This document shows positions 1 to 64,000 of a stretch of DNA of 64,000 nt, piece after piece. Made by a program: the position numbers and the translations under genes. Every line of letters begins with the position of its first letter. Position 1 is the stretch's first letter. A model generated the notes under the pieces. That model had not been told where the DNA came from and did not search any database. It was given only the letters and a program-made list of their open reading frames with translations. Source of the stretch: Phellopilus nigrolimitatus (taxonomy: Eukaryota; Basidiomycota; Agaricomycetes; Hymenochaetales; Hymenochaetaceae); assembly GCA_021029095.1 (NCBI GenBank), contig JAJOHG010000028.1, positions 1 to 64,000 on the forward strand, written 5' to 3'.

Positions 1-128
1 AGCACGTTCGAGGCCATGATGGGCGGCACGCCGTCGTACGCGCCGTTCGCGCCGCACTGAAGGAAGAACTGGACGAACTCGGTGATGTGCTTGCTGAGTA
101 GCGGGACTTTGAGGATGAGGGGAGTCCC
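1..128 (-). pseudogene. KAP123: Importin-4/Kap123 fragment (internal HEAT region)
   Basis: Read on the minus strand, this end of the window encodes LILKVPLLSKHITEFVQFFL followed by QCGANGAYDG. That closely resembles an internal HEAT-repeat stretch of fungal Kap123/importin-4, the karyopherin that imports ribosomal proteins and histones into the nucleus. A GT follows GAYDG, so the exon may end there and the gene may continue outside the window. On its upstream side it abuts, with almost no spacer, a peptidase-like fragment, so the unit looks chimeric and broken. I infer a gene fragment; the family assignment is from remembered signatures. A second, longer Kap123-like pseudogene lies at the other end of the window. 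Confidence 0.55.
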
Positions 129-129
129 T

Positions 130-345
130 AACAGCGGACGTAGGTCTTGTGAACCTTGCTGAGGATGTCGAAGCGGTGGGAGCCGCTGTCTTGCTGATGC
201 CAGACCTCACACTCGAGTTGGCGGCCGGACTCGGTGCGGACGGCGTCATCGTAGAGGGCCTTAAGACATGGGCCTGGCCGAGCATCCAAGCGTCGGCGCG
301 CGCGTGCTCGCGCGTGCCAACGATGCGGAAGCCGATGTTCTCAGA
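130..345 (-). pseudogene. M28-type metallopeptidase fragment (ERMP1/Pff1-like)
   Basis: Minus-strand translation gives NIGFRIVGTREHARADAWML, then (after a possible short splice or frame change) ALYDDAVRTESGRQLECEVW, then QQDSGSHRFDILSKVHKTYV. The series GFR.VGTREHA.ADAW, RQLECEVW and GSHRFD resembles the start of the luminal peptidase domain of fungal ER/vacuolar membrane M28 peptidases. The zinc-binding part is absent: a stop follows KTYVRC and the sequence switches directly to an importin-like frame. This is therefore a fragment. Assignment is from memory of family motifs; an unrelated protein sharing these words is possible. Confidence 0.45.
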
Positions 346-1700
346 GGCGGCGAGTGTGCGCGAGCACGGCGTGTTCGGAGACCTGCGAGTTCTTGGTGCG
401 GTTGCATATTGATAGCTGAGAAAACGTGGACATGAACATGAGCCTTGGAGACGGCATAACGATTAGACGAGAACGAGATAAAGGAGAGAAAGAGGAAGAG
501 GAAGACAATATGGAAGCGAGAAACCATGTATGAAAATATTTTTGTCTGGAGTCACGGAAGGGGAGAGGAAAGATCACGAGAAAGCAGCGGCGAAAGAAAA
601 GAGGAGAGAAAATAGCAAATAAGAAAGAAAAAAGAACTCACAGAAGGCCAGGAGGGCTCAGTCCTCCACCTTCGTAGTCGCGTCCATAATCTCCACGTCC
701 GCGTCGCCCTCCACGAAGCAGCCCTCTACGCCGTTTTCATCCCCCTCGCCATCGGCATCGACGTCCCCGCCGCCCAACCCGCGCTCAGGGAGTTCCTCGT
801 CCGCATCCCGTCGAACCCCATCCTCGGCTCGTCCATCTGCGAGGCACACCCGCGCCCGCGCGACGCGTAGGACTCGCGAGAGACTGCGTGCGCATGGTCC
901 ACAGTGGCAGCCGAAGGCAGCAGCATCGGCATGCGCTTCGCTGACTTCCCCCTCGGGGATGCGGCCACGTCAATCAGAGCGTTAGTGCCAAGGGTGTGCA
1001 TGTCGTGGTATTGCCGCGTGCAGGACCGGATAGCTCAGCGGCATGGTCTTGAGCGGACTCTGCTTCTGCGACTTCGTGAGCGAGGAAAGCGAAGAAGAGG
1101 ACCCTTTTGCGGCGCGCACGATCCCAGCGTCGATTAGGTCCTCCTAATTCACGCTCAAGACACGGCTCCCCATGCCTCCTCCGGTAACCGCTGCGACGGA
1201 CCGTGCGTGGCACCAGCTATGGTTGTGAGAAGGGCGCGCGAGAAAGAACCATTTGAGTTCCGCTCACGCGTGGAGATAGAGTTGATATAAGGCAGCGTCG
1301 GCGGGCACCTGTGAGCGGTTTGGCTTGCTACCCCTGCTCGCGTTCATGTTTGTGGTGGCCGAGGGATACGCTTGGACCTGACTAATGCGCCGATTCAGGA
1401 TGCAGCCTCCCGCTCGCACCGCAGAGGCGTACGCAGACACCGGCGAGCCGGACTGCGAGCGGCTCGAGCTCCTTCGCCTCTCCTGGTCGTGTTCGTGTTC
1501 CTATAGTGGCTCACCGGCCTCGGGCTCTACATCTGTGACTGAGTGTGTGCGCCCGGTATGGTGGTCAACCAAAAGCGTGTCCTGGCGCGCCGTCGCACGA
1601 GCGCGGCCGACCGACGCGTGCTGACTCTGACCTTGCAGAGTGCGCGAGCGCGGACTGGGACTGCGAATGCGCGAGGGCGGGGTGCGACGAGCGGTGCGCA
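346..1700. other. GC-rich stretch without a supportable gene
   Basis: Several overlapping open frames exist on both strands, but they are short, Arg/Ser-rich and without recognisable motifs, as expected by chance in GC-rich DNA. Positions 420-650 are purine-rich (GAGAAAG runs). I cannot support a gene here. Confidence 0.5.
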
Positions 1701-1705
1701 ATCAT

Positions 1706-2150
1706 CTACGCCTGCTGACTTGCGCTCACGAAGTCCAGAGTACCGCGGCGCTCAACGCGCTTCATCATCTCGCGGAACCGGTCGCACACAGTCAGTGCCC
1801 CACTTCTCGACGCACTTCCCTTCCTCGTAGCGGCCGGGCACACCGCACTGCCGGCATATTCGTTGGCCGTGCGCGTTTTGCGCAGGGAAGTCGCCGCCGG
1901 GAAGTACTGCCGCCTGAGGCGCGGGTGCGGTCCGAGACGGTGGCAGCAATGGAGCGGACACGAATTGAGTACGCGCACGAGCAGCTGGGGTTTTAGACGG
2001 CCGTGCCAGTGCACGGGCGTGTAGCGCAGCGCCCTTCGACTGGGCGGTTGAGCGCGCATGGACGGCGGCGGCGATGGGGTTTGCTGTTATGGCCGCGGCT
2101 GCTGGTGTTGCTGCTATTGCTTCTGCAGGCCGTACTCGTGCTGCCGTCGT
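1706..2150 (-). pseudogene. Broken Cys-rich zinc-domain protein with Gln-rich region
   Basis: On the minus strand about 2145-2060 reads HEYGLQKQ, a stop, QQHQQPRP, a second stop, then QQTPSPPPSMRAQPPS: a Gln/Pro-rich stretch where TAG and TAA sit in positions expected to be CAG and CAA. Further on (about 1850-1790) CRQCGVPGRYEEGKCVEKWG is followed, one frame over, by TVCDRFREMMKRVERRGTLD. Together they resemble a conserved Agaricomycete zinc-binding block with spaced Cys residues (CxxC, then GKC, then CDRC) and a basic MKRVERRGTL tail. Here the last Cys is Phe, there is a frameshift after KWG and there are two nonsense codons. I infer a decayed transcription-regulator gene; its exact family is not known to me. 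Confidence 0.45.
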
Positions 2151-2399
2151 TTCGGCAGCTTGTGTTGCTGTGCGTAGCGGTCCGCACGAGCTTGAGAGGA
2201 TAGTGCACGGCGCGCAAAATCGAGACGAAAAGACGACGTCAGTGCACTCAGAGTGGCACGAGCTCGCTCGGTCGTTGCCGACGCGCCCGCTATGCGAATG
2301 CTTGTCGACGAGCCGCCTACGTTGTCTTCGAGTCGAGTGATGAATTGCTGGTAGCTTGGCATGACGTCCGCGCGACCTTGACCAGGCAGCTTAGCACCC

Positions 2400-3300
2400 A
2401 GAGACGCAGCGGAGGCTCACCATCCTCCTTTCCGATATAGAGATGAGGATAGTATGGTCCGCGACGCATCTCGTGTTTTGGCAATGACTGCGTTTACGCG
2501 TTACGAAAAAGGGTTCCGAGGAGTGGTAGTGTGGTCTGTGGACCATAGAATTAAAGAGAACGTATACTGAAAGATAAAGTGCTTTTTTACCTTGTCGCCG
2601 CGGAGCTGATCGTACAAAGGGAGGCCGAACACGTCCATGATAAACTGCGGAACCGCATCTCGGCCGACCCGCAAGAATATACTCTGCCCGTCTTCTATCT
2701 AGAAAAAGCCATGCCACTCCAAACGCTCCGATGTGGGCGGGAGAGGAGGCGGCATGCCACTGCCGACACACTCGCCACGCTTCGTGCCTCCCCACCGAGC
2801 CGCAGATACTGAAAGCTGTCGAGCGGCGCGAGAGGTTGATAGCCCTGCACGCAGCTGAGAATGCTACTGGACGGCGGGCATTCTGCAGTGTTTGAGCGAC
2901 TTGCAAACGCACATGCGATAGCAAGAGATGCTCTCCGGCGTGGGTGATCCGGAGGTAGGCTGCGTATGTCGTGTAGAAAGCTCGCCAGCGGTAGTCCAAA
3001 TAATAGCGGACCGAGAGAGGCGACGGTGGGCGGGGTAAGACCAGAGAACGTCGAATGCGCAAGAAGACGGGTGAGCAGACCGAGGAGGGTGAAAAAGAGG
3101 CTGCGGAGGGATAGGTACAGTAAACTGACGAACGTCGTGAAATCACTTTTTGCTGAAATTCCCGGTGACACCGGTGCCGTGTTCGCAGCTCATCAAGCTC
3201 GCCGTCGCAACCGCGATCTCCTGAGACCGACATCATAGCGACCATGATTTTGTGGACCGCGAGCTCTGAAGTAATTGGATTTTCATCATCCACTCAGCTG
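2400..3300 (-). other. Long open minus-strand frame, part of a duplicated block
   Basis: A minus-strand frame stays open for about 300 codons (3293-2391), overlapped by a second open frame of about 158 codons (3171-2695). No motif is recognised in either. The 2890-3128 part recurs at 61.59-61.80 kb. Between the copies the second frame keeps words such as LASFLHDIRSL and LLTRLLAH, with an indel of three bases, which mildly favours that frame as once coding. The sequence alone does not say which frame, if any, is translated. Confidence 0.2.
2890..3128 (+). repeat. Dispersed duplicated block, copy A
   Basis: About 240 bp strongly resemble 61.59-61.80 kb in the same orientation, sharing GTGTAGAAAGCTCGCCAGCG and CAAGAAGACGGGTGAGCAGA. 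The copies differ by scattered substitutions and small indels. It lies in a frame with no recognised function, so it may be a gene fragment or an old repeat. Confidence 0.7.
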
Positions 3301-3596
3301 TCCTCAGCGCAACGGAGCGCGACCTTGTCTGCCAACAAACCCCATACCGCTAGCGCATCCTCCCCCTCCTTCGTACGCTCGACACGCTGCATCAAAAACT
3401 TGAACAGCAGCACCGCAAGTGGGTGGCGGAAGGACCGCAAGTCCCTCACTGTCCCATACATGCGACGCAATGGCGAGGAAGGATAGTGGAAGGGCGGGTT
3501 GAGGGACACCGTTGTCTGCGTGCGGCTGAAAAGAAAGGCGAAGGCGCGGAAGAGAGGATTTGGAGCAGGGTTGGTGGGATTTAATGATAGAGACAT
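3294..3596 (-). CDS. Hypothetical protein exon, doubtful
   Basis: A minus-strand frame of 100 codons starts MSLSLNPTNPAPNPLFRAFA and ends at a stop near 3294. It has a hydrophobic or mixed N-terminal half and a more charged C-terminal half (MQRVERTKEGEDALAVWG). No domain is recognised and no convincing splice partner is seen. Composition is more protein-like than most neighbouring frames, which is the only support. Confidence 0.15.
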   Translation of the reverse strand: MSLSLNPTNPAPNPLFRAFAFLFSRTQTTVSLNPPFHYPSSPLRRMYGTVRDLRSFRHPLAVLLFKFLMQRVERTKEGEDALAVWGLLADKVALRCAEDS

Positions 3597-3942
3597 AGGC
3601 GTACCGTCGTCGCTTCTGTAAAGTAGATGAATTGCCGGTCAGAGAAACAAAGGAAAGTAGACGCACTTGAGCGTCTTCACAGAAGTCGATCGTTTCGAAA
3701 AGTACGGGCCGACGGCGACCAACATGTCGCTATCGTTGAATTCGTTCCTTCGCGAGCACACGGCGGGGAACTGCACGTCTCTTTCCCGTATATAGTGTCG
3801 GGTCGACGCCAGAAGGGTGAGCGCGCTCGCACCCGAGTGCGCGTTGTTGCTGACTGATGTGGTCGCCGACTTGGTCGACGCGGATTTCGAGGCCGAGGTC
3901 GAGGTGATGAACGCGAGCGCATAGCTGGTGGCGAAGCTCGCG

Positions 3943-4410
3943 TTACTCTTCATGCGCGGTCCGGGGCTTGTGGAGGACGACGACGGTGTGCGCACGAAAA
4001 GCGAAACCCTCGCGTAGAGCTCGAGCGCACTTTGAGTGCGCGTCGGCGCGCCGGGCGCGCGAACTGTCGACGCGTTGTCCGCATTTGCCTGCGTGTCGGA
4101 GGCGGCGCCAGTCGAGGGTTGATGGTGGGTCGAGATGACGCCCGCAGGCGCGCTGAGATTCGAGTTGCCGCCGTAGTTGTAAACCAAGCCGCTCAAGCGA
4201 GCCGGGTCGATCCTCCTCGGGTTTGGCCAACACTTTCCCGGCCCCCCTGTTCGCACGAGCTTCTCTCTCTGCCTCGCCCGCGAGATCCCAGGCCCGCCTG
4301 CGCTCCTCTTCCTTCTTCACCTGCTCCTCTCGCAACCTCTTCTCCTCCTTCGCCTGCTCGCCGTCCGCCGCGCCCGAGTGGAAGATCGCTTGTAAATGTC
4401 TTGCGGCCAT
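3943..4410 (-). CDS. Hypothetical coiled-coil-like protein fragment
   Basis: The minus-strand frame begins with an ATG at 4410: MAARHLQAIFHSGAADGEQA, followed by a strongly charged heptad-rich stretch (EEKRLREEQVKKEEERRRAW). After about residue 80 the reading becomes low-complexity and a neighbouring frame (LVYNYGGNSNLSAPAGVI, Ser/Thr-rich) looks more protein-like, suggesting an unrecognised intron or a frameshift. A 14-bp tandem repeat lies directly upstream of the ATG. No function can be assigned. Confidence 0.25.
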   Translation of the reverse strand: MAARHLQAIFHSGAADGEQAKEEKRLREEQVKKEEERRRAWDLAGEAEREARANRGAGKVLAKPEEDRPGSLERLGLQLRRQLESQRACGRHLDPPSTLDWRRLRHAGKCGQRVDSSRARRADAHSKCARALREGFAFRAHTVVVLHKPRTAHEE

Positions 4411-4412
4411 GC

Positions 4413-4450
4413 GGATACCGCCATAAGGATACCGCCATAAGGATACCGCC
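4413..4450 (+). repeat. 14-bp tandem repeat (2.7 copies)
   Basis: GGATACCGCCATAA occurs at 4413-4426 and 4427-4440, followed by a partial third unit GGATACCGCC. It lies immediately upstream (minus strand) of the coiled-coil-like frame. Confidence 0.95.
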
Positions 4451-4739
4451 CTCGAAAAGCGCGCGTTTATCTGCTGATGTATTCGAGGTCCGGGGCGCTG
4501 ACGCAGGTGCGGATGCGCGATGCGGATGCAAAGGCAGCGAAGGGAGCGGCAGGGGAGCGGGGTGCGTGTATAAACTCGACGAGTCGGACTTGCTCTTCCC
4601 CAGGACTCCTTCCCTCGGCGCTAGCGCTCGCGGTGAAGCTCTCACCTGTCTAGAGTGCACGAGGTGGAACGTGTCGCGCCCAGGTCGAGCGCGCGGAGAA
4701 CCCGCAAGTTTAGCGCGCGCGACGAGTTAGGCGGGACAG

Positions 4740-5925
4740 GAAGCAGAACGGGGCTAGGCGGAGGCGGAGACAGAGACGCATGTACTGGGCTGAGCTGAGC
4801 AGGATGCGCGCCGAGGCTGATGCGCTTCTCCTTCCCATGGGGTTTTGTTTTTGTAGCAAGTTGAGCCGACTCCGTTGATTTTAGGCGGTCGGAGCTCGAG
4901 TCGTGCTCGAAATCTCACGCGCGCTGGGCATCGACACGGGCCAGGACTACTCGAGGTCCTTCTTGCGGCACGCCTCGCTGCAGTAGAGCGGCGTCTGCGA
5001 CTGGTCGTGCGTGTACGGACGAGCGTGCTGGGCTGCTCCTGTCGTCAGCATCGCGCTCGCATTCAAACGTTTTCACTACGTACCTATGTCTCTGTTCAAC
5101 CTAACCGTCCTTTCCGGCGCTTCCACGCGACTGGACTCACCAACGCAAGACGGCCTCGATCGATCGGCACGACAGGTTGCTGCTGCAGAGGCATGATTTT
5201 CGCACCTAGACAGATAGTTTACAGATTAGTACGCTAAGGTATTGAAGAAAGAGAAACAGCTTACGATTAGACAGCGGTACGCGGAGCGTAGTCGAGAAGT
5301 CGAGACGTCGTCACGTCGAGACGAAGGAGATCGACGTTGTCCTCGGGCTGTGCCAAACAGCGATCAAGTGGTGACTGGGTGACATCACAGCCAGCGTGCC
5401 AGGTCCGCAAACAGTTATGTATAACAATGCAAGTGCAAACTTTTACTCTATTTTACAGTAGAACCTCTAACTTTTTTAACGGGCTTTTCTCTCAGCATGG
5501 ACGTCTTCGCTCTTCACGCGGAACTCAGCCATCTTCAAGGTACGTCTATTCAGCTTTCCGTCCCAGAGTCCATCTCACAAACTGTTACCTGTAGAGGCCC
5601 TCATGCACGCGAGCCCGGCGTAGGCTTAGATGCGGGCGCGCAACGCGGCGCGTATACACCCATGCAGATGCAACGGCGCCAAGCGGCGCTCGTCAAAACG
5701 CATTTCCTCGTTTTCGTATGCCTGCTCGCCGCATGTCGTGCTCGACGAAGCGATGCCGCGCGCGCGCTTGCCATGCGCTCTTCGACGCAGTATACTGTGC
5801 GTCTCATGCACTTTTTGTTGCGTTCGAGCGGGACGTTACTGGATGAGCAACGGACGCACTCGCGTTTTCCAGCGAGGGCACGAAGAAATCGAACGCGTAC
5901 TCGACAGCGGGAATGCGTTCTCGTA
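4740..5925. other. No supportable gene; weak gene-start-like ATG at 5497
   Basis: Mostly short chance frames. At 5497 a plus-strand MDVFALHAELSHLQ runs into a good donor (GTACGT), but the next possible exon closes after about nine codons. Part of 5220-5515 weakly resembles 9830-10060. Confidence 0.4.
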
Positions 5926-6056
5926 GGCAGCGCACGCGCGGTTGCACGCCCCCAAGTTCCTCAGCGACATCGTGGAGTCTGCTGGGCACCGTGTACCTCG
6001 ATAGCAACGGTGGCATGGACGCGGTGCGTGGTGTGCTGGAGCGGCTAAGGCTGCTG
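5926..6056 (+). pseudogene. RNase III domain fragment (Dicer-type), copy 1
   Basis: The plus strand reads ARLHAPKFLSDIVES, then one frame over LLGTVYLDSNGGMDAVRGVL and ERLRLLSVL. This matches the core of an RNase III domain: the D..E.LLG..YLDSGG signature that holds catalytic acidic residues, with wording close to the second RNase III domain of fungal Dicers. A base is missing or added at the ES/LLG junction (GAGTCTGCTGGGC), so the piece cannot be read through. No helicase, PAZ, first RNase III or dsRNA-binding domain is visible nearby. It is a dispersed scrap of a gene-silencing nuclease, not a working gene. A second scrap lies near 44.1 kb. Confidence 0.65.
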
Positions 6057-6299
6057 TCCGTGTTGTGTCTCAGAATTTGTAGTTTTGGGTCTCATACTTT
6101 GTCCCTGTCGCTTCTTGCAACTTATAATCCAATTGTTTTGTTATTCATTCCCGGAGACTACAAAGTCAGCGAAGGAGCAAGAGCAACAGCGGACAAAATT
6201 ATATATATCCCAATGTTTAAAGCGCGAGCCCGCGGCTGGCGCAACGCGCATAATACAACTTCTGGTAATAGCCCGCTACCCGTTGCTGTCGCCGTCGCC

Positions 6300-7360
6300 G
6301 GATGGAAAAGCTCAGGCGCGCTTGTAAAACGTCTGGCGTACGTGTGCGTACTTGCTGAGATACACGAGGAGCTGCACCGAAAGTAGTACATCCTCTTCGC
6401 GGAACGGACCCGGCTCCTCCACACCGGGATGATGGCGACGGTGCTGATAATGGGACCGGAACATGGCGCGCGGAGTGGTGCCCGGAGCGGCCGGTGAAGG
6501 CGGGGCGGCAGCAGGAGCGGGCTATGCTAGGGCTCGCTTGAACGGGAGACCCGAGGTTCGATCCGCCCGAGCAGGCGAAGTCCGCGCTGGACACGCATTC
6601 GCGCCGTCTGCGGCGACGGGCATCGCGACAAGTATCGGCGGGTGCGCAAGCACGTGCATGGATGAACTCGCCAGGACAGTATGCGGCGTGAGTCCTTCTC
6701 GCCCGTGCGCGTGGCCGTGGTAATGGTGGTGCTCGCACACCATGTTGCGGGTATTGGGGGTTAGATGTTCGCGCATGTGCGCGCCATCGATCGCGCCGGG
6801 CGCGCCAGGTGGGGCGCCCATCGCCAAGCCGTCGTTGACGTTTTCGTCTAGCGCAACGATCCCATCGAACACGCCGTCGTCCACAGTGTTCGTGTTGATA
6901 ATGATGTGCGTATCGAGGTCGACGTAGACAGTATCGGAGGCTCCGGCCATGCCAACACCGACCGTACCTGCTCCTGTTGGGGATGGCGAGTCGGAGACGA
7001 TGTCAACAGTCCGTCGCAGATGTGAAAGGGATGGCGGGACCGGCATGCTCCCGTCCGCATCCTGATCCTGAATCATCCATGTCTCCATCTCAACATCCGC
7101 GTCCTCCTCGATCTCCGTGTCCGGTCGCGCCATCGTTGGCAGAGCGGTGGTGCAGACCCAACAACGCGCCCACGTACGGTGTGACTCTGCGACATTACAG
7201 GTCCTGGCATGGGCTGTTCTTGTGAACGATCGCCGACATCTACGTCCCAGATACGCCGCGCCACCACAGTGCCCGAACGGTCCCGTTCAGGGACAATGAC
7301 CGTGCCCATCGGCGTCCCAGAACCCAGCGGCGTAGCATTTGTAGAAGTGTCAGTTGACAC
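6300..7360 (-). pseudogene. Possible MUB1/SamB-like fragment
   Basis: Minus-strand frames in series: 7360-7080 (MSTDTSTNATPLGSGTPMGT...), a 203-codon frame 7133-6522 (acidic, then Gly/Ala and His-rich HHHYHGHAHG), and 6410-6310, where EEDVLLSVQLLVYLSKYAHV is followed by RQTFYK. The last stretch resembles a helical repeat region I associate with fungal MUB1/SamB proteins (ubiquitin-ligase partner, MYND finger at the C-terminus). The MYND finger itself is not seen and the pieces sit in different frames without clear splice sites. It may be a decayed or partial gene. The family name is tentative. Confidence 0.3.
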
Positions 7361-7399
7361 CGTCGTCTCCGCATCCGAGGTGGCGATGCTTTGTTCGTC

Positions 7400-8500
7400 C
7401 TTAGGGCGGCGTCAGATGAGTAAGCGCGAAGAAATCAAGAAATCGGATTCACCTCGGCGATCGCAAAAGACCGTTCTCGCGCGAGAAGGCGGTCTCCTAT
7501 GCTTGCTCCCGTTGGCGCTGCTCGAGTTGCTGCTGCCGCCTGAGCTGTCTTTGTTCGCGGGTCTCGCGCGGGATGCCGCTCGCGCTTGATTCCGGGCCGA
7601 CTGCGAAGCCTTTTGACGCGATCCAGGCCTCAAGAATGCAGCCAACGACCTCTAGCGTGCCAGTTTGCACGATGCGACTCTAAATGGGCTCCAACCTCTG
7701 TAAGCGGACCTTAGAGACACTTCAAAATGCGAGCGAAAAACGGTATGCGGCGTGCCGCTCAGTGGACTTGGGATTGAAACCGTGTACTTCTAGTCATAGT
7801 CTGTAGGTATTTTATCTCAGCAAAATAAGGACGCGAGGTGAATTAGTTGCTTACCGTCGAGTATGGCCGCCGACCGCTGTCTACAGTTGAGCCCGCACTG
7901 TCCAAATACCCGCGTTGTCGACACCCTAGGCGGCGAGCGACCACCCTTGAGCGAAGGGGTCCGCCCATAGACGTCGAGCGCATGAAGCACTCCTCGCTCG
8001 ACAGTTTTCCCGGTACGGAGAAGTTTCCCATAGTCGCAAAGCCTGAGGCTGACTTCCCGAAGCCGTTCAGGGAGCCGATTCCCAAACCCACAGATGCTTG
8101 ACAGTCGACATGGGAGGGCCCATGCCGCTAGACACGCCTCGTCGGCCATAGACGCCGTGGTCAATGAAATGTGCTTGGTCGGAGGGCCCGATAGCTTCAA
8201 GAGAAGGAAGGTTGACTGGTTTCTCCTTGCAGACCGACATGGATTGCATGAGGAAGCCGCGGTTGTAACTAAACAAAGAAAAATAATCAGTACAACGATT
8301 CTTATTGAGCGCATATAAGTAATGAAACATACTGAAGTTTGCTATCCTTCGCGTTCGTGTTGAGCTCCGGCTTGGGGCTCTCGACGCCTTCAGGATATTG
8401 AACTCGATTGAGGTGTTGGATGTGACGAGCGGCAGCGAGAGCGGAAAGGAGGGGCTGCGGAGGCCAGCCTGTGTGTAGAGGAGAGGTCAAGCGGGCCAGG
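7400..8500. other. No identifiable gene
   Basis: All three minus-strand frames are open over much of 7830-8330. One starts with a signal-peptide-like MRSIRIVVLIIFLCLVTTAA, and another has protein-like composition (SASGFATMGNFSVPGKLSSE). A good donor (GTAAGC) occurs at about 7853 on the minus strand. I cannot choose a frame or assign a function. Confidence 0.3.
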
Positions 8501-8513
8501 GATAGGGCGTTTC

Positions 8514-9645
8514 TTATGAGACTAAGGAGAGACGGAGAAGCAGCGGAGGCATCACGACGGGGAAGTACGGCTCAAACTCAGGTCCAAGGGCTTGGCACAC
8601 CCTCGCCCAAGTTGCAATGAGGTGGCACATCAGCATCGAGTCTCCCAGGTCGACGTGGCTGTCTGAAATCGAGAAGTCAGACAAAAGAACATAGAGAAGA
8701 GAAGGGGATAAAGAGAGACGGAAACGGACTTTGTATCCGCATCAGAAGTTCAACGAACTCAGCTGAGTCGGGGTGGAAGACGTCGCGTCCGACCGCGATA
8801 GCTAGAATTCACGGTACGTCAGTGCGATATTCGCAGATACAGCGACACAGCGACAAAACACACCGATGAGGCCAGCGCATTCCATAGTCTTCCAGCGCAG
8901 CTTGCGATGTTCGCCGCCGCCGGTCGCATTACGGAGGACACTCATAAGGAGCGGCGTGATGCGCGCGTAGTGCCTTCCGAATGCGCCCTCACTCGAATCT
9001 GAGACCATTGCGAGCGTCATGCATGCCTGCTCCTGCACGTAGCTGCGCACCTGCCCGTCGCGCTCAACCTGCGGCTCGAGCAGCTGCAGCAGCACGGAGA
9101 CGAGCGCATCGAGATATGGCAATAGCGTCACGGTGTCGATGCTCTCGCAGACGTTAATGAGCGCCGTCGCGGCATGCGCGTGCACAAGCGCCTCGGGCGC
9201 GGAGAATGTCGGCAGGAGTGCGCCGAAGATCGCGGCGTGATGCTGCGCCTGAATGACCTCTTCAAGGTCCGTACATAGCTGGCCGCTGTGCGTTCCCGTC
9301 AAACCAGAAGATAAATTTCGATGCAAAACAGGACTTACATGTATTGACACGCAGTGAAGTGCACGCGCGGCGGGTGTGGATCGCCAAACGCATGGGTGAC
9401 GAGGCCGACGACCTTCCCAAGCTCGACCTCCATCACACGCGCACCGCCCTCTCCGAGAGCCGCGATGGCCATGAGAGCGTCATGACGCAAGCGCCAGGCA
9501 TGGCTCACGAGCATCCCATGGATATACTGGAATGCGAGGGCGAGCACGGGCTTTCCCGCGAGACGATCCACCACCTGCTCGAATGCGTGCGGGTATAATC
9601 AGCATCCGTCGAATCGTCCATCGGGTCCGTCTCTAGTCAATCATC
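8514..9645 (-). pseudogene. PSE1: Truncated importin beta-3 (Pse1/Kap121-like) gene
   Basis: Consecutive minus-strand exons read FEQVVDRLAGKPVLALAFQY, HAWRLRHDALMAIAALGEGG, IGQLCTDLEEVIQAQHHAAI, ALINVCESIDTVTLLPYLDA, then KTMECAGLIG, spliced over a short intron (about 8875-8818) to AIAVGRDVFHPDSAEFVELL. A further exon reads HVDLGDSMLMCHLIATWARV then CQALGPEFEPYFPVVMPPLL. This is the central HEAT-repeat region of karyopherin Pse1/importin-5, which carries cargo into the nucleus. The usual protein is about 1,090 residues; only about 330 are present. The upstream side shows a frameshift (DADYTRT to FEQVV) and an in-frame stop after PSSLDD, and downstream the homology stops after MPPLL. It is a captured or truncated copy, not a full gene. 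Confidence 0.8.
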
Positions 9646-9649
9646 GAGG

Positions 9650-10130
9650 GAGGAGGGCGAGTCCGGGAGCTTGGCGACGCCCTCGAGCACGAGCGCAGGG
9701 AGCCAGCCGTCGACCTCATGCTGGCACCGAGTACAGCCGACGATGTTCCCTCTGCGACTTCACGACGAGTGGAGAAACAGGCTGTGACGAGCGGACATGC
9801 GGGCGCTGAAGCATTTGTTAGCGTTGTCACTCACTTTCAGCTGCTTTGACTACATACTTATAGGTCTTTGATTTCTCTACGTTCTGCGTCGGTGATGACA
9901 CGAGAAAGGAGAAGGCGATGTTGAGACGTTGAAGTCACACTGTCTTCGGGGCGTGCCGAGCACCGATCAAAATCGTTATATCTATTATCATACAGCACAA
10001 TCCTCTAATCTTTTATTTACAGGCTTTCCGCGCTGAGCATGGCAGCGTGCGGCTCATGGAAAATTCATGAATCGAATATGAAATCGTAGAAAGCATAATG
10101 TGCAACAAGGGAACGAACTAGAATATACAA
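9650..10130. other. Gap downstream of the sugar transporter
   Basis: 9650-9830 still resembles the acidic linker upstream of the importin fragment on the minus strand, but with stops. 9830-10130 is AT-richer with no gene and weakly resembles 5220-5515. Confidence 0.4.
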
Positions 10131-10135
10131 TAATC

Positions 10136-12029
10136 TCAAGGTGTGCCAATCTCGGAACTCTTCTCGTCCTCGTATTCCTTCTTCTCCACCTGCGCCTTCA
10201 CTTCCTCAAGCGTCTTTCTCCCCACGTCCGTCTTGATTTTCCAAGCGTTGAAAATATGTCCCTGTGCAAACACTTCCTCGATTTCCTCCAGCGTGCGGCC
10301 CTTTGTCTCTGGAAACATGAAAAACACATGCACAAACGCGGCAAAGTTGAATGTTCCAAATATAAAATATGTTTTGTATGCGATCGTGCTCAAGCCGGGT
10401 GGGGCGGCCCACGCGAGCGCGAAGTTGAACAACCAGCATGTGGATGTACTGAGCGAGACTGCCTTCGCGCGCACACGCATTGGAAAAATCTCCGCAGGGT
10501 ACGTCCATGAGATGGGGCCCATCGAGATCGCGAACGAGCACACGAAGAGGTACGAGCACACGATGATGCCCTTCGTCGCCGCCGCGTGCCCGCTGATCAT
10601 CCACACCCGCGCGCCGTCGACGGTGCCCCATTGCCCAAAGTGTCCTTGTAGCCCACCGACAACAAAGAGAAAGAAGCCCATGAGTGCGAGCCCGACAAGC
10701 AGCATCGGCCGCCGGCCCCATCTATCCATGTACATAATCGCGGGAACTGCGGAAAGTCATTAGAATGTATCTAATCAAAGTGCGATGAGAGAATTACCGG
10801 TGAAGACAACATTGAGCACATATTGCACGGAGTCGGCGGTGAGGTTACCGCGGCGACCCGTCAAACCCGCACCCTGGAAGACGTAGATGATGTAGTACAT
10901 CATGATGTTCATTCCCGTAAGTTGACTCCACATCTGGAGCGAAGAGCCCAATAACACGCGACGCAGCACACCGGGCTTCAAGAGGTCGGTATAGCTCTTC
11001 GCCCCCTCCGACTTTTCAAAGTGGACCTGCTGCTTAATCTCCTCGAATTCGAGCTGCACGAGCGCGTTGTCATTGTCACCCTTTCCGTGGAGATCCGCAA
11101 GGATTTCGAGCGCATCCGCCTCGCAGCCGTGGTCGACGAGCCAGCGCGGCGACTCCGGGAACCACAGCATGCCAACGGAGAGTACGATTGCGGGGATCAT
11201 CTGCAGCGCCCACGGAATGCGGAATGAGGCCGTGCCGTCGATGTACGAGCACCCGAGCTCGATGAAGTACTGGATGAGAATGCCCCACGTAATAGACCAC
11301 TGCTGTATCGCGACATAGCGCCCGCGCACAGCGGGCGCGGTGATCTCGGCCTGGTAGAGCGGGACAGTGGCGGATGCGAGGCCGACGGCCATACCGGAGA
11401 TGACGCGACCGACAACGAGCATAGCTCGACCCTTTCATGTACATGTCAGTATTGCAGAGCACACCGAATAAAGAGCAATTTACCTGTGCAGCCGCCTGTA
11501 AAATACTGCCAACGACCCAGATGATGCCGGACGAGATGATCGTTTTCTTACGTCCAAAGACATCAGCGAGTTGAGTGACTGCGAGCGACCCTATGAAAGA
11601 TCCTGCGGGCATGGCAGCAACGATTGCTCCCTGAGCATTTGAATTCGGCTATGACAGAAGAGAAACTAAGCTCAAGGAAGTCAACAACATAGTCGAGCAG
11701 ACATACGTGGTTGAACACACGAAAATAGGCATCGTTCTAATATCTTATGGGTACGATGCTAGACGTAAAATGAAGAAGACTCACGTTCAACACTCCGGAC
11801 ATGGACGACATGTCCAAACCGAAGAGTCCTCCTCCGATACATGCGAACGATCCGACAATGTACTACAATTATTCAAACCATTGTGTCTGGAAAAAGAATA
11901 AGGGAGACATACCGGGTTCGCCGCGATGGCTGAGTTGTACTGAAAGATGATGACGAAGTACGTCGTCAGTCACTTCTAGAGCGTGAAGTCGGTAGCCAAA
12001 ACCGAGATAAGACTTACACCTTTACCCAT
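10136..12029 (-). CDS. MFS sugar transporter (sugar porter family)
   Basis: Proton-coupled or facilitated hexose/disaccharide transporter of the plasma membrane, about 530 residues with 12 predicted helices. The start is ATG at 12029: MGKG, spliced by an intron ending CTTTCAG to YNSAIAANP, then YIVGSFACIGGGLFGLDMSS. Family signatures in order: GLFGLD in helix 1, ADVFGRKK (loop 2-3), GRVISGMAVG and the AEITAPAVRGR motif, PESPRWLVD after helix 6, the QMWSQLTGMN stretch of helix 7, MDRWGRRP (loop 8-9) and PETKGRTLEEIEEVF after helix 12. Introns of about 55-65 bp separate the exons; no frameshift was found. Substrate is not readable from sequence. It is isolated, divergent from the P450 gene with about 2 kb between. 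Confidence 0.92.
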
Positions 12030-13990
12030 CGAGCCTTTTCTTCGAGACGATAGAGACAATGAAAGAGCAGAAACGTGCGCAATCTTGCAGGCGGATTCGG
12101 GATGTGGGACAGAGTACGCGGGAGCGTAGGAGGGGAATTGAAAATCAGGGCCTTCGCAAGTTCATATACTTGCGGGTCTGGTTTGTATTACAGAGTTCGC
12201 GCTGGGATTATCCACACTGCTTTCGTTTATGCAATGCACACGGCACATATGATCGGCTCCATTTCCAGTGAACGTGAAACTGAACGAGGCAAGTGCAATC
12301 CTCTGAATTTAGAGATAAGGAAGGAAAGGGATGATGGATTGGTTGGCGCGCCGAGCTGCTGTTGATCTGTGGAGGACTGTCCCCCGTTTTCATGCTCCAC
12401 AAGCAGCGTATTGGATGCACTAGATGTATGGCTAGGTGCGTCTTGGTGATTGAGCGCACCGAAGCCATCCGCTTACCGGGTCACATGGCACCCAGAGGCG
12501 CGCGCGTCCATATGCATGCCCGTCCCGACTCAGTGACGACGCCAGGTCGAAGTTTTGAAAATGGACGAGAAGGCCGCGCTAGCACCGGGCGCTGTTCTTG
12601 CGCATTCGGAATGCTCAAGCTGCATTAGGACCAGACATTGTCGACGCCCATGTACGTGCAGACGCTGGGGTCGAAAACAAGTTTGATGGTGCGTTGGAGT
12701 GCGAGTATGAGATGATGTCCCAGAACTGGAGTCTTAGGGATTTCCGTTCCGATAGATTTATGTCGAGTCTCGGCACAGCTGACAGTTTTAAGCCAAACTT
12801 CTCCCGAATCCAGGAGATAACAGCGAGCACCTAATGTCCGTTGTTCTCATACGTAGGAAATCCCAAAGCTCAGGAAGGATGACGCGTTTCTGAAATTCAT
12901 AAAATTATAAACGACATAATTCAAATGCAGCTTAAGAAGTAAGGACGAATCACTCATGGGTGTTCCAGCACAAAGCTTTGATCTTTCAATGCATCTTTCG
13001 ACCATATTGACGCGGGGCAGACGACGTATTGAATGTAAAAAGCCCCCAAAGCATCAAAAGCATCTTTACAGACACGATGTATACCGAATAGGAACGCGAG
13101 GCACCTTTTCGGTCTCTGATGGGCCCACGCGCATTGTTTCCTAATAGTATGAATCCAACAGAATAGTTCATTTTGCGTTCGCGTTTCGACAGCGAAAAGA
13201 GCTCGAGCTTAGTTTCTTGCGCTGTACACGAAAACTCATGGAACCTCTTAGACCCAAGTGTCGAGGAAGCAGTGAGCTTGTCGCTGACCAGTGTTCTGCA
13301 GATGCACGATCTTCAATGCGGTCCGGCTGACCAGAGGAAGAGCAGACAGTGCGAGCGTCAACGTGCGAGCCAGCGCGAGGTCTTACGAGCTCCGAGCTCG
13401 AGGCGACCTACACGCTGAGGTGAATAGACCTAGTTAAGTGTAAATGTAGAAATCAATCAGCACAGACGGAATCAGCGTTAAATAGAAATAAATTACAGCC
13501 ATTGCATAATTGCGAAGTTGAGAATTGCCGACAGTGAGAGGATGACGAGGATGAAGAAGTAAATTGTAATGACACGTTGTACTTGCCTTGTTTGGTAAGC
13601 AGATTACATAATGGGAGATCAACCCTTTACCGGACGAATGGCAGCTGCTTGAATTTGCTTCTGTATATCGCCGTTCGCGAGCGCTCTGCAGTAAGTGCTC
13701 CATTATTTTTCATATCTCAGATATGCTTATTATAATATTGTTTATCTGCTTCGCGCAAACAGTACCAACAGTAGCAGCAAAAAAACAAATGGTTCGGTTC
13801 AACTCGGGAACGCGCCGACAAGTTGTACATTCAATTAGTCCGGTCCAATACGATGCCGTAAGTAAGAATCTAAATCTTGCAACGCCGAGCTTGCCTGATC
13901 ACAACGGGCATTTTACTCTCATCATCCCAGCTTCCGCAGGAATCCATCGTTCCGCCTTTTCATCGACGTCGCCTCTCCTTTTGCTGAAGC
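12030..13990. other. Intergenic region between transporter and P450
   Basis: About 2 kb of mixed composition shared as upstream region by two divergent genes. Only short chance frames are present and no promoter element can be named with confidence. Confidence 0.5.
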
Positions 13991-16670
13991 ATGATTCTCT
14001 TGGATTTTCTCAAGACCTATGCCGCCGAACTCGCCATTGTATCTTCCGCGCTGGACATCCTTGCTTTGGCTTCTAGTGCTGCTTTGATCTGGGGTGCATA
14101 TCGCGCGTTCAAGAGAATCAGCGTCAAATCACTCGTTCGAAACTTGCCTGGGCCGAAAAGCGCTTCTTGGTTCGCTGGTACGCTTTACTCTACTTTGCCT
14201 TTGAAAGCGGAAACATATTCACTGGGAAGACAGGAAACCTCCAGAGATCTACGACGTCTTGAACTTCAGATGGCACCATGAAGCGACTAGGAAGTACGAG
14301 GGAATCTTCCAGATCAAGGGCATGTTTGGGGTGAGGATCTGAGTTCTTTTCGATTCATCGTCAATTAACTCCTTAATGAAGGACGAGCAACTATACATAA
14401 CGGACTCGCGCGCAATGCACCACGTCCTTGTCAAAGAGCAGGCCATCTTCGAGGAGCCGCAATCTCTACTCGTGTAAGTCCGTAACTTACATTTCAATTC
14501 ACTACCGACAACTCGAATGTAGCATGGATCGCGCGCTGCTCGGAGACGGCCTTCTCGGAACTCTCGGTACGTCCTCTGGGCCGTTATCGCACCATTGCCT
14601 TACCGTTTTTCCCGACAGGAAACCATCACAAGAAGCAGCGCAAAGCGCTTAATCCGTTTTTCACGGCGAATCATATGCGAGGGCTCGTTCCTATTTTCTG
14701 GCCTATCACTAAGAAAGCAAGTAACTTATGTCTTCAGCTCTTTGGTTCTCTCTTCTTATAATTTATACGTTAATTACAGCTCGTCTCGGTATTCGATGTC
14801 AAGCTCGCCGCCGGTGCACCGGAACAAGAAATCAACGTACACGGGTGGGCAGGCCGCACGGCGCTTGAGTTCATTGCGCAGGGTGGGTTCGGCACGAGCC
14901 TCGATTCGATGGTCGATGGCGAAACGGGCAGCTTCACAAAGCTCGCGAAGGAGATGGTGTGCGTTTAATCTATATTTCTTTTTGCTCGTTCGCGGCTTCC
15001 CACTGAGCTCTAACTCCCTGTACTCCTCATGTCAAAATGCGTAGACCGACACTTTCGCGCATGCACGTCGCGATGCAGCTCCTCCCACTCGCGCAACCCC
15101 TGTTCACTCGACTGCCCGCGCCGCTGCGCAACTTCCTGCTCGACTACTCGCCCTTTCCGTCGGTACGCTCTCTTAAAATATAAATGATGTTCCGTCGATT
15201 AATACTGAAAATACCCTATGATTTTTCAACAAGGTGCGCAAATTGAAAACCATAGCGGACAGCCTGGAGGCAACAAGCCGCGCGGTACTGGAGAGCAAGA
15301 AGGCGGAAGTCCTTGCGCAGATAGATGACGCGAAGGGCGAGCGCGGGCGCGATATCCTCAGTGTCTTGCGTTCGTTTGTTCACTTGTTTATATTCGAGAA
15401 AATATGCTTCTGGCATTGACCACTGAAAATTTAACAGTACGCGCACAATTAGAGGGACCCGCGGACGAGCGCCTCCCGGATGGAGAAGTAATCGGCCATA
15501 TCACGTATGCCCAAGTTCAATATATCTCTATTCAGATATAGACCGAGGCATTCCATCTGTCCAGAACACTTATCTTTGCAGCACAAGACACGACGTCCTC
15601 CGCGATCGCACGCATACTGCAAATGCTTGCTCTGCACCCCGCTGCGCAGGATCGGTTGCGCAAGGAGATCAGACGCGCGCGATGCCCGGGTTCCGATGTA
15701 GATTGCAATACTGAGGAAGAGGAGAGCAGGAAACAAGAGTGGGAGTACGACGCGCTGATGCGCCTCCCGTACCTCGACGCTATCGCACGCGAGACACTGC
15801 GGCTGCACAGCCCAGTGAGCTGGATCTGGCGCATGTGAGTTTATCTTATCTAATGTATTTATCCGACTGACGTCGACGTCCGCTTTCTTCCTGCGCTGGC
15901 AGTGCGCGCCAGCCGACGACACTCCCACTGCGCCATGCGCTGAATGGCACGGACGGGCGTCCGATTGACGTAATCCCCGTCGCGAAAAACCAGGGCGTGG
16001 TTATCGGTATTGCCGCCGCGAACCGCGACGAGTCCGTCTGGGGCGCAGATGCATGGGAGTGGAAGCCCGAGCGGTGGCTCGACGGCGCGGGGCAGGCGGT
16101 CGATGCCGACGTAGAAGACAGGGGGGCCATGAGGGGCGAGATCGAGAGGAAGCCAGGGGTGATGGATCCTGAGGTGCGCTACCCTGGGGTGTATTCTGGA
16201 ATGTAGGTCATCACGGAAACCCTGAGATGGAAGCGAGCTGATCTGAATGGCTGTCAATCGAAATTTGCCCTCATGGACGTCTTACCTACCAATTCGCTGG
16301 CGATACTCGTCTGAATGGGGGAAGCGGTTAGGATGACGTTTTCGGGCGGTGGACGGTCTTGCATGTGCGTACTCTCTTCTTTCGAATACCAGTTTGGCCT
16401 GGCGTATGCTGAGCGCGTATTTGCCATACAGTGGATTCAAGTTTGCGCTTCTTTCGTTGAGTACGCACAGCCCAGCCATGCTCATTTCGGAGAGAAGAAG
16501 GCTCACGCGTGTTTGCAGAGCTTATCGTGGCGGGACTCGTCGAGAAATTCGCTTTCGCGCCACCTGAGGAGGAAATTGTGTGGAATATGAACCATATCGC
16601 TGCCCCAGCTGTGAAGGGCCGCGAGGGCGAGGGCGCGCAGATGCCGCTCAAGGTCTCGATCGCGACTTGA
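13991..16670 (+). CDS. Cytochrome P450 monooxygenase
   Basis: Microsomal heme monooxygenase, about 500 residues, many exons. The ATG at 13991 gives MILLDFLKTYAAEL and a hydrophobic anchor (IVSSALDILALASSAALIWG), then the Pro-rich hinge NLPGPKSASWF. Later exons carry HKKQRKALNPFFTANHMRGL (C-helix region), the I-helix IFAAQDTTSSAIAR, the K-helix ExxR in ARETLRLHSP, PERW, and the heme-binding loop FSGGGRSCMGFKF with the axial Cys. The C-terminus is LVEKFAFAPPEEEIVW...KVSIAT. Splicing is consistent throughout; for example FALLSLK joins LIVAG across a 58-bp intron. The hinge and heme loop resemble Agaricomycete CYP5150/CYP5037-like families, tentatively. It needs a P450 reductase encoded elsewhere. 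No terpene synthase or polyketide synthase is adjacent, so a cluster role is not supported. Confidence 0.92.
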
Positions 16671-16679
16671 GTTTGTGTA

Positions 16680-17260
16680 CTGATCTCGGCCTCGCTATTT
16701 GTGTGAGTCTCTTTGGCGTCGGTGCCATGCTTTGCTCCTAACTTTGATTAGATCTTGATCTTCTTTTCTGAACTATAAAGTGATGCTCGTAAGATTCATT
16801 AGGGCCGCATATCAATAAACGATATATGAAAGTCAAATCGGAAATAAGTGATTGTCATCGAGAGGAATATATAGTTTTACAGTAGATTGCAGATGGCTTG
16901 AGGGAAATCGGACAGTCGCGCCGTAGGCCAGGTTGAAATCAAAAGTCAATCAGAGTAATGATGCGGAGGTAGCCGCCGAAGTCGTGGTAGCAGATGGTAG
17001 CAGGTGGGTTGTGATGGCTTTCGAAGGATCGACATGCGATCGGCAGTCCGAGACACGCTGAGCAGGCCAACCATGCGTCAGGGCGATCCAGAACCCCGAC
17101 ACACCAAACTTGAAAGGGGTCCGAATTAGTTACCACTCCAACTCCGTGTCCGGTCGATAACGGATGATTCACTTCACCCCGTGTGCGCTATATAGGCCGC
17201 ACAGCCAGCTTGCGCACTGCGACAGACGCCCTCACTGGCGGGCACCAGCCAACTTCAAGT
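16680..17260. other. P450 3-prime flank and spacer
   Basis: No gene seen. 16.74-16.88 kb is AT-rich and probably contains the P450 transcript end. Confidence 0.5.
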
Positions 17261-17267
17261 CCACAGC

Positions 17268-19110
17268 ATGGCACACGGGTTGACGGACAAGGAATGGAGC
17301 CAGGTCCTATGGTTGCTGGGTCCATGGGTGCGTCGCCGTCCACCCTGGCTGAAGAAAAGATACAGCGTTGACGATCGAGAATTTTTTTCGCGTAGCTCAT
17401 TGGCGGTTTCTTGGACTTCATCCTCCAAGGCGTCCTATTCTGCCAGGTGAGTTATTTCGCCGATCGTCTCCAGCGCACTTTGTTTTCTCACTTCCGCGGT
17501 CCGGTGTCGCAGTTTGTCAACTATTTCAGCTGGTACAAGGACGATAAGTTGTTTCTGCGGTGGATGGTTGCGGTGCTCGTGCTGTTGACGACGCTCAAGT
17601 CGGCGCAGTCTTTGTAAGTTTATATCTATCGTGTGCGTTTCAATGTCTCAAATGGCTAACTATGGATGAAGCCTGCTGGTCTGGCAGCAGAGCATCGTGC
17701 ACTTCGCTGATGTCGAAGGCGCGGTCGAGCTCGCGTATACGACGTGGTGGCAGTCTGGCAATGGGCTCATGGTGAGCATTGACAGCTAAACTTTTCGCTT
17801 TCCTTCTCCTTTCTTTTCATCATTCCTAACGCTCCTCTTTGTGCTTCTCGCTTTTGCTCTTTCGACATCCATTGCTGACCTGTACGTTCTGACAAGGTCG
17901 CGACCATCGGCGCGTACGTGCAGACGTACTTCTGCTTTCGTCTCTGGTCCATCTCGCGCAGGTGGTGGGTCATCACCCCGGTCGCCACCATCCTCCTCTT
18001 CGCATATGTCGCGAGTGTTGTCGCCGTACGTACCCAGTTGCTTTCCGTGTCCGATCGCCTTGTCTTCCGACACAGAGGTCGCCTGCCAGGTGTACTATAC
18101 TTCGACTTCCAACACACCTATGATCGGCCTTTGGTGTGCGTCCTGCGTCGCGGTCTTCTTCTATCCCATCTCACTTTTCTTCCTTCGCCAATTCGATCAG
18201 ATGCGGCACATCTCAGCTCGGTCTTCGCGGGCGACACGCTGCTCGCGAGCACGACTGCGTACTACCTGCTGACCGCGTCACGCAGCGCGTTCAAGCAGTG
18301 TGTATACTTCTTCTCGAATTGCTGAACGTACCATCTTACAAACACCTGTCCGTAGAACGAATGACATGATCAACAGACTCGCGCGGCTGACGTTTCAGAC
18401 CGCCACACCCGCTGCTGTGTGGTGCGTCCCGTTTTACCCTTTCTCATTTGCGTTCTGCGCTGACTCGCCCGCTCGTATTGCGCCACGCAAACAGCGCGAT
18501 GCTGAACCTCGTGTTCTCGCAGGTGTACAGCGGCGAGAACAAACTCGTCTCCTCGGCGTTCAACATGGCACTCCCCGTAAGTCCTCACTCATCTCTTCTC
18601 AAATGCTGCCGCCGCTAATTCCCTTCGCCCCGCCCTCCTTTTCAGAAAATATACGCGATCTCGATGATGTGGACGCTAAACGCGCGGCGCGCGATCCGCG
18701 TCGGCGGACACCACAGCACCGGGACCTTCACGAGCAGCGTCGAGCAGGCCGCGCGCTCTCGGCGGGTGAGTCGCGCTCGATCATCCGAGCGATCGCATCT
18801 GCGAAGTTGCGACTTATTATAACTGCTGCCTTCTTCAGCGCGAGGACGTCGAGCTCGGCCGGCTGGGCGCGATCCAGATCCGCACGGAGACGGAAACGGT
18901 GCAGCAAGCCGACGTACGTACATCCTATCTGCAAAACTTTCCCGTCTGTCTACTCTCTGCGCGGTGGGCCCGAGCTAACACGGCGCTTCCTATCCTGCGC
19001 AGGACATGGCGATCTCGGACCCGAAGCCGGAAAAGTATCAACACAGCGACCTGGAGTCGCAGGCGAGCTACAGGTCCAGCCCCGTCTACACGACGTGTGT
19101 CATTCGCTAA
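17268..19110 (+). CDS. DUF6534 multi-pass membrane protein
   Basis: Member of a large basidiomycete family of seven-helix-like proteins with unknown function. Exons in order give LIGGFLDFILQGVLFCQ, FVNYFSWYKDDKLFLRWMVA, LLTTLKSAQSLLVWQQSIVH, YTTWWQSGNGLMVATIGAYV, SRRWWVITPVATILLFAYVA, LSSVFAGDTLLASTTAYYLL, LTFQTATPAAVCAMLNLVFS, VYSGENKLVSSAFNMALPK and IYAISMMWTLNARRAI, followed by a hydrophilic tail ending SSPVYTTCVIR. The DUF6534 core (second half) is complete. The first exon is uncertain: I chose ATG at 17268 (MAHGLTDKEWSQ) because its donor is in phase, though GTCCTA is a weak splice site. Role unknown; membrane localisation is inferred from hydrophobicity. Confidence 0.82.
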
Positions 19111-20640
19111 AAACTCGTCCGACTCTCGTTTTCGGCGCGACCCATGTGCGGACTGGCGCTCTCTTTTACTTATCACATGTACTCTGTGCGGCTCTATGCT
19201 CTGTTTATCGTCTTTTTTTTATTCCTTTCTACGCCTCTCCTCTCCCGTGCTTTCTGTGCACCGTGTACACCTTACTCTCTTTCCAGATCGTCTTTCCTGC
19301 GGCTGCGCCTGCAGACTTTGGCTTGGGTATCTGTAAATTATTACGTAGATGAGACGACTGCTACATGTGGGGATTGTATCTGACCGCGCTGCGAAATGCT
19401 AACGCTGCACTACTGACTTGAAAATCAATTATGAAGGAGACCGAACGCTGGACGGGACAAGAACAATGCGAAAGCGTACTAAATAGAAGAATACGCCCAC
19501 GCCTTCAGGTATCATGTCGGAGACATCTTCGTGCCACGAGTCCCGAGCTTCTCAATCTCGAAAACTGTGAATGACCGCCCCCGTGTTCTGTCGGTAGAGC
19601 GCTCAGTCCCCCTGTCGAAAAACATTAGCGGAGGCTTTCCCCACAGAATAACCAGCTCAAGCCTATCCATGCCTCGCTCTGAAATCGGCTCTGCTATGTT
19701 GGCGCGCGGCGGATGGATCTTCCAGCCGATTATCAAGTGGCACGGTAGTATTCGCTGGCGGAGACGGAGGCAGGGGACGCGAACGATCGTCTGGCGTTCG
19801 AATACCCTCGAGTCGCTGGTCACGGAGATCGAGAGTGCGGACTTTCGTGCGCCATCGTGGGCGGCATGCCCTTCACGCCGATCTTTAGGCTTCCGGGTGA
19901 TCGCGATCTCTCCTTCATTCCGCGAGATGTGCCGAAAGACTGGCCTTGACGAGGATAGCCCTCACACTGAAGCTGACCGGGCATCGGATCCTGGTCCGAC
20001 ATCTTCTGCGGCCATTCCTATCTAAATCTCGTTGTCAAGGAGACACATGCTTTTTAGTCTGGTGATTTACACAAGTCATGTATCATTATGGACTCGAACC
20101 TGTTGGAACTCGTCAATTGGTGTAGTTCGTTGAGGATTCAAATGAGAAATGCCCGCAGTTCGCTTCGCTTGCAAGTTCTTTGACGAGCTACAGAACACGA
20201 TTGTAAGTGGTCCCGCCCGTCGTCATTGGTGGCAACTTTTGCGGCGGTACTATTGCATGTCAAACGATTCGAACTCAAGCAATGATTGAGCGAGGCTACT
20301 GTGTGCGTCCCATTCTTATTTACGCTAGAATTATCTTCGGGGACACTAGTCTCTTTTCATGCTCTGCGAGCTGAACGTCGAGCTCGTCGATTGTCTGAGG
20401 GCCACGCGGACCGACTGTGATCATCATCAACGCCGACTCGTAGAAATGCTCGGCTCAATGATTGTGTATTGTGAGACTTACCAACAAGACCGAGTGAACC
20501 GTGCATTCCCAATAAGATGGACTATGGGGATTTAGGGGATCACAAACTTTAGCTAGACTCGGAGGTGTAAGTGGTACTTGCAAGGAAATAAGATTGCCAT
20601 AGCGTATGGAACTTGACAATGAGAGCTCTCGGATAGTCGA
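19111..20640. other. Spacer with an unassigned open frame
   Basis: A plus-strand frame of about 164 codons (19531-20025) and a minus frame over the same DNA are open but match nothing I recognise. Neither has a convincing intron structure. The remainder is AT-richer and gene-free. Confidence 0.35.
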
Positions 20641-20772
20641 ACCAGTATCCTAGTGCTCATGACAGAAGCGCAGCGAGGTGCCCGAGGAGCTCACAACGCA
20701 TCGTACGGCGTACGTAGAATCTATGTTTCTCCAGTCGAGCTTGCGCTGAGCGCTGAGCGCTCGGCTACAGCT

Positions 20773-22624
20773 ATGACCGACACGGCCAAGGACCCATCGC
20801 GCCAAGACCCATTCGCCGTGTTGACTCAGACGCCATCCAGGCTCGCGTTCCTCCGTCTTCCACACCCCAGTATCCTCGTCTCCTCTCCGCATCGCAAGAC
20901 CGATCCGTAATTCCTCCAAAGAGCCCCCCTCGCCTGCAAGCTCAGAATTTGGCTCCTTCGTGTCCGTGTCCGCCGCGGAGGACCCGCTGGCCAACGGCGC
21001 GCCATCTACTTCGGAATCGAAACCAGAGGAGGAGGAAGCCAGTGGACCGGCGGTGTTCGGCGGATTTGGCGACGAGGCGAGGCGGCGCGCGGAGCGTAAT
21101 GGACGGCGCGCGCTGGTGCTGGACGAGCTGCGCACGAGCGCGACCCGTTGGCATGACTCAGCGCTCCCAATCAGGAAGAAGCCGACGCGAACCCATCTCC
21201 TCCGTCTCCGTGTCCGCGACAGATGGCCCACCGAACAGCAGCGCGCCGCCCGGTCCTAATTCAAAACCAGATGAGGAAAGCAACGGGTTAGAGAGACCTA
21301 GTGACGAGGCGATGCGACGCACGGCACACAACGGGCGACACGTGTTGGATGAGCTGCACGCACACGAGGACGACCCGCTGGCATGGTTAAGTCCGGGGCG
21401 GGAAGACAGCGGACCCATTACAGAGAAACCCATCATGTCCGCGCTACGAGAGGCCGAGTCTACACTCATCGATTTCACAACACCCGCGTCCAAAGCGCCG
21501 CCGCCAACTCGTCCCCGCGCCTCTTCTCCCCCGATTTCCCGCACAAGCTCTGACACGGCGCTGCACCGTGTCAACACCCACTCCCCGCCGACCTCGCGCA
21601 GCTGGATGTCCGCCCTCTTCGCGCGCGTACATGCACCGCCAGCGGCGAGGCACGGGCGGTACGCGACAGACGGCCACGCGGCGACGCTTCCGCTCCCAGC
21701 ATCAAAATCGACGCGTGACGCAGCGCCTTCGCCGTTCGCCGCGCATTCCTTCGTTGCTCCCTCGGGGGCCCCGGCGTTCGCCGGCGACCGCAACTGGAAC
21801 ACGGCTGGCTTCGAGTTTGACGGCGGCAGTGGGGCGCCAGGCAGGTCGTTGACACTACTCGGTCGGAAGGAGCCCACGAATCCCGTGCTCGACGGCGCGC
21901 TTGCCAACCTTGTGCGTTTCCTTCGTCTCTCCTAAGGTTCACAGTGCATTATAGCTAATACTACTGTAAGCAGCTCCGCCCGCACCTCCCCGCGCTCGCT
22001 CGCCTCCCGCACAGCTGGTCGCTGCTTTACAGCTCTGACCAGCACGGCCTCTCCCTCAAGACGCTCTACGCGCGCTGCGCGCCGGCGCCGATGCCGACGC
22101 GCAAAGAAGCAGGGCGGCTGTCTCCTTCCGGTTCCCTCGTTGCCGTGCAGGACGCGGACGGCGGGGTCTTCGGTGCGTGGATCGGCGAGGGCGTGCACCT
22201 CAGCCACGGCGGCTATTACGGCGGCGGCGATTCGTAAGTCGAGTCCGACAGCTCGATCGCTGGGCGATTCCTCACTGGCGACTTGCAGCTTTCTGTGGCG
22301 CGTCGACCCGTACGAGCCGCACGCGCTCAGTGTGTACAAGTGGACCGGGCGGAATGACTACGTCGCCCTCTGCGACACCGACGGCTTCTCCTTCGGCGGC
22401 GGGTACGCACTTCGCTCCTCCTCTCCTCTCCTCTCCTCTCCCCTTAACTTGAGCGCGAACGCAGGGATGGCCACTACGGGCTGTACCTCGACGGCAGCCT
22501 CGTCGAGGGTACGACGCACCCCTGCCCGACCTTCGATAACGAGTGCCTCGCGCAGGGCGCGCGCAAGGGGCGCATGATCGCCTTCGAATGCGTTGGGCTC
22601 GAGGTCTGGGGCATTGGCCCATGA
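20773..22624 (+). CDS. OXR1: TLDc-domain protein, OXR1-like, with disrupted N-terminal part
   Basis: OXR1-type proteins protect against oxidative damage and bind the vacuolar ATPase. The TLDc domain is clear from 21975: LRPHLPALARLPHSWSLLYS, SDQHGLSLKTLYARC, GGVFGAWIGEGVHLSHGGYY, FLWRVDPYEPHALSVYKWTG, NDYVALCDTDGFSFGGGDGH, YGLYLDGSLVEG and a C-terminal FECVGLEVWGIGP, with introns of about 55-65 bp between. Upstream, ATG at 20773 opens MTDTAKDPSRQDPF, but the frame shifts before RSSVFHTPVSSS. A unit SVSVSA...DEA.RR...NGR..LDEL then occurs twice in different frames; only the second keeps HEDDPLAWL. Either the true start is in the second unit or the gene is damaged at its 5-prime end. Confidence 0.8.
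20945..21380 (+). repeat. Imperfect tandem duplication inside OXR1-like gene
   Basis: Two units encode related peptides: SVSVSAAEDPLANGAPSTSE...DEARRRAERNGRR in one frame, and SVSVSATDGPPNSSAPPGPN...DEAMRRTAHNGRHV in another. The first unit has lost bases near its end, so that HERDPLA runs into TGA. The second keeps HEDDPLAWL, the usual pre-TLDc motif. Confidence 0.7.
22420..22442 (+). repeat. CTCCT microsatellite in an intron
   Basis: CTCCTCTCCTCTCCTCTCCT-type repeat lies inside the last intron of the OXR1-like gene. Confidence 0.9.
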
Positions 22625-22899
22625 GGCCCGCCCGCGTCTTGAACGCTTTCTCTCTCTGTATGTTGCGGCTCCTACCGCTGTAAAAAAAGCACTGCTTTGA
22701 CCATTCGCTCTCGTGCATTATGGACTTCTTGTAAGCATACCCCCTATCGCATCATATCCCACACCTCCCCGTCGGAGCTCATCTCCGTTATCTCGCTCCG
22801 TCCCGTTACTCGCATGTACGTGTGTCTGTATTTCCTAGATGTGTCTAGAAACAGATGTATGGATGTAAGCGTCGATCTGTCATGTCGTGCTTGAGATTT

Positions 22900-23735
22900 C
22901 TATCAGTTTCTCTCTCCGTTCCGATGAGGTGCAGGTTTCCAACGGCTCGTCTGGAGTTCTGAATTGCGCGGATCGCGTTCTGTTGGTCACTCAAACCCAT
23001 AGGATGGCTGCGATCTCCTCGGCACCTCGCACTCTCTCCTCCACGATCGAATATCGCTACCATAAAAAGCATGGGCCCTCTAAGTAACTAAGCACACGAT
23101 ACACAGAGAAGTTCATATTGAGCGAGTCTGTGCGTCGTGCTCCAAGGTGGTTGAGTTGTGCGATGCGTTCAACTTCAAGACTGCTATAAAATATGCAGCG
23201 GCAGTCAAATCGGAAAACGGCGGACCTGGTTGATTGCCGAGAACCCGGCGTGATGAAGTTGCCCCGAGCTCGAGCGCAGTTTGACACGATCGACACCGTC
23301 TGAACGCCATCCGTAACGATTCGAAGACCAATTGAAAGTTCCCATCAAGATTATTTCTCATTCTGCTCATTGCCGTCTGCTCCGCGGTAACTGCGAAGTT
23401 AGTCTCGTCGCCCGGAGAAAATGAAGCTTGTTTCGTATAGCTAGCATGCGACCAGCAGGTGAGGATCAAGGTCTGTATCACGAAAAAAAGTATTTTCTAA
23501 CGTATTGTTCTCAGAGGGCTATCAAGTGACAGTCTTCCAGGAACTCTCCTAGTCTGTTTCAATTTGCTTTTCGGAGCATTCGATTCAGAAGCTGATTGCG
23601 CCCTTTGCGTTAGAAAGCGACAATTCTCCTTTCCTATGCCCGGCGGGCTAGTGGCACCGATATAGCAATGGACAACACCCTTCAAAAGCTCAAAAACTCT
23701 TCGTTGCACGGTGTCCTGGAACCACCTCGCCTACG
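22900..23735. other. Upstream region of epimerase copy 1
   Basis: Non-coding as far as can be seen. A minus-strand frame (23481-23113) is also open in the inverted copy at 50.97-51.26 kb, but conservation here may only reflect recent duplication. Three frames tolerate the differences, so coding is not shown. Confidence 0.4.
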
Positions 23736-25458
23736 ATGTTCCGGAATCTCCTGGTGCTGCTCGTCAGCCTGACGGCCATATTCTCCATCGCATTTGCCGC
23801 AAACGCGCCTGGCTGGGTAAGTACGAACTCTTCGACTTTTATCCCCAAGCAAAAGTAACCGACAATTTGAAAGCCCTTCGATTTGACTACGCTCACAGCT
23901 CCCGACAAGTCCATCACAGCCAAATTCGTGTCCTTCGGCGCAACCATGACGGAACTCTGGGTCGGGGATAAATTCGGCAATTCCAGAGATATCATTCTTG
24001 GCTACGACGATAACGTTGGCTGCGTTTTACTTTGAGTTTTTGATGCGGGGCTCAGTTCCTTTCATCAGTCGAAGCTCCTCACGGATCCGGCGCACCCGGT
24101 GTTCAACCCCATCGTTGGCCGGTAAGCTAAGGCTCTCGATCTCAGACACGATTCTCTCACACCAATTCAAGGTATGCGAACCGTATCAAGAACGGTATGT
24201 TCGTGTTACGATAATACGGCTTCTCGCGGACTCATGCTTCTCATTCTAGGGACATTCTCGATCCCTATAACGAAGTACCCGCAGCCAGATGGGCCGAACG
24301 TATTCCATATTCCTACGAATGACCATGATGGTGCGCAGATCGTCTCTTTGACTTGCATTTCGCCGATCTAAACTCCTAAAAGGGCTCGACACCCTGCACG
24401 GCGGTATCTACGGCTGGGACCGGCACAACTGGACGATCACCGCTAAAACCGCAACGAGCGTCACCTACAAGCATATCGACGCCGCAAATGAAGGCTTCCC
24501 CGGGAATGTTACAGCGTTTGTGCGTGGTTTCACTCTGGCAAATTCGCTGACTCGAATTTCACTGACGTTCTCCTAATAATGAAGGCGACACATAGCGTGG
24601 AGAGCGGCGGAGTGCTCAAAACGACCGTGCATGCTTCTGCAACAGAGCTGACGCCCATCATGACGACACAGCACATATATTGGTTCGTGTTGTTTTCTCT
24701 TACATCTTTCTCATATTTCCGCGGTTGACGATTGGCATGCTCATTAGGAATCTGAACGCCTTCCAACAAGGAAGCGAGGACATCTTGAACCACACGCTGC
24801 GCGTCGACAGCGCCAAGATCGTTGCGACGGACTCGATTCAGATCCCGACCGGCCCGTTTATCGAGGTAGAGGGGACTGCATACGACTTCCAGAAGGCGCG
24901 AGAAATCGGCGATAACTGGAACGAGACTGTTGGTTATTGCGGACCAGGTGCGAATTTCAGCTCTACATCGATGTATAACAATTACTGATTGCGAGTCTCC
25001 AGGGTGCCAAGGATTCGATAACTGCTGGATTTACAACAATGACGAGAGCAGTTCCGCGGAGGTTTCTCTCTGGAGCACACTCTCCGGTATTCGGTCAGCT
25101 TATTTCCTTCATATCGTAGACTGTAGAGCTCCATCTTACTTCGTCTGATTCGCAGCCTTGACATCGCGACGAATCAACCTGCCGTGCAGGTTTACACGGG
25201 CTACTGGCTCGACACGCCGCGCAAAGTCGTGCACGGTGGGCCGTCGCTGAATTACACCAAGTGGTCCGCGGTCGCGATCGAGCAGGAGGGCTATATCGAC
25301 GCGATAAACACGCCGGAGTGGGGTGTGAATCAGATCTGTGAGGGATTCGCCCATGCTGTTGGCTCTGCGGACTGTAATTTGTTAATATTGCTTTTGCAGA
25401 CGGCCCTGATAGGAATTTTGAGTGGAGCTCGACGTACAAGTTCTCAGTCATTCACTAA
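23736..25458 (+). CDS. Secreted aldose 1-epimerase (galactose mutarotase-like), copy 1
   Basis: Interconverts alpha and beta anomers of aldoses; here probably extracellular. ATG at 23736 gives a signal peptide (MFRNLLVLLVSLTAIFSIAF-AANAPGW). Exon 2 starts PFDLTTLTAPDKSITAKFVS, reached through a 57-bp intron ending TTTGAAAG. Family blocks: SRDIILGYDDN, NPIVGRYANRIKNG, LDTLHGGIYGWDRHNW (active-site His region), TPIMTTQHIYWNLNAFQQGS (second His block), GCQGFDNCWIYNND, and AIEQEGYIDAINTPEWGV (position of the catalytic Glu). It ends WSSTYKFSVIH at 25458. N-glycosylation-type sites (NHT, NET) suit secretion. Length, roughly 400 residues, fits fungal homologues. No disruption was found. Nearly identical copy at 48.98-50.71 kb, older paralogue at 42.0-43.85 kb. 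Confidence 0.9.
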
Positions 25459-25499
25459 CCTGCCTCTTATTGTATAGTTTCGCGATACAAGCTACCAGG

Positions 25500-25677
25500 G
25501 TATTATTTCATTCTTTTCTTAAAGGGATTACACGTATATTCTGTCACTTACAATTAGTCCAGTCTCGAAATTTAAACTTGCTGAGCGCTGGCTTCACTTT
25601 GAAGCGGCAAGGATACACACAATCAGCGCGTCTTTTTCCACCTCCTGCTTCTTTTCCAAAATACCGGTCGAGATATC
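25500..25677 (+). pseudogene. 5-prime stub of an F-box gene, cut at the duplication edge
   Basis: Plus-strand sequence corresponds to the beginning of the F-box gene in the inverted copy (at 48.95-48.77 kb), ending in the codons just before the F-box itself. At CCGGTCGAGATAT the similarity stops and unrelated sequence follows, so the F-box and LRR part are missing. Confidence 0.6.
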
Positions 25678-25685
25678 CATCGGCC

Positions 25686-25863
25686 ATGCTCGAAGCTGCA
25701 CTCGAGGACGAATGGAGGCGGAGACAGGAGAGCGTTGAGGCGTTGAAGAAGAGGGACGCGCGGGGGAAAAGAGAGAAAGCATGGGGTGGCAGCGCGCTCT
25801 CGCTGCTACTGCCTTTGTGCGGCCGAATTCGTCCGTGCGGCACCGTGGCAGGCAAGGGGTAGA
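25686..25863 (+). CDS. Orphan coding-like exon at the breakpoint
   Basis: Directly after the duplication edge the frame reads MLEAALEDEWRRRQESVEAL then KKRDARGKREKAWGG, a charged helical segment typical of coding DNA, then a hydrophobic tail and a stop. No splice partner or family is recognised. It may be the exon of a gene into which the duplicate was inserted. Confidence 0.25.
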
Positions 25864-25869
25864 TACGTC

Positions 25870-27080
25870 GTCGATACGGCCGGCGCCTGCTTGTACGTGC
25901 ATTCTCTGGATCTGAAAGCTCGATGTTGGCTGGCTTGTCGTCTAAGATGCGCGCGCTTCCAACTTGGGACGCAGAAGCTGTTCACATAATCTCCTTACGC
26001 TATCGCACTAAAAGCATCCTAACGCGTGTTCTTTTTCCCTTTGTGCGCGTGCAGTTCTTCCAGCAGAAGGGCGAGAGGGGATCCTCTTACCCTTTGTCTC
26101 CGTACTCCAATTTCAATACCTGATCGTCTCCATTACGACTTGACGAGACCCACGACATGCATGTCCCGCGAATCATAGCGTTCTTCACGGCTTCCGTTCT
26201 CCTTTTTCTTCTTATCCATGTGTGAAAGCTACAATTCATCGTGCCGTACATAATTTTAGTCTTAGCGAGGAGGTGGGTGTGAATGTATTTTTGTTTCGAT
26301 TACAAAGGAGGGCTTCCTAGTGAGACCTAATGGACTTCCCTTGATAGCCAAATCACATCGTCGACATACTAATTCAGCAAATGGCTCTCATGTTTGCCGC
26401 CAAGGCATCTAGTGCGAAAGAAATTCAAACAGAATCTTGCACAAATATTCTTACAGACTTTCGTGATCCGATTGTTACATATATTTTGATAAACCTGCGG
26501 CAACCAAATAACTAGATAGCGTCCTCGGTCGGCGCCCCGCTCACTTCTGCGACCCTCTCACTCTCTAGAAAAAGCGAACAGATGCGACGACATGAAGAAA
26601 TGTACTAACCAATCAAGGGATAATCAAATTGTGTAATTTGTCACAACCGTTAAAGATTGACAAACCTCATCATACAAAGTCTTCCATATGATGTCTGCTG
26701 AAGGACGTTCAGACCCTACGGGATGCCAGCACTTTGTTTTATCGTACATCATCCAAAGGTAGTCGAGTGAGAACAGGATAGGGAAGCGAGTGCTGAAGTA
26801 TGTGCTCACTCCATCAGACGCCCGGCATTCAGAGCAGCCTGAAAAGGAGCTGCGCGGACGTCGGGGAACAATCCGGATTCGCGACGCAAGACGCGCGACA
26901 CTCGGAGGACATGTTGTACAGTTCCTGGTGTTCAGAATCGGTCGGGGAACATAGAAATAAGTGTATTCAAATTAGAAAGATTTTAATTATAAGCACACGA
27001 AAGAGCAAATTTAGACAATGGGCACATTCGCCTGCTCATCCGGAAGACCACGTAAGCCCGAGGATGCTGCCCTTCTTGCC
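25870..27080. other. Gene-poor, AT-richer spacer
   Basis: No supportable gene, RNA or repeat was found; frames are short and without motifs. Confidence 0.5.
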
Positions 27081-27089
27081 CACTGCTGT

Positions 27090-28130
27090 CAACCGCATCC
27101 ACAAACAGCTTTGCCGCGCCGTTCAGGACTGCTATCTCCCGCGCGTAGACGCTGACCTCCCCGGTCTCGTCTGCCGCGGCGCTTCGTGCACGGACCGCGC
27201 GAGCGGGAGCGCCGAGCCGTACGTGTGGTCAAGATGTGTACGGTTCGAGCGCGGAACCGTGAGCTTGCGTCCTGCACCAGAAGAGGCTTGTCTCGTGGCG
27301 AAGCTGCCGTCCGTGAGCCCATAACCGGAGCCTGGGCGTGCAGTGGCTATATCCGCACCGGCCGCGTCGACGCTCGTACGAGCGTCCAGCAGAGGCGGCG
27401 GTCGCGGTTGGTGGCGACGAGAACACTGCCGATGACGCTGCTGAGTTGCGCGATGCAGGGATCTTATGAGCATGGAGTCCTCGCCCTCCGCGTGGGGCAC
27501 GATGGCGATGATTTCGAAGGCATCGCCGTCATAGACTGTGTACGGCGTCTTCTTGAGCTCGTTGGGCATGCCTGCGACGCGTCGCCCGTCCGAGAGCGTG
27601 TCCGAAGGTAGTCGAGGATGATCTAGCGTAGGCAGTCCGTTCGGCGGTCTCGATAGAACCGTAGTTAGACAGCTTATGGCCACGGCAGATCAGCGTGCCC
27701 GCACCACTGTCGGTGAAGAGCGCTTCTGGAGTATGGACGCGGAGATGACCACGATGGAGGGGCCCGGAGACAGTTTAGCAGGTCCTTGATCTCGCGCAGC
27801 TTGAACTCCGCGCCGTACGTGCTTAACCCAGGACTTATTCATGAGGCTGTCGTGCTCGCAGTTGACGTCGGCGGCGTCGAATTTCGCGCGTTGAATAATC
27901 TGGCCCTCCTCGGATTCGGCGAGACTGCAGAGGACTGGCAGCGCGCCTGCGCAATGGAGGCCTCGATCGCGCGCTTTCCGACCGTGGTGATTTTCCAGAC
28001 GAGCCCGTGCTTGTCGCCGTTGTGACACTCAGCGCGGCGAGCATGCCTAAGAAAATCGCGCGCGAGCTTCTCGAGGGCCCTCTCGATCTCCAGCATTCCA
28101 GTCAGAGTCGGGCACGACGGCGGCGGCGAT
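27090..28130 (-). pseudogene. Unidentified minus-strand gene with frame changes
   Basis: Protein-like stretches follow one another on the minus strand in changing frames: MLEIERALEKLARDFLRHAR and HNGDKHGLVWKITTVGKRAI (about 28105-27960), ALPVLCSLAESEEGQIIQRA, FDAADVNCEHDSLMNKSWV, AKLSPGPSIVVISASIL (about 27950-27730), MPNELKKTPYTVYDGDAFEI (about 27570), and AREIAVLNGAAKLFVDAVDS (about 27140-27080). Codon-like composition suggests a real gene of several hundred residues. The change between EASIAQ and AGALPV has no splice site, so it is probably damaged. I do not recognise the family. Its 5-prime end lies in the duplicated block that recurs at 30.92 kb. Confidence 0.35.
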
Positions 28131-29075
28131 GGATACAGGACTGCGACACTGTCCCTAAGGACCTGGTCTTGTCGTCGGCAGACGGCCTGGGTCGACTGGC
28201 ACGGCGCGGCGCGACGTCGTGGGAACCGTGTCTCATAACCCTCCACTTAGTGTCCGTTTATGGAAACGATGTCTCGGTTATTCATTTCCCGAATCTCCTC
28301 TGTCTAACCTCTATTTTTGTTTCTTTGGTCGTCAGCCTAGCCTCTCCCATCCTCACCAGAAAAATAAATGTCTGCTCCTGCTCTGAACAACGCGGCGGAC
28401 AACACGCAGATCTTAGCAGCACTTCGCCAGCTTGTACGTCGAAAATCCATCGCCGCGCCCTCGAGTCGGGGAGGACAACTCACGCACCGTACACTCGCTC
28501 TCCAGGGGGCGCAAATAACCCAGATGAACCAGACGCTGACCGAGCACACCGAGCGCATCGCGGCGATCTCCGAAAGCGTGCAGGAGCTGAACTACTAGTT
28601 ACGCCCGCCTTCCCCCCTTCCTGCATTATGTTCTGCGGGGTACATGCGGCACATGCTCACGCCGCTCCAGCAGGGAAATCGAGTTCTACCGCCGGAGCAA
28701 CGGACGCGTGGAGAGCATCGGCGAGTACTTGCTCCCGCCCCTGCGCAGCGGCGAGCCGCTGGGCGACGACGTCGCGTTCCCGAGAACGCCAAAAGGGCTG
28801 GCTGCGGCGACTGGTATGTACATGTTGGCGTGTTTCGCTCGTAATGACAGTATCCTAAGCCTATGTATCTTTTTAGTCCCGGTGTTGAATGGAATATGCC
28901 GAGCTTATGGATTAAGCATGGAAGGCTCGAGATCGGCGAAATTGGCGCGAGTGAAGGTGCTGCTTGGTGTGAGCACGCTCGAGTAACGTTCTTTTCGAGC
29001 ATATTGTTACTTTTTTGTTTTCTACATGTACATGTGCAAAAATAAGAGACTCCTATGTTCGTATTGTATCACCGT
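28094..29075 (+). repeat. Direct segmental duplication, unit A (Mug135-like locus)
   Basis: About 0.95 kb similar to 30.92-31.80 kb in the same orientation. It covers the 5-prime end of the unidentified minus-strand gene, a divergent promoter region sharing CCAGCATTCCAGTCAGAGTC, and a whole Mug135-like gene with its 3-prime flank. Confidence 0.85.
28368..28986 (+). CDS. Mug135-like protein, copy A
   Basis: Three exons (28368-28597, 28671-28813, 28877-28986) give 160 residues. The start is MSAPALNNAADNTQILAALR. The first exon holds a helical region with QGAQITQMNQTLTEHTERIA, probably a coiled coil. The first intron donor splits the TAC codon of NYYREIEFYRRSNGRVES, which removes the apparent TAG. 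Then YLLPPLRSGEPLGDDVAFPR and a C-terminal VLNGICRAYGLSMEGSRSAK-LARVKVLLGV that looks like a small helix-extended-helix (SAP-like) motif. This layout matches basidiomycete proteins with the Mug135-like C-terminal domain, named after a fission-yeast meiotically upregulated gene; molecular role unknown. Intact. Neighbour copy B at 31.1 kb. Confidence 0.75.
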
Positions 29076-29079
29076 TTGC

Positions 29080-30080
29080 CTTTTGTCTTATCTCAAAGTG
29101 TTTCGTTGCTGACGTGGCTGCTGCTGACCGGCTTTTGAAGTAGAACACAAAGTGCGTGACTGCATTTTCTTTCTTTCTTTCTTTTTTTTTTTGTCTATCC
29201 GCGCACAACTCTGCGCTGATTAACGGCCGCTACCCTCTTCTTCGCGACCAGCGTGCGCCGCGTTTCCCGGAGAGCCGAGACAACAGGCGCACCAAAGCCC
29301 GCCGTGCCGCGAGTCGACCTTGCACGCGGCGAGTCCGAGCACCGTCCGATGCTGCGACTGCAGCCGAAACGAGGAGTGAGCGGGTGGACAGCGAGGCGCG
29401 CTCGAGCGCTGTGGCCGTCCCCCCTTATGACTGGCTGGTCCTTGCACAAGGACGCGGATTGCACGGGCTCGTTCGTACGCTAGCGGCGTGAAGGAAAAAA
29501 AAAAACAATAGGTGTTAAAAAGCCCAGACGACACACCCAGACGTACCCCTCGATCTCACGCGCCATAGAACAGACCAGGAAAAAACGCCGGCATCTCGAC
29601 GACGATGCGCGCGCGCGCACCTCCTCCGCAGTCAGTCAGCAGTCAGTTGCAGCGGCGGCGCCTCCTCCTCCTCCCCTCTTTCTCCTTCCTTCTTCCTTCA
29701 CCCTGTCTATCTATCTCCCTTTATCGCATCCCTGAACCAGGCGCGCAGTTAAGCGCATATCATCGCAGCACTTGCTCGTCAAACGAACTTTGCCCACGAA
29801 ATGAGGAGAGCGCGTCGATGTCGATGTCGCGCTGGAGCGCGGGTACATTCTTCGATTTCGATCGCGGAGTAGGCGTGTGCCCCCGGAGATCTTCACGGAG
29901 GATGTGGTGTTGCCCCCGTACAAGACGAAAAAAAAAAAAGCGTAACGGGAAAAAAGGCAAAGTCAGCCGACTGCGCTCCAGCTCGCTCGCGCAGCCTGAA
30001 TATAAGAACAATACAGAAGACACGCACGCACGCTGCTCCCGGACGCGCATCGCCAGGTTCCACTGAAACAGCTCTATTGT
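29080..30080. other. Spacer with homopolymer runs
   Basis: Contains a T-rich tract (29160-29193, TTTC repeats), A-tracts near 29488 and 29928, and dense CTCCTCC near 29660. Open frames across it are low-complexity and unsupported. Confidence 0.5.
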
Positions 30081-30084
30081 GAGA

Positions 30085-30700
30085 GAATTACGAAATGTGG
30101 GGATCTTCTCGCCGGCATACGTACCACACTGGCCGTTGAATCACCCGCATTTTGTGCATCGGTTTTTCGATGGCGTTGTGCAGGCGCCGACGACGAGACG
30201 GGAGCCGCCGCGGATCCCCGACGACGAACGTTCTCCGCTTCGAAGGCCGTCGGGACGAATTCCCCTTTGCTGTGCACCTCTAGGAGCTGCTGCAGGATCT
30301 CTATTCTAATTAAAGCAATTGTTACGGAACAAAAGACCGTAAGGCTTATGGACGCTACTCACTTTTCGTCCTGACTGCGGTGTTCGGCAAATTCATCCGG
30401 TAGAGGGTCCACGCAGACCTCTAAGACGATACAGGCAAACTCGGTCTGCGACTCGTCTCCTCCGCCGAAATAAAGACCGTGGTAGCGGGGAATGACGATG
30501 CCCTGGAGGTCCTTCAGCTGCCCGGTGTATAAGACAGCTTCGGTCTTCAAGTCGTCCCATCGGGCGGAACGAGCCGAGGTGGAACTTCAGCACGTACGGC
30601 TAAGCCGTGCGCAGCGGTTGTTGCGCGGTAGATGGACGAGCGCCGGGTCTGTTCGGCAAGTTTGGACGGCACGACTGCGTGCAGTGCAGTGCGCCATTTT
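30085..30700 (-). pseudogene. Kinase-like gene, decayed
   Basis: Minus-strand pieces follow the order of the kinase-like family seen elsewhere in the window: RRSSIYRATTA (glycine-loop region), YVLKFHLGSFRP (beta-3 Lys), one frame over TEAVLYTGQLKDLQGIVIPR, YHGLYFGGGDESQTEFACIV-LE (hinge), then VHSKGEFVPTAFEAENV (equivalent of the catalytic loop) and, after another frame change, AGEKIPTF. The frame changes have no splice signals, so this copy is dead. The family is an Agaricomycete-specific expansion of protein-kinase-like proteins lacking a standard HRD motif. Confidence 0.6.
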
Positions 30701-30919
30701 ATGAGACGGAGGTGTGGTCGGGAACGCCGAGAAGGTGCTGCTCATCGAGAGGCGCGGGGGGCGTGGCTCGCAGAGACGTCGTGGGGTTGTAGTCGGACGC
30801 CGGCACGGCCCCGCAAGGGAGCAGTGTCGGCCCGTTTACGTCATCAGCGGGGTGAGCATGCCGCGCGCAGCAGCCGGGCTTCTCGAGGCGCTCCTCCAAG
30901 GAAAAAAAACGGCGCTCGG

Positions 30920-31805
30920 TCTCCAGCATTCCAGTCAGAGTCGGGCGTGACGGCGGCGGCGATGGATACGGCTGGTCTTGTCGGCGGCGCGAAACGGCCT
31001 CGACTGGCGCGGCGCGACGTCGTGGGATCCGTGTCTCATATTCCCCACTTAGCGTCCATTTATGGAAACGGATGTCGTCTCCCGAACTCTGTCTACGCTC
31101 TGTTCGGTCGCCAGCCTAGCCTCTCCCGTCCTCACTAGAGAAATAATGTCTGCTTCTGCTCTGAACAACGCGGCGGACAACGCGCAGATCATAGCAGCAA
31201 TACGCCAGATTGTACGTCGCCGTGTCCTCGAGTCGGAGGGGGCAACTCACGCGCTCCAGGAGGCTCAAATAACCCAGATGAACCAGACGCTGAACGAGCA
31301 CACCGAGCTCATCGCAGCGATGTCAGAAAAAGTGCAGGAGCTGAGCTACTAGTTGCGCCCCGCCTTCCCCTTCCCTTCTCGCGCTGCGTCTGCTCGGGCA
31401 TGCTCACGCCGCTCCAGCAGGGAAATCGAGTTCCTCCGCCGAGCAAACGCAAACGTGGTGCGTCTCGGCGAGTACGTGTTGCCGCCCTTGCGCAACGGCG
31501 AACCTCTGGGCGACGACGTCGTTTTCCCGAAAACACCAAAGGAGCTTGCCGCGGCGACTGGTGTGTATGCGCCGTTCCCTCTCGCAATTCAAATATACTA
31601 AGCATGGGTTTTTAGTCCCGGTATTGAATGGCATATGCCAAGCTTATGGCTTAAGCATGGAAGGGACGAAATCAGCAAAATTGGCTCGAGTCAGGGTGCT
31701 TCTTGGTCTCAACCCTCTCTAGTAATTTGTCCTTCGAGCATATGGTTACTTTTGTTTTCTATATGTATGTACAAGAATAAGACACTCTATGTTTCTGTCG
31801 TGTCA
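30920..31805 (+). repeat. Direct segmental duplication, unit B (Mug135-like locus)
   Basis: Partner of the block at 28.09-29.07 kb. It starts close to TCTCCAGCATTCCAGTCAGA and ends a little after the Mug135-like gene, where both copies read AATAAGA.CTC.TATGTT. Confidence 0.85.
31146..31722 (+). CDS. Mug135-like protein, copy B
   Basis: Three exons (31146-31351, 31418-31560, 31616-31722) give 151 residues starting MSASALNNAADNAQIIAAIR. Compared with copy A the first exon lacks about nine codons (the SRGGQLTHRTLAL part), the rest aligns closely: QEAQITQMNQTLNEHTELIA, SYYREIEFLRRANANVVRLG, EYVLPPLRNGEPLGDDVVFP, VLNGICQAYGLSMEGTKSAK-LARVRVLLGL. Intron positions and phases are the same, including the donor that splits TAC and hides TAG. 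Both reading frames stay open despite many differences, which argues that both copies are, or were until recently, under selection. Function unknown. Confidence 0.75.
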
Positions 31806-31807
31806 TC

Positions 31808-33226
31808 TTGCAGGCCGCGCTTCGTCTCAAACGCGTCAAAGCCGACACCCGGACTCCGACTCGGTCTCAGCTCAAATCTGAAGACGAGGGATTTAAACGC
31901 CATGGCCGGTCCCGCTGCTCAGCTCGCACACTGCAATCCAAGATCAAGCTTCGTTCCGGGTGCGAGATGCCCCTCGTTTGGCGCAGCGCGTTCCAGAACG
32001 CGACGTGCATTCCTGCGTGCGACGCCATGGATAACGGTGCGCAGTATCATCCAATTTGATCCTTCGTCTCACTCTAACGTGTCTGATGTAATGATGCTTG
32101 TCTCTAGACGATGCTGGACCGTTACGGCGGGGCTGTGAGGTCCATAAAAAAGGGTACGTTCCGAGAAGCTTCACGGATGAGAATGTCGTCGGCCCCCCCG
32201 GAGGCTACCGTCTTGTCGGCCTACGCGGTGCGCTCGAAACCGACCATAAATGTGAATTCGACGGCAGATGGTATGCAGGCGAGAAGATTCCCGCTGGGGA
32301 GTTCTCTTGCACGCGGCTGTATCACGAAGGCCTGGAAATGCGCATATGGGAGCAGTGTGCGTCTGCCGTATTTCATTTTCGTATCAGGTTGGGAGCCGAG
32401 CCAGTGGACTGACGGTGCACTTCGTCTTGCAGGGGGTACGCCATTTGGTAAAAGTCTTCGGGCGTACTTACTACGAGATTGAAGATTACCCGCTGCAAGG
32501 TGACATCGACAAGCTTTGTGCGTTCGTGCCGAAGTCGTTTTACCCGGACTACGATATGTCCGTCCTGTGTGCCTGGTTCGGGAAGGCGAACGAGGAGATG
32601 CAGGATGCAGGCGAGGCGCCTCTGACTGCAGAGAAGGTGCTGGCTCGCGTCGAAATGCCAGAGTTTTCAAGAACTATCTACGGGAATGAAATCAAGCGAT
32701 GGTCTGGAATTTTAGATCGAACTCGAAGTCAGTAGTAACAGTAGCATTCGAATTAGTATCGCCCTCCTGCTCGCCACTAACGCCAATAGCACTTCATTGC
32801 TGTCCAGAGACTGCTGTACACGTGTCTGCAGCCCCAACCCATTTTGTTGCACAAGCCACTAGAGCGTTCGGTGCGTCATTTCGGAAAAGACACACCGCAA
32901 GCCCGGGCCATCATCAAAGATAATAACCCGAGTTCTGTAAAAACTTGGATACAGGCAATCTCACTGCGGTGAGCTCTTCCTCAGCAGCTCACCGATATCT
33001 CCCAGTAGGAAGTGTGCAACAAACTGATAACGGAAAGGAACAAGCTCGCCAAGCGGCTCGCTAAAAAGAGCGGAAAGCGGCAACACGAGTATACGTCTGC
33101 CCTTTCTTTCACTCACCCATCTCTGCGCGTCGTGCCGTCTCCTGCTGCAGGAGCGAAGAAAAGGACGACGCGCCGCATGGGGCTGCGGAAGAGGAGACGA
33201 GAAGAGTGAAGAGAGAAGAAGGCTAG
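31808..33226 (+). CDS. Kinase-like family protein, C-terminal part, possibly damaged
   Basis: Exons read PLVWRSAFQNATCIPACDAM (about 31960-32030), VHKKGYVPRSFTDENVVGPP, GYRLVGLRGALETDHKCEFD, GRWYAGEKIPAGEFSCTRLY, EGLEMRIWEQ, then VRHLVKVFGRTYYEIEDYPL, FYPDYDMSVLCAWFGKANEE, further on HFGKDTPQARAIIKDNNPSS-VKTW and EVCNKLITERNKLAKRLAKK, ending in a charged tail at 33226. It matches the C-lobe and tail of the same kinase-like family as the intact gene at 51.9-52.9 kb (H...F...N in place of HRD...N). No N-lobe with a glycine loop is visible upstream, and the join before RLLYTCLQPQ lacks an in-phase donor. So it is partial, or has an unrecognised 5-prime end. Confidence 0.5.
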
Positions 33227-33229
33227 GTA

Positions 33230-34780
33230 AACCAATGACGTTAGAATTGACGAGGAAGACGAAGAGGGCGAGGTCAATATCACCGATGATGCGTCAAAGG
33301 CAGTCCCGATGCTGAAGCAGAAGAAGTCGAGGCTGCGCTCACTGGGCGTGGTATGAAGAGAGAAGAAGAGCCGGACGAGCCGGACGAACACGCATACAGT
33401 GAGTCTCTTCAAAGCTTCCAACGTCCATCTATGCACGCCTGACGTGTCGGCTTCGCATAAGCTAAAAGGCTACGGCCAGGTGTCTCCGAGAAAGTGTATC
33501 GTTATGGATGGAAACGCATGGCAAACCAGGACGTCTTGTTCGCGCTGCATCCTGTCGTATAGCCTCGCGTCGCATTTTCTGGGTATCCAGCCGTGAACAC
33601 TTGCCCGGGGTCCACACAATTGGCCCTCGTTTCAAGCTCAGCTCAGACCTTTCTGGATCGGAAGCTCACCTTTGTTAATGTGAGATTCGTGGATCAGGTG
33701 AGAACCGGGAGAGAGAGAGAGAGAGAGGGGCGCTTATTGAGGGAGTCGGCAGTTCATGCAAGGGTGCGCTCAAAACAAAAGCGAGAAAAACCATGACATG
33801 GGAGTTTAGAAAAGGAGGAGAGGAGGCCCGACTGGCCAAATCAGCGAGTAATGAGATATTTGTATGAAGGAAGGAGGCTCTGGAGATTTTGTATGAGCCT
33901 GCGTCGGAGGGCGTCAAAGGAGTAGGCGATCATGATTGCGGGCCTCTTATCGATTTGAACTCAAATTGTGCTGCGATACATCTCCGTATGGGATTTTCCT
34001 GCTAGATTAGTATATACGGGGTTTTCCCGCATGTGCTGAATGGCAGGTGTTTGAAGACAATAAGATGGATGCATCAAATTGCGGTTTAGTTCAAATCAAA
34101 CCTCGTTACTGCCCAAGCCGCGTGCCGCTGCAGACAATGTCCAGGAAGCAAATGGTATAACACAAGAAAATTCTAGACATTGTTCGAAGAGAATCTCTCG
34201 ATTATTGCTCGCCCTTTATCTTCTCGCTTTCCTCGCCGCTACCGGTCATAGCGGCACAGGTCGAGAACAGTATCGACGAAAACCTCCACCCGGAAGACGC
34301 GAAGCTCCCGTTCATGCTCATACTTAGCACAACTACGTTCGCCTCGCAACCAGCACTTACCTCTTCCTGTCTACCTTCGTTTGACATGGCTGCAGAGCAC
34401 GCGTCTACGACAAATCCGAAACAAAATCATTCATCGCAGTTATGCAACTTGCTAAAATCACGGTGTTTTGCTGTCGGCTTTATCGCTTCTGCAGTGTGCC
34501 TCAACCTCCGGATCCGCGAATACATAATCTTTCAGCCCTTTCGCAAACGACAGGAGAAACGCGGGCACTCGTGAGTTCGATACTCGCTAGCAGGCCGCTA
34601 CACACGATGAACTACGACCTCAGTTGGTTCATATTGATATCGCAAGCGAAATGCGATACTGCGCAAATGCAAAAGAAACAAACAATATTATACACTTTTG
34701 AGTAGCCGAGTTAGAATAGGATTAGAAAGCGAGTGCAGAAGAATGCGCTCACTTAGTATTTCTCATTTAGACTTCAAGAT
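33230..34780. other. Spacer without a supportable gene
   Basis: 33240-33360 has acidic coding-like text (IDEEDEEGEVNITDDASKAV) that may belong to the preceding gene by another exon. A (GA)n microsatellite lies at 33711-33727. 34180-34600 has patches of protein-like sequence on the plus strand (VENSIDENLHPEDAKLPFML; PPDPRIHNLSALSQTTGETR) that I cannot assign. Confidence 0.35.
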
Positions 34781-34781
34781 A

Positions 34782-36143
34782 TCATTTGTATATATCCAGG
34801 ACAACTCTTCCGGCGATCTGACCCTTCTCCATCTCTTCATAGACCCTGTAATAGTGATAATCAGCATCGTCTCACATTCAAACGTACGAAAGCAAACGGA
34901 CTCGTTGAGTTCTGAAAGCCCTCGTATGGAGTAAGTGCACTTGACCTTGCCGGCAGCGGCAATGTTGACCGCCTCAATTGTTTCCTGGCGATTACTGCAG
35001 CATCATCCATCGTATTAGCCACCTCGTCAATACTTTAATGATTTGCACTGAACCCGATGAAACTTCCGCGTATCGTTAGTCCCCGCGCGGCGACCAAGAG
35101 GACAGGCGCCGATATCATCGCGCCAGGCGGGAGGCCAACAGCGAGTAGCGTGCCCGTGCGGCGCAGATACGCCACGGCAGTCTCGTACGCGCTGCTCCCG
35201 CCTGCCGCGACGAGCGCAGCGTGGGCTCCGCCCTCCGTCGCGCGGATGACGTCCGCGACGAGGTTCGTGCTCTCGAGGAAGTCGATCCACTTCTCCGCGC
35301 CGAGCTCGAGACAGAGGTCGCGCTTGGCGATACCCGCGTCGATAGCGACGACGCGTAGGCCCATCGCGACCGCGTATTGGATGGCTGCCGGCGTGATATG
35401 AGAAACGCATAGCTTTAAGGCAAATTGAGGACAGACCGAGATGACCCAGACCACCTCCAGCACCCGAGATTACAATCCAATCGCCGATGTGCGTGTCGCT
35501 CTGCTTCAGAGCGCTATAGACAGTGACGCCCTACAAGTACTTTGTATGAGAAATGAGCAATACGTACGGTAGCTAGGTTTGCTCACCGCACACATAATCG
35601 CAGCGGCTGCACTGCTTTCGAGCGCCTCTGGAATAGGTGTAACGTAGGCTATGTACGCCACGGCATACTCGCAGAACGTCCCATCATAATCGTTCCCATG
35701 CGCCTTGAACTCCAGGCAATCTGCCGTACAGCTGATCAGCCTTCTAGCAAGCAACGGTTTACGGGTATACGAAAGTACGCACAGCCTTCGCGTCCTTTCA
35801 AACACAGCTCGCAATTCGAACACGCGGAGCCCAGATACTTGATTCCCACCCGGTCGCCGACGCTGACCTTCCTGTTCGTCGTGTGGTCTCCAATCGCGAC
35901 GACAGTTCCCACGCCCTCGTGTCCGCCAACGAGGTCCGGCTTCGGCTTGTTGGGAAACACGCTCTTCTTGATTCCGAGATCGGAGTGACAGACACCCGTA
36001 TGCGTGAGCTTCACGAGACACTGTCCTGGCAGCAGTTTAGACTGCGGCAGGACAGGATGGTCGTCGACGAGCTTGATTTCGCCGCCGACGACGGGCAAGA
36101 CGAAGGCGCGTTGCGTTTTCGGGATCGTGAAGGGTTGAGACAT
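34782..36143 (-). CDS. Zinc-dependent alcohol dehydrogenase (MDR family)
   Basis: NAD(P)-dependent oxidation/reduction of alcohols and aldehydes; cytosolic by lack of a signal. Starts MSQPFTIPKTQRAFVLPVVG at 36143. Catalytic zinc ligands: Cys in THTGVCHSDLG and His-Glu in VGGHEGVGTVV. The structural zinc quartet is complete as CSNCELCLKGREGYC once the intron with donor GTGCGT is removed. The cofactor domain shows WIVISGAGGGLGHLAVQYAV (GxGxxG-type), then VVAIDAGIAKRDLCLELGAE. The C-terminus QETIEAVNIAAAGKVKC and VYEEMEKGQIAGRVVLDIYK ends at 34782. Length about 350 residues, as in yeast ADH1-type enzymes. No damage seen. Confidence 0.9.
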
Positions 36144-36149
36144 GGCTAC

Positions 36150-36780
36150 CAGACCTCAGCGCGCTTGTCTTCGAGTTTAAAATGCTAGCTGCGGCTTCCA
36201 TAGGCGTCACGAGAGTCGATACTAGATAAACAGCAGCCGAGTACAACCGTCGAGCATCTCAAAAGGGTTCTGAGAGCGACATGTCGGTCCTAGAACGGCT
36301 GCGAGTCACGGCGAATGGAATAAAGTGTTTACCCAATTCGTGGGCAAATGGCAGATGACACGAAAGCCATTGGATCGCCAAGACGAAAAGCATGAGTGCA
36401 AAAAATCTTCAGAACATCGTCTGATTCGTAGTCCACGCGACCCGGCCCTAAATACTATATCACCTTACATAAGTATATACTTCTATTCAGCTGTCTTCAC
36501 GGCGAGCGTTGCTTCGCTAGGTTCCCAGACGGAGCTCCTTCAAGCACTTGATAAATGCTCAAAGACAGACTGATCCCATGATGGCAATCATTACGGCGCT
36601 GTGCTGGTTCCACGTTATAAACTCCGAGGCTGCGTGCGCGCTGTAGAGAAGGTGCAGATATAGCGCTTCCGCTCTGCGATCCGTCGAAAGCTGCCATGCC
36701 TACGCTAAACGTCATATTCCGAAAGATGTGCGGCCTTTCAATTCAGCTGAATTCGTGCTACTTTCGTTTCCACTGGAAGC
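36150..36780. other. Upstream region of the ADH gene
   Basis: No gene supported. Confidence 0.5.
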
Positions 36781-36784
36781 TTCT

Positions 36785-37075
36785 GCGGTCTGCAGGCGAC
36801 CGTGACCGTTTATCGTGTCTCCATTGCGGGACTGGGTATGTCGTACTCAAATGTTGTTTCGAAGAAGAGCATCTTGGTGATCTGGAGAAGGAGGCCGAAA
36901 AATACCAGACTGTCTTGCACGACCTTCGAGGCAGCGGGCTTTACGGCTTCTACGTATAAGGGACAAGATGCGGACGACCGTCCTATAGGCTGCATCATTC
37001 TCGAGGACTGTAGAACAATTGCAATAGAGACTTCTTTGCTGAGATACACCACCCGGGATGGCTATAGCGATGTAT
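36785..37075 (+). pseudogene. Kinase-like N-lobe fragment
   Basis: Plus-strand pieces in three frames: TVYRVSIAGLG, then YVVLKCCFEEEHLGDLEKEA, EKYQTVLHDLRGSGLYGFYV, then GQDADDRPIGCIILEDC. They match the beta-3 Lys, alpha-C and hinge of the kinase-like family (compare the gene at 52.5-52.9 kb). The frame changes are not explained by introns and no C-lobe follows. Confidence 0.6.
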
Positions 37076-37079
37076 GTTT

Positions 37080-37960
37080 TTTTTTCACCCTCTTTTGCAT
37101 TGATATGTCTGAATAACGCAAATCTACAGCGGCGGCTTCTTGAGTCATCATCAAGGTCAACCTCGGCCTGTCGATACGCCTTCTCGGCATGCCAACTTCG
37201 CGAACTTCATTTGCGCATGCCGATACTTTAGATATAAACGTGCGTTCTATCCGCGCTTGTCAAATGAGATATTATATGCTTTTTTAGGACAAAGAGCGGG
37301 GTATCGATATCTGCTTCACCTCAGTCTCCGCATATAAGGTCGGGAAAACGACATGAAACATTTGTGACACGCACCGGAAGCTTCCCGTGCAGACACAGAC
37401 TCCGCGCAGGTTCATTCCGAGGCGACTAACATAAGCCCCTTAGCTACTTCGAGGGCTAGATATTGAAACTTCAGGGGACTTCTGCCGATGTCCAATCGAA
37501 CCTCACGTATTACTGGGTCTGCGTGGCTCTACCGGAGTTAAAATTACTCGCAAGATTGACTTGGCATGCCGGCCGTCGGCATCGTTCTCCATCCAGCTCT
37601 CGCCGACCTATTCGAGATTCAATAAGACTACGATGCCATACTCCTGATCTCATATGTCGAAACATTCATCTATCCGGCAGTATCGGTACGAAGTCCGAAC
37701 ACCTCGAAGCACAAAATGCGATAAAAGCCTTACTTCGTACTCTTCAACATACTTTTGCAAGTAACTTTCTGGAGCCAACATGAACCTTACCGTACCGGAG
37801 GCGATATCATCACTCGCCCTCGGCCCCTTCCCGAGACGTGCGGGAACTCAAGTCGTCCCATCCTTGGTATAAAAGACTATTTGGCTAAAATTGAGCTTTG
37901 TCGGCATCAAGAAAAAGGTTGGTACGTTCGACGCACTCCAAATTTATATATACAGGAAGG
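37080..37960. other. Spacer upstream of the Zn2Cys6 gene
   Basis: No supportable gene; short frames without motifs. Confidence 0.5.
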
Positions 37961-37963
37961 AAT

Positions 37964-40271
37964 ATGACAGATGACCCCTCATCTTCCTCTACTCGCGAGA
38001 CAGCTCTCCAACGCGGCAAGGCCTGCTCTAGTTGCAGGTGCGGAATTCCGCTTTTATCCCCTATCCTTCTAAATACTTTGCCTAATTACTAGACGTCGCA
38101 AATTGGTGTGTCCATTTCTGATTAATGTCGCTGATCCTTTAAAATCCTCTAAAACTACTGGCTACAGAAGTGCGACGGCGGGCGCCCCGTGTGCACTCAA
38201 TGTGTATTTGACGATTGTGCCTCCGACTGTGAATACACCGACAACCAGGGCCGTACACGGACGCAAATTCTCGAGGAAAACATCGCGCTCTTGCAGGCAC
38301 GCGTGCAAGAGCTCGAGAACCCAGAACATGCTCAATCGGTTCTGCTTCGTAATCCATACGAGGCGTTTAGACCTTCAGAAACAATTTCTGGCGTCATCTC
38401 CGATACGAGCTCGAGTCAAGCTGGGATACCCGCCTTAGGTTCTGCTACGTCTAAACCTACGCCTGCAGCTATTCCTTGGTGGGAACTCGAAGAGCCGCCC
38501 GCGGAAATTCGCGATACACTGTATGTTCGCATTCTCCTACAAATTGTATGTTTGTTAATTCTCTTTAATTGAATATCCGCATAGCGTCACGGACTTTCTT
38601 CCTCATGCATCCTCTGTCGGATTTGTATTAAGCCCCCCGCATTTCCGTGCTACGCTCGGTCTTCCGACGCTGAACCCTGAGCGACCGCACCCCGCTCTTC
38701 TCAATGCTGTGCTTTTATGGGCCCTGCGCCTATCTCCGAAGCAAGGCCTTACGCAACATGAACAGTTGTACCTCCAGCGCACGATTCTCGCGCTTCAAGA
38801 CGCATTTGGTGGGGGCCAAGGAAATTTGGTCGATGTACGCACTACTTCCCCTCCTATACCAAATATAACGCATTAATTCAAACTGATTGGCGCGCTCCAG
38901 GAACGAACAGTCTCTAGGCGGCGCGTACACGCAGTACAGGTAGAAATCTTGCTCGCACAATATTTCTTCGTCCTTGGGCGCTTCTTAGAAGGGCGGTACC
39001 ACGCCAACGCGGCCGTCTCCTTGGCCGTCAGTTGTGGCCTGCATTATATCGATACCTCCCCATCAACGGCATTCGGATCGACTCTAAACCTCAGCCTCGG
39101 CTTGCTCAAACTCGCACCCGCTCGTGACTCGCTCGAGCTCGGTGAGCGCGTCCGCGTGTTCTGGACGGTGTACATTGTGGACCGCTGTTGGAGCGCGGCT
39201 CTCGGTGCGCCGTGCGCTTTCACGGATGAGGCCGCGCTGGGTACGCAGATTGATACTCCGTGGCCACGCGACGTGGAGGAGTACACACTTGTACGTACGA
39301 TTTCCCACCTATTATATGTCTTCGAACATAACGCCTGATAATCAAATATCGAATTCGCAAAGATTGGTGGTGTTTCTCAAGCGTCCGTCATCGAACCGGG
39401 TAATAAGACTGTACAACGATTTTTGTCCGGAGGTACGACGTACAATCACGCTGACAGTGTAGACTCCGGCATATCGCTTCGAGCGAAAGTATCTGCATTA
39501 TATGAGCGCGCTGCTAGGCTTTTAGCCGTATGTGCGTCTAGCTCCTCGATTTCATCTTAACGTCCACGCTCAAATAATCTAAAGCTTCTTCTCAAGCCCA
39601 ATCCCAAGCTGTTATACAAGTGGAATTGCAGACGCTTGCACGTACGACGACGCAGTTTGCGCACAGCCTCGTCCCTCTCGACGAGCCCGAAACAAGCACT
39701 CGCTCAGCAGAGACTCGCGAGACACTCTTCGTCGTGCACGGCCTTTCGCACGCCACGATGATCCAGCTGCACAGCGTACGAGGATCAGCGGCTGTAAGCA
39801 CGACAGAATCGGGCCTCGACCACGCTGGGGAGGTGCTTCAAATACTCGAAGCTGCGGTCGGCAGCGAGGACAGAGCTGCCGCAGGCTCCAATCGGATGCT
39901 GTTAGATCCTATTCTAAGCGTAAGTTTCCAGATTTCCTCTGTATTGCGTGCGAACTGTGTCCAGCGAACTCACGGAGAATCCAACCTCGTGCTGGCATTC
40001 CAGATCGTCGGGATGTCCGCCGCGCAGGTGTTTGTCCAAGAGTATCTCCGCATGAGACGCGGCCCGCAAACCTACGCATCCTATAGCCGCCAGGAGAAAA
40101 TCCGTGAGAGCATAGACCGCATTACGGAGGCCCTCAGGCGGGGAGCGGGCCCTGAGAACAAATTTCCGATCTTCAGTGAGTCGACTCTAATCTCTCTGAA
40201 TTGAGAATCACGCACTGAGCCGAACTTTAGCGCAACAGGCAGCCAAGATAGAAGAAATACTGCACTCTTAG
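37964..40271 (+). CDS. Zn2Cys6 fungal transcription factor
   Basis: Nuclear DNA-binding regulator. ATG at 37964: MTDDPSSSSTRETALQ, then RGKACSSCRRRKLKCDGGRP and VCTQCVFDDCASDCEY. The six-Cys binuclear zinc cluster is assembled across two introns: the first splits AG/A of an Arg codon, the second follows AAATTG. A coiled-coil linker follows (ILEENIALLQARVQELEN). The middle homology region has FLPHASSVGFVLSPPHF, LLNAVLLWALRLS, VEILLAQYFFVLGRFLEGRY, ELGERVRVFWTVYIVDRCWS (the VFW.vy..Dr signature) and APCAFTDEAALGTQIDTPWP. The last exon adds TQQAAKIEEILHS, ending at 40271. It is complete by inspection. The ADH gene lies 1.8 kb upstream, on the opposite strand; a regulatory link is possible but unproven. 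Confidence 0.9.
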
Positions 40272-40274
40272 AGT

Positions 40275-41060
40275 TTTCGAGTCGATAGAACCAGGCCGTG
40301 GAACATCGCCATTACAATCGAAATACGTAGAGTTCGTTTCGTACATGCTCCACAACATCTATAATAAATTACATCTCTATAATAGTCTGCTCCAGTAATC
40401 GGTGTGTAGAGTGTATTGAAACATATATCTGGGGGCTACATCGGGCAAGGTATCTTACATTTTCGACTCAGCATCGAGGAGAGCATTGATTACTAGTCAA
40501 TCCTTCTAATGATAGAACCGCAGCCTTTAAACCACGCCATCAAAGCCAAACCACAACCTGCACGGTACCAATCCGTACCGGAGATACAGACAATGTCGGC
40601 GAGGGCGAAGGGGCTTCCACGGAAGGGAGCCAGCGGCTCGGAGAAGGAAACGCAAAGTCTTATGAAAATCAGAAGTGTCGCAGTTGAGCGGAGGCACGGG
40701 AGCGATGGCGGGCATTGGGCGTAAATACATGTGCATGGCTTGCCTGAGCGAGATGCTGCCTCGCTTCTGGTAGCCACAGTTTGGCGAGCTTGAGCAGCGA
40801 ACGCTGATCCGAAATGCCAAAGACTCCAGACTCCCGGCGATGCGTGCCTCGCCCAATTCGCGAATTCCAAAAGCCTGAGATTTAGAGTTAGTCAGGCAAG
40901 CTTTGGGTTCTGTCTTTATTTGCAAAAAAGGAGCCAAGAGGGTCAGGTGCGTACGGAAACTATCGTGCCGAACATGACCAGTCCATTCATAGCCGCGGAG
41001 TCGGACAGCGATTCACGGTTCTGCGTTAGTGATGTCCTCCGTCTGCTGCCTTACGGGTGA
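40275..41060. other. Spacer
   Basis: No supportable gene. A minus-strand frame (40870-40493) is open but unrecognised. Confidence 0.4.
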
Positions 41061-41061
41061 C

Positions 41062-41590
41062 TTAAAGCCTCGAAAGCCACCCGCCTTTCTCATCCGTCGC
41101 GAAATTGCTCTCTAGGTGTTTGCGCTCAGTATCAGGCAGTGCATCCCAAGCACTGTCGACCGGTAAGAAAAGTGCGAGTTCAGACGTCGAATTTAGTATA
41201 GAGATGATGTCGGCCGTCACTATTCTGTTGAAATACGAAAGGGAAGAATGTTGGGACGCCGTAATCGCTGCAAAAGTTCTTGTAGACATCAATAAAAAAC
41301 AGAAGTACCGAAGGAAGGGTTTCCATCGTGTGCTCATCGAGATCTGGGGGACAGTTAAGACATCTTTGATACATACCAAAGAGCATGCCATTCCCTGCGT
41401 CGACTTGACCCTTCACCACGCTCGTACCACCCTTCCCGAAGGCATTTTTTCCGACCATGACGCTCTTGCTCGGCTCTTCGAGGGCAGCCTCGATGCCCTG
41501 TGTCCATCCCTGCGCTGCTTCGAGATTTTCCTCCAGGAGAGCATGTTTGATAAACAGCCGAAGATGCGCTCGACTCTCGGCTCGCAAGAC
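41062..41590 (-). CDS. Fasciclin (FAS1)-like protein, partial
   Basis: On the minus strand, SILNSTSELALFLPVDSAWD followed by ALPDTERKHLESNFATDEKG resembles the FAS1 core (FxPTDxAWxxLP...) of secreted or GPI-anchored adhesion proteins. Upstream, HLRLFIKHALLEENLEAAQG and SKSVMVGKNAFGKGGTSVVK are protein-like and may be the preceding exon; they are separated by about 100 bp with an acceptor-like CTACAAG. No signal peptide or second conserved block (GVIHxIDxVL) is seen, so the gene is partial or poorly resolved. Confidence 0.4.
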
Positions 41591-41861
41591 TTAGTTGCCT
41601 CGCAGGTCGCTGCTTGTTTGAACGCCAGCAGTCGGTGTCCGCGGCAGTGGTTTGTTGAGCGGAGAGACGGGTTTCGTAGTGTTTCAGAGAGACTGGCGAA
41701 GTGCACGAAAAGACGCACAAAACGAGAGAACATACGAGCGCTGGCATTTTTTACCGTGTCTAGATGCTGACAGCGAAGATCCTCCACGCAACAAAAGCGG
41801 ACGCCTCAGAGGGAAAAAGCCCGTCCCTTTGATGTAGCAATGTAACGGTGGAAAGACGCCC

Positions 41862-41901
41862 GTCGAGCTTACAATCCGACACTGAGCTTACATTCCGACA
41901 C
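41862..41901 (+). repeat. Short tandem repeat of about 19 bp
   Basis: GAGCTTACAATCCGACACT is followed directly by GAGCTTACATTCCGACACA. Confidence 0.85.
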
Positions 41902-42005
41902 ACCGGCTTATGTGCAAGTAGCAGAAAACACGTGCGATCCCATTAAGAAAACAAAATACAGATAGATCAGCAGTCCGAGAGCTGGTACGGAGAAGGGAAC
42001 GCAGG

Positions 42006-43851
42006 CTAGTGCACGACGGAGAAATTGTACGTCGAGCTCCACTCAAAGTCCCTACCGGGGCCGTCTGCAAACCAAACCGCGCAGTCAGCAAACCTAAACC
42101 GGCAACGAAGCTTATCGTACGGGAGGAGGAACAGGAACAGGAACAGGAACAGGAACAGGAAAAGAAAAAGGCGTGCTCACAGATCTCGTCCACGCCCCAC
42201 TCGGGCGTGTTGATCGCGTCGATGAAGTTCTGCTGCTCGAGCACGAGCGTGGACCACCTGGTGTAGTTCAGCGCGGGCCCGCCGTGCACCGCCTTCCGCG
42301 GCTGGTCCACCGTGTTCCCGCTGTAGAACTGCAGCGCGCGCTGGTCCGTCGTGACGTCGAGCCTGTAACGCATAATGTTTTATGTATAGCAGAGAGAGAG
42401 TCAGGCGCGCCGGGGCGGCGAGAAGAGAACCGGAGACTGGAAACTGGAAGGAGGACTGACCGGATGCCGGAGAGCGCGCTCCAGAGCGAGACGCCGGCCG
42501 CGCTGCTCTCGTCCTTGTTGTAGATCCAGCAGTTGTCGTACCCCTGGCATCCTAAAAAAACCGCGAGAGAGAGCGATGGTTGTTTTCGTATCGTTTAGCG
42601 GGGCTGACTGGACGAGGGAAAGACGCACCTGGGCCGCAGTAGCCGACGGTCTCGTTCCACTGCGAGCCGATCTGGCGCGCCTCCTGGAAGTCGTACGCGG
42701 TCCCTTTGACCTCGATGAGCGGGCCGGTCGGGACCTGCAGCGAGTCCGTCGCGACGACCTTCGCGCCGTCGATGCGCAGCGTGTGGTTCAGGATGTCGTT
42801 GCTGCCTTGTTGGAAGGCATTAAGATTCCTAGAGAAAACGCTAGCTGTAAGAACTATAGAGGCGAAATACGAAAAAGAGTAGATGTACAGATACATGTGC
42901 TGCGATACCATAATCGGCGTCAGCGCCGTTGCAGAGGCATGCATGGTCGTCTTGAGTATTCCGCTGTTTTCGACGCGGTGCGTCACCTCCATTTACCAAG
43001 AGAGAGAGCACATACATAGATAATCAGGGTCGTCGAACAACTGACCAGAGTGAAATCACATACGAATACTGTTACGTTTCCAGGGAAGCCTTCGTCTCCG
43101 GGGTCGAGATGCCTGTAAGTAACGCTCGTCGCGCTCTTAGCGGTTATCGTCCAGTTGCGTCTGTCCCATCCGACGGTGCCACCGTGCAAAGTGTCAAGCC
43201 CTTTTAAGGGGTCAGATTTAGCGAAAATAAAATCGAGGAGAAGGATCGCTCACCGCCGTGTTCATTCGTAGGAATGTGGAATACATTCGGTCCGTCGGGC
43301 TGAGCGTTCTTGGTTATTGGAATAGAGAATGTACCTTGATATAAGCATCGTGAGTTGCTGCAAAAGCATTGCGTAGAGCGTACATACCGTTCTTTATGCG
43401 ATTCGCATACCTTGATTTTACGTGAGAATAAGCATGTCGTGAAAGATGAAATCTCTGAGCTTACCGACCGACGATGGGATTGAAGTACGGGTGAATTGGG
43501 TCCGTGAGGAGTTTCGTCTAAATAAAAAGAGTTCAGGTCAAGTCAGGAAGAAAAGCGGAAGGGCGACGGACATTATCGTCGTAACCGAGAACGACATCTC
43601 TGAAGCTGCCGAATTTGTCGGAGACCCAGAGTTCGGTCATGGTCGCGCCCAAGGACACGAATTTTGCCGTGATGGAATTGTCAGGCGCCGTGAGCGTGGT
43701 CACATCGAAAGGCTTGTTGAAACAATGTCAGCGCCTCGTGCTTGTTTTGAGACGAAGATGAAAGACGTACCCAGCCAGGTGCATTTTCCGCAAACACGAT
43801 GGTGAATAGGCCGGCAAGGCTGACGAGCGTCAGCAACAGATCCCGGAACAT
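42006..43851 (-). CDS. Secreted aldose 1-epimerase-like protein, copy 3 (diverged)
   Basis: Same architecture as the copies at 23.7 and 49-50.7 kb. Start at 43851 with signal peptide MFRDLLLTLVSLAGLFTIVF-AENAPGW, second exon PFDVTTLTAPDNSITAKFVS, then NPIVGR.., LDTLHGGTVGWDRRNWTITA, LTPIMVSQHMYL, NLNAFQQGSNDILNHTLRID, VPTGPLIEVKGTAYDFQEAR, CQGYDNCWIYNKDE and TLVLEQQNFIDAINTPEWGV; it ends WSSTYNFSVVH at 42006. Substitutions are spread over the gene and its flanks are unrelated to the other copies, so this is an older paralogue. One intron holds a GGAACA hexanucleotide array. The reading is open; the Glu-containing EQQNFIDAIN block is kept. Confidence 0.85.
42128..42162 (+). repeat. GGAACA hexanucleotide microsatellite in an intron
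   Basis: About five consecutive GGAACA units lie within the last intron of epimerase copy 3. Confidence 0.95.
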
Positions 43852-44039
43852 CGTGGAAGGGGGCGAATTCAGGAGCCGACGCGATGATGAAAATTCAAGC
43901 GTATTTGAAGGAGGCGGGGATAGCCACCCGAAGGAGCGGCGTCAGCCGATCACCGCCAATCATCCCCGCCTCTCACGTGGGCGTCCGATGACGTCCCCGG
44001 CGCGGCTCGGCTGCGTCGCGCGCGCTGGGCAAGCATATA

Positions 44040-44155
44040 TTTCTGTGGGCAGCGTTCGCACGCTCGCAGGCGCCCCAGTTTCTCTGCTGGGCGCCGTGTA
44101 TCTCGACAGCGAAGGCGATATGGACGCGGTGCGTGGTATCCAGAGATGTCTGCCG
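44040..44155 (+). pseudogene. RNase III domain fragment (Dicer-type), copy 2
   Basis: The plus strand encodes SLLGAVYLDSEGDMDAVRGI. It matches the RNase III scrap at 5.93-6.06 kb over its YLDS..GDMDAVRG core. Just upstream ARSQAPQFL corresponds to ARLHAPKFL, but the codons in between (SDIVES in the other copy) are missing. No other Dicer domain is near. It is an independent, internally deleted fragment. Confidence 0.65.
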
Positions 44156-44159
44156 ACGT

Positions 44160-46147
44160 AGCCGATCAAGGGAGACGACTTGATCAATGTGCAAGTCGAC
44201 GCTGACCAACCTGTATTCACTGCCACATCGATACGCACGTTCTTCTCTTCAAATTGCTTCGTACTACGTGTGTCCCTTGTGTGCTCTTTTCTGTAATTCC
44301 TCATGTGCACCTTTCGTTCACAATGACACGCTTGCCGGTCGTCTCTAGTTCTCCTTACCGCGGAATCGCTCAGACTCGACATCCGTAACTACCTGGATAC
44401 GAGATAAATCTGTCTCAAGGAAACAAGGCAGGAATCCGGAAACACAAAAATACATCTTCGGCCAAGCTTTATTCGACCGGCTAGGGACGTTAAAACGTTT
44501 AGATTGGATCAGATAATAGGATAATGGTGGCCGTGAGACACGAATTGGTACGCTCGGCATCACAGGCCTCCCTGAGCTGGCCGCACGCTCAGACCTTATA
44601 TGTGAGTTACTGTACAGCTTGCTTCGAATATACATGTGATGAGCCTAGGTCTCTTAACAAATGCTTAAATTAAGCATTTTGGCAAATTTCCAGCAAGTTC
44701 GGCCTCGACTCACGAATATGCAACACGGACACGCAATTCCGAGTCGCCGTGCGTACAAGGGAAGGTGCAAGATGCTGCATGCAAAATTGTGGTGCGCTAC
44801 TTGCATATTCTTTATATGCATGTTATACTTCTCTATTCGAATCTGGTTCTCTCGTGTGACTTTGGCAGATCGTCCTAGAGTGAATTTTATATTGGCAGCT
44901 AATTCGCAATGACCAAAATGGATCCTGCAAGTCGTTCACTTTCTAAAATGCAGTTTTCGTCTATTGATGTGCGATGGGGTCCTTGTCGTGATGAGTACAG
45001 TTTCTCTTTCGAACCTCTTACGCTGATCATGATTTTGTTCTCCGCATCCATCGTGTACGAAGCTCGGGCTTGAGTACTTTAACGCTCAGAACTGAGGCAA
45101 TCTCTTGGCGAAAAGCCGCCAAGAGACTTATGCATATTCGGCTCTGCATTCGGCGTTGATTTCCGTCGTTGTCGAGCGCCTGAACGGAACTAGCTGCAGC
45201 AAGAGGACGTATGTACCCCTGCCCCTTTCCCCAATCCTTCCGAGAGACTAGCGTCCGATGAGGAATTCCAATGGCTCGTACGCAAGTACAAGCGACCTTG
45301 CGGCTAGCGTATTCGGAGCATGTGAGTGGCCGGTCCACCAAATTCCCGAGGCGTAAAGGAGGAGTTTGCAGTGTGAGCAATATCGAGATTTATGTTCATT
45401 ACTTAAATTTACAGATGAACGCGCAAGCGTCAGCAAACCTAACTCGTATTTCTACATGAACCGTACCGGGCTCAAACATGTTGTTGACTTCCGTGCGTCG
45501 TTCCAAGAATATATTTGATGTCCGAGTTGCTCATTGTATGTCTCTTATTTTATCTGCCAAAACCGTGCGTCACATTTTGACTTCGTATTTGCCTTGACCA
45601 TTTCCGCACTACGCGGACGAGCGACTAGCTCCGTTTCATACAAGTTCAACCACCTAAATGGATTTTGATTCCCCGCATAAGCGTGTGAGATAATTCTGGT
45701 GGGAATCTCAGCATCCCTGAAGCGAGGAATGCCTCTCCGCACTATGCGGAACTCTTTCCGCATAGTTTGCATGAAAGAATCGCTTTTGCTAAGCCCGAGA
45801 CACCTGCCGGAGCGTAATGTTACGCTTGTAATCTTCTCTTGTAGAAATCCACCACTGACATTTGCTGTCCAATTAGATTGCGCTCTCTCTCTCTGTTGAC
45901 CTGATTCAAAATAGTTAGAATATCTCAAAGAAGTATTTTAAGCCCCATCTTTTCAATCACGTTGTACATGCGACATATAACGGCGCGAAGCCACTGATCA
46001 TAACACTACAACACAGCTCAGGTATAAGTATGTCTTCGCATTTTCCAGCAGAAATAACTCATCTCCTTGCCTGGATTCTTCCCCTGAGATACTCTCCTGC
46101 GACATAATCTCGTTTAGCGAATTCATTCGGACTCCTTTGCAAACATT
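44160..46147. other. Gene-poor spacer of 2 kb
   Basis: AT-richer DNA with no supportable gene. It contains an 11-bp perfect hairpin near 45.75 kb. Confidence 0.5.
45741..45766. repeat. Perfect 11-bp hairpin
   Basis: ACTATGCGGAA (45741-45751), loop CTCT, TTCCGCATAGT (45756-45766). A related smaller stem, TCCGC-ACTAC-GCGGA, lies near 45605. Function unknown. Confidence 0.9.
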
Positions 46148-47234
46148 ATGATCATGTCTAAGCTGAAAGCTGTCTCCAGTTTACTATCTTTGGTGGGCTA
46201 CCACGGGTGGACGCTCTTCCTATTCACTAAATCAGACATTAAGACGATTCTCATCCCTATTGTAAGCTCCGTCCTAATTTACTATCTTTATTATAAACTA
46301 AATCACGCCACCCTGCACTTATGCTCAGACATGCCTCGCCGCTGCCTCTGCCCCACTCGCTTCATATTCGCGGCTCCTGCCTACGATGTTCTGGATTTGG
46401 ATTCATCTCCTCCAGCTTGACGTGTCCAACCAGACACTCGCACCCGGAGAGGACATCTACAATAAGTCCTATCGCCCACTGCCCGCGAAACGCATTTCCC
46501 TCCGTGCGGCGCTCATCTTACGCTGGGTGCTTCCGCTGCCATGTCTTGCCTGGAGCACAAGTTATAGCAAGGAAGTACTATGTGCGAGTTTCGTATTATG
46601 TGCTCTGACGTACATTTATGACGAGATGGGGTTCGCGGCAGGTCATTGGGCAGGCAAAAATATCATGAATGCGATGGGCTATGCTTGCTTTGAAATCGGC
46701 GCCTGCTTGATTATTGGTACGTTTGATATTTGGCATACCCTCCCACAGAAACAATAAGTGAACAAATTGATGTTCCTGCAGGAAACGATATTCACTTCCT
46801 TGATTATATATCGCTCGTCTCCGTGCTCTGCAGCATAGATATCGTCGCAACGACGATTCAAGCGCAAGATTTCAAGGATATTATAGGCGACGCAGCCGTT
46901 GGGCGGCGAACACTGCCGCTTATCCATCCATCCATTGCGCGTCCCACTTTAGTGCTCATGCTTGCAATATGGAGTATTGGACTAAGTAAAATCTGGGGAC
47001 TCGATAAGAACGCCGCAGTCGCATTCAACTTGTTGGGTCTGGCAGTGGGTGTATCTTTCGCCGCGAAGAATACCGTGGAAGAGGACCAAAGGAACTACTA
47101 TTTGTATAATGTAAGTCGGAGTCTTGCTGTTGCTAACCGGAGAGCCCATATTGACATCATGTAAATATGTGCAGGTTTGGCTTTCCCTTGCACATCTGCT
47201 TCCGGCGTACTACCGTTTTGTTGCTATTTCATAA
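46148..47234 (+). CDS. UbiA-family prenyltransferase
   Basis: Integral membrane enzyme that joins an isoprenoid diphosphate to an acceptor, or in basidiomycetes may act in terpenoid synthesis. Four exons (46148-46261, 46329-46716, 46782-47110, 47175-47234) give 296 residues in phase. N-terminus: WTLFLFTKSDIKTILIPI. The first Asp-rich region is QLDVSNQTLAPGEDIYNKSY-RPLPAKRISLRAAL, the usual N.xxD-type motif followed by RPLPxxRI. Mid-region: AGHWAGKNIMNAMGYACFEI. The second motif, IQAQDFKDIIGDAAVGRRTL, has the DxxxxD arrangement with GRRT. Hydrophobic helices separate them. No frameshift. Neither a polyketide synthase nor a terpene cyclase is adjacent. Starts at ATG 46148; an in-frame ATG at 46154 is an alternative. 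Confidence 0.9.
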
Positions 47235-48000
47235 GGCCGAAGTGGTGCGATTTCTGTGGTTTTCATAGGAAACCGTCCTCTCTCACCCCCGTGTAATTAC
47301 GCAGTAAACGTGACGACTACGCTTTCACTCTCGCCTTTATCCGACCTTGTGTTTTGCCTTCCTCGTTCTGTCTACTTTCAATTACACATACTTTCTTTCG
47401 CTGATGATTTCATCTTAAATCAGTCGGTCCTCGCTTGCATTTTTGTTCCACGTCTCCCTATATTGTCTTGCGTCTCCCACATATTTACATTCCTTTTCCT
47501 GCATGCTTTTCCTTCTCTTCCTACTTTCCCTTTCGTCATTTGCGCAATCGGTTTTGCTCCGTCCTCTTCACTTCAGCCTCCGTCGTCAATGTTTTCTTGT
47601 GGCTTGTATACTTGTATGCGTCGCCTTCAGATTTGCTCTATATTTTTTAACAACTCCTGCGCTTCTCTGCCTCTGAATAAACATGTGCATGTGTTTTCTT
47701 GTCTCAAGAGGGATCGAGGGTGTCAAAGGGAAATGTTGATGGTATAGGAAACGTCAACGGGCCGAAACGCGCAACGCTTGAATCTTAACAAGACTTTGGG
47801 ATCCTGAAATTCGCAGTAATTCTCTCGCGTCTTACCTGTATCTTTTCTCCATCCCGGCTCTCAAGGTGCCAACTCGAAAAAAGTCACGTACAACTACACC
47901 GATGGCGATGTGGGTGCTAGCCAATAAGCAAAGCGCTTTAGCTTAAGCGTCGATTGCGGGTGTGATATAAGTACGTCCTGGCGCTCCAGACCGCAGCATG
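47235..48000. other. Pyrimidine-rich 3-prime flank
   Basis: 47340-47700 is rich in CTTT/CCTT tracts and holds only low-complexity frames; probably untranslated or intergenic. Confidence 0.5.
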
Positions 48001-48004
48001 TAAG

Positions 48005-48870
48005 TCACGGATCCGTGAGGTGTGGCAGGGACTGCTCTACTAGCATATTGAAGCAACGCCCGTCCTCAAGTAGAGCACCTGCCCTTTCAATGTTAAGTGC
48101 CTCACGTTTTGGGAAGCGGAGGTAGCGCAAGTATACATGGGTGACGTGGGATGGACAAATGGAGTGACGGAGGTGAAAGAGTTCAATGGACTCGGGGATC
48201 TCAATCGGATCTTGCAGAAACTTTTCAAGCGAAGCGAGTATGAGTGTCTCGAGAAGAGAATTTTGCGCAAGGACCGGGAATATACCACAGGGTGTGATCA
48301 TGTCTCCTTGAATATTGAGCGTCCTCAAAACAGTACATGGTGAAGTGCCGATCCAATAAACTACGAGTGAGGATAAACGCGGCATGTCCAAAGTTTTAAA
48401 GGGTATCCGGGTATAGTAAGCGTTGACGAGAGGCCCCCGAGGGAAGAGCCTAATCCACTGATCTCATTTCATTGGATAGGGTTACTTTCAAGCTCTCGAG
48501 TTTCGCCCAGAAGCTCTCCGGCGTATAGCGCAGCATGTTTGGCCGGGCATCGAAATCGAAGTCTCTGCGGATCTCCAGGCTCGAGAGAGTTCCTTTGGAC
48601 CGCTTCAGCCATCGACCTTTTTGCCGCTCGTCCTCGGTGCGAGTACCAGTCGGCGCCATAGCGAGGGCATGTTGAGGATGATTTCCCGCCAGCCTCGGCA
48701 GACGAGTGTGAGAAAGAGCGTCTTTGCGCTACTTTTTTCTGCAACAAGGGCAAAAACATCTCGCTGCATATCTCGACCGGTATTTTGGAAAAGAAGCAGG
48801 AGGTGGAAAAAGACGCCCTGATTGTGTGTATCCTTGTCGCTTCAAAGTGAAGCCAGCGCTCAGCAAGTTT
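48005..48870 (-). pseudogene. F-box/LRR protein gene with frameshifts
   Basis: On the minus strand FFSKIPVEICSEMFLPLL starts an F-box (SCF ubiquitin-ligase adaptor), continued one frame over as AKTLFLTLVCRGWREIILNM, PSLWRRLVLAPRTSG, then back in another frame WLKRSKGTLSSLEIRRDFDF and SFWAKLESLKVTLSNEMRSV, and further LDMPRLSSLVVYWIGTSPCT, VLRTLNIQGDMITPCGIFPV and LETLILASLEKFLQDPIEIP (leucine-rich region) down to a stop at 48005. Two shifts fall in A-runs, AAAAAA after the F-box start and AAAAA before the LRR part, so either the gene is decaying or the assembly has homopolymer errors. Its first codons are within the inverted duplication. Confidence 0.6.
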
Positions 48871-51585
48871 AAATTTCGACTGGACTAATTGTAAGTGACA
48901 GAATATACGTGTAATCCCTTTAAGAAAAGAATGACATAACACCATGGTAGCTTGTATCGCGAAACTATACAATAAGAGGCAGGTTAGTGAATGACTGAGA
49001 ACTTGTACGTCGAGCTCCACTCAAAATTCCTATCAGGGCCGTCTGCAAAAGCAATATTAACAAATTACAGTCCGCAGAGCCAACAGCATGGGCGAATAAG
49101 AGAAATCCCTCACAGATCTGATTCACACCCCACTCCGGCGTGTTTATCGCGTCGATATAGCCCTCCTGCTCGATCGCGACCGCGGACCACTTGGTGTAAT
49201 TCAGCGACGGCCCACCGTGCACGACTTTGCGCGGCGTGTCGAGCCAGTAGCCCGTGTAAACCTGCACGGCAGGTTGGTTCGTCGTAATGTCAAGGCTGCG
49301 ATTCGAACGAAGTAAGATGGAGTTTTACAGCCCATGATATGAAGTTAATAGGCTGACCGAATACCGGAGAGTGTGCTCCAGAGAGAAACACCCGCCGAAC
49401 TGCTCTCGTCATTGTTGTAAATCCAGCAGTTATCGAATCCTTGGCACCCTGGAGACTCGCAATCAATAATTGTTATACATCGATGTAGAGCTGAAATTTC
49501 GCACCTGGTCCGCAATAACCAACAGTCTCGTTCCAGTTATCGCCGATTTCTCGCGCCTTCTGGAAGTCGTATGCAGTCCCCTCTACCTCGATAAACGGGC
49601 CGGTCGGGATCTGAATCGAGTCCGTCGCAATGACCTTGGCGCCGTCGACGCGCAGCGTGTGGTTCAAGATGTCCTCGCTTCCTTGTTGGAAGGCGTTCAG
49701 ATTCCTAATGAGCATGCCAATCGTCAATCGCGGAAATATGAGAAAGATGTAAGAGAAAACAACACGAACCAATATATGTGCTGTGTCGTCATGATGGGCG
49801 TCAGCTCTGTTGCAGAAGCATGCACGGTCGTTTTGAGCACTCCGCCGCTCTCCACGCTATGTGTCGCCTTCATTATTAGGAGAACGTCAGTGAAATTCGA
49901 GTCAACGAATTTGCTAGAGTGAAACCACGCACAAACGCTGTAACATTCCCGGGGAAGCCTTCATTCGCGGCGTCGATATGCTTGTAGGTGACGCTCGTCG
50001 CAGTTTTAGCGGTGATCGTCCAGTTGTGTCGGTCCCAGCCGTAGATACCGCCCTGCAGGGTGTCAAGCCCTTTTAGGAGTTTAGATTGGCGCGATGCAAG
50101 TCAAAGAGAGGATCTACTCACCATCATGGTCATTCGTAGGAATATGAAACACGTTCGGCCCATCTGGCTGCGGGTACCTCGTTATAGGAATTGAGAATGT
50201 CCCTGAGATGAGTAGCATGAGTCCTAGAGAAGCCATAACTTAACATAAACATACCGTTCTTGATACGGTTTGCGTACCTTAAAGTTGTATGAGGACACCG
50301 TGTCGCGAGATCGAAAGCATTAGCCTACCGGCCAACGATAGGGTTGAACACCGGGTGTGCCGGATCCGTGAGGAGCTTTGACTGACGAAAGGAACTGAGC
50401 TCCGCATCAAACCGCAAAGCAAAAGCAGCCAACATTATCGTCGTAGCCAAGAATGATATCTCTGAAATTGCCGAATTTATCCCCAACCCAGAGTTCCGTC
50501 ATGGTCGCGCCGAAGGACACGAACTTGGCCGTGATAGACTTGTCGGGAGCTGTGAGCGTAGTCAAATCGAAGGGCTTTCAAATCATTGGTTACTTTACTT
50601 AGGGATAAAAGCCGAAGAGTTCGTACTTACCCAGCCAGGCGCATTTGCGGCAAATATGATGGTGAACATGGCCGTCAGGTTAATAAGCAACACTGGGAGA
50701 TTCCAGACCATCGTAGGAGAGGTCTTTCCAGGACACGTTGCAACGAAGAGATTTTGAGCTTTTGAAGGGTGTTGTCCATTGCTATATCGGTGCCACTAGC
50801 CCGCCGGGCATAGGAAAGGAGAATTGTCGCTTTCTAACGTAAAGGGCGCAATCAGCTTCTGGATCGAATGCTCCGAAAGCAATTTGAAAACAGACTAGGA
50901 GAGTTCCTGGAAGAATGTCACTTGATAGCCCTCTGAGAACAATACGTTAGAAAATACTTTTTTCGTGATACAGACCTTGATCCTCACCTGCTGGTCGCAT
51001 GCTAGCTATACGAAACAAGCTTCATTTTCTCCGGGCGACGAGACTAACTTCGCAGTTACCGCGGAGCAGACGGCAATGAGCAGAATGAGAAATAATCTTG
51101 ATGGGAACTTTCAATTGGTCTTCGAATCGTTACGGATGGCGTTCAGACGGTGTCGATCGTGTCAAACTGCGCTCGAGCTCGGGGCAACTTCATCACGCCG
51201 GGTTCTCGGCAATCAACCAGGTCCGCCGTTTTCCGACTCGCTGCAGATTTTATAGCAGTCTTAGACGCTTCGTACAACTCAACCACGTTGGAGCACGACG
51301 CACAGGCTCGCTCAATTTGGACGTCTCTGTGTATCGTGTGCTTAGTTACTTAGAGGGCCCATGCTTTGTCTGGTAGCGATATTCGATTGTGGAGGAGAGA
51401 GCGCGAGGTGCCGAGGAGATCGCAGCCATCCTACGGGTTTGAGTGACCAACAGAACGCCATCCGCGCAATTCAGAATTCCAGACGAGCCATCGGGGACCT
51501 GCACTTCATCGGCATGGCGAAAGAGACAGACAGAAATCTCAAGCGCGACTTGACAGATCGACGTTTACATCCACACACATGGATG
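48773..51585 (-). repeat. Inverted segmental duplication, copy 2
   Basis: Reverse-complement partner of 22.85-25.68 kb. It contains epimerase copy 2 and its upstream region. On the F-box side the gene runs on through the boundary, so this locus looks ancestral. Confidence 0.9.
48984..50711 (-). CDS. Secreted aldose 1-epimerase-like protein, copy 2
   Basis: Minus-strand near-duplicate of the gene at 23.74-25.46 kb. The start at 50711 gives MVWNLPVLLINLTAMFTIIF-AANAPGW, a signal peptide with seven or so replacements relative to copy 1, so the presequence has changed faster than the mature part. Mature blocks are the same: LHGGIYGWDRHNW..., ELTPIMTTQHIYWNLNAFQQ, LRVDGAKVIATDSIQIPTGP (copy 1: DSAKIVATDS), NCWIYNNDESSSAGVSLWST, AIEQEGYIDAINTPEWGV, ending SSTYKFSVIH at 48984. 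Splice sites are conserved and no stop interrupts it. Three copies in one window suggest dosage or substrate specialisation, which is inference. Confidence 0.9.
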
Positions 51586-51599
51586 AAGCAGGGAGAGAA

Positions 51600-51905
51600 G
51601 AATCAACAATACAAGAGATCTTGGAGAGTGTCAAGATGCTGTAAATTCCTTGAATAGTTCGTAAGAGAATAAAGTCGGCGTTTTCGGAAGCGTTAGAGAC
51701 GTTGCCTTTCAAATGTGCAGACCTAGGTTTGTGGCAAATGGAAACACTTGCTGGTTGAAGACACAAGTCGTGGTTGGAGATCCCAGCTGTACGCACATCC
51801 GCAACGGCCGCTTCCTTTCTTATCTATATCGCAATTGTATTGAAAGTAACATCAATCTTCTCCCTTCCAAGTTCTCGACTACATGGTAATTATCAACATG
51901 CTTTT
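51600..51905. other. Spacer
   Basis: No gene supported between the inverted duplication and the kinase-like gene. Confidence 0.5.
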
Positions 51906-51911
51906 ACATGC

Positions 51912-52889
51912 TTAAGGCACTGGAGCTGATTTCCTGTATGCGGCGATACTCTCGTTGCTATCCACACCCTTGTCCTTGGCTTTCATTAGCCAATCCACGT
52001 ATTTATCCATCTTTGTAGAGGAATTTATAGGCACGTCTAGCAAGAGTGCATTAACAACTCTTTGCGTAGGGAAGATATCTTTCTCATTCATGTAATCTTC
52101 TCCATTTATCATGACACTTTTACCGTAGACTGTGAGACAGGAACTTAGTTCGAACCTCTCTTTGATAAGCTCAAGACTTACATGGCTTCCATATGCCTAA
52201 CTTTTTTCCCGTTACGCGCAGGTTCCTGCATTTTAACTCGCCAATAAAGGGGATCTCTTCGCCTATATGCCAGTTCCCGTCCCATTCACACTCATGTTGC
52301 TTTAGACTATCATGGTCGATTATGCGATACTTTCCATCGCGCTCAAAGACTTTGTTCGTCGAGAAATTGACATGATGAAGTCCGAAGTCATGCAGTGTTT
52401 TGAGTAAGCCACATAACTTCTCCCTGGAAGTAATTTGGCAGTGAAATCAGTATTGCTAATAAAACCGTACTTCACATCTCAAGAAATGAGTGCTTACTGG
52501 ACTTCAAGAGGTAACTTTGCTGTCGTGCCTATGTTTTCGCCGCAATCCTCCATTACGATACAGCCAATTTCGCGCTGTCCTTTGTCTTTTCCGGAGTAGA
52601 AGCCGAGGTAGGCAGGAATGACTTTACCCTCAAGCTCCTCTCGACCAGGGAGTCTGAGATATGCTTTGTCTTTCTCCACAAGATCTTCAATGTCATCCTT
52701 TCCGAAGCGCAGCTTGAGGATGATATCTCTGCCATTATGCGAAGCACGGTAAATGAGCGTCCTTGAATCAGTACGTAGTAGCATAGAAAGTTTATCTGCA
52801 ATCAGAGTTTCACCGGTCAGATTTTGGTCTGACCTGGTAAGAGTGACAGGTTCTTCAGAAGTGAAGTTAAACTTCAGCTTGCTAGCCAT
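51912..52889 (-). CDS. Kinase-like family protein (atypical, intact)
   Basis: Three exons (52889-52498, 52423-52182, 52129-51912) join in phase to 283 residues. Order of blocks: MASKLKFNFTSEEPVTLTRS, RTLIYRASHNGRDIILKLRF (beta-3 Lys), DKAYLRLPGREELEGKVIPA, YLGFYSGKDKGQREIGCIVM-EDCG (hinge), LCGLLKTLHDFGLHHVNFST-NKV in place of the HRDxxxxN loop, KYRIIDHDSL in place of DFG, then CEWDGNWHIGEEIPFIGELK and a helical tail ending AYRKSAPVP. The catalytic Asp of HRD is replaced (HHVNF), so activity is doubtful; ATP binding may remain. It is the only clearly complete member among five family loci in this window (about 30.1-30.7, 31.8-33.2, 36.8-37.1 and 61.25-61.58 kb are partial or broken). Confidence 0.75.
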
Positions 52890-52894
52890 AGATT

Positions 52895-53665
52895 CGGGTG
52901 TACGTGAAGCGAAGGTATACGTCAAAGGTGTTCTTATACAATTGTTTGCATCGATTTAAGCCGAAAGGTGACGCACATCCATGGATTTCGGCTCTATTAT
53001 ATGATACCCATTCGATCTTGACCGTTAATGCGTAAAACCAATTGCCAAGGGATTGATATTGATATTCCTGTTTCAGAATAAGGGCACGGGGGTTACAATA
53101 AAGGAGTGGTTCAACTGCTTGACAACTCCAAGTCAAACAAATTACATATTTGTCTGGCTTATCCCCGTCAAGAATCTGTATTGTGGATGGATGCCACATA
53201 CATACCCTTCAAGCTCGATTTCCGAGTCATTTTGAAATTCTGAGATATTGTATGAGTACAGAGATCTTATGTTCGCTTCTTGGTATGGTATGTAATGTAT
53301 GCCTAGATCTTACGAAGCTGAAGAATGATAATTTAGCAAGTTTCAGGAGAATATTCGCTAACTTAAACCATGGAGATATGGTGTATTCTGTTTCACCATA
53401 ATATGTGAGTTTCATGTTGGAGGCGCATCATACAGGATCAAAAACGAGGGTAAGTAATATAGACCAAATAGCACTCTGAAATAGATTAAACCCCGCAGCG
53501 TGTAAACGTCATTCCAGCGACTTGAAATGCGGACCAAGAGCAGCTTCCAGACGTTCAGAGCAATGGCATCCCTAAATACTACGGCTTGTTCATTGGAGAA
53601 GGCCAAAAGTCGACGGCCGATCACACCTTAATTCGGCAATTCGCGGCCATTTCTTCTTGTTTGTC
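52895..53665. other. AT-rich spacer left of the foldback element
   Basis: No supportable gene. Short frames contain stops every few dozen codons. Confidence 0.5.
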
Positions 53666-53667
53666 GT

Positions 53668-53676
53668 GCTCAGTCC
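53668..53676 (+). repeat. Target-site duplication, left
   Basis: GCTCAGTCC immediately precedes the left terminus ACTTCAGG of the foldback element. Confidence 0.9.
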
Positions 53677-54114
53677 ACTTCAGGTACCCCTCCTGGGGTA
53701 CCCCTCTTAGGGTTAACCCCTGGGTTTGGGAATCTGCCCTAAGAGGCCCCAAAAGTGTGGTCCTTTCCCAAATCGACTTGGGAGGTCCAAAATAGTCATG
53801 GGAGACCATGGGACACCCCAATGGGTGGCCCAAATGAACATGTCCCAGCCCAACCTGAGTACAATTTTTTCTGTGCTCTATGTAGTTTCCTATACTGTTT
53901 GCCTGGTGAACTTTATATATAGGAAAGTGTATGGTGATCACCAATTGAAGTGATAACTGAGCATTTGACATGGAAGCACACAACAATACCAAAGCAACAG
54001 CAGCAAGCCATTTTAATATATAGCATACAGGACACCCTTAGAAACACAGCTACTGTATGCCCTTATAGTCTGCCATCCAGCTGTTCTTGAATTGAGAGCT
54101 TATGTGGCCAGTAG

Positions 54115-54275
54115 AATTTATTTGGGGCAACCCATGGGCAGTCTGGGTCACCCAAGACTACTTATGGGCCACCCAAATATTTTTGGGACATCCCAAATGA
54201 TTTGGGTGGCCCAAATCGATTTGGGCCATTCAAGGGAATGCTTGGGTGGCCCAATGCATTTTGGGCGACCCAAGA
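54115..54275 (+). repeat. Cluster of GGGTGGCCCA-type short palindromic words
   Basis: Words such as TTGGGTGGCCCAAA, GGGCCACCCAAA and GGGTCACCCAAG recur about every 10-20 bp in both orientations. They may be transposase or host-factor binding sites, which is inference. Mirrored at 56715-56875. Confidence 0.8.
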
Positions 54276-54289
54276 GCTTATCTTAATCT

Positions 54290-54415
54290 ATAGAAGGAAT
54301 TCAAAAGCTTCTCTTGATAATAGAAGCCCCAAAGCTTATCCTTATCAGGTGAAATTCCAAAGCCTTATCCTTATCAGGTGATGCCCCAAAGCTTATCTTA
54401 ATTAGATGAAGCAGC
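54290..54415 (+). repeat. Degenerate repeats of about 35 bp
   Basis: Four imperfect units built on CCCAAAGCTTATCCTTATCA-GGTGA. Mirrored in the right arm at about 56575-56700. Confidence 0.8.
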
Positions 54416-54479
54416 CGCTTTTGTTACTTTCTGCTTTGTACAATTCCTTACTTTGTACACTTCTGACCTCACGCACTTT

Positions 54480-54890
54480 TGTTACTTTTGTACACTTTCA
54501 CCAGTACTTTTTGTACACTTTTTGATCGCTTTTTGTACACTTTTTGTACACTTTTTGTACACTTTTTGACCGCTTTTTGTACACTTTCTAAACAACTTTT
54601 TGTACACTTTTTATACACTTAATGTACACTTTTTGACCGCTTTTTGTACACTTTCTAAACAACTTTTTGTACACTTTTTATACACTTAATGTACACTTTT
54701 TGACCGCTTTTTGTACACTTTTTGACCGCTTTTTGTACACTTTTTGACCGCTTTTTGTACACTTTTTATACACTTTTTGTACACTTTTTGTACACTTTTT
54801 TAACAACTTTTTGTACACTTTTTGTACACTTTCTGTACACTTTTTCACCAACTTCTTGTACACTTCTTGTACACTTTTTGTCTGAAAATG
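54480..54890 (+). repeat. 11-bp minisatellite (TTTTTGTACAC / TTTTTGACCGC)
   Basis: About 35 consecutive units of 11 bp alternate two main variants, TTTTTGTACAC and TTTTTGACCGC, with some TTTTTATACAC and TTAATGTACAC. Because 11 is not a multiple of 3 the frames rotate; an apparent KVYKK-repeat peptide on the other strand is a by-product. Mirrored at 56100-56512. Confidence 0.95.
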
Positions 54891-55319
54891 TCTTGGAGTC
54901 AATCTGTGGGGTTTAGTGTTCTGTTAATAGCATAGCAAGTTCTGCTTCGATTGTGATGCCCTTATATTCGAAATGTATGCACTGATAAGCTCTACACTAT
55001 GCAAAAACAAACACCCAGATTGGTGCAGTATTGGTAATGTGAGAGGCAAACAGATCCTAAAAGCCCATAGAGGTGAACTTAGATGACCTGTTTCCCTCTT
55101 GCTCTACCAATATTGCATCTATCTGGGTGTCTGTTTTGCATGCTATAGAGCATGACGGTGCACACATTTCAAATATAATATCATTGCAATCGAAGTAGAA
55201 CTCGTTATGCTATCAGCAAATTAACTGAAACCCGCAGATTGACTTGTGGTATGCCCTATTTCAGTGCAGTTTAGTGCTCTTACCTGATACTCTTTCACAT
55301 ATGTGGTAGAGCTACTGGA

Positions 55320-55670
55320 GTATCGAATGAAGTTGGCTATGTGCTCTGATAATGTTAGATCATCCTAGAATGATACAATGTGAGACTAATTGTTTGTTTA
55401 TATCTCTAGCAGTAACTACTATTTGACTTTAAAGACACATGTAGGATGAGTTTCAATAAGTCAGTCTTGTCAGATCATGAAGTCATGAAGGATTGAGATT
55501 CAATTGTAAAAGTAATTGCCAAGAAATCTAAGTTACTGTGTTTACACAAGTACTATCTTATGATTACATCCAGAACTGAATGGAAGGGTAGCTTTGAATT
55601 CTATATGAAACCAGAAACTGGAATCTCAGTGCTCCATTAACTCTATGACATTGTCAAAGCCTGTAAAGTG
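55320..55670 (+). other. Foldback central spacer
   Basis: AT-rich single-copy loop between the arms, without an open frame of note. Nothing shows a transposase remnant. Confidence 0.7.
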
Positions 55671-57313
55671 TCCAGTAACTCTACCACATATGTGAAAGAG
55701 TATCAGGTAAGAGCACTAAACTGCACTGAAATAGGGCATACCACAAGTCAATCTGCGGGTTTCAGTTAATTTGCTGATAGCATAACGAGTTCTACTTCGA
55801 TTGCAATGATATTATATTTGAAATGTGTGCACCGTCATGCTCTATAGCATGCAAAACAGACACCCAGATAGATGCAATATTGGTAGAGCAAGAGGGAAAC
55901 AGGTCATCTAAGTTCACCTCTATGGGCTTTTAGGATCTGTTTGCCTCTCACATTACCAATACTGCACCAATCTGGGTGTTTGTTTTTGCATAGTGTAGAG
56001 CTTATCAGTGCATACATTTCGAATATAAGGGCATCACAATCGAAGCAGAACTTGCTATGCTATTAACAGAACACTAAACCCCACAGATTGACTCCAAGAC
56101 ATTTTCAGACAAAAAGTGTACAAGAAGTGTACAAGAAGTTGGTGAAAAAGTGTACAGAAAGTGTACAAAAAGTGTACAAAAAGTTGTTAAAAAAGTGTAC
56201 AAAAAGTGTACAAAAAGTGTATAAAAAGTGTACAAAAAGCGGTCAAAAAGTGTACAAAAAGCGGTCAAAAAGTGTACAAAAAGCGGTCAAAAAGTGTACA
56301 TTAAGTGTATAAAAAGTGTACAAAAAGTTGTTTAGAAAGTGTACAAAAAGCGGTCAAAAAGTGTACATTAAGTGTATAAAAAGTGTACAAAAAGTTGTTT
56401 AGAAAGTGTACAAAAAGCGGTCAAAAAGTGTACAAAAAGTGTACAAAAAGTGTACAAAAAGCGATCAAAAAGTGTACAAAAAGTACTGGTGAAAGTGTAC
56501 AAAAGTAACAAAAGTGCGTGAGGTCAGAAGTGTACAAAGTAAGGAATTGTACAAAGCAGAAAGTAACAAAAGCGGCTGCTTCATCTAATTAAGATAAGCT
56601 TTGGGGCATCACCTGATAAGGATAAGGCTTTGGAATTTCACCTGATAAGGATAAGCTTTGGGGCTTCTATTATCAAGAGAAGCTTTTGAATTCCTTCTAT
56701 AGATTAAGATAAGCTCTTGGGTCGCCCAAAATGCATTGGGCCACCCAAGCATTCCCTTGAATGGCCCAAATCGATTTGGGCCACCCAAATCATTTGGGAT
56801 GTCCCAAAAATATTTGGGTGGCCCATAAGTAGTCTTGGGTGACCCAGACTGCCCATGGGTTGCCCCAAATAAATTCTACTGGCCACATAAGCTCTCAATT
56901 CAAGAACAGCTGGATGGCAGACTATAAGGGCATACAGTAGCTGTGTTTCTAAGGGTGTCCTGTATGCTATATATTAAAATGGCTTGCTGCTGTTGCTTTG
57001 GTATTGTTGTGTGCTTCCATGTCAAATGCTCAGTTATCACTTCAATTGGTGATCACCATACACTTTCCTATATATAAAGTTCACCAGGCAAACAGTATAG
57101 GAAACTACATAGAGCACAGAAAAAATTGTACTCAGGTTGGGCTGGGACATGTTCATTTGGGCCACCCATTGGGGTGTCCCATGGTCTCCCATGACTATTT
57201 TGGACCTCCCAAGTCGATTTGGGAAAGGACCACACTTTTGGGGCCTCTTAGGGCAGATTCCCAAACCCAGGGGTTAACCCTAAGAGGGGTACCCCAGGAG
57301 GGGTACCTGAAGT
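55671..57313 (-). repeat. Foldback right arm
   Basis: Reverse complement of the left arm including the mirrored minisatellite and palindromic words; ends CCCCTCCTGG... inverted to ...GGTACCTGAAGT at 57313. Confidence 0.9.
56100..56512 (-). repeat. 11-bp minisatellite, mirrored copy
   Basis: GTGTACAAAAA / GCGGTCAAAAA units, the reverse complement of the array at 54480-54890, in the same variant order. Confidence 0.95.
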
Positions 57314-57322
57314 GCTCAGTCC
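57314..57322 (+). repeat. Target-site duplication, right
   Basis: GCTCAGTCC directly follows the right terminus CCTGAAGT. Confidence 0.9.
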
Positions 57323-58990
57323 GCGATTTTACGTTGATATCTGAAGGAAACCCCATGCAATCTCGCTCTCCGAATGAACTCCTGGGTTTGCATCTTTCTG
57401 TACAACTCGTATGTCCCATTGACTTGTGTCGGGTTTGCGGAGTGTTCATCTAACGAAGCCCTGTACGAAAACCCGCTGACTAAGTGACCATCTGACAATT
57501 TAGACAATTCGGTACTGGACTTGTTGGGACGAAGGGTAACCGAACCTCTTGCTTTAGCAGCAACGCAGACGGTAGCTTCTTATTATCTCTGAGGGTCATA
57601 TTAAGCGTGTCTCTTGATTTCTATGTTTTAAGTCGCGCGGAGCAGTACATTTCTTGATGTTTCCGGCCTCACGTCTGTCTCGAAGGGTACAATGAACGCA
57701 GTTGTGACACGTGGAGGCTCATAGAACTCCGCCGTGCATACGCGGCGCTACTGTACTAACGCAATCTTGGCGCTGGGAAACTTTACGGCCCTGCAGAACG
57801 CCGCCCGCTCAGCGCCCTCGACAGCGACACATCGGCACGCTCAAGGACCCAAGCACCCGGACCTGTTTGGAGACAAGAACAGGATCAGGAACTAGGATAC
57901 TACATCCAGCGCCACCCATTCATCTTCGATCCACTTGCTGGTCGCGCGCAAGGAGATTTCTGGTATATATATTCAGTATGTGGCACACGTAGAGGGAAAT
58001 ACATAAGTAACTAGGGAATCCGAGAGCGTACCTGAGTGAATTCGGTCTGCGCCAAGCTTTTCGTAGCATATGTACTACATAGCCAGATACAATTAGTCCT
58101 CAACGCGAAAAGAGTATGAAAGGCGTAAAAGAACACACCTAGTCAGCGTAGCAAGGTCCTCGACGGGGTTTCTCCGTTTGGCCTGGCTCCATGCCGAGCA
58201 TGATCGAGTACAGTCGCGCCGAATGAACAGAAATAGATGTGATGTAGTCGGTAACCATCAGGACCTGCCGAGTCAAGCGGTAGTCGAAAAGCTTACACCA
58301 GCCGGATTCTATGACACGAACAGGAGCTCGGAAATATTGAGAGGTTATATGGAGCTTGCCGGACGGCAGGGTGTTGTTGACGAGGAAATCGAGCATCGAC
58401 GCTTTCGAGCAATTCACTCCGCTACCAGACTTCCCGGAAAAAAGCACCGTGCTGCCAGTTTTCAATCAGATTGTGGGGATACCAACTTTCGTATCTTTGC
58501 TATGCTATCTTGTACAAACAAGAATTCATACAAGAATTCGCCGTTAACGAAAAGAAGAAGTGAACAGGCTGCGAAGAATGAGGCTCACACTCATTTTTAA
58601 CTGCAAAGTATTCTTGAAAGCGAGACAAATGTTATATCTTAAAGATATATATACGTGCCGTGCCAAAACGTCGGTCCATTCTTGAAGAGTATCCAAGCAA
58701 CCAGAGACTGACACGCAATCTTCAGACTTCTGCTCCAAGCCAGTACACATAGAAGAGGAGTTGGTTTCGGGAATCAGCAACGAGTCGCGTTTTGCCACAA
58801 TTTTGAACTGCAAGTGTTGCGTGCCGCGCAACGGACTGCTGCCCCTCACCCTTTCTAAAAACTCGCGTTAAAATGGATTTAATGTGATGAAATAGGGAGA
58901 TTACGCGAACCGCTTCTTATCCCAAGCTGGAAGCGCGCGCATCTCAGGCGACATGCATTTTTATAACGAGTTTCTGAATCCGAGGAACGC
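57323..58990. other. Spacer right of the foldback element
   Basis: Minus frames at 57316-57507 and 58139-58465 look moderately protein-like but match nothing known to me. Joining the flanks without the insertion does not give a recognisable gene. Confidence 0.35.
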
Positions 58991-58995
58991 ACGCA

Positions 58996-59652
58996 CTAGT
59001 AGGTGCCGGCCGTATTGACGACACACAGCGCTCCCTTATCTTTCGCCGAAGCCCTGCACTCCGGCACAGGTGTACTTCTCTCATACTTACACATCCAGTC
59101 GCACGAAGGCAACAGCAGCGTGAGCACACCGCCAAAGCACGCTCGTCTCTTTTCTCCGCGCATCCCTCTTCTATATCGCCTGCCGGTCCGCCCTCGCCCG
59201 TCCGCAAACGCAGCTTCGAACATAGGTTTTACCCGGTCAGGGAGCTCGTCGCCACCTTTCTTGTCTGCGCCCGCATCCCGGCGGTCCATTTTCCAACTCG
59301 GCGACAATGACTTGCGAGGCCCGCGGGGTGCACGTTGCCATTTGGTGATGGCCGCGCTCTGCGAAACCAATCGACTAAGTACACGGATCAAAGAAGTAAA
59401 CCGACCGGGAGGCGACGTACCGCCCGCCCGTAAGAAAGCATCCTCCTCGCGCTGCGTCCCCGCATGAGACGAGCCCTTCTTCGCAAGGTGCACAGGTGCG
59501 TCGCGATGCCGACAGTGCCATCCGATAGCATAGCTGGACCAAACTGTCCATCGGCGAGTCGGCAGACAAAACCCAAAGCGCTCACAGTTCCGCACACACG
59601 ATGTCTGCGCGCCGATAGTAGTCGACGACGTCGCTCCAAGCCGCCCGCGCAA
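58996..59652 (-). CDS. Unidentified open frame, doubtful
   Basis: A 218-codon minus-strand frame in GC-rich DNA. Arg/Ser/Gly-rich, with one more protein-like stretch (DELPDRVKPMFEAAFADGRG). Overlapping frames on both strands are also open, so coding is not established. Confidence 0.15.
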   Translation of the reverse strand: MRGRLGATSSTTIGAQTSCVRNCERFGFCLPTRRWTVWSSYAIGWHCRHRDAPVHLAKKGSSHAGTQREEDAFLRAGGTSPPGRFTSLIRVLSRLVSQSAAITKWQRAPRGPRKSLSPSWKMDRRDAGADKKGGDELPDRVKPMFEAAFADGRGRTGRRYRRGMRGEKRRACFGGVLTLLLPSCDWMCKYERSTPVPECRASAKDKGALCVVNTAGTY

Positions 59653-59659
59653 ACTCGCC

Positions 59660-61240
59660 GAATCTGGACAACCGTTCCACTCTGCTTCTGCATTGCATTT
59701 TGGGGTTCGGCAGACAATAGCGTCGAAGTGCTATCCACCCGCATGCGCTGCGCTGTCCGCACTGTCTAGGAGATCCGCGCATCCTAAAAAGAGCGCGCCT
59801 CGATAGAGAAGGACTGTGCAAAGCGCATGTCGAAGCTCGCGAAGCAGCTGTTAGGAAGATATCGCTATATCCCGTGAACCAGCGAGGGGCGCACTTGAGT
59901 AGACCGCGCAGTCACGGGCCATCCACGCCACGTAGAACGGAGGCCTGCGTGCAGGCCGCTCCGCGCGTCGCACTCGCAGCCCCCCAAGCTTCTCGTAAGG
60001 CCGTATCGCACCTCCAGCAGCCGCCCGCGCACCGTCTTATAAACGTCCTGAGCAGCTTCTAGGGCAAGTGTGCCCCGCGCTCATGCGCCCTCGTCTACAC
60101 CTTCCTGGACGCGGAAGCCTGCATCGCCCCACAGGAGGGGCGGCAGCAGCAAAATGGGCTCTCCTCCCATAGTGTCCACACTACAGATTCTCTTATTACA
60201 GAGCCTTCCTGCGCTGTTCTTCCGACGCCGAGTGCGTGCCTGTACGCCGACGCTCTTGTCCATAATGGGCGGCACCGTCTGCGCGAGGTATGGGGCAGAG
60301 CGCGCATTGCGGAAGCACGCGTCGTGGTCGTGTTCATGCTGCGCGTGGGGGGCATGCCATGCTGGGTCGCATAAGTACGGTAGGAAGAAAAGAAAAAGTA
60401 GAGGGACTCAGCGCACGCGCGAATTCGCAGCGCTCGTGTCCCTGGATTGTCTTCCAGCATGGCGGGCTCCGTCTCTTCCTGTTTTTCATCTGTGTGTGCG
60501 TGCATGTAAGTAAGCCAGGCCGCCACCCGATATCATCTAGCGTTGTTTGCGCCTCCTCGTCATGTGTACAGCGGAGCAGTGTCGGTCGCATCTCCAAAGA
60601 CCCGGGGTTATCCGCCGTGGACATTATGTAACATTTATTTGCACGTATTTGTCGAATTGTAACGTAGGTTAGCAAAACCAAAGTGCATAGTAAAATCTAC
60701 ATGGGTAGACATGTCGGGGTGTGCGCTGCATGGCAAAATAGATTTTGTAGTGAGAAAGCTGAAATTTAATTTTGTGTTACGCATTCTAAGTGCTCTATGG
60801 CGCATACTCGCGTCTTACATATCATCAGCCTTCAAGCGTTCGCGACTAGTATTCTAACCTGCAAGAACCCGCCCCCTTGAACCCATTCCGCAACACTCCG
60901 CGTTTTCCGACGCCGGTCCTTCTCAACAACAACTCTCGTGTGCCATGGAAAGAACGGAATTCAGCATTGCAGCAGGAGCGTGCACAGGCACCATCCAACG
61001 CTTCCTGTGGATGCGCAGGATCACGCGCTGTTGTCGCTCAGCGCAGATGCGATAGACTAGATGCGCATAGCCGTGTGTTTTTACGTGCAATCGTAACTGG
61101 CGCCCTCTATTCAAAGGCGCCGTTTCGTGGACGAACGTCCATCTTGCCATTTTCCGTCTCTTGCATGGCGGCCACGCTCTCCTTGCATTTCTCTCACGCG
61201 ATAATATCAGTCTCCGAAACGTCGAAGCAAATAATACCCA
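59660..61240. other. GC-rich then AT-rich spacer
   Basis: No supportable gene. Overlapping chance frames in 59.66-60.53 kb; 60.62-60.85 kb is AT-rich. Confidence 0.45.
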
Positions 61241-61250
61241 CTTAGAAGAC

Positions 61251-61580
61251 ATGTATTGCGCGACTGCAACAGAGGTTCTATTGGGGCAAGGCAGCAGCTA
61301 TACAGCTTATTGCGCGACGCACCGCATCATCATGCTCTTCTTCAGCGCGGATCTGATGTATTTTGGTAGGCTAGAGGATGACTACGAGGAATACCAGACA
61401 CATTTGAAGGAACTGCAGGCCGCCAGGGTTGTCCTGGAGTGTCTTGGCTTCTACGCGGATGGCGATGACGTGCGCTGTTTGTTACTCGAGGATTGCGGCG
61501 AATTCATCGACGAGTGCCTGGGTAGCCCCGCACCCAGCTATGAAAGGCACCGGGACGGCGGGGCGGACGGCGGTGCCTGA
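61251..61580 (+). pseudogene. Kinase-like N-lobe fragment
   Basis: One open frame reads ATEVLLGQGSSYTAYCATHR (glycine-loop region), YFGRLEDDYEEYQTHLKELQ and VVLECLGFYADGDDVRCLLL-EDCGEFIDECLG (hinge), then ends. The beta-3 Lys block is not recognisable (IIMLFF) and no C-lobe follows; instead the duplicated block shared with 2.9 kb begins. A truncated member of the family described at 51.9 kb. Confidence 0.6.
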
Positions 61581-61584
61581 GCAA

Positions 61585-61802
61585 CTTGCAGACATACGAT
61601 AGCAAGAATGCTCGTCGGCGTAGGTAAAGTGAAAGTAGGCTGCGTATATCGTGTAGAAAGCTCGCCAGCGGTAGTCTAAAAAGTAGCGGACCAAAAAGGG
61701 ACGCGAGAATGGTCGGGGTGAGACCAGAGGACGTTGGATGTGCAAGAAGACGGGTGAGCAGATCGACGAGAGTGAGCAGGGGGCGGGTACAGAAATCGCT
61801 TT
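61585..61802 (+). repeat. Dispersed duplicated block, copy B
   Basis: Partner of 2890-3128, same orientation. Confidence 0.7.
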
Positions 61803-61999
61803 TGCTGAAATTGCTTGGATGCTCAAGCTCGCGCCAGCGTAAATGGGTCGCCAAGGGACGAGCCTGAGCTGCTCGATGCCAGAGACGACACGCACAGACT
61901 CCATCGCAACAGCGCCGAGGACATGTGGCCCAGCAAAGCGCGCCTCCTTCCGAAAATCACGAGCACGCAGGAAAGAGATAATTAATGGGCGTACGGCGG

Positions 62000-63960
62000 G
62001 AAAGTCGATGTCATGGGCAGCGTTAGAGAAACAAGAATCGCTGGGTGGAACAAGGGCCGGTTCTCGACGTAGTCGTTATCCAACGAGCGCGTCGATGATG
62101 AGCGGTAACACATCGGCGAGCGCCATGGCGGCAGCGTTGCGCACGATCATGCGCACGACAGCACCTATGCGCACGACAGCACCTATGCGCACGACAGCAC
62201 CTGCAGCATTGTCGCGCGCGTTGTACTTGGCCGGAGTAGAGTTGGGCGAAATGAAAAAGGTGCGGGTGCAGCGCAGTGAGGAAGGGGTGGAATTGCGGGG
62301 AGATCGCGCACGCTGTGTTCAACAATCAGACAGGCAGCGAAGGCAGCATTGTTGTCAATTTCTGCGTCTTCACCGAGAACTGTCGAAAGAATAGGTCGAT
62401 GTCCTCCTTCACGCCCGAGATGATGACCACGGCCCAAGCAGACTCTCTGGCGCGCTCTTGCGGATGTCTTCGGAGTAGTGAGCCAGCAGTCCGAAGAGCT
62501 CGAGCGCCGACCGAGGAAAGTAGCGGCCTGTGCTCGTGCACGTGTCGGGCGCAATCTCTTTTCGACTGCGATGGCAAAGTTGACCTAGGCATGTTCTCAA
62601 CGTCGAGAGACTGCGCATGGCCGACGTCAACGTTGCCAGACAGCTCGCAGCTCTCGAAAGTGATGGGAGACGATGCGTCCGCGTCCGCCGAGAAAACCTG
62701 AGCAGTCTGACTGCAGAAGTTTCATTAGCATCTCCGGAAAGATATAGTGCGAAAAAGTGCGACTCACAGAGGTAATATTCGCCATGCTCATCCTGACCGA
62801 GGCTGTTGATGAGAGCCGGGACGACCTTCGAAAGATACGGCGCGAAGTCCTTGCCGAGCTACAAATCTCATCGCACCGAAGAAGAGGAAGCTGATTTTGC
62901 GAAGACGAGCGTTCGGAGACCGCCGAGCTAGCGAAAGTCTGCATTACCATGTCCGGGAAGTGAGATCGTAAAGCGTCCGCACCGGCAGCCTCCGCGAACG
63001 TTCGTACTGCATTCATCGTAAATCCACGCAAATTGGATTCAGAACCCTCGCCGAAGAGCTGGAGGAAGAGGCTGATGCGTTGAAGGATGTTAGGGAAATA
63101 TGGGAGGGACACCGCATGAGTGGTCCCAATCTTATTGGTGACGACGGCCTTGAGCTTGACGGGAGCAGTGTCGGGAAGTCCGGAGAAGCCTGCAACAGAA
63201 GCTGTAGGTAAATCTTAGATGGTTCCGGGATCGTCGAGAAGCGGATTGACCGCAGTAAACGCTGTGCGCTCGGTCACGACATGTCCTGGTGGATGTCTTC
63301 ATGGGGAGCCGCGAAGACCTGAGAGGACGGCAGAGAGGGAGATTATAGCAGGAAATAGGTTCTGGAACACGCGCACTTCGGCTACTCTTCCGCACCTATA
63401 TATAGTGCTATCACGTCGAGCGCGCGGACGGCGGTAAGGAGCTCATCTGCCCTCCGCGGGTCCTGGAAGGGGTTCTTGAAGACGGCGAGCAAAGCATGAA
63501 TATGCTCCTGGAAGCCCTCGATGATGCCTTCGAGCACGGTAAATAGGAGAAATGCGAAGTGCTCGCAGTCTATGATCTGCCGGGATGTACATCAGCGGTT
63601 GGTGAGTTGGAGGTCGAGCCGCTGCTTGAAATTCGTCTCCATGAAGGCGATCGCGGCAATTACACGCGGCGCAAAGAGGTGGAAGATCTTGAAGGTCTTG
63701 GTCAGCGTGATAACGGGGAGGATCTGCTTGAGCTGATCGCGCCTGGACTGAGGCACGTTGAACTAGAGTTCGCCAGACTTGTGCGCGACGCGCTTTCGAA
63801 GCTTGGCGGCAAATGTCTTCATCGGGCGGGCTGGCGACGATGTGAGTGGGGGTGGGTGTGTGCCAAATTCTTGGAGTAGTAATCGTTGAGCTGAGTAATG
63901 GCCGCCTTGAGAGTGACAAAATCGGCGGACAAGAGGTGCTGCAGCGGGTGTGCGGCTGCA
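62000..63960 (-). pseudogene. KAP123: Importin-4/Kap123 pseudogene
   Basis: Minus-strand pieces in the order of the protein: LLSADFVTLKAAITQLNDYY, FAAKLRKRVAHKSGEL, a TAG where Trp is usual, FNVPQSRRDQLKQILPVITL, FLLFTVLEGIIEGFQEHIHA, ELLTAVRALDVIALYI, then a jump to PVKLKAVVTNKIGTTHAV, SLPYFPNILQRISLFLQLFG, LRGFTMNAVRTFAEAAGADA, LGKDFAPYLSKVVPALINSL, ALELFGLLAHYSEDIRKSAP, NNAAFAACLIVEHSVRDL, NARDNAAGAVVR and VRNAAAMALADVLPLIIDAL. Several frame changes, in-frame stops and a missing internal part make it a clear pseudogene. An 18-bp unit inside it is triplicated. A working Kap123 must be elsewhere, since the protein has a general role in nuclear import. Confidence 0.85.
62149..62202 (+). repeat. 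18-bp tandem repeat, three copies
   Basis: ATGCGCACGACAGCACCT three times without change (62149, 62167, 62185), inside the Kap123 pseudogene; on the minus strand it multiplies the hexapeptide GAVVRI. Confidence 0.98.
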
Positions 63961-64000
63961 CTGTTCACGACTAGAGGATAAGCGCCTTGATGTTGTCGCT

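Follow-up and report, generated by a model that had tools for sequence, protein, structure and literature searches.

A palindrome of 3,639 bp in the genome of Phellopilus nigrolimitatus is most readily understood as a non-autonomous foldback DNA transposon that is likely moved in trans by a KDZ (Kyakuja-Dileera-Zisupton) transposase and whose arms are kept identical by arm-to-arm correction, a reading in which we have reasonable, if not complete, confidence. The strongest result is that the two arms of a copy evolve together, while the copies diverge from each other. The element lies in the window, i.e., the whole stretch of 64,000 nucleotides that was analysed, and recurs as seven further complete copies elsewhere in the genome.

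Structure, copies and target duplications

The element begins and ends with CACTTCAGG..CCTGAAGTG and consists of two arms separated by a spacer, with a single mismatch between the arms (55312 versus 55678). This bears out the giant near-perfect foldback of the initial annotation, which had put the arms at 1,643 bp, one base short of their actual length. Together the arms account for 3,288 of the 3,639 bp (about 90%), giving the element the long inverted arms of the foldback class, and each has the internal repetitiveness of that class, being made up of TTTGGG/CCCAAA-rich repeats, an array of 11-bp units and an imperfect hairpin of around 350 bp. The features, in window coordinates, are as follows:

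53669–53675, no strand: left target duplication CTCAGTC, 7 bp, from flank comparison
53676–57314, no strand: whole foldback element, 3,639 bp, CACTTCAGG..CCTGAAGTG, with 7 more complete copies in the genome
53676–55319, plus strand: left arm, 1,644 bp, differs from the right arm at one base, 55312
54455–54876, plus strand: 11-bp tandem array (GTACACTTTTT-like units) of the left arm, 422 bp
54895–55258, plus strand: hAT-like palindromic MITE remnant of the left arm, lacking its left end but retaining the right end GGTATGCCCTA
55320–55670, no strand: single-copy spacer, 351 bp, central in the 7 other complete copies
55671–57314, minus strand: right arm, 1,644 bp, mismatch at 55678
55732–56095, minus strand: hAT-like MITE remnant of the right arm
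56114–56535, minus strand: 11-bp tandem array of the right arm, 422 bp, position obtained by mirroring that in the left arm
57315–57321, no strand: right target duplication CTCAGTC, 7 bp, from flank comparison

Eight stop-to-stop frames of at least 250 codons are present in the window, none of them inside the element, and the searches of the genome for KDZ and MULE domains gave no match within it, in agreement with the earlier statement that no transposase is encoded there. In the 56.4-Mb genome the outer 200 bp of the arm gave 19 matches: 8 inverted pairs (the window's own included), a copy truncated at a contig end (C631) and two weak matches, which together form one 98-bp miniature (C614). 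Inverted pairs of this sequence at seven other places are far beyond chance, and the search for further copies that the initial annotation had proposed has thereby returned seven additional complete ones (C9, C346, C434, C221, C3, C603 and C168). Exact duplications of 7–8 bp flank six of the eight complete copies, as befits a mobile element of the foldback class.

The base before ACTTCAGG is C and the base after CCTGAAGT is G in all eight complete copies, and thus the element extends one base further at either end than first read, the query having begun at the A; relatives of other sizes also have the terminal C, which their search pattern required. With the ends taken as C..G, the duplication at the window is the 7-bp CTCAGTC, and an exact duplication is found in 14 of the 18 elements for which both flanks were read (7 bp in 8, 8 bp in 6), with none in C221, C603, C446 and C614, the last of which agrees at 6 of 8 bases. 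With the ends taken as ACTT..AAGT, the same 18 elements yield 9 bp in two (the window and C9), 10 bp in one, 2 bp in one and nothing in 14. The 9-bp duplication claimed in the initial annotation therefore does not hold: the apparent 9 bp are the 7 bp plus chance matches, a G and a C in the flanks happening to equal the terminal bases, and the other copies show 7, 8 or none, an outcome which that annotation had itself named as counting against it. An apparent 9-bp duplication at a single site can mislead classification. Both 7- and 8-bp duplications occur within the one family, and likewise between the KDZ-bearing elements on C13 (7 bp) and C434 (8 bp). The left flank of the window element is single-copy in the assembly, and no empty allele was found there.

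Ends in common with KDZ elements

A search of the genome with the KDZ domain (PF18758) gave 73 matches, the eight best of which form a group at 196.5–201 bits. Seven of these eight (C90, C555, C312, C13, C434, C567 and C168) are located 2,779–3,257 bp inward from a CACTTCAGGCACCCC end and match it in orientation; for the remaining one, C625, there is no end in the right place among the end matches listed. Scanning for CACTTCAGGTACCCC with up to 2 mismatches gave many inverted pairs (the set with 0–1 mismatches is complete, and that with 2 mismatches comprises the matches listed). Judged by eye among the pairs listed, seven are spaced 16–33 kb apart and six of them, all but the one on C608, hold a best-group KDZ match, which none of the listed pairs below 10 kb does. 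The frame on C567 has the KDZ domain at 1.2e-58. The element on C434 (C434:41354-58211; 16,738 bp) has these ends, TIRs of about 230 bp that are 98.7% identical, and ATTTTGAT as its 8-bp duplication; among eight of its frames tested, one has a CxC1 domain (2.1e-7), which is annotated as 'associated with KDZ transposases', one has a marginal SPT5-KOW match and six have nothing. The frame with the marginal match belongs to a second block of frames that the element holds. The pair on C13 spans 22.8 kb and has the 7-bp duplication TCAATGC. Homologues of the KDZ protein number 772, the best being 74% identical, and all 120 of those listed carry PF18758. A KDZ-domain locus of another group lies on the window's own contig (C201:200192-201235), around 143 kb from the foldback. 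TET/JBP genes were considered as cargo of the KDZ elements and set aside, as the one match, at C446:168027, is below the cut-off and outside the KDZ elements discussed.

The first 15 bases of the window element agree with C608 and C614 at 15 of 15 positions and with the KDZ elements on C13 and C434 at 14 of 15; the differing base is position 10, which is T in the window's family (hereafter T-type) and C in the KDZ elements. Over bases 16–50 the likeness to the KDZ elements is weak, with 35 of 2000 shuffles (C434) and 132 of 2000 (C13) scoring as well, while against C608 and C614 none of 2000 did. Beyond the ends there is no blastn match of the window's family to the KDZ elements (1e-5, against the 16.7-kb C434 element). 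The element thus has the 7-/8-bp duplications and CA..TG termini of the KDZ superfamily, and ends in common with the KDZ-encoding elements of its genome; encoding no transposase of that superfamily, it could be at most a non-autonomous member. From the ends and duplications, it is probably moved by a KDZ transposase: the transposase of the 17–33-kb elements, whose ends agree with those of the foldback at 14 of the first 15 bases, would act on it in trans, and it would move by cut-and-paste and insert with a stagger of 7 or 8 bp.

Basidiomycete KDZ transposons are likewise described with 5'-CA..TG-3' ends and 7-/8-bp duplications (PMC12730594, PMC8290104), the duplications being 7 bp for Kyakuja and 8 bp for Zisupton (PMC12730594). 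As in those transposons, KDZ and CxC1 domains occur in the related large elements here; together with the genome size, these domains point to a basidiomycete. In contrast to them, the window element encodes no transposase, and arm sequence makes up about 90% of it. Kyakuja families as presented in PMC12730594 are without TIRs, unlike the KDZ element on C434 with its 230-bp TIRs. A KDZ foldback did not appear in the top-ranked open-licence literature, although the supplement of PMC8290104 characterises TIR motifs of KDZ elements, so that the ends may already be in print.

Alternatively, the T-type foldback family might be moved by another, undetected transposase (e.g., hAT or P), its likeness to the KDZ ends being old or convergent. 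The ends are all that the foldback and KDZ elements have in common, and the sole large pair with a T-type end, an 18.4-kb pair (C608:16388-34744) with a stretch like the 11-bp array, the MITE and a 7-bp duplication, is the one that lacks a KDZ match. Moreover, hAT and P transposases also make 7–8-bp duplications, and the hAT-like MITEs with 8-bp duplications, described below, indicate that other transposases have acted in this genome. Against this, 14 of the 15 terminal bases agree, and 7- and 8-bp duplications are mixed as they are in the KDZ-bearing elements. We regard a different transposase as improbable, though still deserving of some weight.

Nested elements, host gene pieces and possible small RNAs

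The inner hairpin of the arms is the remnant of a dispersed palindromic MITE of 377–387 bp with the ends TAGGGC..GCCCTA. Among 13 loci with both ends, an exact 8-bp duplication is present in 8, a match at 7 of 8 bases in 4 (which represent one inherited insertion) and none in 1, two of the 15 loci having no complete end pair. TAGGG..CCCTA ends with an 8-bp duplication are what we take to be a hAT-like signature, and it is on this combination that the MITE is called hAT-like. The module had also been considered as a link between the window's family and the KDZ elements, an idea dropped once it proved to be a dispersed MITE.

The copy on C168 (C168:215919-227773) carries a nested LTR element, which is young, its 375-bp LTRs having one difference, and which, going by eye from its frames, appears Ty3/gypsy-like. 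At 10.9 kb this copy was a candidate for an autonomous one, which was rejected, as it is the foldback plus the nested LTR element. Two larger relatives with the same ends, C137 (C137:15807-23761) and C603b (C603:1040440-1048257), are 7.6–7.8-kb elements with TIRs of 930–970 bp. The former holds pieces of host genes, namely ribosomal protein L4 (PF14374 at 4e-19, PF00573 at 4e-7) and a bZIP protein (PF07716 at 8e-5); the latter has a bZIP match just below the cut-off and, in the frame tested, none to L4. These two resemble the plant Pack-TYPE elements described in PMC8903248.

The initial annotation suggested that dsRNA from a transcript of the arms may seed small RNAs in trans. On this view the element would be a functional hairpin-RNA locus acting against transposons, which would be compatible with a KDZ-moved foldback. 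The inverted repeat is 1.6 kb long, the folding energy of its inner 351 nt is -188.8 kcal/mol (z = -20.9; none of 100 shuffled sequences did as well), and the genome has 73 Piwi-domain matches, several of them broken, from which RNA interference appears possible. Several on C4, C368, C27 and C390 are nearly alike, which suggests a large Argonaute set. However, the inner hairpin is accounted for by the decayed palindromic MITE, and as a functional RNA in its own right it was discarded despite its strong fold, Rfam giving nothing at gathering thresholds. The arms also have no match to the KDZ element: with no blastn match between the two, small RNAs derived from the arms would not match the transposase gene, though they could match sister copies and, at 64–74% identity, the hAT-like MITEs. 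We thus hold such a function to be unlikely.

Joint evolution of the arms

Outside the array, the arms of the same copy differ at 1 site in the window's element, 2 in C221, 1 in C603 and none in C9, C346, C434, C3 and C168, i.e., at 4 of 9,628 sites over the eight copies. The copies form three lineages, (window, C9, C346, C168), (C434, C221, C3) and (C603), between which the arms differ at 52–74 of 1,164–1,217 sites, as against 0–8 within lineages; C434 and C3 are identical outside the array, yet occupy different sites with different duplications. The spacer is central in all seven other complete copies, being split by the nested insertion in C168, and where compared (seven of the eight copies) it shows the same lineage split as the arms, with 0.059–0.088 differences per site between lineages against 0.043–0.061 for the arms. 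The divergence of spacer and arms by lineage implies that the palindrome already existed when the lineages split, and that correction of the arms has taken place since.

The larger features follow the same pattern. The array varies from 222 to 522 bp across copies and is equal in length between the arms in seven of the eight, the arrays of C168 being unequal (522 versus 389 bp). Both arms lack the nested MITE's left end in all four first-lineage copies, and both retain it in the remaining four. In C434, C3, C221 and C603 a stretch of around 45 bp from one spacer end is found on both sides, and in the other four copies on a single side, showing that the border between arm and spacer moves. The larger relatives C137 and C603b, compared over 690 bp, have 1 and 0 within-copy differences and 33 of 667 between them. 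Such homogenisation is not universal, TIR identity being 91% in C90 and 84% in C446, both with short TIRs. The notion that C168 had lost arm identity after its nested insertion was dropped, as its arms have 0 substitutions and one 133-bp array gap.

That the arm identity is an artefact of assembly or polishing is a concern, since foldback artefacts in long reads are described in PMC12870357. Nonetheless, direct repeats of differing sequence flank six of the eight foldback copies, and differing repeats at independent sites argue against an assembly fold; lineage-specific changes are present in both arms of copies; and the same assembly keeps the unequal TIRs of C90 and C446 and the unequal array of C168. 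An artefact is accordingly very unlikely. As for the MULE-type foldback with a 9-bp duplication proposed in the initial annotation, MULEs duplicate 9 bp (8–10), and despite the long TIRs and the apparent 9-bp repeat at the window and C9 the superfamily has next to nothing left in its favour and is rejected, as 9 bp occurs in only 2 of 18 elements (14 have 7 or 8 bp and 4 none), a first-look search with the MULE domain PF10551 that was positive in 3 of 14 control genomes gave 0 matches in this genome, and elements whose ends are nearly identical to those of the foldback encode a KDZ transposase.

The palindromes of the human Y chromosome, though far longer than the foldback and not mobile elements, offer one parallel for the upkeep of arm identity. 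Their arms are more than 99.9% identical by arm-to-arm gene conversion (PMC3723533). The Tm1 MULE foldback of root-knot nematodes has the same foldback architecture (PMC3169594), but foldbacks of this type differ in duplication length, and this genome has no MULE domain. The system that appears to behave most alike is Galileo of Drosophila, of the P superfamily, for which foldback-like long TIRs, internal tandem repeats, copies of just two TIRs, 7-bp duplications and 98–100% identity between the two TIRs of a copy are likewise reported (PMC3573991). It differs in its ends and, as we infer, in its transposase group (KDZ here); furthermore, Galileo group F is described with differing repeat numbers in its two TIRs (PMC3573991), in contrast to the array here, equal in seven of eight copies. 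The repair model put forward for Galileo has one TIR copied onto the other, with lengthening of the TIRs (PMC3573991), and several transposase binding sites are reported in its long TIRs (PMC3688188). The 11-bp array might serve in a similar capacity here.

The 1.5–1.7-kb arms of the foldback, identical within a copy as separate copies diverge, may be corrected by gene conversion at rest or by post-excision repair that copies one arm onto the other. More tentatively, and with a probability that we would place somewhat short of even, the element might be seen as a KDZ-mobilised, self-correcting palindrome, in which each jump or rest-time repair copies one arm onto the other, such that a foldback lineage would behave in evolution as a single hairpin, acquire nested insertions in both arms simultaneously and move the boundary between arm and spacer. 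If so, the KDZ superfamily would gain a foldback class that offers the single-copy spacer as a reference for measuring arm correction. The upkeep of arm identity is itself measurable in this family, with three lineages, the single-copy spacer as a yardstick, and the array and MITE as further markers. If the assignment is right, KDZ, a main transposon group of basidiomycetes, would be widened to include foldback and gene-carrying forms.
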